DNA of 64,000 bases from Blastobasis lacticolella. Its lineage: Eukaryota; Arthropoda; Insecta; Lepidoptera; Blastobasidae. The notes under the pieces were generated by a model. The model saw only the letters and a list, made by a program, of their open reading frames with translations. It made no database searches and had not been told where the DNA came from. A program made the translations under genes and the position numbers. Location: positions 4,040,001 through 4,104,000 of the forward strand of contig LR990056.1 in the NCBI GenBank assembly GCA_905147135.1, written 5' to 3'. Below are positions 1-64,000 of the stretch, one piece after another. Position 1 is the first letter of the stretch; each line of letters begins with the position of its first letter.

Positions 1-13
1 TCTTACTAATATT

Positions 14-190
14 CATCATCATCATCATCATCATCATATCAGCCAGAAGACGCCCACTGCTGGGCATAGGCCTCCCCCAGAGATCTCCACAAAGGCCGGT
101 CCTGTGCTTTCCGCATCCAGCTGGTACCTGCGATCCTTACCAGGTCGGCGGTCCACCTTGTAGGAGGCCTACCCACGCTGCGTCTACCGG
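14..190 (-). mobile_element. RTE-type LINE, 5'-truncated 3' end
   Basis: Read on the minus strand, this piece encodes the last codons of an RTE-type reverse transcriptase polyprotein, including AQDRPLWRSLGEAYAQQW, followed by the short lepidopteran 3' end and an ATG/GAT triplet tail (CAT repeats at 15-38 on the plus strand). It is bounded by a 10-bp target-site duplication, TACTAATATT, at 4-13 and 191-200, so both ends are defined. It is only 177 bp long and is a dead, severely 5'-truncated copy. It landed in the first bases of another repeat whose start reads TACTAATATT. Confidence 0.8.
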
Positions 191-670
191 TACTAATATT
201 ATTAATGCGAAAGTTTGTAAGGATGTTTGTTACTCCATCACGCAAAACCTACTGAATGGAATTTGATGAAATTTGTATTTTACTAGTTGACCCGGCGCGA
301 CTTCGTTCGCGTACACCTACTTTACGTCTACCTACCCATTTTTCCTTGCTTCCTCTTGAATCACACTATGTATTGTTGTAGTTTAAAAGATCTAAGCGTA
401 CACAGATACACAGGGACAGACGGCGGGAAGCGACTTTGTTTTATACTATGTATGGATTACGGAAAAGATATAAATAAATAGCACAGTGTATTGAAAGGTA
501 TATTGGCAAGCAGTATCAAACGAAAGTTTTGAGTAACATCAAATATACTATTGAACGAATAAACAGCCAGGTCCTAGTTTTAACAAATTGAAAATTGAAT
601 GCGGTTCCCGCGGGAAAGAGTCCGGATTGTAAAACCGAATTCGACGCGGACGAAGTCGCGGGCAAAATAT
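191..670. repeat. Nested repeats: lepidopteran repeat split by a Helitron-like piece
   Basis: From 191 the sequence matches the start of a dispersed repeat (ATTAATGCGAAAGTTTG..., then a block with GTTTGTTACTCC). The same repeat recurs at 52625, and inverted at about 5795 and 6040. At 283 it is interrupted by CTAG followed by TGACCCGGCGCGACTTCG, which on the minus strand is a Helitron-like 3' terminus (GC hairpin then CTAG). The insert runs to about 450 (GACGGCGGGAAGCGACTTTG). A GC-containing block at 595-665 looks like the continuation of the first repeat. No coding capacity was seen. Confidence 0.55.
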
Positions 671-854
671 ATGAATAAATAAAAAAATGATAAGCTAGTA
701 AACGATAAGTAACGATCACCTCGGGCTCCCTCTGCCGACCCTTCCACGCTACGTACGATAAATAAATGCGAATGATATGATGTAAGGTCGTGGAGGAGGA
801 AAAAGTATTAATAAGGTGGTAATTTATGTCAATTTATCAGGAAGTAGGACTCTG

Positions 855-1075
855 TCAAGCCTGAGGAGTCCGCCTGGGTGAGTACCACTGCCTTATCTAT
901 TTCTGCTGCCAAGCAACAATGCTTGCATTGTTGCGTTCCGGTTTGAAGGATAACGTTGCCAGCGAAATTACAGGCATAAAGCATTTCATGTTAGTCCCCA
1001 CAGTGACAACGCACCTGCGGTTACCTGCAACCTAAACGTATGAAATGTAGTGGTATGGCCGACAGTTACCAGTTA
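855..1075. repeat. Degenerate LINE-like repeat fragment
   Basis: Blocks such as AAGCAACAAT, GTTTGAAGG and CACAGTGA followed by CACCTGC recur in the same order at 7685-7785. This marks an old dispersed lepidopteran repeat, probably a LINE 3' portion. No open frame survives. The flanking stretches 671-854 and 1076-1745 show nothing I can assign. Confidence 0.4.
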
Positions 1076-1747
1076 CCATCTGCTGGGCTGCTCGTTTGTC
1101 ACTGAATAGCATTAAAAAAAACTGCCTACCAATGTGTACCTATGCAAATAAACGGTTCCGAACTCAAGTGAAACTACATGGAAGTAAGCTTAGCAAATCA
1201 CACGAGCCAATAGCATAACGTCGCTCCTGCGTGTCTAATTGCCAGGCTAGATGCGTTGGCGCGTACGACCTCGGCGGCTGAGGTCGGCAAACTGCTGCGC
1301 GTATGTATGCGCGAATGTCTCTCGTGATTGATATCTTACAATCAAAAGAAAAGCTTTGATCGTTTGGTTGTAATGAATAAACTCAAGAACGAATTAACCG
1401 ATTTAAAAAATTATTTCATCCATAGAAAGCTACATTATCAGCGGGTAACAGTGGGTCTGGACCCACCTACTCAGTGTGGAGGTGGGTAACTGAATTTTAC
1501 GCAAACGAAATCGCAGGCAAAAAGCTTGTAATTCATAATTAGCTAACCTGACGATATGATAATGTGGTGACCGGCAGAATGTAGTCACAGAGGCAGACCA
1601 TATATTTAGAGAAAATGGACAGCAACGTTTTTATTGAATACTTTTAACACTGCGCTCTCTGCGGGAGGCTGAAGTACAACTATGGTTATTTAAATGGTGT
1701 AATTCTATACAGTTTAGTGACATTCCCGCAGTTGTCACCTCTCCACT

Positions 1748-1850
1748 GCAGTCTTCTCGTGACCACGGTGGGTGTAACCCTACCGAAACGTCGGGAAAAC
1801 AAATCGAAAAGGTACGTCGCGTGTGAGTCCCGTCTAATATAATAATAATC
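1748..1850 (+). repeat. Possible Penelope-like element tail
   Basis: The segment contains CCGAAACGTCGGGAAAA and then ACGTCGCGTGTGAGTCCCG before an ATA-rich end. The CGAAACGTCG core is typical of the terminal regions of Penelope-like elements, which often carry degenerate hammerhead ribozymes. The other half of a hammerhead core (CTGATGA) is not intact here. Family assignment is from memory of the motif only. 1851-2460 holds nothing else I can name. Confidence 0.3.
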
Positions 1851-2478
1851 TTAGTGGCAGTTCGTAACTGTCGCCGTTATTACAACCGGAAATGACTCTT
1901 TTCCTCGTACTAATTCACCATCATCGTCATCGTCAGACGTAGGGGTCTATTCCCAATGTTAGGACATGGGATTCCCACTGTTAAAATTGCCAAAATCTTC
2001 AATCTGGTATTTCCGTTTTGAAAACAGGTTGAAAACACACAAAAAAGCGTCTGCCGTTTCCTGGTTTAGAGTAGAGTCCTACATATTTCACGAGAAAGCC
2101 AGTGGAAAATATATGATGGAAACTCTTTATTATCTTGACAAAACTACAAAAATTTTAAACTAAAGCGGAGTTTTCCGTAGATCATTCGATTCGCACATAC
2201 CAGGCCGTTTGCTCTCACACATCAGGTGCTAAAAAGTAATACAAGCTCATAATTGTTAATTTTATTTGCACTCGTACATTGCGTACACATTTGTATTCAA
2301 TTGTGCTGTTTGTTTTATTACAATACACTTTGCTGGGACAAGGTATGACGGCTGCGTGGGAATCGTAAGATAATACGCAGTACATACACCTTCTATAGGA
2401 ATTGCTTTGGAGTAATTTAAGAGCCCCTTATGGGTGTGAAAAGGTTTTCAGGAGTGTCGGCAATACGGTATTGCAAGC

Positions 2479-2826
2479 CTCTCATCTTGGCGTTAAAGTC
2501 CAGGTTGTGCTTTTGCGCATGAGGGCCCGCGGTCCGCGTTCACCAGGATTTGGCCGATCAGACATTTACAGTGGAACGACTGCCATTTGACCCCTGTGAC
2601 CATGCTGCCAGGGAAACGTGACCACATTGGATCATGGTTACACATTCAGTCGTCTGAATGTGCAGGTTTGATCACGATGTTTTCGGTCGCCGTAAGAACA
2701 TCGGTTAGCATTCAACTAATGTATATAACTCAAAAGAGTCATTGGTTCATGGCCGCAGTGGGTTTCGAAAACGGTACCTCTCGCTTACTAGTCGGATACC
2801 TTAACCATTCGGCCACCAACGCTCCA
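2479..2826 (-). mobile_element. tRNA-derived SINE, full-length copy with target duplications
   Basis: On the minus strand the element starts with a tRNA-like head (GGAGCG..GGTGGCCGAATGGTTAAGG as box A, degenerate box B) and ends near TTAACGCCAAGATGAGAG without a poly(A) tail. It is flanked by a 14-bp duplication, ACGGTATTGCAAGC, at 2465-2478 and 2827-2840, which fixes both ends at 348 bp. Other copies of the family are at 14931, 18361, 28655, 40555, 42143, 47745, 54856 and 59690-59985. Box B is decayed, so this copy is probably silent. Confidence 0.88.
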
Positions 2827-3107
2827 ACGGTATTGCAAGCAACCCTGGACTATTAACAGTGTACCACAAGGCGTGCACTACTTTTGCTATCTTAGTGGAA
2901 TAAATATTTCGCCCTCATTGGAGCTGGTTACGATGAGTCACGCGTCGAAATTCCCGAATTAGCGTTACTCACCTACAGCAGGGGGAACGGTTTAATATCC
3001 GCAAGTCACGGCCGGCCATGGAGTCGTACATCGCACCAAAGTTATTCAAATGTCCTATTACGAATCGACCGATATCGTGGCCGTCGCTTCCTTAAAAATA
3101 CAGAGTT

Positions 3108-5076
3108 TTCCTTGACGCATTTTTCTGATCGGGATGTCAAATCGAGCATCACTGCCATTACGTCCAACTCCGTTGGTAGTGACTGCGTCAGTCGTGCGAT
3201 GATCCTGCCCATTCTGGATGTCATTTTGCCGGTAGTTACCCATATCCTCAATTTTTCCGTAGAATCTGGTGTTTTCCCTGATGCCTGGAAAAACTCTCAT
3301 ATTATCCCCTTGCCAAAGAAATCCAATCCATCATCACTATCAGACTACCGTCCTATCTCCATACTTCCTTTCCTATCCAAAGTCCTTGAACGCCTTATCC
3401 ATCGCCAACTCCTCTCCTACCTAGCTGAACACAAACTGCTTAATTCCTTCCAGTCTGGTTTCCGCGCTGGCCATAGCACAGTTACGGCATTGACTAAAAT
3501 TTCCATGACATTCGGCAGGGCATGGAGAATCGCATGTTGACAGTTCTTACGCTACTCGATTTCAGCAGTGCCTTCAACACTGTTGACTTCGACATACTGT
3601 TAGCCATCTTGGGGTCACTCAATTTATCATCGTCTACAATAGATTGGTTCCGCAGTTATCTTAACGGTCGTCGGCAGCGTATCAGAATCGAGGATCAGGA
3701 GTCAAACTGGTCATGGACTGGCTCTGGAGTTCCGCAGGGAGGCGTGCTCTCCCCTCTCCTCTTCGCGATTTTTATTAATTCCATCACTCAAGATATTAGC
3801 TCGTATTACCATCTATATGCCGATGACCTTCAAATATACAAGCAAGCACGATATGATGACCTTGCGGAGGCAATAGCGTGTACGAATAAAGACCTAAATA
3901 CCATCCTAGATTGGAGCTGTAAATACGGGCTCAAGGTTAATCCAGACAAAACACAGACTATTATTATTGGAAGTCCTTACTTTATCTCAAAGATCGATTT
4001 TACGGGGCTGCCGCCAGTCTGTTTTAACAATATACAGATACCATTTAGCAAAAAGGTTAAGAATCTGGGTGTTTACTTTGATAATACACTTTCTTGGGGT
4101 GACCAGCTTACAGACGTGAGCAGGAAAATCTACGCTGCCTCGAAATCACTTAAACGACTTCGAAACTTTTTACCCACTTCCACGAAGATTGCGCTTGCTC
4201 AGGGTCTCCTACATCCCATCCTTGATTATGCAGATTGCTGCTACCCTGACATCACGGCTGAACAGTACGGCAAAGTGGAGCGCCTCCAAAACATGTGTAT
4301 TAGGTTCATATTCGGTTTACGTAAATACGACCATGTGTCGGAGTACCGTAAACAGCTCATGTGGCTGCCGGTCCGCTTACGTAGGGACCTTCACATGCTT
4401 TCCCTTTTATATGCGGTACTATTCAATCCCATTACTCCATCCTACCTTAAGGAACGTTTCCAGTTTCTATCTTCCTCTCACTCCCTTCCCCTCCGCTCTT
4501 CTGATAATTTACTCCTTAATATTCCTCTTCACTCATCTAATTTCTATTCCAAATCTTTTACTGTCCAGTCGATTAGATTGTGGAATTCATTGCCTGTGGA
4601 CATCCGACTAGCCAAAACTGCACCATCTTTTAAAAGGCTGGTTAAAGCTTATCTTCTACAGTCTGTCCCATAAGCTTCTTCAAGTCTATTGCTTCTCATA
4701 ACTCTTGTTGGGTTATAACCTTATATGTTTGCTATACTCGTATATCATTCCAGATAAACCTTACTCTCTTCTATTCTGTTTTTAAATATGTATTTATAGT
4801 ATTATGCTAGGTATATAAATTTATCTATAGTTTTATTAGTATTAATTAAAATTACACCACTATGTCTTTTTGTTGAACGGGCTTACTCTCAGCCTATTTC
4901 CTTATCATGCACTTCTGTCAACAGTTAACTACCCAAAAAGGTTGCCTGGAAGAAATCGCTTTAAGCGATAAGGCCGCCTGTTGCTTCTCCTGCTGTTAAT
5001 TTAAGTTACCCATTGTATACTTTTGATTGTGCAATAAAGCGTTATTCATTCATTCATTCATTCATTCATTCATTCA
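3108..5076 (+). mobile_element. CR1/Jockey-group non-LTR retrotransposon, 5'-truncated
   Basis: The element consists of a reverse-transcriptase region (to the stop at 4671-4673), a 3' UTR of about 370 bp and a terminal ATTC microsatellite at 5043-5075. The 3' UTR includes the block GGTTGCCTGGAAGAAATCGC and AATAAA shortly before the tail. The tetranucleotide tail and the RT sequence argue for the CR1/L2/Jockey group rather than RTE. The endonuclease half is missing, so the copy is truncated at its 5' end somewhere near 3060-3110. No target duplication could be defined. Confidence 0.82.
3112..4673 (+). pseudogene. LINE reverse transcriptase, one frameshift
   Basis: The protein shows the ordered motifs of a LINE reverse transcriptase: DYRPISILPFLSKVLERL, then QSGFRAGHST, LLDFSSAFNTV, GVPQGGVLSPLLF, and the catalytic YADD at 3816-3827, followed by the thumb region and a C-terminal LWNSLP segment. 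Reading starts in one frame (3112 to about 3503) and continues in another (from about 3505). A single missing base near 3503-3506 explains the break, because the alternative frame continues the expected alignment without a gap. Apart from that indel, no stop interrupts about 520 codons, so the insertion is fairly young. It would not make a functional enzyme, because the endonuclease domain is absent and the frame is broken. Confidence 0.85.
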
Positions 5077-5084
5077 ATATGAGA

Positions 5085-6150
5085 GGTGGGGGAGACCTAT
5101 GTCCAGTAGTGCACGGCTTATTAATGACGACGCAAAAAGGGGTTCACACCCATTTTTCACCCGGTCACCCGGTTCATATAAGTTTACTGTGTGTCTTTCT
5201 GTCTGTGGCATCGTAGCTTACGAAAGGAAGGATGGGCATATGCTGAGTGTGGCCCTATTGCACTCTCCACATGGCACAAGTAACGAGATTAGAGTATCTT
5301 TTTTCTTTTTCTTGTTTTGTTATTGTCTCTGTTTGATTATATTTTTTAAATTTAATTTTAAGAATTTTGTGCTGTGTGTTTGAGTGTAATAAATGTGTTT
5401 TACTTACTTACTTTACTTACTTTTACATTAAAGTTAAAATAAATGAATATGCTTGTACAATGCACACAGCGTCATCTAGCCTCAAAGTAAGAAAAGCTTG
5501 TGTTATGGGTGCCAGAGAACTGATAAACTACTTATATGAACCACTCAGGTCGTGAAAACATTTTCAACATGGATGGTATAGTGTGGCCGTCGGCTCCTTA
5601 AAAATATAGCCAATATGAGAGGTGGTAACCTCTAACCTCTGGGGGTGAGTCCATTAGTGGACGTACCTACTGCGACTTTTTTTTAATTACGACGCAAAAT
5701 GGGCTGTGACATAAGTTTACTGTATGTCTCTCTGTCTGTGCCATCGAAGCTCCCGAAATGATGACCATTAAAGTTATCAACTTGAATGGTACCGAGGAAA
5801 GCGTAGCAAACATCCATCCAATAACACATAATTTCTCATTTATAACATTAGTCCGATATTCCCGCATGACAACGAGTCGAAAACCAATATTAAAGTTTTC
5901 AACGTGGATGGTATTACGACGGCTTACGACGCGAGGATGCCCAATACCGGACGAAATGGGGGACAATGAGTCGCAAAGCGGACCCTGGCCGAAGCCGCGA
6001 CTGATCGCTCGGATGATGATGAACATGGATGGTGCCGTGGAAAGCGTAGCAAACATCCATCCAATCGCACAAGATTTCTCATTTATAACATTAGCCCGAT
6101 ATTACCGCACGATAAAGAGTCGAAAACCCGGCCAATCCACTTAGTCACAA
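5085..6150. repeat. Cluster of degenerate dispersed repeats
   Basis: Several dispersed-repeat fragments overlap here. 5085-5110 resembles an RTE 3' end (GGGGGAGACCTATGTCCAGTAG). The block TAAGTTTACTGT followed by CTGTCTGTG and CATCGTAGCT occurs at 5178-5219 and again at 5710-5752, and its end recurs at 9602. 5781-5885 and 6021-6127 are direct repeats about 243 bp apart (both contain GCGTAGCAAACATCCATCCA). On the minus strand both match the start of the repeat found at 191. A tetranucleotide run (ACTT) lies at 5400-5420. No gene is supported. Confidence 0.55.
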
Positions 6151-6566
6151 TTCGCAGTGACTCAATAAAACGCGTTACAAAAACGCGTTAACATGTTACA
6201 AAGGTGCAACATTAACAATTGTAAAACGTGTATTGCTACACTGATAATAGTTCGCATTTACGAATTGACAGCTCGGCTGCGAAACTGGAAGCCTTAATGA
6301 ATAATTTAATTAGGAATTAATTTGGATGTTCGAATGGCGTTTGGGCGCGACCGCCTCCGCGCACCATTTCACCTCATTATTACTAACACTATAATTACCT
6401 GTAGTCTGGAAAAACACATTTGATTACATTGCTTCTCCAATTCGAAACAACGGAACAAACTATGAGCTCATCAAGCTTCATCTCTCGTGGACGCGCGGTA
6501 ACTGGACAACTACTCTCCCTACGCTTTCCAGAGCGATCGACTGTCTGTGTGCGTGTTTTTTTATAT

Positions 6567-6785
6567 TTGACTAGCCAAGCATTTGACCGCTACTTCACCT
6601 ATTGGTAACAATGCGGCTAAAGATCGAGTGCTCCTTTCTAGTAACAGCCTATTCGCTCTAGCCTTGAAGGCGTCCAGATTATAATGATCGGGGAACACAC
6701 TCGCAGGCAACGTGTTCTATTCCTTAGCCGTGCGGATAGCTGGAAAATTCACGACGTAACGATTAAGCGTTCGCCGAGATCGCGT
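6567..6785. repeat. Dispersed LINE-like fragment, interrupted by hAT
   Basis: TTGACTAGCCAAGCATTTG, then GGTAACAATGCGGC and AACAGCCTATTC, recur in the same order at 44930-45020, which identifies a dispersed repeat. The hAT element at 6794 inserted into its downstream part. The sequence continues after the hAT with the second copy of the target duplication. Confidence 0.5.
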
Positions 6786-6793
6786 GTCCCTAT

Positions 6794-7598
6794 TAGGGAT
6801 GTTACGGAGCTTCGACTCCGACTCCGATAAGTCGGAGCTTCCGATTGATCTTACACCTCCGGCTCCGACTTCGGTTCCGATACTTTTAAATCGGAGGTTT
6901 TAATCGGAGGTCGAACCATATCAGATAGCGGCGGCGGCGACTGCGGTCAACGTGTATGAACTGTACGAACAGGTTAATGCATGTCGTTGGAAAAGCACGC
7001 GGTCTGTCATCGATTAATATTTCACTTGTTGTTACGCAATACGGATGGTTTGTTTAGTTTTGTGCGGTGTGTCAATTAAAGTTATCTGTTTTTGATTTGG
7101 AACTTGGAAAGTGAATGGAAATACAAAATTCCAATCCCTTAAACCGATTGTCCTCCAATATTTATCGTGTCCACCAGGTTCAGTAGCAAGCGAACAACTT
7201 TTTAGTGGTACTCGCCTAATCTATGATCCGTTAAGAAATAGATTGGACGGAGATAAAGCTGCAAAGCTGTTGTTTATTAAATATAATTTGCTTCTTCTGG
7301 AGTCAATTAATTTGATTTAATTTGCTAACTGTCATAAAAATGTGTTTATTTTTATTTGTGACACCTATATGATATAGGTTTATTATTTTTAATTGACATT
7401 AAAGAGGCTGATTGATTAATGTTTTAACTATTTTATTTTATTGCCTGCACTTAACACATTTTTCTTCACCGCAACTATCTCCAACTCCGCCTCCGACTCC
7501 GATTCCGATTCCGGTTCCGGTTCCGACTCCGAAAAACCAAATTTAGAAACTCCGACTCCGACTTCGGTTCCGATAAAACCACCTCCGTAACATCCCTA
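6794..7598 (+). mobile_element. hAT-superfamily DNA transposon, internally deleted
   Basis: Both ends are fixed: 16-bp perfect terminal inverted repeats, TAGGGATGTTACGGAG at 6794-6809 and its complement at 7583-7598, lie inside an 8-bp target duplication, GTCCCTAT, at 6786-6793 and 7599-7606. An 8-bp duplication and a TIR starting TAGGGATG are the hAT signature. Both subterminal regions are dense in CTCCGACTCCGA-type repeats, which are probable transposase-binding sites. Only the C-terminal dimerisation part of the transposase survives inside, so this 805-bp copy is non-autonomous. Confidence 0.93.
7111..7320 (+). pseudogene. hAT transposase C-terminal dimerisation fragment
   Basis: About 68 residues read as the hAT C-terminal dimerisation region: a YLSCPPGSVASEQLFS segment, then RLIYDPLRNRL and LLFIKYN near the end. 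This matches the family pattern of yL..P.tS..sE..FS followed by an R..L motif and a final hydrophobic helix. The catalytic RNase-H-like core and zinc finger are missing, and nothing upstream to the 5' TIR encodes them. It is a remnant left by internal deletion of the parent element. Confidence 0.8.
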
Positions 7599-7606
7599 GT
7601 CCCTAT

Positions 7607-8060
7607 GGCAGAAAGGAGCCGGCGGAATGAGGTCGTGCAACTGCTACGCACACTCTCCAAAATGTAACCTGTTATATTTGCTGGCTTTTCTTTTCTAAGC
7701 AACAATATTGTTGTGATCCAGTTTGAAGGGTCGGGATGAGGCATATCATCGTAGTCTTCACAGTGAGAATGACACCTGCATTATGGGTGTGTCCGCTTTC
7801 CAACAGGAGTACCAATACTCGTAAAAAAGTGTGTAAGTGTGGGTAAGTTGTCGGAAGTCAGACTTTTGGGTATAATAATAACCTAACTGACAGAAAAACC
7901 CCCCACTACACCTCTCTCTAAACTACTAAACCGATTACAATCAAATTAAAAGCTAATAACTACTTAGATTAAACTGCTTCTCAAATAAAGAAAACTGCAC
8001 CGAAATCGGTCCACAGACACCTCCACACCACAGAGCCACAGGTACGCACGTCAACATATA
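7607..8060. repeat. Dispersed repeat fragments
   Basis: 7685-7785 is a second copy of the fragment seen at 855-1075. 7885-8045 (GACAGAAAAACC, CTACTAAACCGATTACAATC, TCAAATAAAGAAAACTG, ATCGGT) is a second copy of a repeat also present at 62040-62190. Neither has coding capacity. 8061-8840 holds no confident gene. A weak first-exon-like ATG with a GTAAGT donor ends at 8538. Confidence 0.4.
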
Positions 8061-8842
8061 TAACAATCTTCTTTTTCGCCGGGGGTTGAAAAAGAAACTT
8101 GCATTTATTGCATCTAAGACAGGTTATACTATCTCTTCCATTAGCAAGAATCCGCATCCTATGAAATACGACCGAGAAAGTAAGGATAAAATTTTCTTTT
8201 TGCTCAAGCGCGCCATTACGGTCTAATATGTTATTATGTGTCGACTTCATACTTGCGAAGTTTGTTTAAAAAAAATGTGTACCTACGAGAACAAAGCGAA
8301 GGTGCATTCGCGTCTGTCTTTATAAATCACATTTAATACTTAACACGGCAGTCGTGGATTCCTTTGAGTCGCTGAGAACATTGTGTATTTGTGTTATTGT
8401 CACGTCTGGCGTCAAATCTAACATCAGAGCCACTATCAGTTGGCGCAAAGGCATCTTATCGCTTTCGAAGTACAATGCAAACAATCAAGCGAAACAGCCG
8501 GCATTGTTTGGGTTGCCTGTTTTGCATGGAGGCGCCCGGTAAGTTTGTAAATACTGGTAAATCATAAGATTTAAGGATAAATGATTCAAAAGTATTTAAG
8601 CTTATGAGGCAGTTGTATAGACTAACTTTTTAATGAGTTTTTGTTTCCCTCTCGGCCGCTACGGTAACTGAATTTGTAATGGATTTGGAGTGGGATTTTT
8701 CGGTTAGGATTACTGCCTTCAGGATTTTCTGTTCATTGATAGTGGCGGTGGAATTCATACAAATTACCTGTTAATCTAATACAGTCTAATTGGTTCATGC
8801 ATTGTAATGCTCTGCGAAGACTCCTAAGAAGTTACAATCAAT

Positions 8843-9022
8843 AGTATAAAACAAAGTCGCTTCCCGCCGTCTGTCCGTATGTACACTTATGTCTTCTAAA
8901 CTACGCAACGGATTTTAATGCGGTTTTGAACTATTAATAGAGTGATTCAAGAGGGAAGGTTTATGAGCAAGAAAAAAAGCGTAGATAGGGGTACGCGAAC
9001 AATGTCGCGCCGGGTCCACTAG
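8843..9022 (+). mobile_element. Helitron-like fragment with CTAG terminus
   Basis: The segment begins near AAAGTCGCTTCCCGCCGTC, runs through GGATTTTAATGCGG, and ends GTCGCGCCGGGTCCACTAG at 9022 followed by T. A short GC hairpin followed by CTRR and insertion between A and T are Helitron 3' features. Related copies in opposite orientation lie at 283, 10541 and 51221. It is non-autonomous and non-coding. 9023-9590 shows nothing assignable. Confidence 0.55.
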
Positions 9023-9589
9023 TATCATAAAAGTTCAAATCTACACCATGTTCCATCTAATTTGAGTGAGTACATACAACCAGAGACACAGCTTGAGCTC
9101 TCCGTACTTCATACACTAGTCTGATGAAACCACCGCGGCCTCTCATTTGTCTTTGTTAAAAAACCATTTTAAAATGGCTTCAAAAAGTCCAGACTAACCC
9201 TTAGGGCCAGCTATAGGGGTGAAAACAACCGAAGACACTGAATTATAAATGTAACGTACACAACGTCACGTCCACTTACCAATTGGCCGTTTGATTCTAG
9301 CCCTTCTAGTGATCAACATAAGGTCGGTCTCGTGCCAAACGGGGTAACATTTATGCGTTGCTGTACACGCGAGGGGCGGTCGCCAAGAATAACCCTTTCA
9401 TATGTCGGGGGTGGGCCGTGACCGCTATCGCAGACGAGTGACAACCATGATGTATGCATGGAGAGGTCGATGATGCCTGTGGGGCTGTCGGTTGTCTTCA
9501 ACTGTGCTTAGGGTATCGTGTTTTAATACTGTATCACGTTTTTTGGTGTTACAGTTTTAACACCCGACGAAAAACGACGGATGTTTTAA

Positions 9590-9745
9590 ATTTAATGTTT
9601 CTGTCTGTGGCATCGTAGCTCCCGGACGGATGGACCGATTTCGATGCGGTTTTCTGTATTCGAAAGCCAGTTAATCGAAATAGTTCTTAGCATTGTTTCA
9701 TTAATATCGGTTCAGTAGTTTAGAAAATATTTGAGTATATATGTA
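9590..9745 (+). repeat. Dispersed repeat fragment
   Basis: TTTCTGTCTGTGGCATCGTA, then AGCTCCCGGACGGATGGACC and GATTTCGATGCGG, belong to a common lepidopteran interspersed repeat. The first half is shared with 5195-5219 and 5727-5752. It is non-coding. 9746-10130 holds no supported gene. Confidence 0.45.
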
Positions 9746-10129
9746 GACTTGGTCAAGGGTTATCCGGCCTTTTGCGTTGGTTAAGTTATTAGATCTGTGT
9801 CTTTTTTTCTTTGAATATTCGCTAGGGAGTTCGTCCACCTTACTGCTATATATTTTTGTTACTTATCGTTCATTTTCCATACACACATCTCGTCAGCCAA
9901 TCCACTGCTGATCTCGAGCCTCTTCATATAATGGAGTATATATATTGCCATAATATGCAGGCTTGGGAGGCGCTTTTCCATATATTTTATATATTCCTAC
10001 ATCACAATATTATTAATTTGAAAATGAGAAAATATCTAATTATTTTTAAGAATATGGACTGATGATCATTAGGTGATGGTTACGAAACGCCTTGAAGGAG
10101 CTATTAGGCGGAAGCTTTTATCCAGCACT

Positions 10130-10262
10130 TACTCACTTACTTCGCTGGCTCAGCGACCCGAAGTGGATCTTGGCCTCCGACACAAGAATTCGCCATTGGT
10201 CCCTATCCTGCGCCATGTGTTCCCAGTTCGTTATCTGAAGTTCACTCTCCAGCACAAGGCGT
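10130..10262 (-). repeat. LINE 3' end, antisense
   Basis: ACTTACTCACTTACTTCGCT, followed by GGCTCAGCGACCCGAAGTGG and TTGGCCTCCGACACAAG, is the reverse complement of a lepidopteran LINE 3' end with a short AAGT-type tail. No reading frame survives. Confidence 0.45.
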
Positions 10263-10540
10263 TTTTAAAATTATGACTTCTAAAATAAAATATATATTCT
10301 CTACGAACGATTTGTTGATCGCTATTTAGTAGACGATTGTTCTTTACAGATACATGACTCATGAAAAGGTGTAAAACCGTATCGATATTCATTTCGAAAC
10401 GCATGCCAGCTGAATCAATAACAGGAACACCATATTCGTTTTTCGCAGAATAGATACCAACCGACCAAAACAACTTAAGAACGCCCCGAAACTGTTGGAA
10501 GGCTGTTGCACATTTAACGGTTTCTTTCTATAAAACAATA

Positions 10541-11135
10541 CTAGAGAACCCGGCGTGACTTCATTCGCGTAATAGTAGTTTATGCAACTGTCATATAAAA
10601 GGGGGTATTAAAACATGAGTATGATAATACTTTGACACTAGTGTTTTAATACCTAATTATATGCAGTTGCATACACTACTTTATCTACACTCGTATTTTT
10701 ATGTTAAAATATCGTACCTATAATTTTCTCAACTTTGCTGGAAGTATGCTCTAGGATCTAGTTATTCAGCCTACATTTCGCCGTGTCCCGGGTCCCGGGC
10801 GCCCGACAAAAAATTAAAAAATAAAAGTGTTGCATAATGATTAAAAAGTTATTTTACGATACAGCTGTAATGAAAATAGTATGGGAAATGCTGTAACGAA
10901 AAGTATTTTTTTTTAATTATATAGACTGGCGTGAAAAAAGTGTATCCTTAAACGACTGTTTTCGAATATGTAATTGGAACATACCCTTACCTACCTTTTT
11001 TTCTTGCTTATAAACCCTCCTCTTGAATCCCTCTAACTATTGTTGAAAACCGCATTAAAACTCGTTGCGTTGTTTAAAAGATCTAAGCGTACATAGATAC
11101 AGACGGCGGGAAGCGACTTTGTTATATACTATGTA
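10541..11135 (-). mobile_element. Helitron-like element carrying a foldback MITE
   Basis: The left edge CTAG at 10541 followed by AGAACCCGGCGTGACTTC is the minus-strand 3' terminus. The other part, from about 10980 to GACGGCGGGAAGCGACTTTG near 11120, matches the copies at 283 and 51221. The middle is enlarged by other insertions, one of them the foldback element at 10574-10680. It is non-coding. Confidence 0.5.
10574..10680. mobile_element. Foldback MITE
   Basis: The two halves are near-complementary: AGTAGTTTATGCAACTG on the left and CAGTTGCATACACTACT on the right. Pairing continues inward through GGTATTAAAACA and TGTTTTAATACC, giving arms of roughly 45 bp and a small loop. The whole 107 bp can fold into one long hairpin. 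It sits inside the Helitron-like element. Confidence 0.6.
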
Positions 11136-13733
11136 CATAGGGATATAAGTACCGTGAGTAATACGGATAATAAAGGGTCACAGGGTGCCAATCGCTTCCG
11201 TGCCAGCTGAATAAATAACAGGAACAACATAATGTTATTTTGCAGATTGTCAACGGGCGTAAACATCTACAGAGATGCAAGTTTTCCGTTTTCTTTCCAT
11301 ATATAATGTAATATACCGTCAGTAACACGGGTAATAAACGGTGATAGGGTTCCAGTCGGCTCACGAGACTGTTCAATCAGACTCAGGGTCCTCAGCGGAA
11401 GACCTTAACAGCTTCGCCAACGATATTAGAAAACACACCTAACGAGTGGCGAGCTCGTTGCGGTGCTGAAATTCGACTAGTCTTAAAGCACGAAACGGTC
11501 ATCCATCAAATTCCCGGACGCTGCCACAAGACCAGTGCATCTTCATTTTCTGATTTACGGGGGCTATACATATAATATGGTATGCTCCTATGTCATAATC
11601 TTTGACATTCGTCGTCAATGGAGGTTGGGGTGCTACATTTTACTCCATCGTTCCTCACAAGGCAGATTAGTCATATGATCACAGGCAGTGTTGGATTGAC
11701 ATCTCTTCAGATAATAAAAATACAGAAGCCACAAATTTGAACCGTAAAGCACAAGAGGCCTCTGGAACTATTATATTGCCTCAATGAGCCGTTCAATGAT
11801 TGATGAAATTGTATGAGATACCCCAGGTTTTAACTGAATTTCTTTTCAGCGAGGTGAGATTGAGACATCGGGATGAGATCCAGCCTGTGTAACTGTTTAA
11901 GGGACTTCTTTTTCTTCTTTTCAAATTATGGCTTCCACTGTTATTTGATAATGATTTCACCAACGTCAAGGTTAATGATAACATAATTTATTGGAGGTTG
12001 AATGGTCAGAATCTTGGGCCTTGAGTTTATGTAGGTTAGCTTATCTGTTGGATGAGTATGTCTATTTTTACAGACTATTATTATAAGTTCTTATACCAAC
12101 GGCCAGAATAGTGTGAAGTCCTCGTGTAACATACACTTACTTTGGCCAAATCATTCAATATAATCTGGTGTTATGTATGTGATGATCAAATGGCGATTAT
12201 CATATTAATTTTTTAGATAAGCCTATAAGCACCATACAATTACAAGTCACACTAATCACAGCTCTTTCTGTGTTCTGTGTTGACCATGTGGACGAACAGT
12301 ACATGAAACTCGCTAATAAAACACTGATTTGGTTATAATGCAAGTGACAAATTAGAATTTCATGTATGTAATAATATAATACAACTATCAAAATAGATTT
12401 TCTATTGAAATTGCAGTTTATTCTCTTGTCATTTAACATAGGAGTTGATTTCTACCCGATTCGATCATTATAATGAGGGTCAACTAAATGTATTTTCAAG
12501 CTAACATGTACATGGAAATGTATACACCTTGTAGTACTTACAGGGCTTATACACACATTTGTTTGTCAATAAAAACATGTTTGTCTATACAAATATAAAA
12601 CTACATTAAAGGTGTAGGTACTTCAATTGTTCAATCAAGTATCCCCATTGTAAGAGTTGTGAAACACTTGCCACTTTATTGTTGCATTGAAACATTGTTT
12701 TGAACCTCTTTTTCAAACATTATAATTTATTATTATTCCTGCATAAGAAAATGTTTAAGAAACTTTCTACAAAAATTTGTATTTTTTGTAACCCTTGACA
12801 TACACAATAGTAGTAAATATGCCTTAACACTGATAAAATATATAGTGTGCATAACTAAAGAATATTTACTTTGTGGAATTCTGAAACTAGGGGAAAAACT
12901 GTGTTATCTATCTCTGGTGCCTAGCACAAATCAAGATATTAGGTATATTTCACGTCTACATGGTAAATGAAACTTGATATACCAGAGATTCTCAACCCCT
13001 TTTTGTGTAACTGTAAAATGTAAAAAGTCCCGTGCAGTGTTAGAAATTACCGGCAGATTTAAAATTTTGTCTTATTCTCGTACGTACATGTTCCATATAT
13101 TTTATTTTTATTTTTTTGTAACTTGTACTAACAATTAACACTAGAGGAAAGCACTACCTACAAGTAAACAAATTATCGTGTATTAATTGGAATGACTCAT
13201 ATCACTATGATGATGCTAACACAAAACAGACTGGGCACTTTTTAGAAATTTGATACCATTTGAAGCAGATTGCCATGGTGAAGATAGCAAACAAACCAAA
13301 GTATATGAGAGAATGTAATCATCATATGTTCTGAAACTTTGTTTTAACCTACTATGGCAGCACATAAGCTAACGACTGCCTGATGGTGACTATGGCAACT
13401 GCAAAGTTTGCAACACCAGTTGTGCAACCCTGTGAATATATTTTTAGTTTTAGCCCTTTCGTGAAGGACTCCATGATGTGATGTGTAGGTTTTCCTGGAA
13501 AGTACCTTTAGGAAAAACCTCACATATGTCTTTGTAATTACCAAGATGGTAATTACATTGTTAATAAAAAATTCTGCCTCACTGTTCATTTATGGAAAAA
13601 AATTGCCACTGAAGTACAAATAAATTAGCAGCTATAAAACCAGCTCCTCTGTCGTAACAGTTAAATTAGTGCTTCCAATTAGAAACGCAATTTACATTTT
13701 TGGCAACAGTAAATTACAACGACGTGTACTTAC
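11136..13733. other. No gene recognised
   Basis: AT-rich sequence with only short fortuitous frames. If the minus-strand exon at 13734-13870 is real, this stretch would be its first intron or part of it. No downstream exon with a recognisable domain was found in it. Confidence 0.4.
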
Positions 13734-13870
13734 GGTTCCGGACTGTACTGAGCGCCTCCAAAAAATCCATGCCTGTCCGGTTGAGTGGTGACCGAGGAAC
13801 ATATGGACGTGGTGTCAGCGTTCTCACTACGATCACCAGTACCACTTTTCACACTCTTTTGTAGCGACAT
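13734..13870 (-). CDS. First coding exon of a minus-strand gene, possibly TBC1D10-type RabGAP
   Basis: On the minus strand an ATG (complement of 13868-13870) opens 45 codons plus two bases and ends exactly at a consensus donor GTAAGT (complement of 13728-13733). The peptide is Ser/Thr-rich and ends with QPDRHGFFGGAQYSPE. A D.xGF..G.Q segment just before the TBC domain is reminiscent of the TBC1D10/EPI64/whacked RabGAPs, in which it precedes the catalytic domain. That assignment is from memory and is tentative. No TBC domain (its RxxxW and arginine/glutamine fingers) is present leftwards in this window, so the rest of the gene would lie beyond position 1 or be missing. The exon is divergent to mRpL18, whose start codon lies about 690 bp away. 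Confidence 0.45.
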
Positions 13871-14557
13871 AGTGAACTGTCGAATTTATTCCGCCACTAC
13901 CTAGCGCCCTGCACCATCACGCCAAAACTTCCACCTCAATTGCCCACGAAGCGGTGTGGGCGTCCGAATTAATTACAAAACATGTAACTGTTCCGGATTC
14001 TTCAGTTCACGCCCGAGCACGAAAACAGACAACATTACAATGTACCCACTGTTTTGAGTTCTCACTGACATCCACTATAGAGCACTACTACCTGTGTATT
14101 TACACAACACGAATGTATAAATAGGGAACGTTCCACAAATTAAAAACAATCTACTATTTTCTTATCAAAAGCCAGCCGTGTGGGTGGGCGATGGAAGCGA
14201 TGCAAGAAAATTTGATGGATGGAATCAAGTGTTTCTATCCTCTTTGGATGGAATGTACGTCATTTTTTTTTCTTTTTCCTCAATGTTCTGTGTTACCATT
14301 TTCATACAACTAACCGTTATTTTAGTTATAACCACAGTTATGAACCAAAAATGAAGACACAAATATCCGGTTATTATGGTCACCACTACGGTTCACACTT
14401 TTGGCTCCATAAACGTAAGCTGTAAAGTCACATTGACATTGACAGTACAGACAGACCATTGACCAATGTTGTGGTTGGGATACTTTGGATTCGTGAGGTT
14501 ATTTTGTGTTGTGTTTCAAGTTTTATATCTTTATAGCTAAACTGAAACTTGTGAACA
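13871..14557. promoter_or_regulatory. Divergent intergenic region, 5' leaders
   Basis: These 690 bp separate the minus-strand exon start and the mRpL18 start codon, so they should contain both promoters and 5' leaders. No TATA box at a convincing distance is visible. A bidirectional, TATA-less housekeeping promoter is the simplest inference. Confidence 0.35.
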
Positions 14558-15678
14558 ATGAACTCTATAATAAAATCTGAGGTCCTTCCTCAGCTGACCA
14601 GATTATATTCTACAGCGCCAAGAGAATTCGTTAATCGCAATCCGAGAAACCTAGAACGTATGACAATTGCTCGTAAACCTGATGGCTATCATTTGGATAA
14701 TCCTGGAAAAAACTTCTGGCACAGGTATTGCTGAAATCTAAATGCCTAAATGTGGTATAAATGGTTGCTTGGTCAGAGTGTCATCTAAGATGACTAAGGA
14801 TCGAGAGTTAATACAGCTCCTAATCGGCACACAAATAGGTAGCCTTAGTGCCATTGTCTTCCACATGTTTAATAAGTATTCCTGGTTGTACCCCTTCTTC
14901 TAAGATGTCAAATCCTTGGTGACATATTAAACTTGGTGTTAATGTCTCAGTCGTGCTCTGGCGCACGTGGGCCTGGGGTCCTATTTGAATGGTGACCCAG
15001 GATTTTGCAGATCAGATAATTACAGTGGAGCAACTGCCATCTGATCACCGTGACACTGCAACCAGGGGAACCTGACCAGATTGGATCATGGCTACATATG
15101 AATGTGCAGGTTTCATCACAATGTTTTCCGTCGCTGTAAGAGCATTCAACTATTGTACATAATTCAGAAAAGAGTCTTTGGTACATGGCCACCGATGCTC
15201 CTACTCATACCAATATTATTATAGAAATGTATTTTACCTAAATTTTCTCAATAGCTATATCGGAAAAATGTTTATTACAGCTGTAAGTTATCTGAATAAA
15301 ATAAAAAAAACCTTCACACTTTTTTTCAGATTAGCACTCATTGCAACTACCAGAACTGTAACTGCACAAGTGGTTCATTTCAAAAATGGTCCTATTATTG
15401 AAGCAAGATCAACGGAATGGTGTCTGAGAAAACAACTATATAGTGTAAAAGACACTTGTGCTTATGTTGCTTTAGGGCGAGTTTTTGCACAGAGATGTTT
15501 AGAATCAGGTATTACAGAAATATATAGTGACATCAAACCAGTGGAAGGAGGGAAAGTTGAGAAGTTCCTGCAAGAAATTCAAAAAGCTGGTATAAACTTG
15601 GAAGAACCAGAAATTTATAAGAAACCTAACCCATGGGATATGTTGAGGCCTGAAAAGCCATGGAATTCTAGTGAATAA
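14558..15678 (+). CDS. mRpL18: Mitochondrial ribosomal protein L18 (uL18m)
   Basis: Two exons, 14558-14724 and 15330-15678, join in phase 2 (CAC AG|A) across a GT..AG intron and encode 171 residues. The start at 14558 is the first ATG of the open exon, and it opens a basic N-terminus (residues 1-30, with [17 protein letters not shown]) that suits a mitochondrial targeting signal. The second exon encodes the uL18 core: [19 protein letters not shown], a [20 protein letters not shown] stretch and [17 protein letters not shown]. These are typical of animal mL18, which binds 5S-like/tRNA structures in the large mitoribosomal subunit. The length agrees with the family. A polyadenylation signal follows 40 bp after the stop. 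The intron contains a SINE at 14931-15201. The gene appears intact. Confidence 0.93.
14931..15201 (-). mobile_element. tRNA-derived SINE in mRpL18 intron, head deleted
   Basis: The body of the SINE family is complete from its tail (TTGGTGTTAATGTC) to TTTGGTACATGGCC. There the sequence jumps directly to ACCGATGCTCC, the very 5' end of the family. The intervening tRNA-like part with box A and box B is gone. Both edges of the missing part end in GGCC in other copies, so a deletion by GGCC microhomology is likely. It cannot be transcribed from its own Pol III promoter. Confidence 0.8.
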
Positions 15679-15717
15679 TTAAATTATTGTAACTTAATTT
15701 ATAGATATTGTAGCGTA

Positions 15718-15723
15718 AATAAA
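15718..15723 (+). terminator. mRpL18 polyadenylation signal
   Basis: AATAAA lies 40 bp downstream of the mRpL18 stop codon, followed by a GT-rich stretch. It is the likely cleavage/polyadenylation signal. Confidence 0.65.
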
Positions 15724-16339
15724 ATAGGTGTTACTTGTATACCATAAGATGCTTTATTGTTTGCTCATGAGACTTATCTATGAATCTATCTTATTACTTA
15801 GTAGCTGCTTGTGTCGGCCACATTGTTTCCTACATGCTTGAAATTTAATTTAACATGTAGAGCTGAGTCTATAGTCTAGTCCGCATCATATCAGCATATT
15901 CACTAGAGATGAAACGGATAGTGCTTTGGCCGGATACCGGATAACCGGCCAGCCTTCAAGCCGGATATCCGGCGGCCGGATTTTCGGCTTTACATCGTTT
16001 CTAGACAAGCTTGTGCAAGCTGTGATCGCGGGGTGGGACTGCATGTGTTTAGGTACTTGATTTCAAGTTTTCGTTCAATGTGAATCATTTGTTCAATCAT
16101 TCAATGTTGAACTGAACAATTCTTCTGACCTCGGACGGATTCGTAGTTTCGAAATACGGACTTACAGATTAGCCCTCAGCATCATGGAGGACAAATGACA
16201 TTGTATACTGCATCTAAATATTGAGAACTACTAACTCTAAGTATTTTAATCCTGTATAATCTTCCTTGCTTGACATTGGAAAAATATTACACTGTGTACA
16301 TTATTAGTATACTGTTGGGAAAAGTACGTAAGGTCGTTA

Positions 16340-16540
16340 AAGTTACGAAGTTCCACATATCCCCAAGAAAATTAGAGAACGACTAATGCGATGGTATGGG
16401 CATGTGCACCATCGCCCCAAAGACCACCATGGTGACCTGAAGGAGAATATTATTGACGCTGCTACTGCTCAGAATACAGAGAAATTGTGGAAGCAGACAA
16501 GAAGAGCCGACCCCAGATAATAGGAAACGGCGTAGGACAA
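16340..16540 (+). pseudogene. RTE-like LINE coding fragment inside the hAT element
   Basis: The translation VPHIPKKIRERLMRWYGHV is the widespread segment near the C-terminus of RTE-type polyproteins (..KIRE.RLRWYGHV.R). It decays shortly afterwards. Its position inside the 15904-16816 element, away from that element's termini, means it was either captured by it or inserted into it. Confidence 0.6.
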
Positions 16541-16543
16541 AGA

Positions 16544-16581
16544 AGTTTTGCTAACCTACCATTCGGTAGGTTAGCAAAACT
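16544..16581. repeat. Perfect hairpin, 17-bp arms
   Basis: AGTTTTGCTAACCTACC at 16544-16560 is the exact reverse complement of 16565-16581, with a 4-nt loop ATTC. It lies in the interior of the hAT-like element beside the RTE fragment. No run of T follows, so it is not a Pol III terminator structure. Confidence 0.85.
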
Positions 16582-17421
16582 CGATTCGAGATCGATTCGA
16601 GTAGTTACGTAGGTGCCGACATATTCAATAGTGCTTTGATTCCAATTTTTGAATTTTTTGAGACGACTATCCGATTACGTCAGAAGGAGGGTTATGTTCA
16701 CGGAGAACAAAAGCACTTTTTCATACATTTTTTACTATCCGGTATCCGGCCGGATAGTAAATTAAGGCCGGATAGGCCGGATACCGGATAGTAACCGGAT
16801 ATACGTTGCATCTCTAATATTCACTTTCATATGTGATCTTTCACACAATCCATTCAATTTTCATTTTTCAATTTTTCTTTGGACCACCAATGTCCTCTAT
16901 TCTACTGTGCCTACATGTATTGCTTCACTGATGCTACTTTCAAACCTGGAACACGATCAAGGCCGATACCAGCCTTCGAGAGCGCAACTGATATTGAGGT
17001 TGCTGTCAGTATAAAGTGAATACATAAGTATATGAGAAGATGTATGAAGGCGGAAGAGACAAGAGTGGTGTGTCATAGCTTGTGGCTCTTTTCCATATTG
17101 CAAAAAATGAAAAACCGCGGGAGGGTACTATTGTAAGTTCTCATTTGTCTTGCATTCGTTACTTTGGTGCCAAGCAAAACACAGCAACATATCCATACTG
17201 TCCCCTAAGACTGTTCCGTATATTCTTCCCTTAACACTTTTGCTGCGAACCCAAATTAAAGACTCAGGCGCGGTGTTAGCGAACGATAAGCCAGATGAGT
17301 CGAAGCACAGCTGTATGGCCGCTGATATATACTATACGCGTGTCAAGACGCCGGGCCAGATGGGTCCGCGCTGGCGGCACGCGACTGCACGGGCCATAGC
17401 CGATCGATTCCGATTGTGTGT

Positions 17422-17517
17422 TTGTATGGACCGGCCAAACGAGTCACCGCGTACTCGCGTAGCGCCAATTTTGTATGGACCGGCGTAACGAGTCATGCGC
17501 ACTCGCGTAACGCCAAT
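17422..17517. repeat. Two-copy tandem repeat, about 48 bp
   Basis: 17422-17469 and 17471-17517 are tandem near-copies (TTGTATGGACCGGC..AACGAGTCA..ACTCGCGTA.CGCCAAT). The surrounding stretch 17250-17560 is more GC-rich than its flanks. No gene is supported in 16825-17640. Confidence 0.6.
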
Positions 17518-17637
17518 GACGACCCAAATGTCGACGAAGCCGCAGCGAACGGGCTAAGTTAAAGGGTGTCCGCTGATCATGGTGTCCTCGGTAGAGGTCC
17601 AGTCTATTTGTAAATAATTGTAGCCATATGTGTCTCA

Positions 17638-17760
17638 AAATTTATAACAAACTGCCGCGTGACCTAAAATCCTTATAAGGCTTTACATTTAATAATGGGC
17701 TGCATAGTTGGTTAATTAGTAAAACCTTTTATACACTGCAAGAATTTTATAATTATAATT
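17638..17760 (+). pseudogene. C-terminal remnant of a non-LTR retrotransposon ORF
   Basis: The frame reads IYNKLPRDLKSL, a stop, then FNNGLHSWLISKTFYTLQEF. The pattern (YN.LP..iK.l ... lk.wL....FY...EF) is the usual C-terminal end of several LINE reverse transcriptases. One in-frame stop interrupts it, and no RT core is present upstream. Confidence 0.55.
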
Positions 17761-18360
17761 TAAATTAGTAATTGTTACGAGTCATTGTTATTGTTCTTTA
17801 ATTAAATATATTAGTGTAGTAATAAACCTATTGTATATCTGTATGAGACAGATATTTACTGCTGATCGAATGTCAAATACATATTTTTCCACCTATGTAA
17901 CACACAGTAAAAACAATAAAGATTTTTATGATTAAAAAAAAAAAGAGCTACGATTTGTAGAGTCCTCTGTGGTAGAGCGACACGGTATTTCACAGCGGCG
18001 CCTGCAGCATTGTAAGGCAGAAAGTTAGGCCGCGCGTAAAATCCCAATGTTATCTCCTTTTTGAGGTATCGGCTGTAGGTAGGTATTGGTACGTGTGTAA
18101 AACCCTGTACATCGATTTGCCGTTTTTTTTGCGTACCTACTCCCACGTTCGATAGCAGTTGCGTTAGTAGGTGAGAAAGATAAGACTTAAATAAATAGCT
18201 TAATTGGATCAATCTGACAGGGTGTATAGATGAAATATCTAAGCAAAGCGGTACTATCATACCTACATACATTGCTAAATACATGGCGGCATCTCGGAGT
18301 ACGAATCGGATCCCTTAACCACTAAGAGCTACTACCGGTAGGTATCTCTATAATAATTAT

Positions 18361-18662
18361 TATCTTGGCGTTAATGTCCGCCTTGATCATGATCCATCCG
18401 GATCCGGATTTGGCACATCAAGTAATTACAGTGGGGCGACTGCCATTTGACCACCGTAACCCTGCTACCACGTGAACCTGATTGGATCATGGTTATCTAG
18501 CATCGGTTACGTAGAGGGAGAATAATATTCACTCTTTATCCCAGATCGGTTAGTATTCAAATAATTAGAAAAGAGTCATTGGTACATGACCGCAATGGGA
18601 TTGGAACACGGTACCTCTCGTTTACGAGTTGGATACCATAACCACTCGGCAAGCGACGCTCT
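18361..18662 (-). mobile_element. tRNA-derived SINE copy
   Basis: The copy runs on the minus strand from the tRNA-like head (complement of ACTCGGCAAGCGACGCTC, with box B visible as GGATTGGAACACGG in antisense) to the tail ATCTTGGCGTTAATG. The middle is diverged and rearranged around 18490-18540. It is probably older than the copy at 2479. Confidence 0.75.
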
Positions 18663-18741
18663 ACTTCCGTTGGGGGATTTTCAGACCGCTACTTTATTTA
18701 ATAAAAAGTACAAGTGTAGTTCGGCCATGCCTCACTACATG

Positions 18742-18935
18742 GTGGCGTTGCTTAGACAGGATTCTCAAGTATTGAATTTGGTAACCTTAGTTACTTGGAA
18801 AGGTTTTTCGTGAAAAAAAAACGTTGTTTTGGTACTTCTACCTCAGAAAGCGCTAAATTTTTACATTTTTATACATATAACGGTATTTTTACTCTTTTAG
18901 ATTTATTTTCGAGAATCATGTCTAAGCAACGCCAC
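18742..18935. mobile_element. Small inverted-repeat element
   Basis: GTGGCGTTGCTTAGACAGG, continuing to 18766, is inverted at 18911-18935 with one mismatch over 25 bp. An AT-rich spacer of about 145 bp lies between them. The size and structure suggest a MITE. No target duplication was identified. Confidence 0.5.
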
Positions 18936-19591
18936 GCCATCTATTACAGTTATTAGAACAATTTTTTTCTTTTTAATCGGCTCTCGAAAAATACGAACAG
19001 AATACAGGATAAATAAATCTATCAGTGACGAAAGCGTCTTAGCTTATCTGCGAAATATAATACGTATATAGAGGACCGAAAATACCATAGACCAATTATA
19101 TACGAACTAGGAGTATGGCCATCGTGTTTGTAAATTTTGAACGCAGCTGTAAGAACTGCTATTTCCGGTATACAATATCTTACTCATTTATCTTAATTTA
19201 CAAAGTTATATTAAATAAGCATAATATATTAGAAAAATAAATTATTTTAATATTTTTTGTTAGTGTATTGTATGCAATTGTAGAGTAAAATGTTTGTAAT
19301 CACTTTAAAAGAAGTAGAGTTGTATCAATTACGAAAATGGCGGAAACAATGATGGCGTCTGTTTCTTTTTGGCATGTCACAACAATCTATAGTCGTCTCT
19401 TTTTATCTCATGGTTAATGCCATTTGGTAGGAGGCACGCGTAGTGATCAATATGTCCACGTGACCCGTCGTCAAGTCGCGACTCGCGTAATTGCTTGCAA
19501 AGCAAAGCAAAGTGCAAAATGTGTAGAAACGTTGCGTTACAATGAAATCATAATATTATTTTCATTTATTCGTAGTGTTATAGGTTTTAAA
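18936..19591 (+). promoter_or_regulatory. PPM1D-like 5' flank and leader
   Basis: This stretch contains no repeats I recognise. The reading frame of the first coding exon stays open upstream of the chosen ATG to 19424, but that extension (residues like VGGTRSDQYVHVTRRQ) has no family counterpart and is probably 5' UTR. The promoter is not identifiable by eye. Confidence 0.35.
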
Positions 19592-22500
19592 ATGCCTGCA
19601 TCAATTGGTGTTAACTTACGTGTTACTGGCCATTGTAGCCAAGGCGGGAGAAAGTACATGGAAGATTTGTTTTCCGTTGCCTATCAACAAACCGAAGATG
19701 AGAGGGATTTGGAGTACGCTTTCTTCGGGATTTATGATGGACACGGAGGCAGCGAAGCAGCGGCCTTCGCCAAGGAGCATTTGATGGACTCTATAGTGAA
19801 GCAAAGGCAGTTTTGGTCTGACAACGATGAGGACGTTCTAAAGGCCATTAGAAATGGTTACATGATGACCCACTTGAACATGTGGAAAGAATTAGGTAAA
19901 CATCTATTTTGGTTTGTCAACAAGTATTTTCGTGATATGTCGTGCTATAATTTTGCCTGGTTTTGGTTTTGTGGCAGCCTAGCACAAGTGATTGTATGAA
20001 TTGGCCTGACCTTGTAGCTTGAAGCTCATTATTTTTTCACACAGTGTTTGACATTGAATCAACAAAAGATTTTCAAATGGTACCTGTTTTTGCAAGACGT
20101 TTTTATGTATTCGCAGATGACACTGCAAGTATAGGTAATCATGGTTAATATTTCCTGTGAATCCCACTCACTACTAAGTGAAAGCAGTCTTACCAGTTTC
20201 AGCGGCCAGTTTACTCTTACAAAAATTTGGGGATTTTTATAAGGCCATACTTTATAATGAGCTCACAACTGCAAAACTGTCCTAAAGCAACAAAATGACT
20301 TTAAATAGCCTCCAGTACAGTACAAAATATCCACTATAATATGTATATTGCTCATATAGGCTAAATTGTCTACTACAATATTAAGTTCCATTTTATTAAG
20401 TCGACATAACTTTTTTCCCACTGCAATTCATGACTTGCCACTATAGAAAAGCAGTAGTACAAAAAAAACTTTTCAATAACATATCGCTTAACATTGTTGC
20501 TCGTATAGGCTGGGATCCATATTCTATTTTGCCCATTTTCGTTGTTATAAACATGAGCTTGTTGTGGAATTTATCCATGTTTGTACAATGTTGGTAGCTT
20601 AAAAACTGACATGTCTCATATCTCGTATGCGATATAATACCTCACATGATGATGATAACAACTTCATTCCAAGATTTGAAATTTGAACTGACATACTCTG
20701 TTTTTTACATTGGTAGACCAAGTTTTCATAATAATGAATTCAAGTGAAAGTCACTATAAAGCCTTTGCTGAGTTGTTGACATCGTTAGCTTTAATAAGGA
20801 CAATTTTATGAGTTATATATGTGACGACAGTGACAGGGAAACAAGTTCTGTAATAATTATTACTAAAGTTCCAATACTATAAACAATTAAATCAATATTT
20901 ACACATTTTTTTATTAAATTGTTACTAATCATTGATTAATGTTGTATGTACTTTTTTTTTAGAAAAATGGCCTAAAACGGTAACAGGTCTACCCAGTACA
21001 GCGGGGACAACTGCAAGTGTTGCATTCATTCGTCGTGGCAAAATATATATTGGCCATGTTGGGGATTCTGCTATTGTTCTTGGCTACCAAAAGGATGGTA
21101 TGTATTATTTTTGTTTATCCTTTTCCTAGCTAGCCAACAGTCAAAATAACTTTAATTAGACACAAGTAATACTAAAATTGAAAAGTATGTGTTGTACTTA
21201 GTTATAAGTCTAATATGACTTTTGTCAAATAATTACTTAAACATTTTGCTGCAAACTGGTCAGCGGAACATTATTTGTTTGACATTCAATTATAAACCAA
21301 CAAAAAAAGTTAAATTTAGCCCAGGGTGTAAGTCTGCTAATTTAGATAGCTGATATAGAGAGCTGTTAACTAATTTAAGTAAATAAATAATTAAAAGCTT
21401 AAGGGACTGCATAAACTCATTTGAGTAATAAGAATAATCATATATTGGTCATTTAGGTACATTTTTAGTTACATTATATAGGTACACTGAGTAACAAAAT
21501 GCCGAAACGGTTCCAGATGGATTCCAGATAAGGGGATGTTTATTGTATAAAACATGTACATAATTTCTACTAAGAAGGCAATACCCTATAATCGTCAATA
21601 ATAAAATTTGAAAGAATGTGATGTTTGAGTGTGGATAGATTTATTTGTGACATAATAAATGATCCATTGTTACACAGACTGATGTAGATGGATGACAAAA
21701 CTTGACCATATCTTAGCAAGATATACTCCTCACAGGATGATTGATTGTGTATTGTGTGGTGTGGTAAACTGAAAAAATTACGTATTGATACATTTATGGT
21801 ATTATTCATAAAAATTATTTGATATTAAACATAATTTAGGAAAAAAAACTTTAGTTTATAATGATTACTGACATGATTGAAATTGGAAAAGTGTAAATTT
21901 TCATAAACATCAAATAACTTTTTATGAATAGACAGTTAATGTTAATGTTTTGAATGTTCCTTTATGAAGTATTTATAATTTAATTCAACCTATAAATACA
22001 CTGAGACTAGTTTCATTATTGATTTTTTTATTTTATTTTCAGATAGTGATGAATGGGCAGCCAAGGCTCTCACAGCTGATCATAAGCCTGAATCAACGGC
22101 AGAAATTGAACGTATCCAGCGTTGCGGAGGCAAGGTGGTCGCCAAGGCTGGAGTGCCTCGAGTCGTGTGGAACAGACCGCGGCTTGGGCACAAAGGTCCT
22201 ATAAAGAAAAACACACCAATGGACGAGATACCATTCCTGGCTGTGGCAAGATCCCTTGGAGATTTGTGGAGCTACAACCCACATAATGATGAGTTTATAG
22301 TCAGCCCGGACCCTGATGTCGGCGTTCTGACTATAGACCCAACAAAGTTTAGGTAAGGTTCGCTCAAAGCATTTATTGCTTTACACCAGACAATATTTTG
22401 ACAGAAGACACCATATCGACCTAGTCAAAACCAGTATAAACAGAGCTAACATTGCTATGCGCATCTATAGAGACGATAGTTCATATTATACTGGTTATGG

Positions 22501-25098
22501 AGGTATGTTGTCTTCTGTAAAACATATTGTCTGGCGTAAAATTATCGTGTTGAAGAAATTATTTAAATACAAAGCTAATCATTGTTTTATTGGCTATCAA
22601 ACCGCGAAAACCGAATTGAAATCGATTAAACTCTGTTCAATGAATGAAAATCAAATAGTAATCGGGACTTTTACTTGTGTAAACGCAAAATGTCAGACGA
22701 TCACAAAATGTCCATTATTGTGCAGGACATTTTGCGAATGGGTCATTTTGCGCCTAAACGATTTTACTAGAGAAATCTTTGAAAGAGTCATTATGGAAAA
22801 GGGATCTTTTGCGAAGGCTTCAGACTCTTCAGTCATTTTTAACTAAACAGTGCGATTATAAATTGTGCACAAATCCTAATATGTATCTGTAACCAACTAA
22901 ACACCTACATCGACATTGACAATCCACCAACATTTATTCCAGGTGTCTAATATTCGGAACGGACGGCCTCTGGAACATGATAACGGCTGACGGCGCGGTG
23001 GCGTTGGTGCAGGCGACGGAGCGACACAACGAGGCAGCGTTGGTGGGAGGCGGGGCCCAGCCCCGGGACTGGCTTAACCCGTCTAAGAGTCTCGTGGATC
23101 ATGCGTTGGAGAGGTGAGAGTTACCATCAGTTTAGTACCGGTGGTGGTGGTAGTCTGGGAGGGTCATCAAGTTACTGGGTTACCAGGTTACCACCGCTTG
23201 TGGTGATAGTCTGGCAGGGGTACGACTGGGAAACTGTGTTTTAATGCTGAATTTGGAACATTTATAATGCAGGATAGTGATAATGAAAATTGATTTTGTT
23301 TGTTTGGGATAAACAATCTTATAAGTATTACATAGATCAACGTATCATCGTTACAAAACATATCTACGTATGTTCCCTAATTCTAATGCTAATTTTTATT
23401 TCGAGCTTATAGAAACCAGTTAAATGTGAAATTAGTCAATTTTTATCCTCTTAGAACAAATATTGAATGTTCCATTTTGTCTCGTGCAGATGGTCGACGA
23501 CTCGCATGCGCGCGGACAACACATCCGTGGTGACGCTGATGCTGGACCCGCCCGGGCCGCCGCGGGCCACCGTGCTGAGATCCCGCAGCGCGCACCGGCC
23601 CACGCCCGCACCCGTGCCCGCGCCCGCCCGCCCGGAACGCACCGAGCGCGCCGACCGCCCGGAACGCGACGACCGTCACCTGCCGCAGAACGGGCTCACT
23701 ATCATGACGCGCTACTCGGACGTCGACCGGCCCGGGCCGCCCGCCGCGCCCGCAGGGCCCGCAGCGCCCGCATCGCCCGCGCCCGCGCCCGACGCGCCCG
23801 ACCGCACCCCCCTGCCGCCGTGCGCCACCCTCGACGGCCGGTTCTCCATCGGCCCGCAGGACGACGCCCCCAAGCCCGAGGAGGCCGAGGACGCCGACGC
23901 GATCACCAACTACGGCAACCCCCAGGAGTCCTACTTCATGGCGCGCGTGCTGAACAGGAGCCGCGTCGTCAACACGCTGTCGGACGTGTTCGAGCAGGGC
24001 GAGAGCGCGGCCTCCCGCGCCGGCTCCGAGGCGCGGGCCTCGCCCCCGCCCGCCACCGAGCTGCCCGACCTCGGCGACGCCGCCGCGGACGCGCCCGTCC
24101 CGCCCGCCCCGCCCGCCGGGGACGACGGCGACGCGCCGCCCCGCGCCGAGCCCGAGAAGGACGGCGGCATTCAGATCAACGAGGTGTCCTCCAGCTCGCC
24201 CGTCGAGGCGCCGCCGCGGGCGCGGGGCAGGCGGCCGCGCTCCGAGGCGCGCCGGGAGCCCGCGCCCGCGCCGCCTGACCGCGTGCTGCGCTCGCACGAC
24301 GCCGACGCCCCGCAGCGGCCGCAGACCCGGCAGGCCGCCACCCGCGGGGCCGCGCGCGCCCCGCCCGCCGCCGCGCCCGCCCCCGCTGCCCCCGCCGCCG
24401 CTGCGCCCGCCACAGCCGCCGCGCCGGCGCTCGAGCGCGTCGTCATCCTGAGCCGGCGGCCCGAGCGGCCGGCGCCGCGGCGCGCGCCCGAGCCGCCCGA
24501 GCCGCCCGCGGCCGCCACGCGCTCGCACCAGCCGCCGGCCGCCGTGGCCGCCGCCGGCGCCGCGCTCGCGCAGAAGATCACGCGCAGCATCACGTCGGTG
24601 GCGCGCGCGGTGGGCGGCGGCCGCGCGGGAAACGCGGCGCGCGCCCCGGGCCCGACGCGGCGGGCGCCGGCGGCGCGCCGGGAGCCCAGCCTGGGCTGCA
24701 AGGAGAACCTGGCCGGCGGGCGGCGACGCGCCCGCGCGCCCGCGCCCGCTCCGGGGCCGGCGGCGGCGGACGCGCGCCCGCGGCCGCGCCGCGCGCCTAG
24801 CGCCGAGCCCGAGGTGCACTCGACGACGCCGTGCGGGCCGCCGCCGCCGCCGCCGCCGGTGGAGCCGCCGCGGCCGCGCGCGCTGCGGTCGCGCAACGAC
24901 GCGGAGCAGCCGCCGCTGGCGGGCGGCAAGCGGCCGCGGCCCGCGGAGCCGGCGCCGGCGGCGGGGACGGCGGGGACGGCGAAGGCGCCCAAGCTGGGGG
25001 CGGAGCGCTGCGTGCGCGCGCTGGGCAAGCGGGCGTCGGGCCCGTGGGCGCCGGCGCTGGCGCTGCGCAACCGCCTGCGCCGGCGACTCGCCAAGTAG
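19592..25098 (+). CDS. PPM1D: PP2C-family Ser/Thr phosphatase, PPM1D/Wip1 type
   Basis: Five exons, 19592-19895, 20963-21097, 22043-22352, 22943-23113 and 23490-25098, splice in consistent phases at GT..AG sites and encode 842 residues. The start ATG at 19592 places QGGRKYMED at residues 17-25, as in human Wip1. Metal-binding residues are visible: D25, D49-G50 (YDGHGG), D136 (HVGDS), D257 (GTDGLWN) and D316 (ADNTS). The phrase [18 protein letters not shown] and the basic B-loop ([13 protein letters not shown], followed by [13 protein letters not shown]) are specific to PPM1D. Wip1 dephosphorylates p53, ATM-pathway and p38 substrates (T/S-Q and TxY sites) in the nucleus in mammals. The long proline-rich insert of human Wip1 before DGHGG is absent. 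After about residue 325 comes a Pro/Ala/Arg-rich tail of about 520 residues with very high GC, ending in a basic [10 protein letters not shown]. Introns hold no coding exon. Confidence 0.94.
23560..25095 (+). other. GC-extreme low-complexity C-terminal tail of PPM1D-like protein
   Basis: This part of exon 5 is built almost entirely from C/G-ending codons for Ala, Pro, Arg, Gly and Asp. Both strands therefore stay open in several frames for hundreds of codons. The surrounding introns and 3' flank are AT-rich. An LRSR/LRSH motif recurs at residues 336, 573 and 772. A basic cluster (GKRPRP near residue 785, [10 protein letters not shown] at the end) could be nuclear localisation signals. It is probably intrinsically disordered. 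Confidence 0.75.
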
Positions 25099-26782
25099 CG
25101 CCCTAGTGTAGTAGTGTGAATTGCGTTATATGGTTACCTGTGAGTGCGGGGTTATCGGTGCCTTCTAGTACTGCCAAAGTACTGTTTGTCGTTTCATATG
25201 TTTATTCCGCCGGGTTCGCCGGCTCTCCGGTTACGGGATCCAAAGATGACTGCGTTGTATACGGTTAAATTTCTGTTGTTGTTTTTTTAACTCGTCCGCC
25301 CTGATAGTTGTAGGTCTCAGTTCGATTTCTTTGTATGTTAAGTGTTTAGCTCCACTTATGAAGTCGCGCCGCGGCCGCCGCGGGCGCGCGCGCTGTCGTA
25401 GGTCACTGTTGACGGTAAACAATAGTACAAAAGAGTTTATTGAATTATCACATAAGGTTAAATCGTGGACCAGTCGGATTAAATAGCCCAAATAGAGAAT
25501 TTATCTACGTACATATTTATAGCTATCGATTGCATTTATCTTAAGGCAGAAAGTTACATGAAAATTCGATTTTCACTTTGACTCCAACAGTAGAGGCTAC
25601 ATTATTATATCAATCAATATACATAATTGGAAGTCATTAAGTGTCCAAAATTCTAAACCTTTGGGGATATTGTTAACTATGTAAAAATAATTTACGTTAT
25701 TATAAAATAATATTAGAAAATTATGGATACCAAGAGTGCTTTTCTAAATTTAATTAGTGCTTTAATGATTATTGTACAGTCTCACTTAGTTGTTACTGCA
25801 GTTATTTCTCGATAATGTTCTTTTTTCTGTAAGTAAAGTGACTATCAGAAGGGTTATTCTTTTTCGAAAAGAAATGTATTATGAGGACTTCATATAAGTT
25901 TATATTATTATACAATATTTACGGAAATGTCTGAATGGGCCTATGGATATCAATGTTTATGATGACAATAGGCACCAACAGTAACAGAGGGGTCAATTCC
26001 ATAAATACACATTTCAATTGGTGATACCAATGAACCCGTTGATACATTACAGTTATGTTAATATTAATCCTGAATGAATTTAGTTACAGTTTTGTAATTA
26101 TCAAATCCAAGTACAGTGTGCTCGCTCACCCACCTCAAAAGTTATTGTTAATATTAAAATGCACCTTATATTGTTACTTTTTAACTTTGTGATGACGAAA
26201 CCATTGATATGCTATAATAACCAAAAATTAATAGCACTATAGTTTTGTAATCAAAGTAGTAGCTGCCGCATTCAAAGTACTTGAACTCTGAAATAATGTA
26301 ATTTTGATTATAGAACCATAATGATTATGATGATGTTACATAAAAGTTAGTAATGTGATTATTACAGTGATATCTACATGCATAAAGTTCTTCCAAGTTC
26401 ATTTTCATACCAATTCAGTGTATGCTAGTAGCTGTTTAGAAATTTCATACAATTAACAGCTGTAAAAAAAACTGATGTAACATGTCATTGTTAAATACCT
26501 ATAAGACAATGTGAACCATAAACTGACGTTGAACCTAAGAATGGACTGAAGATAAGCTTAATATTGTGTAGTTATTAGTTAATGCCCCAAGTGAGTATAT
26601 TGTAAATGAATTACCCATTGAGTACATTCGTTTTTAAACAAAATGTACTGAAAGGGTAGTCTACGTGATGCGGTGTTTGAACGCCGCATACTCGATTGCG
26701 ACAAATAACAATTCAAAAGCATGTTACTGGGAATCATTGATCATCGTAAACTAAGGTCTCTTATTGATTTTTACAATACTAA

Positions 26783-26920
26783 GGGCCTATTTCACCATCT
26801 ACCTGACATATTCCCGATATTTTAACTTGACAGATAATTTTCGTTTTGTGAGGATGACAGCATTACAGATAACTGCCAAATAAGATATCTGGAACTTATC
26901 AGTGTGTTTGTAAAACGCCC
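26783..26920. mobile_element. Possible small MITE
   Basis: The 138-bp stretch starts GGGCCTATTTCACCATCTAC and ends, in complement, GGGCGTTTTACAAACACACT. Internal complementary bits include CTGACA/TGACAG and GATAA/TTATC. Short GGGC-starting termini of this kind are common lepidopteran MITE ends. The duplication at the insertion site is unclear. Confidence 0.35.
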
Positions 26921-27054
26921 AAAATGTTGTATTAATTGTTGTAAATAATTTAAAAATTTACTTACCTGGTTAACCCAATCTGCCAATGTAGACTAGATAA
27001 ATTTATATTAGCGAAAAACAAAGTGATTAATGAACAGGACGCTGCCCTGCAAAA

Positions 27055-27187
27055 TATACAAATATCCACGTGTACGGGCTCCGAAACGGCTGGACCGATT
27101 TTGATGAAATTTTCAGACAAAGATTAGCCCAGTGCATGCTTTTTTATGAAGTTTGGTACACGTGCGAAGCCGGAGCGGGTCACTAGT
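27055..27187 (+). mobile_element. Helitron-like fragment with CTAG terminus
   Basis: It contains CGAAACGGCTGGACCGATTT and GATGAAATTTTCAGAC, typical of a lepidopteran Helitron-like family. It ends GCGAAGCCGGAGCGGGTCACTAG followed by T. The terminal GC-rich stem and CTAG match a Helitron 3' end. It is non-coding. Confidence 0.55.
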
Positions 27188-28639
27188 AATTCCACTGCGT
27201 AAGTTGCATTGCTGTTTGTCGCGGACCGCGTAATATAATAATAATGTGCCTCATTCGTTACCGATATCTAAAACAAATAAATAGGTAGTGTTCTTTGATA
27301 TATGAGATATGTATTTTTTATTAACGAAACGAAATAAAATTTATGCATTGTAATTTAGCTGTAAAAGAGAATTTAATATAATTTGTTAAGCTTAATTGTA
27401 AAGTTTTGTAGCAGAGAGTTGTAATCTGTCACTTACATCGCTTATTAAGTTGTTTTCAGTATATAAATGGTGCATTAGTACTAATAAATAAGCAAAGGCT
27501 ATGTAACAAAATGTCTGGAAAGTTTACAAAATTATGTATTTTTATGATTGGCGCATGAAATTAATAACAATTAAGGCAAATATGATTCATATATGTGCAA
27601 TATTCTATTGTAATTAAAGTTTATATGGTTGAATAGAATCTAACGTTTTTAAAAATATTTTGACGTGATAGAAAAAGGAAAGCTGTTTTATTGTACTTTA
27701 ATTTTGACTAAGGTGTGTAGTTAGATGTGTTGCTACTGATGTAAGTGACGGAAAGATAGGTATAACAAATGTTTGTAAATTTTGTTAGTTTTACAGATGT
27801 AATTTATGCTATGGAGGGTGTGAAATTATGACTCTTGATTCCACGATTCACGTTATTGTTGTTATTTTCTACTTACACTTCACTTTATACTTAACAGAAT
27901 TCTTTATACACTAGTGAGCTTAAATTTGTGCCATCTTTTTTTCTTAATGTTATGCTTCTTTCTCGTGACTTATATTTTGATTTGTGACTTCTTTTATCGA
28001 GTTGATTGACTTAAACTTTATTCGCCCAGTATTCGGCGACTTAACAGTGAGAGAATATGGAATTGAGTCAAAACACGCCTCGAGTCAATTCGCCTGTAAT
28101 CCTAACGAGTCCCAGTGTAGACTTAACAATATGCAACAATGGGAGGGTAACCAAATGCCTTGGAGAAGAGTATAGAGAAATGTTAACGTGGTTGAGACGG
28201 TGTTATTAAGATTGAAATGCTACTACAAAATATTACTATATACATATTAATTTTAAAAACTAAAAGGATTATTGTAGATTTTATTTTTTGATTTAAATAA
28301 AGTTTGTATGAAATATGATGCGAGTTTGTTTGCTGTCCTATCTTTATCCTTTGTCGTACCTTATATTGTCCCAATTTCTGCTCTACGCCTCTACCTAATG
28401 CGCTTATTACATTTGACTAATTTCACAATCAAAAAGGTGGCATGTATTACTCATAAAACAAAGTCCATTTTTGTATCACGGCTTTTAAAAAGCGGAGCGA
28501 CGCCTAACATAAGTAATACAAAAATGGATTCTATGAACGATAGAGTCCACTTTGAATAATTGCTCTCACGCTTTTTGCTTCTGAATTTAAACTACTGAAT
28601 TTTGTCAAATGTAACAAGCGCATAAACAAAAAGGGCCCG

Positions 28640-28717
28640 GGGCCTGCCTTGAACGTGAACCAGAAAAGAGTCATCGCTTACAAGTCTGATACCTTAACCA
28701 CTCGGCCACCGACGCTC
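28640..28717 (-). mobile_element. tRNA-derived SINE, head fragment
   Basis: GAAAAGAGTCATCGCTTAC, then GATACCTTAACCACTCGGCC and ACCGACGCTCC, are the antisense head of the SINE family. Part of the box B region is missing. Only this 5' piece is present. Confidence 0.65.
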
Positions 28718-28904
28718 CTAATAAACAAAAAATAAAGTTACGCCACACCTACAAGCCATACATTTGAATAGTTTCCCGTTTGCAAAACGTCACTGCTATC
28801 CACCCTTCTGAGTACTCAGGTAGCTCTCTATAGTTCAAAGTCGTACGGGACAGCGGCAGTTGAATGCGGAAGAGTCCCCTATCCCGCATGAATGGCTGCC
28901 AACC

Positions 28905-29200
28905 CGGCCGATATAAATGCACCCCATCCCCCTTCAAACCCGTCCCGGTTGCCCTGCTACCGAAACTGGACAGGTTATTGCGCTAGCGTCCCGAAGTGCC
29001 GACTGCCGGCAAACGAACGAGCCTCAGTTACGCGTAGATCTTACTATTAGTCGGTTTATACTGTTATTTTCGTGTGTTTTGTGTTTTACTACGCATATTT
29101 TGAGTGTAATCTTTAACTGTTTACGTGAAATAGTGTTTAAAAATACTTTTGTGATGTGCTTGTGGTGATATCGGTGGGATACTGTTTTGTTTTGGAGCTG
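28905..29200 (+). promoter_or_regulatory. Candidate promoter and 5' leader
   Basis: A TATAAAT lies at 28912-28918. A TCAGT initiator-like motif lies at 29024-29028, with GGTTTA near the DPE distance downstream. The two core motifs are too far apart to be one TATA/Inr promoter. The region is less AT-rich than its flanks and could start a transcript on the plus strand, for example a distant 5' exon of the gene at 62449. This is weak. Confidence 0.2.
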
Positions 29201-30224
29201 TTTGTAGTGCATGGGATATCGATCGCTGCATTTCCACCGAGATAACGCATAGTTGTTTACATCTGTCGCTCGGTCGACGCATTATGTTTAAAATATCCCG
29301 GCGGATATTTTGATGGCAGGAATGAATTATGCCTACAATTGTTGTTACAGTGCATTACGTAGGTACTTGCACGTGTGGTTTGCGCTGTAATTAAACTTAA
29401 ATTTCCTTATCTTGCTGACTGTTAAGTTATACGATTTCATTAACGTTGCCTGTTGGGGTGCCTATTTAGGTAGCTATGTTTAATTCGACTCTAACAATAT
29501 TTACCTAAATTACGTTTGAGGATAGATTTGAGTATGTACAGTTTAATACTCAAGTAAGTAGTAGGTATCTCTACCCACGGTACGAAGATATTTGACTTAA
29601 ATTCGTTTAACTCCATTTTAACACTGGTGTTAAACCATTTAATTAATTTAAAACCACTTAATTACCAACGGAAACAAATTCGATTGTACAATCGAATCAA
29701 ATCATAAAATAGGTTCTTAAACCTACTTAAATGCTACAAACCAGACCGATTATATTTTCCTAAGTAAACCGAATCATTATCAAAGGCATTAACTAGAAAA
29801 CCGTCAAGCATAGCAACCCGCGAAATCGAAGGTCACATAGACAATTTTCTTTCAAGTTCTTTTGTAACCGGATCACGGTGTTTACTTCGCCAAAATGGTC
29901 GGCTTACATTCTTTCCGACACAACTAGATCTACCAGTTTTTTCTGGGTGTACCTACTATATTTATCCAGTGTCTACTAATAACTGAATAGATATTTGTGC
30001 CAGTGTTCGGTGCCTACATACCACAAAGATCATACATTGGTCCTTAATTTATTAGTGGTTCATACCGATTCATACAAGTTCGTCTATTCCTTTCCCCAAG
30101 TCAAAAACACAAAACCTGTCTTGTTTTTCTTAGCTGCTACTGCTACCGGTATCTGGAAGCTATAGATTAGAATGTATCGCGTTTTTCCTACTTCTACGTA
30201 GGTACCTACTTAACTGCAGCCACA
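29201..30224. other. No gene recognised
   Basis: AT-rich sequence up to the tandem array, with several GTAGGTACCTAC-type lepidopteran motifs. I see no exon or recognisable transposon in it. Confidence 0.4.
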
Positions 30225-30232
30225 CTTATTGA

Positions 30233-32267
30233 GGGTCTTTAGTCGTTTCGCACCGCGACCGGTTCGGACCGCGGTGCGAATCGACCAAAGACTGTTTCTG
30301 AATGGGGCCATTCGCACCGCGTGGTTGGAGCGGTGCGAATGGCCCAAGGTATCTTTTGGAATGGGTCGATTCATACCACCAATGTTCTTTTCGTAGGTCC
30401 GATTTGGACTCATATCAAAAATTTGTTAATTTTAATTATTCATTTGTACAGATGAGCAGAAAAGTGGTTAGTGAAGATGCAATATAATAGATACTTAAAT
30501 TTTGTTTTAATATAGATTTTAAACGTGGCATAATCACAGATTGAGTACTAACTGTCTTTGTACAACAAGATAAACATATGTTGGGCAAAAATGATTCCGA
30601 AATAATACACACTTGTTTTAGCACTTACCTATAACAAGTGTATATTATAATATGTAGAGGAAAGTAACCAAATATGGAATACCATTTTGTTTTTTGAATA
30701 TAAAAAATAAACTATTCATAGTACGAAGTAAATTTTTTTATTAGATGAGAAGATATAATGTACTGCAACACTTAGTGATAGTCTTATGATTTTATTAACT
30801 ATTTAGAGTATCAAAAACCTAGTTAAATCAAAAAATGAAAAAGGTAGTCAAATATGGAATAGGTACCCCAAATATGGACCAATAGAAAAAGCCACAACAA
30901 ATACTTAAAAATATGATAAAATAATGTTTTGTAATACTTAATAACAGTCTCATCATTTACTAAATCGGTTTAGTAGTTGGACTAGTTTAACTAGGTTAAC
31001 ATAATCATAAGACCTATTGCAAAAAAATCAAGATTTAATAAAAATAAAAATAGGTGCATATGAAATTGGACATAGTGACCCCCGGGTGGTCCCCGTATCT
31101 TAAGTTATCCGTCCTATCTAATATATAACATAGATAACATTTGGTGCAAATCGATTCAGCTGGCTTAAATCTTAAAAATAAGTATTTGCTGTTTGTAAAA
31201 CAGCTTTTCTTAAAGCTTTGTATGAAAAATGCTGTTTACCAACCGCAAATCACAATAATAGTTTTTATGTTATAAATCGGATTTGGATATCGGATATTTT
31301 TCTTTATTTTTTGCGTTAGAAAGCTTTCTGAAAAATAAATATGAACACATTAAAAGTATACATTAAACCATCAATTTAGATTTTGACCCGAATATAGAAT
31401 ATTCCATAAGTGGATCCCAGTGCTTGTTCATATTTGGAATTTAATGACCTCAGAAATTATTGCCAATATTAAAATAATTACAAAACAGAAACAAATAAAC
31501 TGCCTGGAAATACAAGAACTAGTATATATGCAACCACATAAATATGCTAGTAGAACGTTATCACTCTCTAAATAATAAGAAATACATCGTTTTTACGTCT
31601 ATTAAAATGTTCTGAGCAGCAACCAAACAAAACGCACATGCCATGTCACCGGCCTTCGCCCTACTGACAAGATTGAACCTATACACGTCTAATATAAGTA
31701 TATGAAACAGAATATGGTTCTGTATTGCGATTAAAATTATTATTTTCGAAGAAATAAAGGAATTCCATATTTGGACCCTATTCCATATTTGGTTACTTTC
31801 CTCTATCATTTTTGTTCAACAGATGTTTATCTTGTTTGGTGTAACATGGTAATGGTTTTAATCACAGCTTATTATATACTTATAACTAGGTAATCATTGA
31901 AAATCACAGGCGTAAAATTTTTAAAATCAACAATGTTAAAATACTTGTAAACAATAATTTTATATTGGACGAAAAATTTAGGTAGTGGGCTTATTACTTA
32001 ATGTAACTTATAAATTATTTAGTGTTTCCTGTTATTTTGTGCCTGGTTGTACTATAGTGACGTGCAATAAAACTACATATCTCCTCTGTCCGAATTCACC
32101 TATCCCAAAAGAGAACTGTTTTGTTCTTCATTGCGGTCCGAATCGACCCATTACAAAAAGTTCTTGGGCGATTTGCACCGCGGTGCGAAAGGACCCATTC
32201 AGAAAGAGCTCTTGGGCGATTCGCACCGCGGTCCGAACCGCTCGCGGTGTGAATCGACTAAAGACCC
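30233..32267 (+). mobile_element. Array unit 1
   Basis: First unit. It is preceded by the intact duplication CTTATTGA and followed by the spacer CTTATT at 32268-32273. Its internal layout is TIR arm about 30233-30405, flank, nested MITE 30657-31803, flank, and TIR arm about 32085-32267. Confidence 0.9.
30657..31803. mobile_element. Nested Tc1/mariner-like MITE, present in every unit
   Basis: Inverted repeats GAGGAAAGTAACCAAATAT, continuing for about 24 bp, terminate this 1,147-bp segment. It is bounded by TA dinucleotides at 30655-30656 and 31804-31805, the target signature of Tc1/mariner elements. AAATATGGA motifs recur inside both ends. The same element lies 2,041 bp further on in each later unit (32698, 34739, 36780, 38821). 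It holds only a short minus-strand frame (complement of 31561-31809) with no known homology. It inserted before the array was amplified. Confidence 0.78.
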
Positions 32268-32323
32268 CTTATTGGGTCTTTAGTCGTTTCGCACCGCGAC
32301 CGGTTCGGACCGCGGTGCGAATC
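32218..32323. repeat. Junction palindrome between units 1 and 2
   Basis: Two 50-bp arms with three mismatches surround the CTTATT spacer, so 106 bp can extrude as a cruciform or form a long RNA hairpin. Weaker complementarity extends further into both units. Equivalent palindromes occur at 34259-34364, 36300-36405 and 38341-38446. Confidence 0.88.
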
Positions 32324-34308
32324 GACCAAAGACTGTTTCTGAATGGGGCCATTCGCACCGCGTGGTTGGAGCGGTGCGAATGGCCCAAGGTATCTTTTGG
32401 AATGGGTCGATTCATACCACCAATGTTCTTTTCGTAGGTCCGATTTGGACTCATATCAAAAATTTGTTAATTTTAATTATTCATTTGTACAGATGAGCAG
32501 AAAAGTGGTTAGTGAAGATGCAATATAATAGATACTTAAATTTTGTTTTAATATAGATTTTAAACGTGGCATAATCACAGATTGAGTACTAACTGTCTTT
32601 GTACAACAAGATAAACATATGTTGGGCAAAAATGATTCCGAAATAATACACACTTGTTTTAGCACTTACCTATAACAAGTGTATATTATAATATGTAGAG
32701 GAAAGTAACCAAATATGGAATACCATTTTGTTTTTTGAATATAAAAAATAAACTATTCATAGTACGAAGTAAATTTTTTTATTAGATGAGAAGATATAAT
32801 GTACTGCAACACTTAGTGATAGTCTTATGATTTTATTAACTATTTAGAGTATCAAAAACCTAGTTAAATCAAAAAATGAAAAAGGTAGTCAAATATGGAA
32901 TAGGTACCCCAAATATGGACCAATAGAAAAAGCCACAACAAATACTTAAAAATATGATAAAATAATGTTTTGTAATACTTAATAACAGTCTCATCATTTA
33001 CTAAATCGGTTTAGTAGTTGGACTAGTTTAACTAGGTTAACATAATCATAAGACCTATTGCAAAAAAATCAAGATTTAATAAAAATAAAAATAGGTGCAT
33101 ATGAAATTGGACATAGTGACCCCCGGGTGGTCCCCGTATCTTAAGTTATCCGTCCTATCTAATATATAACATAGATAACATTTGGTGCAAATCGATTCAG
33201 CTGGCTTAAATCTTAAAAATAAGTATTTGCTGTTTGTAAAACAGCTTTTCTTAAAGCTTTGTATGAAAAATGCTGTTTACCAACCGCAAATCACAATAAT
33301 AGTTTTTATGTTATAAATCGGATTTGGATATCGGATATTTTTCTTTATTTTTTGCGTTAGAAAGCTTTCTGAAAAATAAATATGAACACATTAAAAGTAT
33401 ACATTAAACCATCAATTTAGATTTTGACCCGAATATAGAATATTCCATAAGTGGATCCCAGTGCTTGTTCATATTTGGAATTTAATGACCTCAGAAATTA
33501 TTGCCAATATTAAAATAATTACAAAACAGAAACAAATAAACTGCCTGGAAATACAAGAACTAGTATATATGCAACCACATAAATATGCTAGTAGAACGTT
33601 ATCACTCTCTAAATAATAAGAAATACATCGTTTTTACGTCTATTAAAATGTTCTGAGCAGCAACCAAACAAAACGCACATGCCATGTCACCGGCCTTCGC
33701 CCTACTGACAAGATTGAACCTATACACGTCTAATATAAGTATATGAAACAGAATATGGTTCTGTATTGCGATTAAAATTATTATTTTCGAAGAAATAAAG
33801 GAATTCCATATTTGGACCCTATTCCATATTTGGTTACTTTCCTCTATCATTTTTGTTCAACAGATGTTTATCTTGTTTGGTGTAACATGGTAATGGTTTT
33901 AATCACAGCTTATTATATACTTATAACTAGGTAATCATTGAAAATCACAGGCGTAAAATTTTTAAAATCAACAATGTTAAAATACTTGTAAACAATAATT
34001 TTATATTGGACGAAAAATTTAGGTAGTGGGCTTATTACTTAATGTAACTTATAAATTATTTAGTGTTTCCTGTTATTTTGTGCCTGGTTGTACTATAGTG
34101 ACGTGCAATAAAACTACATATCTCCTCTGTCCGAATTCACCTATCCCAAAAGAGAACTGTTTTGTTCTTCATTGCGGTCCGAATCGACCCATTACAAAAA
34201 GTTCTTGGGCGATTTGCACCGCGGTGCGAAAGGACCCATTCAGAAAGAGCTCTTGGGCGATTCGCACCGCGGTCCGAACCGCTCGCGGTGTGAATCGACT
34301 AAAGACCC
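32274..34308 (+). mobile_element. Array unit 2
   Basis: Second unit, apparently identical to unit 1 by inspection and by conservation of all open frames. It is followed by the CTTATT spacer at 34309-34314. Confidence 0.9.
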
Positions 34309-34314
34309 CTTATT

Positions 34315-36349
34315 GGGTCTTTAGTCGTTTCGCACCGCGACCGGTTCGGACCGCGGTGCGAATCGACCAAAGACTGTTTCTGAATGGGGCCATTCGCACC
34401 GCGTGGTTGGAGCGGTGCGAATGGCCCAAGGTATCTTTTGGAATGGGTCGATTCATACCACCAATGTTCTTTTCGTAGGTCCGATTTGGACTCATATCAA
34501 AAATTTGTTAATTTTAATTATTCATTTGTACAGATGAGCAGAAAAGTGGTTAGTGAAGATGCAATATAATAGATACTTAAATTTTGTTTTAATATAGATT
34601 TTAAACGTGGCATAATCACAGATTGAGTACTAACTGTCTTTGTACAACAAGATAAACATATGTTGGGCAAAAATGATTCCGAAATAATACACACTTGTTT
34701 TAGCACTTACCTATAACAAGTGTATATTATAATATGTAGAGGAAAGTAACCAAATATGGAATACCATTTTGTTTTTTGAATATAAAAAATAAACTATTCA
34801 TAGTACGAAGTAAATTTTTTTATTAGATGAGAAGATATAATGTACTGCAACACTTAGTGATAGTCTTATGATTTTATTAACTATTTAGAGTATCAAAAAC
34901 CTAGTTAAATCAAAAAATGAAAAAGGTAGTCAAATATGGAATAGGTACCCCAAATATGGACCAATAGAAAAAGCCACAACAAATACTTAAAAATATGATA
35001 AAATAATGTTTTGTAATACTTAATAACAGTCTCATCATTTACTAAATCGGTTTAGTAGTTGGACTAGTTTAACTAGGTTAACATAATCATAAGACCTATT
35101 GCAAAAAAATCAAGATTTAATAAAAATAAAAATAGGTGCATATGAAATTGGACATAGTGACCCCCGGGTGGTCCCCGTATCTTAAGTTATCCGTCCTATC
35201 TAATATATAACATAGATAACATTTGGTGCAAATCGATTCAGCTGGCTTAAATCTTAAAAATAAGTATTTGCTGTTTGTAAAACAGCTTTTCTTAAAGCTT
35301 TGTATGAAAAATGCTGTTTACCAACCGCAAATCACAATAATAGTTTTTATGTTATAAATCGGATTTGGATATCGGATATTTTTCTTTATTTTTTGCGTTA
35401 GAAAGCTTTCTGAAAAATAAATATGAACACATTAAAAGTATACATTAAACCATCAATTTAGATTTTGACCCGAATATAGAATATTCCATAAGTGGATCCC
35501 AGTGCTTGTTCATATTTGGAATTTAATGACCTCAGAAATTATTGCCAATATTAAAATAATTACAAAACAGAAACAAATAAACTGCCTGGAAATACAAGAA
35601 CTAGTATATATGCAACCACATAAATATGCTAGTAGAACGTTATCACTCTCTAAATAATAAGAAATACATCGTTTTTACGTCTATTAAAATGTTCTGAGCA
35701 GCAACCAAACAAAACGCACATGCCATGTCACCGGCCTTCGCCCTACTGACAAGATTGAACCTATACACGTCTAATATAAGTATATGAAACAGAATATGGT
35801 TCTGTATTGCGATTAAAATTATTATTTTCGAAGAAATAAAGGAATTCCATATTTGGACCCTATTCCATATTTGGTTACTTTCCTCTATCATTTTTGTTCA
35901 ACAGATGTTTATCTTGTTTGGTGTAACATGGTAATGGTTTTAATCACAGCTTATTATATACTTATAACTAGGTAATCATTGAAAATCACAGGCGTAAAAT
36001 TTTTAAAATCAACAATGTTAAAATACTTGTAAACAATAATTTTATATTGGACGAAAAATTTAGGTAGTGGGCTTATTACTTAATGTAACTTATAAATTAT
36101 TTAGTGTTTCCTGTTATTTTGTGCCTGGTTGTACTATAGTGACGTGCAATAAAACTACATATCTCCTCTGTCCGAATTCACCTATCCCAAAAGAGAACTG
36201 TTTTGTTCTTCATTGCGGTCCGAATCGACCCATTACAAAAAGTTCTTGGGCGATTTGCACCGCGGTGCGAAAGGCCCCATTCAGAAACAGCTCTTGGGCG
36301 ATTCGCACCGCGGTCCGAACCGCTCGCGGTGTGAATCGACTAAAGACCC
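34315..36349 (+). mobile_element. Array unit 3, variant right arm
   Basis: Third unit. It is the only one with visible differences: C instead of A at 36275 and C instead of G at 36288, both in the right terminal arm. Both changes make this arm identical to the complement of the left arm over about 18 bp. The CTTATT spacer follows at 36350-36355. Confidence 0.9.
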
Positions 36350-36355
36350 CTTATT

Positions 36356-38390
36356 GGGTCTTTAGTCGTTTCGCACCGCGACCGGTTCGGACCGCGGTGC
36401 GAATCGACCAAAGACTGTTTCTGAATGGGGCCATTCGCACCGCGTGGTTGGAGCGGTGCGAATGGCCCAAGGTATCTTTTGGAATGGGTCGATTCATACC
36501 ACCAATGTTCTTTTCGTAGGTCCGATTTGGACTCATATCAAAAATTTGTTAATTTTAATTATTCATTTGTACAGATGAGCAGAAAAGTGGTTAGTGAAGA
36601 TGCAATATAATAGATACTTAAATTTTGTTTTAATATAGATTTTAAACGTGGCATAATCACAGATTGAGTACTAACTGTCTTTGTACAACAAGATAAACAT
36701 ATGTTGGGCAAAAATGATTCCGAAATAATACACACTTGTTTTAGCACTTACCTATAACAAGTGTATATTATAATATGTAGAGGAAAGTAACCAAATATGG
36801 AATACCATTTTGTTTTTTGAATATAAAAAATAAACTATTCATAGTACGAAGTAAATTTTTTTATTAGATGAGAAGATATAATGTACTGCAACACTTAGTG
36901 ATAGTCTTATGATTTTATTAACTATTTAGAGTATCAAAAACCTAGTTAAATCAAAAAATGAAAAAGGTAGTCAAATATGGAATAGGTACCCCAAATATGG
37001 ACCAATAGAAAAAGCCACAACAAATACTTAAAAATATGATAAAATAATGTTTTGTAATACTTAATAACAGTCTCATCATTTACTAAATCGGTTTAGTAGT
37101 TGGACTAGTTTAACTAGGTTAACATAATCATAAGACCTATTGCAAAAAAATCAAGATTTAATAAAAATAAAAATAGGTGCATATGAAATTGGACATAGTG
37201 ACCCCCGGGTGGTCCCCGTATCTTAAGTTATCCGTCCTATCTAATATATAACATAGATAACATTTGGTGCAAATCGATTCAGCTGGCTTAAATCTTAAAA
37301 ATAAGTATTTGCTGTTTGTAAAACAGCTTTTCTTAAAGCTTTGTATGAAAAATGCTGTTTACCAACCGCAAATCACAATAATAGTTTTTATGTTATAAAT
37401 CGGATTTGGATATCGGATATTTTTCTTTATTTTTTGCGTTAGAAAGCTTTCTGAAAAATAAATATGAACACATTAAAAGTATACATTAAACCATCAATTT
37501 AGATTTTGACCCGAATATAGAATATTCCATAAGTGGATCCCAGTGCTTGTTCATATTTGGAATTTAATGACCTCAGAAATTATTGCCAATATTAAAATAA
37601 TTACAAAACAGAAACAAATAAACTGCCTGGAAATACAAGAACTAGTATATATGCAACCACATAAATATGCTAGTAGAACGTTATCACTCTCTAAATAATA
37701 AGAAATACATCGTTTTTACGTCTATTAAAATGTTCTGAGCAGCAACCAAACAAAACGCACATGCCATGTCACCGGCCTTCGCCCTACTGACAAGATTGAA
37801 CCTATACACGTCTAATATAAGTATATGAAACAGAATATGGTTCTGTATTGCGATTAAAATTATTATTTTCGAAGAAATAAAGGAATTCCATATTTGGACC
37901 CTATTCCATATTTGGTTACTTTCCTCTATCATTTTTGTTCAACAGATGTTTATCTTGTTTGGTGTAACATGGTAATGGTTTTAATCACAGCTTATTATAT
38001 ACTTATAACTAGGTAATCATTGAAAATCACAGGCGTAAAATTTTTAAAATCAACAATGTTAAAATACTTGTAAACAATAATTTTATATTGGACGAAAAAT
38101 TTAGGTAGTGGGCTTATTACTTAATGTAACTTATAAATTATTTAGTGTTTCCTGTTATTTTGTGCCTGGTTGTACTATAGTGACGTGCAATAAAACTACA
38201 TATCTCCTCTGTCCGAATTCACCTATCCCAAAAGAGAACTGTTTTGTTCTTCATTGCGGTCCGAATCGACCCATTACAAAAAGTTCTTGGGCGATTTGCA
38301 CCGCGGTGCGAAAGGACCCATTCAGAAAGAGCTCTTGGGCGATTCGCACCGCGGTCCGAACCGCTCGCGGTGTGAATCGACTAAAGACCC
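36356..38390 (+). mobile_element. Array unit 4
   Basis: Fourth unit, matching units 1, 2 and 5 at the two sites that vary in unit 3. The CTTATT spacer follows at 38391-38396. Confidence 0.9.
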
Positions 38391-38396
38391 CTTATT

Positions 38397-40431
38397 GGGT
38401 CTTTAGTCGTTTCGCACCGCGACCGGTTCGGACCGCGGTGCGAATCGACCAAAGACTGTTTCTGAATGGGGCCATTCGCACCGCGTGGTTGGAGCGGTGC
38501 GAATGGCCCAAGGTATCTTTTGGAATGGGTCGATTCATACCACCAATGTTCTTTTCGTAGGTCCGATTTGGACTCATATCAAAAATTTGTTAATTTTAAT
38601 TATTCATTTGTACAGATGAGCAGAAAAGTGGTTAGTGAAGATGCAATATAATAGATACTTAAATTTTGTTTTAATATAGATTTTAAACGTGGCATAATCA
38701 CAGATTGAGTACTAACTGTCTTTGTACAACAAGATAAACATATGTTGGGCAAAAATGATTCCGAAATAATACACACTTGTTTTAGCACTTACCTATAACA
38801 AGTGTATATTATAATATGTAGAGGAAAGTAACCAAATATGGAATACCATTTTGTTTTTTGAATATAAAAAATAAACTATTCATAGTACGAAGTAAATTTT
38901 TTTATTAGATGAGAAGATATAATGTACTGCAACACTTAGTGATAGTCTTATGATTTTATTAACTATTTAGAGTATCAAAAACCTAGTTAAATCAAAAAAT
39001 GAAAAAGGTAGTCAAATATGGAATAGGTACCCCAAATATGGACCAATAGAAAAAGCCACAACAAATACTTAAAAATATGATAAAATAATGTTTTGTAATA
39101 CTTAATAACAGTCTCATCATTTACTAAATCGGTTTAGTAGTTGGACTAGTTTAACTAGGTTAACATAATCATAAGACCTATTGCAAAAAAATCAAGATTT
39201 AATAAAAATAAAAATAGGTGCATATGAAATTGGACATAGTGACCCCCGGGTGGTCCCCGTATCTTAAGTTATCCGTCCTATCTAATATATAACATAGATA
39301 ACATTTGGTGCAAATCGATTCAGCTGGCTTAAATCTTAAAAATAAGTATTTGCTGTTTGTAAAACAGCTTTTCTTAAAGCTTTGTATGAAAAATGCTGTT
39401 TACCAACCGCAAATCACAATAATAGTTTTTATGTTATAAATCGGATTTGGATATCGGATATTTTTCTTTATTTTTTGCGTTAGAAAGCTTTCTGAAAAAT
39501 AAATATGAACACATTAAAAGTATACATTAAACCATCAATTTAGATTTTGACCCGAATATAGAATATTCCATAAGTGGATCCCAGTGCTTGTTCATATTTG
39601 GAATTTAATGACCTCAGAAATTATTGCCAATATTAAAATAATTACAAAACAGAAACAAATAAACTGCCTGGAAATACAAGAACTAGTATATATGCAACCA
39701 CATAAATATGCTAGTAGAACGTTATCACTCTCTAAATAATAAGAAATACATCGTTTTTACGTCTATTAAAATGTTCTGAGCAGCAACCAAACAAAACGCA
39801 CATGCCATGTCACCGGCCTTCGCCCTACTGACAAGATTGAACCTATACACGTCTAATATAAGTATATGAAACAGAATATGGTTCTGTATTGCGATTAAAA
39901 TTATTATTTTCGAAGAAATAAAGGAATTCCATATTTGGACCCTATTCCATATTTGGTTACTTTCCTCTATCATTTTTGTTCAACAGATGTTTATCTTGTT
40001 TGGTGTAACATGGTAATGGTTTTAATCACAGCTTATTATATACTTATAACTAGGTAATCATTGAAAATCACAGGCGTAAAATTTTTAAAATCAACAATGT
40101 TAAAATACTTGTAAACAATAATTTTATATTGGACGAAAAATTTAGGTAGTGGGCTTATTACTTAATGTAACTTATAAATTATTTAGTGTTTCCTGTTATT
40201 TTGTGCCTGGTTGTACTATAGTGACGTGCAATAAAACTACATATCTCCTCTGTCCGAATTCACCTATCCCAAAAGAGAACTGTTTTGTTCTTCATTGCGG
40301 TCCGAATCGACCCATTACAAAAAGTTCTTGGGCGATTTGCACCGCGGTGCGAAAGGACCCATTCAGAAAGAGCTCTTGGGCGATTCGCACCGCGGTCCGA
40401 ACCGCTCGCGGTGTGAATCGACTAAAGACCC
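38397..40431 (+). mobile_element. Array unit 5
   Basis: Last unit. It is followed directly by the complete duplication CTTATTGA at 40432-40439 and then by unrelated sequence. Confidence 0.9.
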
Positions 40432-40554
40432 CTTATTGACTTCCACAGAAGATTTCGTCCTTTTCTGTGGTTGTAACTTATGGTTACTATGGTGTTTTCT
40501 AGATCACACATCAACAGCTGCGCATTTAGCCTCATTCACATTAGTGGAGGGTTT

Positions 40555-40798
40555 GCCATCGTCGGTTGCGTAACCCGAGGTTCGAATCCCAGTGCCGCCA
40601 TATACTTTTCTGAGTTTTGTTAGTACATTAACCGATGCTCTTACGGTGAGGAAAAACATCGTGATGAAATAATCCAATCTGATCGGATTCGTGGAGGTCA
40701 AATGGCTGATCTGCCAAATCCTGGACCATGGTCTAAGCGGACCCCGGGCCCTCGCGCGCGGGAACACAACCGGGACATTAACGCCAAGTCGGCCAGTT
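40555..40798 (+). mobile_element. tRNA-derived SINE copy
   Basis: The box B region is intact (CGAGGTTCGAATCCCAGTGC). The body follows (ACCGATGCTCTTACGGTGAG, CTGATCTGCCAAATCCTGG) and the tail is ACATTAACGCCAAGTC. Box A and the outermost head are replaced by unrelated sequence, and an internal piece with the AATGTGTAACCATG block is missing. It lies about 120 bp after the array. Confidence 0.75.
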
Positions 40799-41189
40799 TT
40801 ATTCATCATAACTTCAGACCAAGTCCAAAAATCCGTTATGGTCGACGATGATTAATTAAGTAATGATTTACGAACACTTATTGGTAATTGTAGCAATGCA
40901 ATATTTACCGGCCAGGGTGTACCAGCTCTTTAAGGTAATTAACTAACCATTCACATTCAATCCTATAGCTAAATATTTCACATTCGTCGGCATATCGTAG
41001 GTACAGTTTCATACAGTCATATCTAGAGGGTTTTTTGGTTTAGTTTAAGTTTAGTTGCAGTACGAAATTCCTCCACTGCCTAATACTAAATGCCCCGGTA
41101 GACTTGATAAAAGGCTTTAGCATAAAAGCCTCCTTCCTCCCCAGGGTCTTTTTTTGTTTAATTGTTAGGGATCGTGTAGAACATCCAAC

Positions 41190-41405
41190 TAACTAATGGG
41201 CATCGCGAGCCTTTAAGTTGTGGAATGATGTGGGAGGGATCCCAAAGTATTTCCTTTGCACTATTCCATGGGATTCTTCAAAAGGCGTGTCTACTGGTAC
41301 CTCAAAGGTACCTTAGCTTGCAGATGTCCTGGACGACAGTAGCCGCTTTCCACCAGGTGGTCGTTCGGTGGTTCGTTAGTCCTTCCCTAGCCAATAAAAA
41401 AATGG
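41190..41405 (+). pseudogene. Non-LTR retrotransposon 3' end
   Basis: The C-terminal coding remnant reads AFKLWNDV and, after a frameshift, FFKRRVYWYLKG, which is the usual C-terminal end of a lepidopteran LINE polyprotein. A short 3' UTR follows (CCGCTTTCCACCAGGTGGTC) and ends ATAAAAAAATGG near 41400, consistent with an oligo(A) tail. It is 5'-truncated and decayed. 40799-41189 shows nothing assignable. Confidence 0.6.
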
Positions 41406-42142
41406 ACACATGGGAAGGGGTGCATGCATGTAGTGCATGGCCGTCTGGGTTCAGCAGAGGTTTACAAGGGGCCTCGGCGGTTAGAATCTGGCTCTTTCTT
41501 AGTCTCCAGGTCCAGACACCTTCATTATTTCCCTCTTTCATCAGCTACTACTCTTCTACTACCCAAGTATACCAACTTATTTCTCGGTGAAGCGAATTAG
41601 CTTCGACAACGCAATAAATAGGTAGGTTGACACACACTTTCGTATTTATCCTAGTTTTAACTGTCCGAGTTGTTTGCAACCGAGTGTCGACCCGTAATGA
41701 TAATAAATTACTGTACTCATTTCGATAATTATAATGTTAGCACGCTGTTCGTACACAAATAGACTATGTTATCGCGTATGGATATTTGAATTTGAATTTA
41801 GAATGCCAGTTGAACGTATTAATCCTACAAGGATAGGGAAAATTAATAGATTTGTGTAGGTTTTTATGATAAGCTAGAACCAGACTTCGTTTTTGTCTAG
41901 AAGGAAATGAGGATTGTCCTATTGTTGCGTGTTTTCTTTTGCGTGTTGTCAAAAAAAATTGTATCCATATAAAATATACATATATTTTATTTAATATTTT
42001 AAGCAGATTTATACAATTTGGATGACACCCTTGTCGGTTGGTGCTACTCTACCGGACACCAAATATTGAATGGTAAAAAAAAATTATATCGCATACTTAT
42101 GTACTTTTTACATATGGAAAACTGTATTTTTTGACCTTATTA
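41406..42142. other. No gene; one short repeat fragment
   Basis: The only recognisable piece is at 42025-42063 (GTCGGTTGGTGCTACTCTAC then CGGACACC), an antisense bit of the element found complete at 61101-61355. The rest is AT-rich and unassigned. Confidence 0.4.
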
Positions 42143-42455
42143 CTTGGCGTTAATGTCCCGGTTGTGCACTCGCGCATGAAGGCCTGGGGTCCACCTTGAC
42201 CATGATCCAGGATTTGGCAGATCAGGTAATTACAGTGGAGCGACTGCCATCTGAATTTCGTGTCCATGCTACCAGGGGAACCTGACCAGATTGGATCAGT
42301 CGCCTGAATTTGCAGGTTTCACCACGATGGTTTCATACACCGTTAGAGTTCATCGGTTCAACTAATGTACATCTCAGAAAAGAGTCATCCCGATTCGAAC
42401 CCGGTACCTCCCGCTTCCGAGTCAAATACCTTAACCACTAGGTCACCGACGCTCC
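42143..42455 (-). mobile_element. tRNA-derived SINE copy
   Basis: The copy runs on the minus strand from the head (complement of GGTCACCGACGCTCC, with box B as GATTCGAACCCGG in antisense) to the tail CTTGGCGTTAATG. Most family blocks are present, with small deletions around the middle hairpin. Confidence 0.8.
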
Positions 42456-42817
42456 TTACCTATCTACGATACCTAGACATTTTACACATGGAGGTTTACT
42501 TAAGTATGTTGTGGTTATTATGACGCAAGAGAAACCTTACACGGCCATTGTTACATACAAAAGACGCACTACCAGTCGACTACGTAGATGTGATGTCGAA
42601 CTATATACCTAGATAGGTTATTTGTGTCAAGCTGTTATTTGTGCCCATACAAATAGTTTATTTATTTGGATAGTTAGGGCGCCGCAGTCGGCGATGGCTC
42701 AGAAGGAATAGGTGTAAAGTAGTGGAAACTAATTAAGTTGGAACTAAGTGATCGATATTCCAGACACCAAAACGTTAACAGTGATTCTTACTTACCTACA
42801 TGTATAATTTATTGCAG

Positions 42818-42907
42818 TGTTTGTGTCTAATAATAAGTGTAGGTACGTACCTACAGTGAAATTGTGATTTTGAAAATTCTAAGGCTGGAATACATCAGGA
42901 ACCATGG
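42818..42907 (+). CDS. Candidate 5' exon ending ATGG at a splice donor
   Basis: The sequence AACCATGG is a strong translation start context and is followed at once by GTGAGT (42908), a consensus donor. If it is real, only the start codon and one base (phase 1) are coded here, at 42904-42907. An acceptor-like TTTATTGCAG precedes 42818, so this could equally be an internal leader exon. It could feed the gene at 62449, which lies on the same strand with no other gene between. See the phase problem described for that gene. Confidence 0.3.
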
Positions 42908-43218
42908 GTGAGTTTATTTTCCTTGTACTTAGCTTAGAGCAACTAATAAAGAATAACATGCATTTATCGTCATCATCATAATTCTAGACGTCTGCCAGGG
43001 TCCGCTTTCGTACACTTCCGTCTGCTCTACACTTGGCCCGGTCTTGGGCGTTCTCACATCGAGCAGTTGACTCTCGCATCTCGCTCCGGGTCACCCATCA
43101 TTTCTTGGGCCTTTCTCGAGACCTCATTCCTAATACAACCACCTTTATACTTGTATGCATTCATTATTCTGGAGTTCCAATTTAGGCTAAAATATCTAAT
43201 AAATTACCGTTTCTCTAG

Positions 43219-43654
43219 AGGTGTGTCCAAACATAGAGCGGCAAGTGTGCGCGGCAGTCGCGCGCGGCGTGCCGCGCTTTGTTTGGACAACAGCCGCGCG
43301 CGAACATTGCGTTGAGCGGCAAGTGTGCGCGGCTGCCGCGCGCGGCGTGCCGTCCGTAATCCTGTCTGGATGTGTTTGCGCTTCTCAAAAATGGACAATG
43401 AAACATCAATTAGATTAATTGAAATATATGGCTCATAGTTGTGGGCTATGTAACTGTTCAAACTCTTCCAAGGACACTCTTAATTGTAGTTTTGGTTCAG
43501 ACTGAATTCAAATGCGCGGCGTGTCTCGCAAGTGCCGCGCAACATTGCCGCGCAAACATTCGTCAATAGTCCTAACTAGAGCGCGGCAGAATTGTTTCCT
43601 GGACATGCCGCGTGTTGCTGCCGCGCACGTGCCGCTCTATGTTTGGACACACCT
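43219..43654. mobile_element. GC-rich TIR element (MITE)
   Basis: Terminal inverted repeats AGGTGTGTCCAAACATAGAG, extending to about 38 bp with small gaps, delimit 436 bp flanked by TAG at 43216-43218 and 43655-43657 (a 3-bp duplication). Subterminal regions are rich in GCGGC/GCCGC motifs such as GCGCGGCGTGCCGCGC, while the centre is AT-rich. No transposase is encoded. The superfamily is uncertain; PIF/Harbinger has 3-bp duplications but prefers TWA. Confidence 0.78.
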
Positions 43655-43657
43655 TAG

Positions 43658-44580
43658 GGTCGACATTGTGTAAGTCATAAAATTAAATCCAACGTTAAGT
43701 AGGTTACCTATTTAGATAACAAATTCAAATACCAACGGTAAAGTTAACGTTTAGTTTAAGTTAGCATCAGCACAGAGAAAAAAAATATCGGGTACGTTGG
43801 TGAACGATTGGTTGGTCGAAGTTTATGTAACATCTTTTCACTCAGTAGGAGTGATTTCGTTATTAGAAACGGAAGCCATCAAAACCGGAAGTCGGGCCGT
43901 CATCGAAACCTATAGATTGGGTCTCGGGATTGGGTACTTTCCGTAGATCTAGAATCTTGAAATATGTCATGAGGTCTTACAGCTTAGGTATACAGAAAAT
44001 TGTGAACGGGAGTTTGCCGCTAAGATAGGCTAATGCAAGCCATCTTCATGCGCATCAGTACCGATTCGATAAGTAATCGGTCAGAAGAGAGATAAATAGA
44101 TATTGTTTACATTGAAATGGAGTAACCTTTATCGCTAACACTGTAGGCTTATCGAATATCGTCGAACGAAACAATCGGCACAACAGTGAATGTTTAGCTA
44201 GAATCGCGAAGGACGCTAGCTTGAGTCATACGCGCTATCAGCTGACGGTGAACTGGATGATTTGTGTATGTGCAGCGCTCGCTCGCTGTGGGGTCAGTCT
44301 GCGGTGGCCTGCCTGGAGGCGATAACACTTCGCTGGTTCAGATTATTGAATTATATGCAACTTGGTTTGCTTGGAACGGGTATAGGGCTATGTCAACATG
44401 CCCTATGAAAAACTGGCCCGAACGCCGTCATAGGTTCTCGCTACCCCTTTAAATATTTCAGCTTCAAGATTTGACCCGCACAAACAGACTAACATTAAGC
44501 TTGGAAAAGTTGTGAAAATACCGGTACGAAGCTAAAATATTACGTAGGTCGTTACCGTGTCACAGAATATTTATAAGTCA
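43658..44580. other. No gene recognised
   Basis: Mixed-composition single-copy-looking sequence. The stretch 44150-44350 is less AT-rich, but I see no exon with convincing splice sites. Confidence 0.35.
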
Positions 44581-44582
44581 AA

Positions 44583-44795
44583 ATTCAAAATTCAATTCAA
44601 AATTCAAAATTTCTTTATTGATTAGGACATTAAATATCTCTTTCAATCGTCAAAAAGGAGGGGGGTAGGAAAGTAGGAAGGAAACACATAATGACACGCT
44701 GACCGCCCTATGGCCGTAGATAAACGTATCCCTCGCCAACCACGACCGAACCGTGCTCGACAATGCCAGGCAGAGCCGGAACGCTATATTATATT
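44583..44795 (-). mobile_element. LINE 3' end with TTTGAA tail
   Basis: On the minus strand this ends in repeats of TTTTGAA. The preceding 80 bp (including AGGACATTAAATATCTCTTT and CAATCGTCAAAAAGGAGGGG in plus orientation) are repeated almost exactly, in the opposite orientation, at 53825-53912. This marks a recently active non-LTR family. Coding sequence is absent. Confidence 0.6.
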
Positions 44796-44929
44796 ATATA
44801 GGTATGTCTAGTATAATTAAGAAAAACCACTTAAAACTACAGCAAGAGTAAGCAAGTCCACCAAGGCAGCACCCGTTGACGAGTATAACGCAAGTAGTAT
44901 CTACTTATACTGATTTTTTAAAATATAGT

Positions 44930-45060
44930 TTGACTAGCCAGGCATTTGGCTGCCATCTCACCTGGTGACAATACGGCCGATGATGGAGCATGCCTGTCTA
45001 GAAACAGCCTATTCTCTCAAGCATATTGAAGTTTAGTGTCAGAATACTCGCGGGTCGGCA
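44930..45060. repeat. Dispersed LINE-like fragment
   Basis: TTGACTAGCCAGGCATTTGG, TGGTGACAATACGGCCGATG and AACAGCCTATTC match the fragment at 6567-6785. It is non-coding. Confidence 0.5.
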
Positions 45061-47235
45061 TGAAAGCCCACGTGCGCAACTCGCGGTGGCGCCGCCGTTC
45101 ACCGGTTACCTTGCGTCTCTCTGCGCGTGCGCATGATTGTGTATGGCATAATCAGGAGTACAGGTGTCAGTGATTCGGCTCCGTAAAGCGTCGTCTTTGT
45201 GGCAGGTGTGTGAGTTATCACGAAGCGCAAACAATAATTTGTTGTCACAAAAATGTTGACTTTTCATACAAAAGAGTTCAACGCGGAAGACGCCCCCGTT
45301 GATGTCTTTTATATGAATTTAATTAAAAGTTAATATGCTTCTATCAGTATTCTATTGCTCTAATTTTCAGCGTGAGAGTTGACTATGCTTTTTAAATTTT
45401 TAATGGATTACATTTGAACAATTTAAACGTGAAATTACAACTTTTTTAATGAAAAAAAAAAACAATTTTTTTTATTTAAGAAAATGTTGACTTGTTGATT
45501 TGTTTCGTATCACCTGTGCATGCGCCGCATTGATCGTAATGGTAACACTTATATCATAATACGTCTATTATAAAAGTCACCTACATGTTCACTAACAGGT
45601 TAACTTCTTCACTTATTCGTGAACACACTATCTTTAGATCGGCTAATGCGTCTCTGTCACACTAAAAAATCATAAACTAAAATCTTAACTACTTAGCCGA
45701 TGTGCATTAATTGCTGTACTGTTAAATACCACCACCACCGCCGCCTTTAACTTCGAGTAACCTCTGGTAGACCCTGAGGTACTCTAGTAGTTCTATTGAC
45801 CATTTAAGTACCACTTTACAACAAAGAACTTACAATATCACAAAGTCAAAACGATAATGTTGTGACAGACACACGTTACGGTTCCATTAATATATAATAT
45901 CATTAGCAAATGAAGTTATTGAATACACCTAGCGTGGGAGACATTTTTTGCTGACAGTGACATATTATTTTTTATTATTGAGATCAAGAATAACCACTTG
46001 CGCATGTTATGTTATGTTATGCATACGTTCATTGCCTTCATGAACTGTCAGCGACGAGAAGCATTTATTCATAAACGAATTTGTTAGATATTCTTAGATA
46101 AAATTTAGTTTTAGGATCACAGCAATTGTAGCTAGCGACCGCACCGGCTTTCCACATGCATAAATTCATAAATCTTCCCTTAATTTAAAATTCGTTGCAT
46201 ACTTTATAGAAGAACCAACGGAATAATTTGAGTTTTCGGACAGATAGAGACCAGCAGCGGGGCTATTGGCTAACTCAGTTGGAAACTGAATTTGACATTA
46301 AATAAATCTGCACTACGCTATCTACATAGGCCACTGACAATAGCGTCTACCGAATTAGAGTGGTGTAATATTTTTTATGTCAAATTTAGTTGTTCACTGA
46401 ATTTGCCCCTTAGTGAGTGTGATATAGATTCTGTGTTATGAACAGGTCCGCATGGAACAGAACTGTTCGATTGCGCTTGGGAATCGAATGACCTACCAAA
46501 CCACTGTAATATCTACATACATTTTGTTAGCTCATACATGTATCTACCTATGTATGAAAATCCTATTTAACCTTTTCAACACCATATCAAATACCAAAAC
46601 TGTCGCTCACACGCCAAACAAAGTACCTAGAAATTTACAGACGATATAATTAAAATGAATTATTACAATAAAAGGAAACATTTAACTGTAGGAATAGGAA
46701 AAGTATTGTTGAATGTATGTGTGTGCAGAAGTGAGAAATTACGTACCTACTTACAAAAACAATAAAAACATCCTGTTTTTGTATTGTATTGTGTCCAGAC
46801 GGTGACACCATAGCTGTTCTCCGCGATAAAAGAAAAGAAAGAATAATAGGCACAAGTGACTCGTAGATAGTCACTTACTCAAATACATAACAGTCATACG
46901 CGTTATGTAGCGCATAATTTCGCGTCGTCATGTGTACCTACACCGCGGTGTGTGTGGTGTACGCGACATATCGAGTTGCCTATGCTGTTCGAAATTATCT
47001 CTTATAGCCTTCGACATAAGAACGTTCCTAAAGTCCGCTTGTATACCTCAGGTCTACGCCTAGAGCAAGTCAGCGCAGACGCAGCCCGCACAGCTCTACT
47101 TTTTAGAGTGGCGATGACAAACACTAACGCTAAAATAAATAAAAAATGTCTTTAAGTATATAAAAATAAATGTGATGTCCTACCTACCCTTCTCAGTGGT
47201 TTTTTGAGTATATAATGCTCAAGACTGCCATCTAA
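45061..47235. other. No gene recognised
   Basis: AT-rich sequence with a short TGTTA microsatellite at 46006-46020 and no supported exon. It may be intronic if the upstream candidate exon belongs to the gene at 62449. Confidence 0.35.
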
Positions 47236-47400
47236 GGCCCTATTTTTGAACCGTTTGCCTCGATTCGAACGGTTTTGATTTTCCTACGTTTGAACCGTAC
47301 GCGTTCAGTGTAGCCAATGTTGGATTTGAAAAATATGGAATTTTTTATGCCGAAAATCGAAGTTGAAAGCGTCCGAATCGAGGCGAGCGATTAAAAACTC
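47236..47400. mobile_element. Possible MITE with inverted repeats
   Basis: The block GTTTGCCTCGATTCGAACG near 47253 is inverted as CGTCCGAATCGAGGCGAGC near 47370, with a spacer of about 100 bp. Outer bases (CCCTATTTTTGAACC / TTAAAAACTCTATTTT) are also loosely complementary. A GC-rich stretch of unknown origin follows at 47420-47560. Confidence 0.4.
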
Positions 47401-47744
47401 TATTTTTCTCCCCTGAGTGCTCGCATAACCGCCGCCCTGCCGCCGGCCCTGCGCCGAAGCTCCGCAAACCTATCACCGCCCACCGGCGCGCGCGCACCCG
47501 CCTTGCGCAACCATCCATCGGCAGGATAACAATGCTTGTGAAACCCGCCCACTGACACCTTCGGCCAGATGGTCGGAACCAGTGTGAAGCTATAGGGAAT
47601 CGGCGAACGTTTTGCTTGCTTTCGTACCTGTATCCGTCACTGGATTTGAGCCTCCTACACGTTTGTGGAGGGGTTTGCCGTCAACGCAAAGATGTAAAGT
47701 TTATGCCCACGCTTAGCTGGTAGTGATAGCAGTGTTCTTGTTAC

Positions 47745-47915
47745 ACAGTCGCCTGAATGTGCAGGTTTCCTTGCGATGGTTTCCCTCACCCTAAGAGCAT
47801 CGGTTAGTGTTCACTAAATGTAGAAAATGTCACTGGTACATGGCAGCACCGGGGGTCGAACCTGATACTTCTCGCTTACGAGTCAGATCCGCCAATCACT
47901 TGGCCACCGACGCAC
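47745..47915 (-). mobile_element. tRNA-derived SINE, 5' half
   Basis: The antisense head (TTGGCCACCGACGC) and box B (GGGGGTCGAACCTGATAC) are present, through to CAGTCGCCTGAATGTGCAGG. The 3' half of the family is missing. Confidence 0.7.
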
Positions 47916-49100
47916 TCTCACTTCATTACTTCTTCGTTTAGATTCTGCTATAGTTAGACTTTCTTGAAATTTAAAAAGGTAATTTCCCTTCGAATTCATA
48001 TCACCAACCTTCAACATCCGTAATGGCCGTCTAAGTACCTAGATACATTATCAGTAGCTATATACCTATTGAGGTAGCATTTATCCTCAAATCGAAAACT
48101 GGCAAATTGCCTGGGGAAAGTACCAAGTACCTTACAAGGCTCGTAGCTCACTTTTATCATCGGAACCTGTTATTTATCACGTCAGCAGTCGCTACGGTGC
48201 ACAATCCGAGGAGTACCTACAGGCTTATCATACACCCACTTGGTTTGACACCGTAACGGCTCTGAGGTGTACGGTAATGCTACTGGCACGGTAGCGGCTT
48301 CATTTAATTTCTTTTGATTATGTAGGTTATTCTAGCTAGTCTAGCTAGAATAAATACTTACCTAAATAATTTAGAAACGGTTCAAAATTTACAATACATT
48401 TTGTTGGGCGCCAAATTATTGGAAAGAAATAGCTAATTAATTTTTAAAATGTTTGCACCTATACATATGTATAGGTAGTTTAATAATACTGATTATTACT
48501 ATTATTAGTGATTGGTTTAATTTATGATCTGTAATTTTATCCATCCACCACATAAATGAATGGCAGGTTTACCTTTACTCTACAGCTGGCTGTCTCTATC
48601 TATGAGTTTATTATGTAGTATTACTTAAAGAAAATAGGTACCACGACGCCGCCGGTATAATATTACATTAAAGTTTTTTAAGTAGGTATAAATTCTAAAC
48701 AAACAGCGGCGTTCCAATGCAGTGGTGATTATTTTCTGTAGGTACCATTAGATCCAGACTTTATTCTCTAAAGACTTAGGTTTAAATTTATTGTACCTAA
48801 ATTAGTAGATAATATATCTGTAAGTCTACGAACGGTATACGGTATTCAACGTACAGATGAGAGACAATTAAATAGTTTAAAAAATAAAAGCGCATGGTGC
48901 ATCGTAATCGGGGTCATATGCACATCGGCAACCAGTTTGCCAGTCGCCGTACTGTGTTCTATACTGTGACGCAACACTTGATTCGAATCGCGCACGCGTC
49001 GTCTAGTCGACAGTACGCGCGCGAAACGTTTGGCTGTACAAAAAATAAACACTTGCCTAATCTCTGGCGAAAAAAAGTTTAGTCCGAAATTCGAACGCGT
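47916..49100. other. No gene recognised
   Basis: AT-rich sequence with frequent TAGGTACC motifs. I see no repeat family or exon that I can support. Confidence 0.35.
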
Positions 49101-49269
49101 CGCGCCCATTTTCTTATCACATAAAAAGAAATCCAGTGAGTTAGTGATAACGAGTGCATGTACAAGTGTTTGTTATTCGCGAAGTTTATTCAAAGTATTT
49201 GTTCTATATTTGAAACAATTAACGGTCGTTGATTTTTAAATAGTGAAGTGTTTGTTTGCTGTGTTATTT

Positions 49270-49312
49270 ATGGAATTTGAGCAAGGAGTTTTTATATACA
49301 GCCACGATTCAG
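49270..49312 (+). CDS. Candidate first coding exon
   Basis: An ATG in a long AT-rich leader-like context opens MEFEQGVFIYSHDS and reaches a donor GTTGGT after TCAG, in phase 1. The peptide is not recognised. Neither neighbouring frame continues. It could be an alternative first exon of the gene whose exons start at 62449, which is on the same strand with nothing else between. The leader probably starts in 49000-49150. Confidence 0.4.
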
Positions 49313-51220
49313 GTTGGTTTTAATTAAGCATTTGTTTTTGTTTAATTAACGATATCAAAACCACAAAATGATAAGGAAACTTAACACATTCGACTGATTT
49401 ATCTTGTAGTTCTAACTTTGGTACATTTGAAATTCAAAAAGTCCAACAAAGCTCGTAATTATAATACTTAGGTAATGCTATTGCGCCATGTAGATTACCT
49501 ATGTATAATATGTTAGTAGAAATTAGCCGGGAATAAATACAATACATAGTAACTTATTAAATAAAAATAAATAAATATTATTTATTTCATGTTTCGTAGA
49601 GTCACAGACTCATTAGTTTTCATTAATAATAATTGTTTATTATATTAAATACATTCACCTTTAGAATTACCATGTCACTTTAGGATCAATTTATGTCAAA
49701 ATAATTAAATAAGAACGAAATAAACATAGACTAATGGTATACAATAGGTACTAACAAAACATAAAATAGGCATGTAGAGCTAGGTTACTTTAACAGCTTT
49801 TAAATATAATTGAGCTCAATTTTAGGTCAGAAACTCCCACAATTTAATATTCATCGCCTAACCTAACCAACATGGAGATGATAATTAATTGTTTATGACC
49901 ATACATTTTCAACGGACCATTAAGCCGTTAAAAAAATAATTTTTATTGTAGCTTTTTAAGGCTATTCTTGTTTTGACACCATATCAATTTATTTTACGTA
50001 TTTAGTAAGTGTATTTCAAACGACGACTGTGAATTCGAAACGAAATATAGCCGTACTTACCTATATTAGGTAGGTAGATGAGTCACGTAGGCATAGTTAG
50101 TAGTACAATTTTTTTTTGCCACTTTCCATCAGGTGCACCTGTCCGTCCCTAGGCAAAAAACAACCAAGTTTCCTAAATACTAGCAATTCAAGTGAATACT
50201 AAAGGGAGAGTAGAGGACTGGGAAGGGATATAGGCCTCCCCTAACTATGTTTTTGGCTTTGTAGTTTGTACCGACAGACAAAGATAGCTTTTCATTATAA
50301 AATAATGAAATTGTGAAATAACATGAAATATAGGTAGTAGGTATGACGTTAGATTAATAAATATTTTAATTTTTACTTTAGTAAATACTTATTACGACTT
50401 TAGTTTAATAAATCGTCGGTCACCGATGCATCAGCTGATAAGGTCCCAGGCCAGGCCGTCATAAATGTCAATGTCTCGTCAGTCCGGCTGTCTGACTCTG
50501 ACTATTGCGAAAATGTGAATTTCAAATACGTTGCTCTTTGCAGCTGTACCTTCTAGGTTCAATGCTGTGTGGAACTTGATTATGATCATTGGTCTAAGCT
50601 AGAGAAGAATTTAACATTTACAATTTAGTTCTAGTGAGTTCAAGCAACAACGGAACCTCGATTTTACAAGGCAGATAGCTATGTTGCTTTGGATTAGATG
50701 CTGATTGCTTCGAGCCGTTCTCGGCGGTTTTCAGTTTTCTATCCATTGAGTTGAATTTAGTTATCCTAGGTAAGTATATACCTAATCTTATTAAGTACTT
50801 GAATACAAACGCACACACTTTACTCAATTGTTAAGGTGAACGGAAATTAAATACCGAAACAATTTATGAATTCTTATCTTTCCTTTGACACCTACTTACT
50901 TAGCTTGAATGGGCCATGACGTATTTTTAAAGGGAGTTACCGTTAAGTATGTACTTAGATCTACACGCTTGTATCGTCATAATTTCCACAAATAGGTAAG
51001 AAGTGAATAACTACTGCAGCGCAAAAGAAAACAAAGAATGACTGTTCTTTACATTATTTATATCTTTGTCACAATATTATCGATAAAGGTACCTACATAA
51101 CGATAACATTCTTTGCGTATGTATTCTATCCGATATCAGTTTCTAATCTTTATTCTGTACTTATCAACTATTAACCGTTATGTAGCCATTCCTACACGCT
51201 GTCATATACACATGTGGACA
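49313..51220. other. No gene recognised
   Basis: AT-rich sequence. 50110-50160 (TTGCCACTTTCCATCAGGTG) resembles the 3' UTR of lepidopteran LINEs in passing. Otherwise nothing can be assigned. Confidence 0.35.
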
Positions 51221-51405
51221 CTAGTGGACCCGGCGCGACTTCGTTCGCGTACACCTACTTTGCCCACTTACCTACCCTATTTTTCTTGCTTATTAACTTT
51301 CCTCTTGAAACAGTCTATCTATTGTTGAAATCGCATTCAAATCCGTTGCGTAGTTTAAAAGATCTAAGCGTACTTACATTGGGACAGACGGCGGGAAGCG
51401 ACTTG
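51221..51405 (-). mobile_element. Helitron-like fragment with CTAG terminus
   Basis: CTAG at 51221 followed by TGGACCCGGCGCGACTTCG is the minus-strand 3' end. The body continues through AAAAGATCTAAGCGTAC to GACGGCGGGAAGCGACTTG. It closely matches the copies at 283, 8843 (opposite strand) and 10541. Confidence 0.58.
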
Positions 51406-52624
51406 AAGGGTCATCCATATATTAAGTTCACACCTAGGGGGAGTCGGAGGGGTCAAAATGTGACTTGTGTGACAACGGGATGGGAGGAGTCGTGAATTTT
51501 GTGACGTCACATGTCAAAATCTAAAGTTTTAAGCCTGGATTACTTATGCTATGTTTCAGCATGATTGTTACTAGGCTTGTTATGGCTTCCCGAGACGGTT
51601 TCATTCAAAACATTCATTCATACGAAGGAAAGGATGTTCTTAAAATTTAAAGGTCACTTACCTACGACTACAATTACAAAAAAACCTAAATAAATTGACT
51701 TAGGTATTATTAAGATTTCTGTGCCGCATCCCAGGTGCAGGTGGAAGTTGGCCTGAACCATATTTGTTTTTTAGATTAGTCTTTTTGAATTTTCTGTGTA
51801 AATATTTTATGTGTACCTGACTAATAATCAATTTCTAGTTCTTTATTATAGAAACAACGAATTTAAAAAAATTCTTAACTGCCACTTTCACTTTCATTCG
51901 CGTCATTGTCACCTGTTGTCTAACGGGCTTCACACATCGGGCAAGGCAAGGCAAGGCAACCCAAACACGAACAGGTACCTACATTGCGGCGACAACTCGA
52001 TGAGTGGGCGCGTGGCGCAAGCGTTCCAGATATCGATCTAGTCGCGCCTAGGCTGCGCGGGCGCGGATTTAGGCAGACGATGTAGATATATGACAGTTGT
52101 TGGGTGAATTTATTAGCCGCAGGTAATTTGCCCGAGGCTGTCCTCATTTTGATTTACGTCGACAAAGATCGAATCGATCGATCGATCGATCGACGAAGAT
52201 ATGTTTAACATATGGTTACTCACCAAATTTCGTGAAATTAAGAAGTGCGCGCTTGGTTTTATCAAACCAGGGGCACGGATCAAAATGGTTAGCTAATTTT
52301 GCGTTTACCCATTTCCAATTTGGCCAAGATATAAGTTCCTCTTAATAGTTTGAACCCCTAGTATTGATAAATATCCAATGATCTATGGTTGTATCATTAT
52401 TGGTTAAATGTTTACAGAAATCCGAACTGGGGTAAAAACGGTTACGACTACGGCTAGGTTGGCAACTGGTACAGTAGAATTTAGCGTCAACCGCTTCTAT
52501 TAACGAGTGTCATACAAAGCACCTAATTTCATAGGAGCAGACCCAGCTATGGTCCATTAAATAGGCAGCATTACAAAGATTTTGACATATTGGTACATAT
52601 CTTTTTACTAATCCTATCATATCC
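51406..52624. other. No gene; short GATC microsatellite
   Basis: Unassigned sequence containing a perfect run of ATCG repeats at about 52171-52192 (self-complementary) and a short AGGCA repeat at 51941-51958. No supported exon. Confidence 0.4.
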
Positions 52625-52830
52625 TACTAATATTATAAATGTGAAATTTTGCAAGGATGTTTGGATGTTTGTTACTCCTTCACGCAAAAACTACTAACGG
52701 ATTTTGATGAAATTTTACTGTAATCTAGCTTATAACCTAGAGTACCACATAGGTTATAATTTACCCTGAAACTCAATGCAGTTCCAGCGGAAACGGGTCC
52801 GGAACGTAATAACCGAATTTTACCCGGACA
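52625..52830 (+). repeat. Dispersed lepidopteran repeat
   Basis: It starts TACTAATATTATAAATGTG, continues with GTTTGTTACTCCTTCACGC and CGGATTTTGATGAAATTTTA, and ends with GGTCCGGAACGTAATAACCG. It is the most complete copy of the repeat that is split at 191-670. It is non-coding. Confidence 0.55.
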
Positions 52831-52854
52831 GTTTTCTGTAAATATTTTCAACAC

Positions 52855-52960
52855 TGGGATCTTCAGCCCGCCTGCCAACAGTGGAGATTTATGGCAGTAT
52901 CCTGTTTAGTCAGCGGGTGGACTCCGTCCGGTAGTGGACTGTTGGGCTTGCGATTACTCT
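52855..52960 (+). repeat. 3' fragment of the 255-bp element family
   Basis: CGCCTGCCAACAGTGGAGAT, then TAGTGGACTGTTGGGCTTG, correspond to the 3' half of the element at 61101-61355. The 5' half is absent. Confidence 0.55.
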
Positions 52961-53183
52961 TAGTTTAGTATCTAATATCTACCTGCGATACCTGCTATCT
53001 CGATGTCACCTCGATGTAAAACAACATATATCGCGAGATATCGCTGTGAGTTATCCTTCGACATGTGCGTGCTTGTCTACTTTCATACATTTGTTTTACA
53101 TTGAGATAGTGACAGAAACCGCGACCGCCAGGTATCGGAGATAAGCATTTCCGACATGTTATTACCCTAATTAAATTGCAATA

Positions 53184-53912
53184 GTGACCTCCAAAGATAT
53201 ACTTAAACCATGCATAGACAGTTACCACTTTCCAACAGGTGAGCATATGGGCCTTATTAGAAAGCTCGAAGCCACTCGGCGTGCAATGGAAAGAGCTCTA
53301 CGCGATAAGATCAAAACCAAGGTCAACGACACTGGTTTCAGAAACGCAAATCTGAAAGGGAATAGATATGCCTCGTAGCTTGGAACGATGGCCGATAGGG
53401 AGGAAAGGCTCTCGATTGGCGACCATAGGGGGGCGATTCTCGCTTTGAGACATCCCGAATTCAATATCTTCTCTAGCCTTAAAAGTGTATTAAAAATCAC
53501 TGGAATTGATCTTCGACAATATACGACTCCCGAAGATAGCTAGAGCTCGTCTAGTTTAAAATGACGCGCCCCACTACTTAGTTAGTTGCTTTCGATGTGT
53601 GTTACTTCATCTGTGTGGGAGCCAATGAACGACGCGTGCTCCTACGTTTGAATTACACCGGCAAATGAATGACCAATTACAACGGCATTTGTATATGTAT
53701 TGCGTCCATATTTTAAACTTGCTTGTGTGCGTTAATGCGATAATGGAGCGCGTCATCTTAGATTAGACGAGGCTACACGATGGGTTCAGATTTTCATTTC
53801 TACCTTCCTAAGATTCCGAAGATTCCTACTTTCCTACCCCCCTCCTTTTTGACGATTGAAAGAGATATTTAATGTCCTAATCAATAAATAAATTTTGAAT
53901 TTTGAATTTTGA
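53184..53912 (+). mobile_element. Degenerate LINE pieces ending in a TTTGAA tail
   Basis: 53245-53310 encodes LIRKLEATRRAMERALRDK, similar to the RT-thumb segment of RTE-type LINEs (kL..TqRAMERaml). The downstream frame has no family match. 53825-53912 is a non-LTR 3' end with a TTTTGAA tail, nearly identical to the inverted copy at 44583. Whether these pieces belong to one element is unclear. Confidence 0.45.
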
Positions 53913-54855
53913 GCTGAGAAAATATTTTTGGCCGCAATAGACTTATTCTCGAGAGATTTATTCTCGACGATCTTTGTCAATCCTCTACTGAGATCTTCAC
54001 AGATCGTTTGTGTTGTCAAAGATCGTTTCCAAGGGCATTTTAATAGATATATTTAGCTTGAAAAAATGTCGAATTCGAAACGTCACTGCACGAGACTAGG
54101 CCCCCTGGACAGGTACAAAGTCGGTGGGCACGGATGGCGCCCATATGTAGTCGGCAGCAGTATGTACGTACTTACATAAACATTCTAGTATCGTAACTTT
54201 TTTGTTAAATCATAACAACAACATTAGAAATGTCCAAGAAAAGTTATTGTGACATGGTACTAAAACGTGTAAGTACAAGGATGTTGAAAAGGTGCTCTAT
54301 GGGTCTATTTTATCTTCGGCGGCTGCGGTTGTATTGTATTGCACCTACCTGAAATTCCTGTAACTAAAAGGAGTAGCGTTATACGTTTTAGCGTCGCGCA
54401 GCGCTGCGCAAATTAGTCAGCGTAACGTGACGAATGTAGGAACTCGCTCGTACAAAGTGAAACAAACCTAATAAAATTCGAGTACGTCTCTGTCACATTA
54501 TTTATATTAAAGTTTTCACTAAGTATATGCGCCGACGCAGCGTGGGAATGGCTCGGAACCGCGGATTGGATATTACAGCGCTACCAACTTATCTATTCAG
54601 GCGACAAAATCGGAACTATAGACATCGTTTAGTAAACGCGTTAAACTAGCTACACTAGCGCCGCCGTCTACTGAACTAATAAGTTGGTTGGTAGCATGTC
54701 TCGGCTTCCTGCGAACGCCTGCGGGCGCCGACTTTGACACCGAAAGCTGAGCATTCGGAAATGTTTCGCTTGCATAATGGGCTTTAAGACATAATCAACC
54801 ACTGACACACACTATGTCCACCACTGATGACATTTTAGTGTCTACCATCGACTCA
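53913..54855. other. No gene; imperfect inverted repeat
   Basis: Around 54582 GCTACCAACTTAT is loosely inverted as ATAAGTTGGTTGGTAGC at 54679-54695. The stretch 54530-54740 is richer in GC than the flanks. No exon is supported. Confidence 0.35.
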
Positions 54856-55207
54856 GGGAGCGTCGGTGGCCGGGTGGTTAAGGTATCCAACTCGTAAGCG
54901 AGAGGTACCGGATACGAATCCCACTGCGGCCATGTACTAATAACTCTTTTCTGAATTATGTACATTAGTATAATGCTAACCGATGCTCTTATCGTGAGGG
55001 AAAACATTGTGATGGAACCTTCACATTCAGGCGACTGAATGTGTAACCATGATCCAATCTAGTCAGGTTCCCCTGGTAGCAGAGTCACAGAGGTCAGATG
55101 GCGTCGTTCCACTGTAATTACCTGATCGCCAAACCCTGGATCGTGGTCGAGGCGGACCACGGGCTCTCGTGCGCGAGAGCACAACCGTGACATTAACGCC
55201 AAGATGA
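54856..55207 (+). mobile_element. tRNA-derived SINE, full-length copy
   Basis: The head is complete: GGAGCGTCGGTGGCCGGGTG, box A GGTGGCCGGGTGGTTAAGG, anticodon-like ACTCGTAAGCGAG, and a box B slightly decayed (GGATACGAATCCC). The body ends CATTAACGCCAAGATGA, with no poly(A) tail. The head resembles class II (Ser/Leu-type) tRNA in box A but lacks a variable arm. It is the best copy in the window for defining the family. Confidence 0.85.
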
Positions 55208-56440
55208 TTATTTTTTACTATAGAATCTGGGGGCCGTTTGTTTACCGTCTCAGTGACAATGGCAATATGGTACCTATACCATAGTTAAAATTGAATACAA
55301 CATTTTTCTAGGCATGCATGGGCGAACATTGTATCATATCAAGTAAGAGAGGCAACCGGCACTTACCTCGGTCAGCGTAATAGTTTGGCCATTAAACGCA
55401 GTAACGCGGCCAGGATTCTGGGCACGCTTGACAGCGATGTAGAATCAGTTTACTATACGTATTTTTTTGTTTAACCTTCTTTCTTAGGTTTCTAAATAGT
55501 AGTTTTAAGTTCGTACATATTGTAGTGCATACGTATAACTAACGTTTTCGTATAGTTAGAAGTAGTAAAATATCTAATTTTGAGGAAACATTTGAAAAAA
55601 AGTGAGAGAACCCATAAAACACTCACGACAACAATATTCCATCACATTCATAGTGTCGATGCAAAATTGCTCCATTCCATACCATCGACTGTCGTGTTAT
55701 AAATTGGTTGCTATCGGACCAACGGACGGACGGACCGACATTCGAAATCGTGTCTAATTGTGCAGTAGTGTCGCGAATGATACGCTTTCGTGGTGTAGGC
55801 GTTAAGGCTGACGCAGACGAGGCACTATTGTCCGCCGGGGGCAAAAATGGTTGCCGAGGATTTGATCAGACTCTACGGTACACACATGTTTTTTTGCGGC
55901 TTCCGCAAAGGGTATAATGGCATCCTCCGGACTATCGAGGGAGGCAGAGAACACTCATGTATAGCGCTCATTGTAGCCGCAGCGCGGCTGTCCGGCTGGT
56001 TATGCTGGACTCACATGATGCTCCATTATTTGTTCGCTGGACGGACGTTCCTCTAACTGGAGTAGAGGTACTCAACCCTTTTTTTATAGGGGCTACAAAT
56101 ACTTTTTAGTAGTAACGTTATAGCCGACCCCCAACATGCCAATGTCGGTGTATTTTTTGTGGTTTATTGTTTTCAATGGCGGATACAAACAGAAATTTGG
56201 TTTGGAAAAGGACTGACTGATTTTGAATAGGTCAGACACAAAATTTTTACAAGTAAATATACCTGACACAATATTGTGGCATATTATTTTCTAAAACATA
56301 CACTTTATTGGACCAAATCAAGATACGTCTACGCGCTCCGATTGCTCATTTAGTAATTTTAATTTATTTTATTGTCTTTTAATATGATCAGCATCACACA
56401 TCATAACTGCACCTAAGCCATAATATCAAAAATTTCTCAT
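55208..56440. other. No gene recognised
   Basis: Short frames between 55620 and 56060 overlap on both strands and have no recognisable domain. The block ACGCTTTCGTGGTGTAGGCG at 55781 recurs with one change at 57294, so part of this is an unclassified repeat. Confidence 0.35.
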
Positions 56441-56449
56441 TAATTTTTT

Positions 56450-56850
56450 GGTCACCCCAGCTTTTAAAACCCGAAATATCAAAAATATCGCTCGTTTCGC
56501 TCGCTCATTCATAAGTTTCAGATACTTTTCTTACCATTCACCTAGCTCGTCACGGTTACTCATTAATTGATTTCCTTAAATTACTATTGTGAGGATTTTG
56601 CTGTTAAGACCAAATATATCTAAAATAGCGAGCACGCTTCGCTCGCTCATTAATTTAATGGTCACCCAAAATATCACAAATTATAAGCTCACTCCGCTCG
56701 CTCATTCAATGATCACTTCAGGTTTTATGACCCTAAATGCAAAAATTTCGAGCTCGCTCCTCTCGCCTACACATTCGTTGTTCTCTCCCAGGTTTTAAAA
56801 CCTAAAATTTCCGAGCTCGCTCCGCTTGCTCATTCATTTATTATTCACGA
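56450..56850. repeat. Degenerate tandem repeats (GCTCGCTC type)
   Basis: Four or five imperfect units, about 70-100 bp apart, share a core like AGCTCGCTCCGCTCGCTCAT preceded by an AAAATATC/AAAATTTC block and GGTTTTAAAACC. Cores lie near 56490, 56640, 56690, 56750 and 56810. It is an old, decayed minisatellite. Confidence 0.6.
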
Positions 56851-57464
56851 CCACTGAAAAAGGCAAACTTTTTTACTCAGGACGCCCGCTCATTGATTGA
56901 TACCTAAGAGTAGAAAATACTTACAATTTTGACTTTGCCCCCCCCTCAACCAAATCTTGGATCCACGCCTGCATGTCTATGTCTTCTTCTAAATCGCTAA
57001 ACTCTATCCAGCGCCATTAATGTAATAATGGTAATTTAAAGAAGGAGCAAGCGCAATATTTACCTCGATACGTTATGACTTGGTCATCCAAAAACCTCCG
57101 CAGGTACTTATAAACATCTACGTTAAGAAAATTAAACGGCTGTCTGTCTGTCAATCTTTCATTTGACAAAGTTTTTTTTTTTTCAAAAAATCTAATATCA
57201 AATCAATTTTGACGGATAAAAAAGTACCTCGAGGGCAATATGGCAATAGGTGCCTCGTCTGCGCGGGATTTAATTGTAGTTAAAATAGTGTTACGCTTTC
57301 CTGGTGTAGGCGGTATTGTGCTTTTATATTTAGCGTGTTCTTTGACGATTCGCCGTTTTTGTGCACTTACGCTTAAGGTGTTGATCGATTTGGGTATCCT
57401 CTATATGTTGCAATGTGTGCGATCGATCAATTAAATGTTTCATTCATGACATAATGTTTTGAGA

Positions 57465-57600
57465 CTTGAGTGGTTCAGTGGTCAACATGTGTGTGGCACT
57501 GTGTGGTTCGATTCCCGGCCTGGCAGAAATTTAAATGATGAATTTTAATTTCTGTTGAAATTGAAATGAATAATTTTAATTTCTGTTACGGGTCTGGATG
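57465..57600 (+). mobile_element. tRNA-like SINE fragment of a second family
   Basis: GAGTGGTTCAGTGGTCAAC (box A-like) and GTGTGGTTCGATTCCCGG (box B-like) are spaced as in a tRNA. They are followed by a twice-repeated AATTTTAATTTCTGTT block and GGGTCTGGATGTATTC, a common lepidopteran SINE ending. It does not fold as a functional tRNA. Confidence 0.5.
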
Positions 57601-58080
57601 TATTCTCGAATCATTCTAGCAAAAAAAATACTTAAGTACATTAGTGTCTGACACCCGATTGCACTAAACTTAAGCAAAGCTCAACAAAGTTGACATCTAA
57701 AATTATTTAGCCTGGTTCGCACAAAATTCTTAAACATGTTTAAGAATGACGTTTAACGTTTTTTTTTGTATGAAGGTTTCTGTTTAAGTATCAGCTTAAA
57801 TGCCTTTAAGAATTTGAGCCAAGCATTTTTGCACCAAAATTTGGTGTTAAGATTTCCCTAACCATCGAATCCAAATTATGCAGTTACTTTATTATGGGTA
57901 TTTGTGTATCAGAATATTGACAGAATGATATAATAGTAGATCTACACCAAAGCCCAAACAACCTGTTTTGTATGGTAAACGCGGAACATACTATGTAATG
58001 TCGTGGAATGAACTACATGAAGAGGTTTTCCCTGGAGATAAGTACATATTGAAATTCAAGAAAGGGGTGAAAAGGTATTT

Positions 58081-58198
58081 ACGAGGTCGGCAACGCGTGG
58101 GTGATGCCCCTGGTATTGTAAACGTCTATAGGCTGCGGTGACTGCTTACCATCAGGCAGGCCGGAAGCTTGTTTGTCACCTTAGCGGTATAAAAAAAT
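58081..58198 (+). repeat. LINE 3' end
   Basis: GTAAACGTCTATAGGCTGCG, then TGACTGCTTACCATCAGGCA and GGCCGGAAGCTTGTTTG, and the terminal GGTATAAAAAA are the common 3' UTR end of a lepidopteran non-LTR family. No coding part was found upstream. Confidence 0.5.
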
Positions 58199-58620
58199 TG
58201 TATTGAGAAGACAGAATTGTTATTTACCGCATTTAATTTTATTGCGGTAGATATTGGACCACGTACGACGAAGTTAAACTCCTAACTGAATGAACTTTTA
58301 GCCATGAAAATTAGGTACCTAGGTAAACAGTCGTTTTATCGCCCAACCCATAATCTTTGAGCGATAAGATAAAAAACAATGTATTCAGAGCAAGGTTAAG
58401 CAAATTGAGGCACTATATTCAGCATCTTTAACACTAGTAGTGTTGGTTTCACTATCATTGACACTGTACCTAATTGTTTAGATCTTTTTTGTAACAACGT
58501 AATTGTTCACACGTAGATTTACGTTTCTTAAGTGCTTTTTTGGATTTTGAAGTGTTTTTTTTAAAAGAACATTTTTTAACTTATCGGTGAGTCGTGAAGT
58601 ATTTATTGTGAATTGTGATT

Positions 58621-58882
58621 CATCATCACAGGCCGCAACAGTCCACTGCAGGACTTAGGGCCTCTCCCAAGAAAGGGATTATTGCCATAATCTCCACGCT
58701 TGGCTGGCGGGTTGGAGATCGCAATGTTAATAAATATAACAATGGAAAACGCTGCTCCCCATATTCCAGCCTACGGAGACTCTAGATCTTTTGCCTCGAT
58801 AACATTAGTCGCCTTGTCCGACACCCACGAGTGTAAGGGGTTGGTGCTATTCTACTCTGCCGGACACCACACGGCCTATTGT
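58621..58882 (-). mobile_element. Short retroelement, inverted copy of the 61101 element
   Basis: Its minus strand starts CCGTGTGGTGTCCGGCAGAG and ends at CATCATCA in plus orientation, the same two ends as the element at 61101-61355. Because both copies share the same 5' start, the element is a full-length short family (SINE-like) rather than randomly truncated LINE debris. A target duplication is not clean here (TATTGTG on both sides at best). Confidence 0.65.
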
Positions 58883-59530
58883 GTTTATTGATCAATATAT
58901 TCTTTAAAGCGACAAAATTTATAGTGAAGTGTTTAGGTGTGTGCTGGTTTCGTTCGTGGTCCTTATTACGCGCCTAGAGTCAGTTCAGTTGTAGTATAAC
59001 CTAGGTCTTTTGGTAGCGCCAACAAATAATCGATTATTCGAACATATTAGGAGATAAAGAACTAGCTAAACGGCGGGGGCATAGGTATTAATCACAGAAG
59101 TCTGTGATATTCTATTTCTTTGATCTATTTAAACACAAAACCACTGACAAAACTGTGACCAAACAAACCTTATCTAAACGCTTTCCGCGTCTGCCTATCT
59201 GTATATTCGATAACTCCTAAGCTCCACAACGTATCTTTATGCAATTTATACTATTTATAGTATGTAGGTATAAGACATGCATATTATAATAGAGAAACCC
59301 GAAAGCCGGCTCGTGTCGCTATTAGTAATTGTATTGTCGGTACAGGTACAACAATGAAGCCAGTGCGCAAATCTCTTACATTATGATATCATTGCAGTTC
59401 ATTGACTGGCGTAGTTTTTGTTTTTGTTTATTTTATTTGAATAAAGGGTGTAACGTAGGCGGGTGGTGTGGTCCAAGGCTGTAGCGGTCGTCGGTTACGA
59501 GTAGCGGGCGTGGGTGAGCTGTCAAACGTT

Positions 59531-59607
59531 CATCATCATCATCATCATCACAACCCATAACAATCCACTGCAGGACTTCGGGCCTTTCCCACGAAAGGGG
59601 AGGTCAT
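59531..59607 (-). mobile_element. 77-bp LINE/SINE 3' end with target duplications
   Basis: It is only the terminal 77 bp of the CATCATCAT-tailed family (CAATCCACTGCAGGACTTCG). It is bounded by a perfect 10-bp duplication, GTCAAACGTT, at 59521-59530 and 59608-59617. It is an extreme 5' truncation during target-primed reverse transcription. Confidence 0.85.
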
Positions 59608-59689
59608 GTCAAACGTTACAAGGAGCTAAATGTGTAACGAGTACCTGTTTATAGGAACCATATTGTACATACCATTCAGGCTGACTGAC

Positions 59690-59985
59690 ACTGAATGTGT
59701 AACCGTGATCCGATTAGGTCTAGTTATCCTGGTAGCAGGGTCACGAATTACGTGACGCAATTTTTTCCGCCGAACGGAGTCCACTCCATCTAACTTCGAC
59801 TTTTAGATACCGGAATTCCGGAATACATTCGTAGCAATGACTTTTCTGAGTTATGTTCATTTGTTGAATGATAACCGATGCTCTTACGGTGAGAGAAAAC
59901 ATCGAATAAAACTTGCACATTCAGGCGACTGACTGAGTGACCATGATCCATTCTGGTCAGGTTCATCTGGTAGCAGAGTTATGGA
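59690..59985 (+). mobile_element. tRNA-derived SINE fragments
   Basis: Two pieces of the SINE body in the same orientation lie at about 59690-59750 and 59840-59985 (ATAACCGATGCTCTTACGGT, CACATTCAGGCGACTGACTG, GGTCAGGTTCATCTGGTAGC). The tRNA-like head is missing from both. Confidence 0.6.
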
Positions 59986-61089
59986 CTAATTCGGGGACTT
60001 CACGAATGCATCTATGAAAGCGACACCTGTCATTTGGTAGAAAGCACAATCACATTCGTCTCATTGAGTTAACAAGTAGCCTATGCTCTTCCCCAGGTTG
60101 TCATCTCTTTACTTGCCAAATTTTATCCAAAAATCTTCGTTTAGCCACAGAATATTAATACTAACCTAACAAATACCTAGACTGTTAATATAGTACCCCA
60201 CGTTTCATTTTTAAAGTCCCATGGTTTTAAGCGGAACTATAACATACATACATGAAGCTCACGCCTGAGTTACGGCAGAGACTATGGGCCGTACTTTGCT
60301 CTGTCCTAACACAAAAAAAAACTCCCTAGCCTCGCATATATCCACAACTCTTTTCATACATGTCCTTTTATTCTTGTCGCTTCGGACCCCATATTTTTTG
60401 ATAACGAATGTTTTGTCTGGGTCGTCCTCTTAAGGGCCGGTTCTAAAACATAAGCTAAGTATACATATATCTAGTCTAACAGCACCGAGAGGCAACTTAC
60501 AAAACAGCGCCACTCGTCACAGGTACTAAATGTTGAAACAGATTATTCGCCCGTGACTTGTACCACATCCACGACGTCAGAAAAATAAAAAGATGCCAGT
60601 AGATATTTGTCATATTATTCTGTGACTTTTCGTGTGTAAGGTGCACGCGTTTCTTATTAAAATAATCTTGTGTTAATAAATAATTTCAGGTGTTAATAAT
60701 GGGTATTATAAACCTAAAGCCAAAGGTATCAAATCTTCTTGTGAACTTTCAGGAAAGTATTTATTAATGTGACTTTAATCCTCCTTTTGCACGACTTACT
60801 AACATATAACAAAAAAATTAAAAAATAGTAACGAAATGTCATTGAATTCAAAATGACGTTGACGTTTTACAGTGCAGCATATAATAATAATTTCATGTGA
60901 ATGTAATTGACTATACTTAGGTGTCCACTAATTTTTAAGCTGATTTTACCTATTTGTGGAAACTTAAACTGCTTATAATTGTTTAATTTGGGTCCTACGT
61001 ATGCACCTACACAAAAATGCTAACTGGCGTGAGGAGAACGCGGGAGTACCGGTTTATGGTGGTCTGTATCTGATAAATTCCCACTCAGT
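59986..61089. other. No gene recognised
   Basis: AT-rich sequence without an exon or repeat that I can support. Confidence 0.35.
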
Positions 61090-61100
61090 AGCCAATAGGG

Positions 61101-61355
61101 CCGTGTGGTGTCCGGCAGAGTAGAATAGCACCAACCCCTTACACTCCTGGGTGTCGTACAAGGCGACTAATGTTTTCGAGGCAAAAGATCAAGAGTCTCC
61201 GTAGTCTGGAAAATGGGCAGCAGCATTTTCCATTGTTATATTTAAACACTGCGATCTCCAACCCGCCTGCCAAGCGTGGAGATTATGGCAATAACCTCCT
61301 CTTTTGTGGGAGAGGCCCTAAGTTCTGCAGTGGACTGTTACGGGCTGTGATGATG
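61101..61355 (+). mobile_element. Short retroelement with 11-bp target duplications
   Basis: It starts CCGTGTGGTGTCCGGCAGAG and ends GGGCTGTGATGATG. It is bounded by AGCCAATAGGG at 61090-61100 and 61356-61366. The ATG triplet tail and the conserved last 80 bp link it to the RTE-tailed pieces at 59531, 58621 and 52855. At 255 bp with no coding capacity it is probably a SINE mobilised by an RTE LINE. No clear Pol III boxes are visible. Confidence 0.78.
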
Positions 61356-61366
61356 AGCCAATAGGG

Positions 61367-62448
61367 ACCTCATTATCGTAACGCGAGTCGTCTGCCTCTC
61401 TATGGGAGGCACGTGCGGGCCTATGGGGCTAATCCCGTACCCGGGCTTCTTCCAGGACATACCTGGTCGGTCTTGATATGGCGCTAGGATGCGCCTTGAT
61501 GGCATCGCTTGCAGCAGCTTAGGTGCAGCATTGCATGTTGGGGTTTTTTTCCTCCTTGAGACCTTATTGTTTCACTTTCCATGGTCCTGACCAGATCGTA
61601 GCACTCTCGCTTGTTCAACCTCAAAAACTTAGAACCTTCACCTAGCTATGCTTACTTCATGGAAAACATATTTCAATCTTTTCATAGGGAAAATTGTTTA
61701 GGTGATTTAGGGCGAAGGTTTAGGGCACACGTTTCTTTAACGCATTTACTGCCGTCACGCATCTGTGAGTTCTATTAATTATGCTATGGTCCGGTTATGT
61801 TTATGTCACTCTCCGGGTCTAAGGCAAACCTGGTCATAACGATCGCCCCCTATCCGTATCGAAGATTACTCCGAAACGACAAACATATATGTTGTTCTAT
61901 AATTTGTATGAACTCACGAATGTGCGTTTGAGGCATTATGATAAGTTCTGCACCTGGCGAAACTAAAAGGACAAGACCGTCAGTGAATGCGTTAAAATAT
62001 CATCGATTTCCGTTAAGATAAGACCTACTTAATAAATGACATAACCTATCCGACAGAAAAACGTCGGAAAACCCCAGACCAGGTATAGATATCAAATATG
62101 TATTTCCAAAACTACTGAATCGACTGTAATAAAACTGGCTTTCAAATAAAGAAATACCTAATCGAAATCGGTTTATCCGTTCGGGGGTTCAAACTATGGA
62201 TTACATTAATCAGTATTCTGTGCCATGGAAAAATATTTTTATAATAACTCTACTCCGTTCTAAGATATGGGTACTTAGGTACCTACTACAAAATGTCGAA
62301 AAGAGTTAAACTGCTTGCCAAAACGCATTCTGCCGGCTTATATATAATATGTAGTATGTAAAACACATTCGTTGAAGTACCTACCTCTATGAACAGCGCC
62401 GTTTGATTACCTACTTTTAAATACCAATAATTTTTGTTATTGTGGCAG
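61367..62448. other. No gene; repeat remnants
   Basis: 61380-61560 is a mixed-composition stretch that looks like a decayed LINE piece. 62040-62190 is a second copy of the repeat at 7885-8045. No exon is supported before the acceptor at 62448. Confidence 0.35.
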
Positions 62449-63595
62449 GTCGAGGAGGTTATGCAGCAAAAGGCGCCGGGGGCGCCTCATAGCTACAGTT
62501 TACAGTAAGTAAAATACATAACTAATAATTCGCAATTTTAAAAAACCCTATTTGCAAATTTCAATTTGTTATTAAAATATTCATTTACAATGGTTGCGAT
62601 AGCCTAAATAGGTACTTAAACGAAACACTAGCGCCCTCTAAAGTTATTCCGATGAACGTGTTAGTTTTGCAAATGTTCGTCGGAGGGCGTTTCGTCGATA
62701 AGACACTAACGCTATTTTCACTCCGTTGTTCATCGGGGATATAGCTCAGTGGTAGAGCATTCGACTGCAGATCGAGAGGTCCCCGGTTCAAACCCGGGTG
62801 TCCCCTGACTTTCGTTTTTTTTATTTTTTCTTTAGCTTTTCGAATGACTTAATTTAAACGTAATAATTTTTTGTTATTTTTGTAAGTAAAATTACTATCT
62901 GTTAAAATATTTTAGGCAACCACAAGACTCCAATTCTCAGTATCGGAAAGGATTCTCGGCGAATTTCTTCAAGGCAACCTTCAGTTCTCGCATAAAGGCG
63001 GTGCCAGCCGCCTCGTCCTCTTACAAAGTTGAAGAAGTTACCAAAATAGGCAGCGCGGAGACGAAACCTGTAACTAGAAATAGACCTAGGCCTGGTAATA
63101 TTTTTATCGTATTTTATTTTCATTCTACATGCTTATTATAAATCAGCTACGTATTTATTTTAGTCTTGATATCAAAATGTCGGGAGATGGTATAATAATA
63201 ACCATGTTTCATTTGTGTTTTATTTTAGCGTCGGATATCGAACCCACTAGGTTAAGACCAAAAAGAATACTTTCGAGCAGGCCAACGGTCAAAAAACCTG
63301 ACAAACCTGCTACAGAAGCTGCAAAAAGGAGTGCGCCTGATCCTGAACCGAAGCCTGTCGAACGAGCTAGAACTCATGACTTGAAGAGTCCAAAAGTTGT
63401 CCTGCAAATTGTTAAAAAGTCATCCGCACCATTAGCACCACAGTCGCAAGAATACGACTCAATATTACCGCCAACTTTAAGACCAAAACCAATTGAGAAA
63501 TCCAAACTGAGAGTGACGAAAAATATCAACAACAATGACATTATCGTAACTGAAAGCAAAACTAGAACCAGACCCATTTCCACGTTGCAGCTGAG
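62449..63595 (+). CDS. Unrecognised multi-exon gene, partial at the right edge
   Basis: Three exons, 62449-62504, 62916-63094 and 63229-63595, join in consistent phases (2, 1, then 2) at GT..AG sites and leave about 200 codons open. The first has an internal ATG at 62461 that could start translation (MQQKAPGAPHSYSLQ...). The protein is rich in Lys, Pro, Arg and Ser (for example TKIGSAETKPVTRNRPRP and RSAPDPEPKPVERARTHD). It has no hydrophobic core, signal peptide or domain that I know, so it is probably disordered. The last donor GTGAGT at 63596 shows that it continues beyond the window. Candidate upstream exons at 42904 and 49270 end in phase 1. That phase would run into TAG at 62488 in the first exon, unless the G5 run at 62478-62482 is one base too long. 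Confidence 0.7.
62735..62806 (+). tRNA. tRNA-Cys: tRNA-Cys (GCA)
   Basis: The 72 nt form a canonical cloverleaf: acceptor stem GGGGATA/TGTCCCC (one G-U pair), D arm GCTCAGTGGTAGAGC, anticodon stem-loop TTCGA-CTGCAGA-TCGAG with anticodon GCA at 62767-62769, T arm CCCGGTTCAAACCCGGG, and discriminator U as in eukaryotic tRNA-Cys. The Pol III boxes are intact and a T-run follows at 62813-62820. It lies on the sense strand inside an intron of the unrecognised gene. Confidence 0.96.
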
Positions 63596-64000
63596 GTGAG
63601 TGAATTTACAATTAACTCTAATAATACATAATCTAAGTGCTTTATTTCGGTAATTACTACGAATGTTTTATGGTGATTATGATTTGAATGTAAAAATTAT
63701 GCCTTTTTATCACTGGTCGAATAGTTTACGCAGTTCAAAATACCCGCCAAGACAGGAAGTATAAACAGCCCGTGTAAACAAAACGTAAAAACTTAACGAA
63801 ATTTGAAGCGTATTTCTACGACTTAGATGTTCTTTTACATTAACCGTAGGTATAGGTGTCGTGGCTTGAGTCATGCACGTGATGGATAAAGATTCAGCTG
63901 TGTGTACGATATGTATCTCGCTCGTTCTAACACTACAAGAGACAGCCTCACGCGGGAAAGAGATATACTGCGTTTACTTGTTTCGTAGCTGGTATTATTA
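63596..64000 (+). other. Start of next intron
   Basis: AT-rich sequence after the donor at 63596, with no further exon visible before the window ends. Confidence 0.5.

Follow-up and report, generated by a model that had tools for sequence, protein, structure and literature searches.

The Array on Contig C17

The window analysed is a stretch of 64,000 bp (G000:C17:4040001-4104000) of an assembly comprising 577,033,349 bases in 45 contigs. It contains five head-to-tail units of a transposable element, each 2,035 bp long, which start at positions 30233, 32274, 34315, 36356, and 38397, a period of 2,041 bp. The features of the array are the following (window positions):

30225..30232, + strand: left outer target-site duplication, CTTATTGA
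30233..32267, + strand: unit 1, non-autonomous Mutator-like element (MULE) with nested TA element, 2,035 bp
30233..30372, + strand: left-hand terminal inverted repeat (unit 1), length about 140 bp, containing GCGGTGCGAA-type subrepeats; repeats at +2,041 per unit
30657..31803, + strand: nested element of unit 1, beginning GAGGAAAGTAACC, 1,147 bp, TA duplication on both sides; repeats at +2,041 per unit
32140..32267, - strand: right-hand terminal inverted repeat (unit 1), length about 128 bp; repeats at +2,041 per unit
32268..32273, + strand: joint 1, 6-bp spacer CTTATT
32274..34308, + strand: unit 2, same sequence as unit 1
34309..34314, + strand: joint 2, 6-bp spacer CTTATT
34315..36349, + strand: unit 3, two differences, both inside the right terminal repeat
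36350..36355, + strand: joint 3, 6-bp spacer CTTATT
36356..38390, + strand: unit 4, same sequence as unit 1
38391..38396, + strand: joint 4, 6-bp spacer CTTATT
38397..40431, + strand: unit 5, same sequence as unit 1
40432..40439, + strand: right outer target-site duplication, CTTATTGA

The original prediction, which had been made from the window alone, described a fivefold repeat of a 2,035-bp unit with a period of 2,041 bp and a single CTTATTGA on each side, and this description was found to be exact to the base. The inverted termini which it reported are likewise present; the units begin with GGGTCTTTAGTCG and end with CGACTAAAGACCC, and the two termini match at 80% over 140 aligned columns. 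When both strands of the window were examined, CTTATTGA was found at one further position, 26760, and at no others.

The sequence between the units differs from that at the outer borders. All four joints read CTTATT, which corresponds to bases 1-6 of the 8-bp CTTATTGA, and the GA before each following unit is missing. Because the joints consist of six of the eight bases of the target duplication of this very site, the array was very probably built where it now lies and not inserted ready-made. The earlier view of one insertion which was later amplified in place is strengthened by these spacers. Its stated alternative, the insertion of a multimer, has lost ground, the spacers matching the duplication of this site and not that of another locus.

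The Composite Unit

The C17 unit is a composite of a non-autonomous MULE of about 886 bp and a 1,147-bp element nested within it which inserts at TA. The ends of the MULE are long imperfect inverted repeats, the internal subrepeats of which are GC-rich. The nested element spans unit positions 425-1571 and is a member of a dispersed family. In a whole-genome search unit positions 423-1573 matched this family at no fewer than 40 places, mostly at 91-96%; this count is a lower bound, 39 of 225 candidates having been scored, with the window's own array absent from the matches listed. Insertion of the nested family at TA is evident from four copies of the surrounding element which do not contain it. 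By subtraction the outer element has a length of 886 bp, and its closest un-nested copies measure 887 bp. Its left arm yielded at least 45 genomic matches, 11 of them being units of the C17 array and of a second array on contig C6 described below; the copy count is again a lower bound, with 40 of 67 candidates scored.

No transposase was found in the outer element at C17, where the two frames of 80 or more residues had no Pfam match. A reading frame spanning the junction was used as a probe for arrays elsewhere and no protein scored. The terminal repeat found no match in viral contigs, and an Rfam scan detected one tRNA and nothing else.

Identity of the Family and Its Single Copies

A 2,431-bp copy with ends of the type found in the array is located at C7:17947383-17949813, flanked by CCTTAGCA and CCTTTGCA. 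It contains an open frame of 248 amino acids with the MULE domain PF10551 (E=1e-7, 32.7 bits against a cut-off of 27.6). Twelve protein relatives were found, and those among them with a named source come from Plodia interpunctella, Spodoptera frugiperda, Spodoptera exigua, and Helicoverpa zea, all of them moths, which suggests that the window itself belongs to a moth or butterfly. PF10551 occurs in three of the named moth relatives, and two of these three have PF04500 as well. A portion of the coding copy (L049) matches the C17 unit at positions 1-419 with 95% and at positions 1572-1707 with 98%. The final 27 residues of this transposase persist in the 906-bp copy L046 (C4:2244590) as well as near ends at C28 and C22, and at least L046 is therefore a deletion derivative.

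With a transposase domain, 8-bp duplications, and derivation from a transposase-bearing kind, the array family belongs to the Mutator-like elements. What had been called a DNA transposon in general terms can now be specified by its MULE ends, its 8-bp duplications, and the transposase domain of a related copy. The active source of transposase may be a copy other than the one on C7.

Both flanks were read in 31 single copies, which are those reachable by the searches and not a random sample. A perfect 8-bp target duplication was present in 22 of these, and in one further copy seven of the eight bases agreed. Among the remaining copies three (L043, L048, and L051) have merely 4 bp in common at their ends, one carries a 6-bp scar, two are weaker scar candidates, and two (L072 and C27:4577729) are without a recognisable duplication. 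As a perfect 8-bp duplication is missing in nine of the 31 copies, the flanks of this family are altered in other ways too. Membership of the hAT superfamily was rejected: the form nTnnnnAn, given for the 8-bp duplications of Hermes (PMC2803484), fits just three of the 22 perfect duplications.

A Second Array and Genome-Wide Scans for Joints

Genome-wide searches yielded single copies and one further array. At C6:5782254-5787545 six 877-bp units of the same MULE family are found, the nested element being absent. There are 0 differences across the 6 x 877 bp. The array is flanked by GATTTATG on either side, and all five joints read GATTTA in genomic orientation, which are again six of the eight bases of the outer duplication. 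The units at C6 are inverted relative to those at C17; in element orientation the six joint bases thus adjoin the right end in the C17 array but the left one in the C6 array, and either end can therefore be the recipient. The single copy nearest to the C17 array is L036 at 0.9%, and the one nearest to the C6 array is L053 at 1.3%; the two belong to different subfamilies and the arrays lie on different contigs. The C6 array is independent of the C17 array, and both have the same geometry, namely an outer duplication of 8 bp and joints of 6 bp taken from it. Long homogenised arrays were not encountered, the five-unit and the six-unit array being the only ones found in the assembly, which may have collapsed or omitted others, and the term satellite used in the original prediction is not supported.

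Exact 12-bp ends abutted at a distance of 0-30 bp were found at nine joints in the whole genome, four at C17 and five at C6, and no more. When up to three mismatches were allowed at a spacing of 6 bp, 10 genomic sites were obtained, consisting of the nine array joints and C16:7459328. The genome scan for joints spaced by 8 bp with up to three mismatches gave zero sites. As a control the exact-end scan was applied to the nested TA family (40 places or more) and gave no abutted joint. A second MULE family of the same genome (L097 and L098), the ends of which are unconfirmed by a duplication, gave no abutted joint either.

Possible Collapsed Dimers

The additional site on C16 belongs to a single copy with an unusual right flank. 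It is listed here with a weaker candidate:

C16:7458534-7459339: collapsed-dimer candidate; left duplication AAAATCAC; right side AAAATC, GGGTC, AC
C21: weaker candidate L050; left duplication GTATTTTT; right side GTATTT, G, GTATTTTT

The C16 copy has likely lost a second unit, five bases of which (GGGTC) would have been left behind with the 6-bp joint retained. L050 may, less certainly, be read in the same way from a remnant of one base. A third copy, L074, has a right flank composed of TAAAAT, GGGTC, and TAAAATTGGG and a left flank ending in TAAAATTTT. Its reading as a collapsed dimer is tentative and requires a 9-bp duplication in which one mismatch remains. GGGTC or GACCC occurs within 12 bp of an end in one of 26 copies, a set to which the C16 copy does not belong; this one copy is L074, with an offset of 6. 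As intact arrays number only two, a fixed joint length of 6 bp is tentative, its basis being two founding events, one convincing collapsed site, and two less certain ones.

Changes in Unit 3, Palindromes, and Age

Two further features concern the terminal repeats which face each other across the joints:

36275..36288, + strand: unit-3 substitutions 36275 A>C and 36288 G>C, by which the right arm comes to agree with the left
32128..32413, no strand: near-palindrome created by joint 1, in which the right repeat is followed by 6 bp and then the left repeat

The two arms differ at ten of their first 89 columns. The changes in unit 3 fall on two of these columns and in each case introduce the base of the facing left arm, the chance of two random substitutions both being of this arm-copying kind amounting to about 1e-5. 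The copied tract would have a length of 14-18 bp, since the adjacent differing columns on both sides are unchanged. At both positions the state of the other units is also found in the C6 unit and in 25 of 25 single copies with data (L052 is gapped), and unit 3 is therefore derived.

Folded as DNA, joint 1 reaches -133.6 kcal/mol as compared to a mean of -48.9 kcal/mol with a standard deviation of 3.7 for 200 shuffles. Joints 2 and 4 fold as joint 1 does, and joint 3 reaches -140.0 kcal/mol. Template switching which makes the arms of an inverted repeat alike is among the types of mutation that have been described. The changes in unit 3 are as would be expected from such a switch between the arms of the palindromes created by the joints.

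Besides the two arm-copying changes no substitution is present in the 10,175 bp (5 x 2,035) of the C17 array, which agrees with its description as very young in the original prediction. At an assumed substitution rate of 2.9e-9 per site per generation, the last homogenisation of the C17 array would date to less than about 100,000 generations ago.

Origin of the Joints and of the Arrays

The anatomy of the locus shows one insertion of a MULE which already carried the nested TA element and which made an 8-bp duplication. A MULE transposase acting in trans would then have linked one terminus of the element to the flank, 6 bp past the opposite terminus, and the geometry of the joints points to a product in which a right end, 6 bp, and a left end follow each other. 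This joint could have been formed in one copy, through a circle recombining back, or between sister copies as a tandem dimer. The single joint would subsequently have been multiplied, through unequal exchange or through rolling replication, to give the other joints of the array. Where terminal repeats are joined, near-palindromes some 280 bp long are present, and a template switch between the arms of one of them would account for the changes seen in unit 3.

A role of the transposase is inferred because the geometry fits reports on the IS256 family and because repair, slippage, and double insertion predict joints that are variable or 8 bp long, or single copies with flush 6-bp duplications, none of which were seen, although two arrays are a small number. 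An in-place joint made by transposase, followed by amplification of that joint, is considered a reasonably probable origin of the arrays. Both a circle and a dimer of sister copies may apply, as may one rolling event or several exchanges, and all of these remain compatible with the sequence. Taken together, the 6-bp joints, the nested element, and the MULE identity alter which mechanism is the likely one for the first joint.

An origin of the joint in host repair is rather unlikely. Imprecise end joining or slippage between the target duplications, with a loss of 2 bp, would have made the joint without any role of a transposase, and unequal crossing-over would have multiplied it. In its favour, the spacer is a trimmed duplication and the whole array sits in place. 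Arrays are well known to arise through unequal exchange, and with two intact arrays the coincidence of spacer lengths is about 1 in 9 if the spacer is taken to be uniform between 0 and 8. However, the identical loss of 2 bp would have to be assumed in two arrays and in the likely collapsed dimer at C16, and the points of joining share 1, 0, and 1 bp at C17, C6, and C16, respectively, which leaves no common guiding microhomology. Slippage between the duplications predicts 8-bp joints, none of which were found in the scans. Plain unequal exchange between the duplications is disfavoured as well, as it predicts 8-bp joints where zero were found.

Improbable, too, is a double insertion, in which a second copy would have been placed directly beside the first, with the same orientation, by a 6-bp stagger in the old 8-bp duplication, again with unequal exchange to follow. 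Such an event would yield the arrangement E-CTTATT-E-CTTATTGA (E, element), and other DNA transposons have been described as producing tandem double insertions (McGurk and Barbash 2018, as cited in PMC12368964). Among the 31 single copies, however, none has a 6-bp duplication that directly abuts both ends, as against 22 with a perfect duplication of 8 bp. The rare stagger, the zero offset, and the same orientation would all have been needed, and this twice. An 8-bp insertion at an offset of 2 bp would have added two bases past the last unit, but these are absent.

There is very little probability that a multimer, for example a multimeric circle, was formed elsewhere and inserted in one piece: it would likewise predict a single outer duplication and identical units, but the spacer should then carry the letters of the donor site, whereas both arrays show their own duplication (chance about 2 in 4,096 for each). 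An assembly artefact hiding real alleles with fewer or more units is just as improbable. Near-identical units of 2 kb are hard to count, but the 6-bp joint is unlike the outer flank and so presumably derived from reads, unit 3 in the middle of the array has marker bases of its own, and the same geometry recurs in the second array. Five independent insertions are ruled out by the single outer duplication.

Beyond the transposase-made joint, a more general and distinctly tentative proposal can be made. Animal MULEs might move by an IS256-like copy-out mechanism, a short spacer from one flank between abutted ends, as in IS256-type copy-out, being found with 6 bp in both arrays. The arrays could then be by-products of one burst, arising when a figure-eight or circle, made by the transposase and bridged by 6 bp, is traversed several times by replication. 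Each joint would be palindromic and a ready substrate for the transposase, and hence arrays would grow and collapse, leaving behind scars of 6 bp plus GGGTC.

A 6-bp joint derived from an 8-bp duplication is a signature for which any genome can be scanned, and it could separate enzyme-made from repair-made tandem copies. The arrays in addition offer a concrete first step on the way from a transposon to a tandem repeat.

Comparison with Known Systems

In the literature consulted on tandem MULEs, circles, copy-out, and tandem arrays born from transposable elements, as far as its text was available, no 6-bp joints derived from an 8-bp duplication were found for an animal MULE. Muta1 and other insect MULEs resemble the array family in their long terminal repeats with subterminal repeats (145 bp in Muta1), in duplications of 8 or 9 bp, and in many non-autonomous derivatives, but tandem arrays and end-to-end joints do not appear in the portions of the account seen (PMC5225508).

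Other tandem copies of transposable elements share part of the picture. Tetris/TIR-220 of Drosophila virilis is a DNA transposon with duplications of 8-9 bp which feeds tandem arrays, but there an internal 220-bp repeat is amplified, whereas in the present arrays the element is repeated in full, ends included (PMC4079207). SaTar of guayule forms arrays of non-autonomous MULEs for which circular intermediates have been proposed, the difference being that unrelated elements at microsatellites are involved and not one element repeated (PMC5907723). Tandem copies at one locus are also reported for the hAT MITEs at inversion breakpoints of cod and for the transposable element of the peppered moth (PMC12368964). 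The cod elements differ in being hAT elements, and the phrase 'target site duplication' is absent from the available text of that paper.

Circles and reactions between ends have been described in several superfamilies. The episomes of Hermes and other hAT elements are circles of insect DNA transposons as well, but they belong to another superfamily and have 0 to 120 nucleotides between their ends in place of the 6 found here (PMC2803484). With VANDAL21 of Arabidopsis neighbouring MULE ends react in an alternative transposition which leads to rearrangements and circles; the circularised DNA is, however, the stretch between two head-to-head elements, and a tandem array of a single element is undescribed in the text seen (PMC12312487). 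In IS30 tandem dimers are formed between copies, and such dimers can lose one unit (PMC9333248).

The closest parallels are provided by the IS256 family, the transposases of which are similar to those of MULEs (PMC7780238). The present case is unlike bacterial IS256 and ISCth4 in its animal host and in its arrays, which comprise five and six non-autonomous copies, and is known from sequence alone. Likenesses to them are the 8-bp duplications, which are reported for ISCth4, the short spacer taken from either flank, and the related transposase (PMC7780238). The spacers of IS256 circles measure 5, 6, 7, or 19 bp and the joints of ISCth4 6-8 bp, and either end can attack (PMC7780238). Spacer lengths in the IS256 family are accordingly non-uniform in that report, and the chemistry is compatible with lengths other than a strict 6 bp. 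The integration of ISCth4 works best with a spacer of 6 bp (PMC7780238). In related circles 6-10 bp are taken from one flank, eukaryotic MULE circles are named for Mu1/Mu1.7 of maize and for a MULE of Kluyveromyces lactis, and it has been suggested that a mode of transposition involving circles or end joints 'might be a unifying feature' of the MULE superfamily (PMC3942029).

Further Copies and Ends of the Mutator-Like Family

Right-type ends of the non-autonomous Mutator-like family without a matching left end nearby occur at 11 or more places in the genome assembly among the matches listed, from which the following examples are taken.

C1:11427261, unpaired right-type end
C3:1642171, unpaired right-type end
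C14:15850575, unpaired right-type end
C30:29367031, unpaired right-type end

Four unpaired right-type ends whose sequence was examined had 66–203 bp in common with the family and were divergent beyond, and as they diverge in this way they may represent a sister subfamily or truncated copies. In three single copies of the family (L043, L048, and L051) the flank match flush with both ends is only 4 bp (CTAG, TTAG, ATTA), as if the first 4 bp of the right duplication had been lost. A second, degenerate transposase copy (C13:17788257-17789324; 88% identity over 160 residues, one stop) adjoins a partial copy of the element.

Other Features of the Window

The following features were located in the window.

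30657-31803, nested TA-inserting element, repeating at +2,041
62735-62806, tRNA-Cys (anticodon gca), Rfam match
19418-19999, PP2C exon of a PPM1D-like phosphatase

Several CCAAATATGG motifs lie close to the ends of the nested TA-inserting family, which has matches at 40 or more places in the genome; no protein was found in the element at 30657-31803 or its repeats. The tRNA was the sole match of the Rfam search of the window. Reverse-transcriptase frames (PF00078) at 2896-4673 are divided between two overlapping frames, which we take to be probably a broken non-LTR element. The region 23467-25098 is very GC-rich and contains long open frames overlapping one another, one of which has a long tail rich in proline, alanine, and arginine. 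The frame with this tail includes a stretch of 17 residues that was noted, and it looks, in our estimation, like the C-terminal part of the PPM1D-like phosphatase that has its PP2C exon at 19418-19999. The Pfam search of the frame was without a match.
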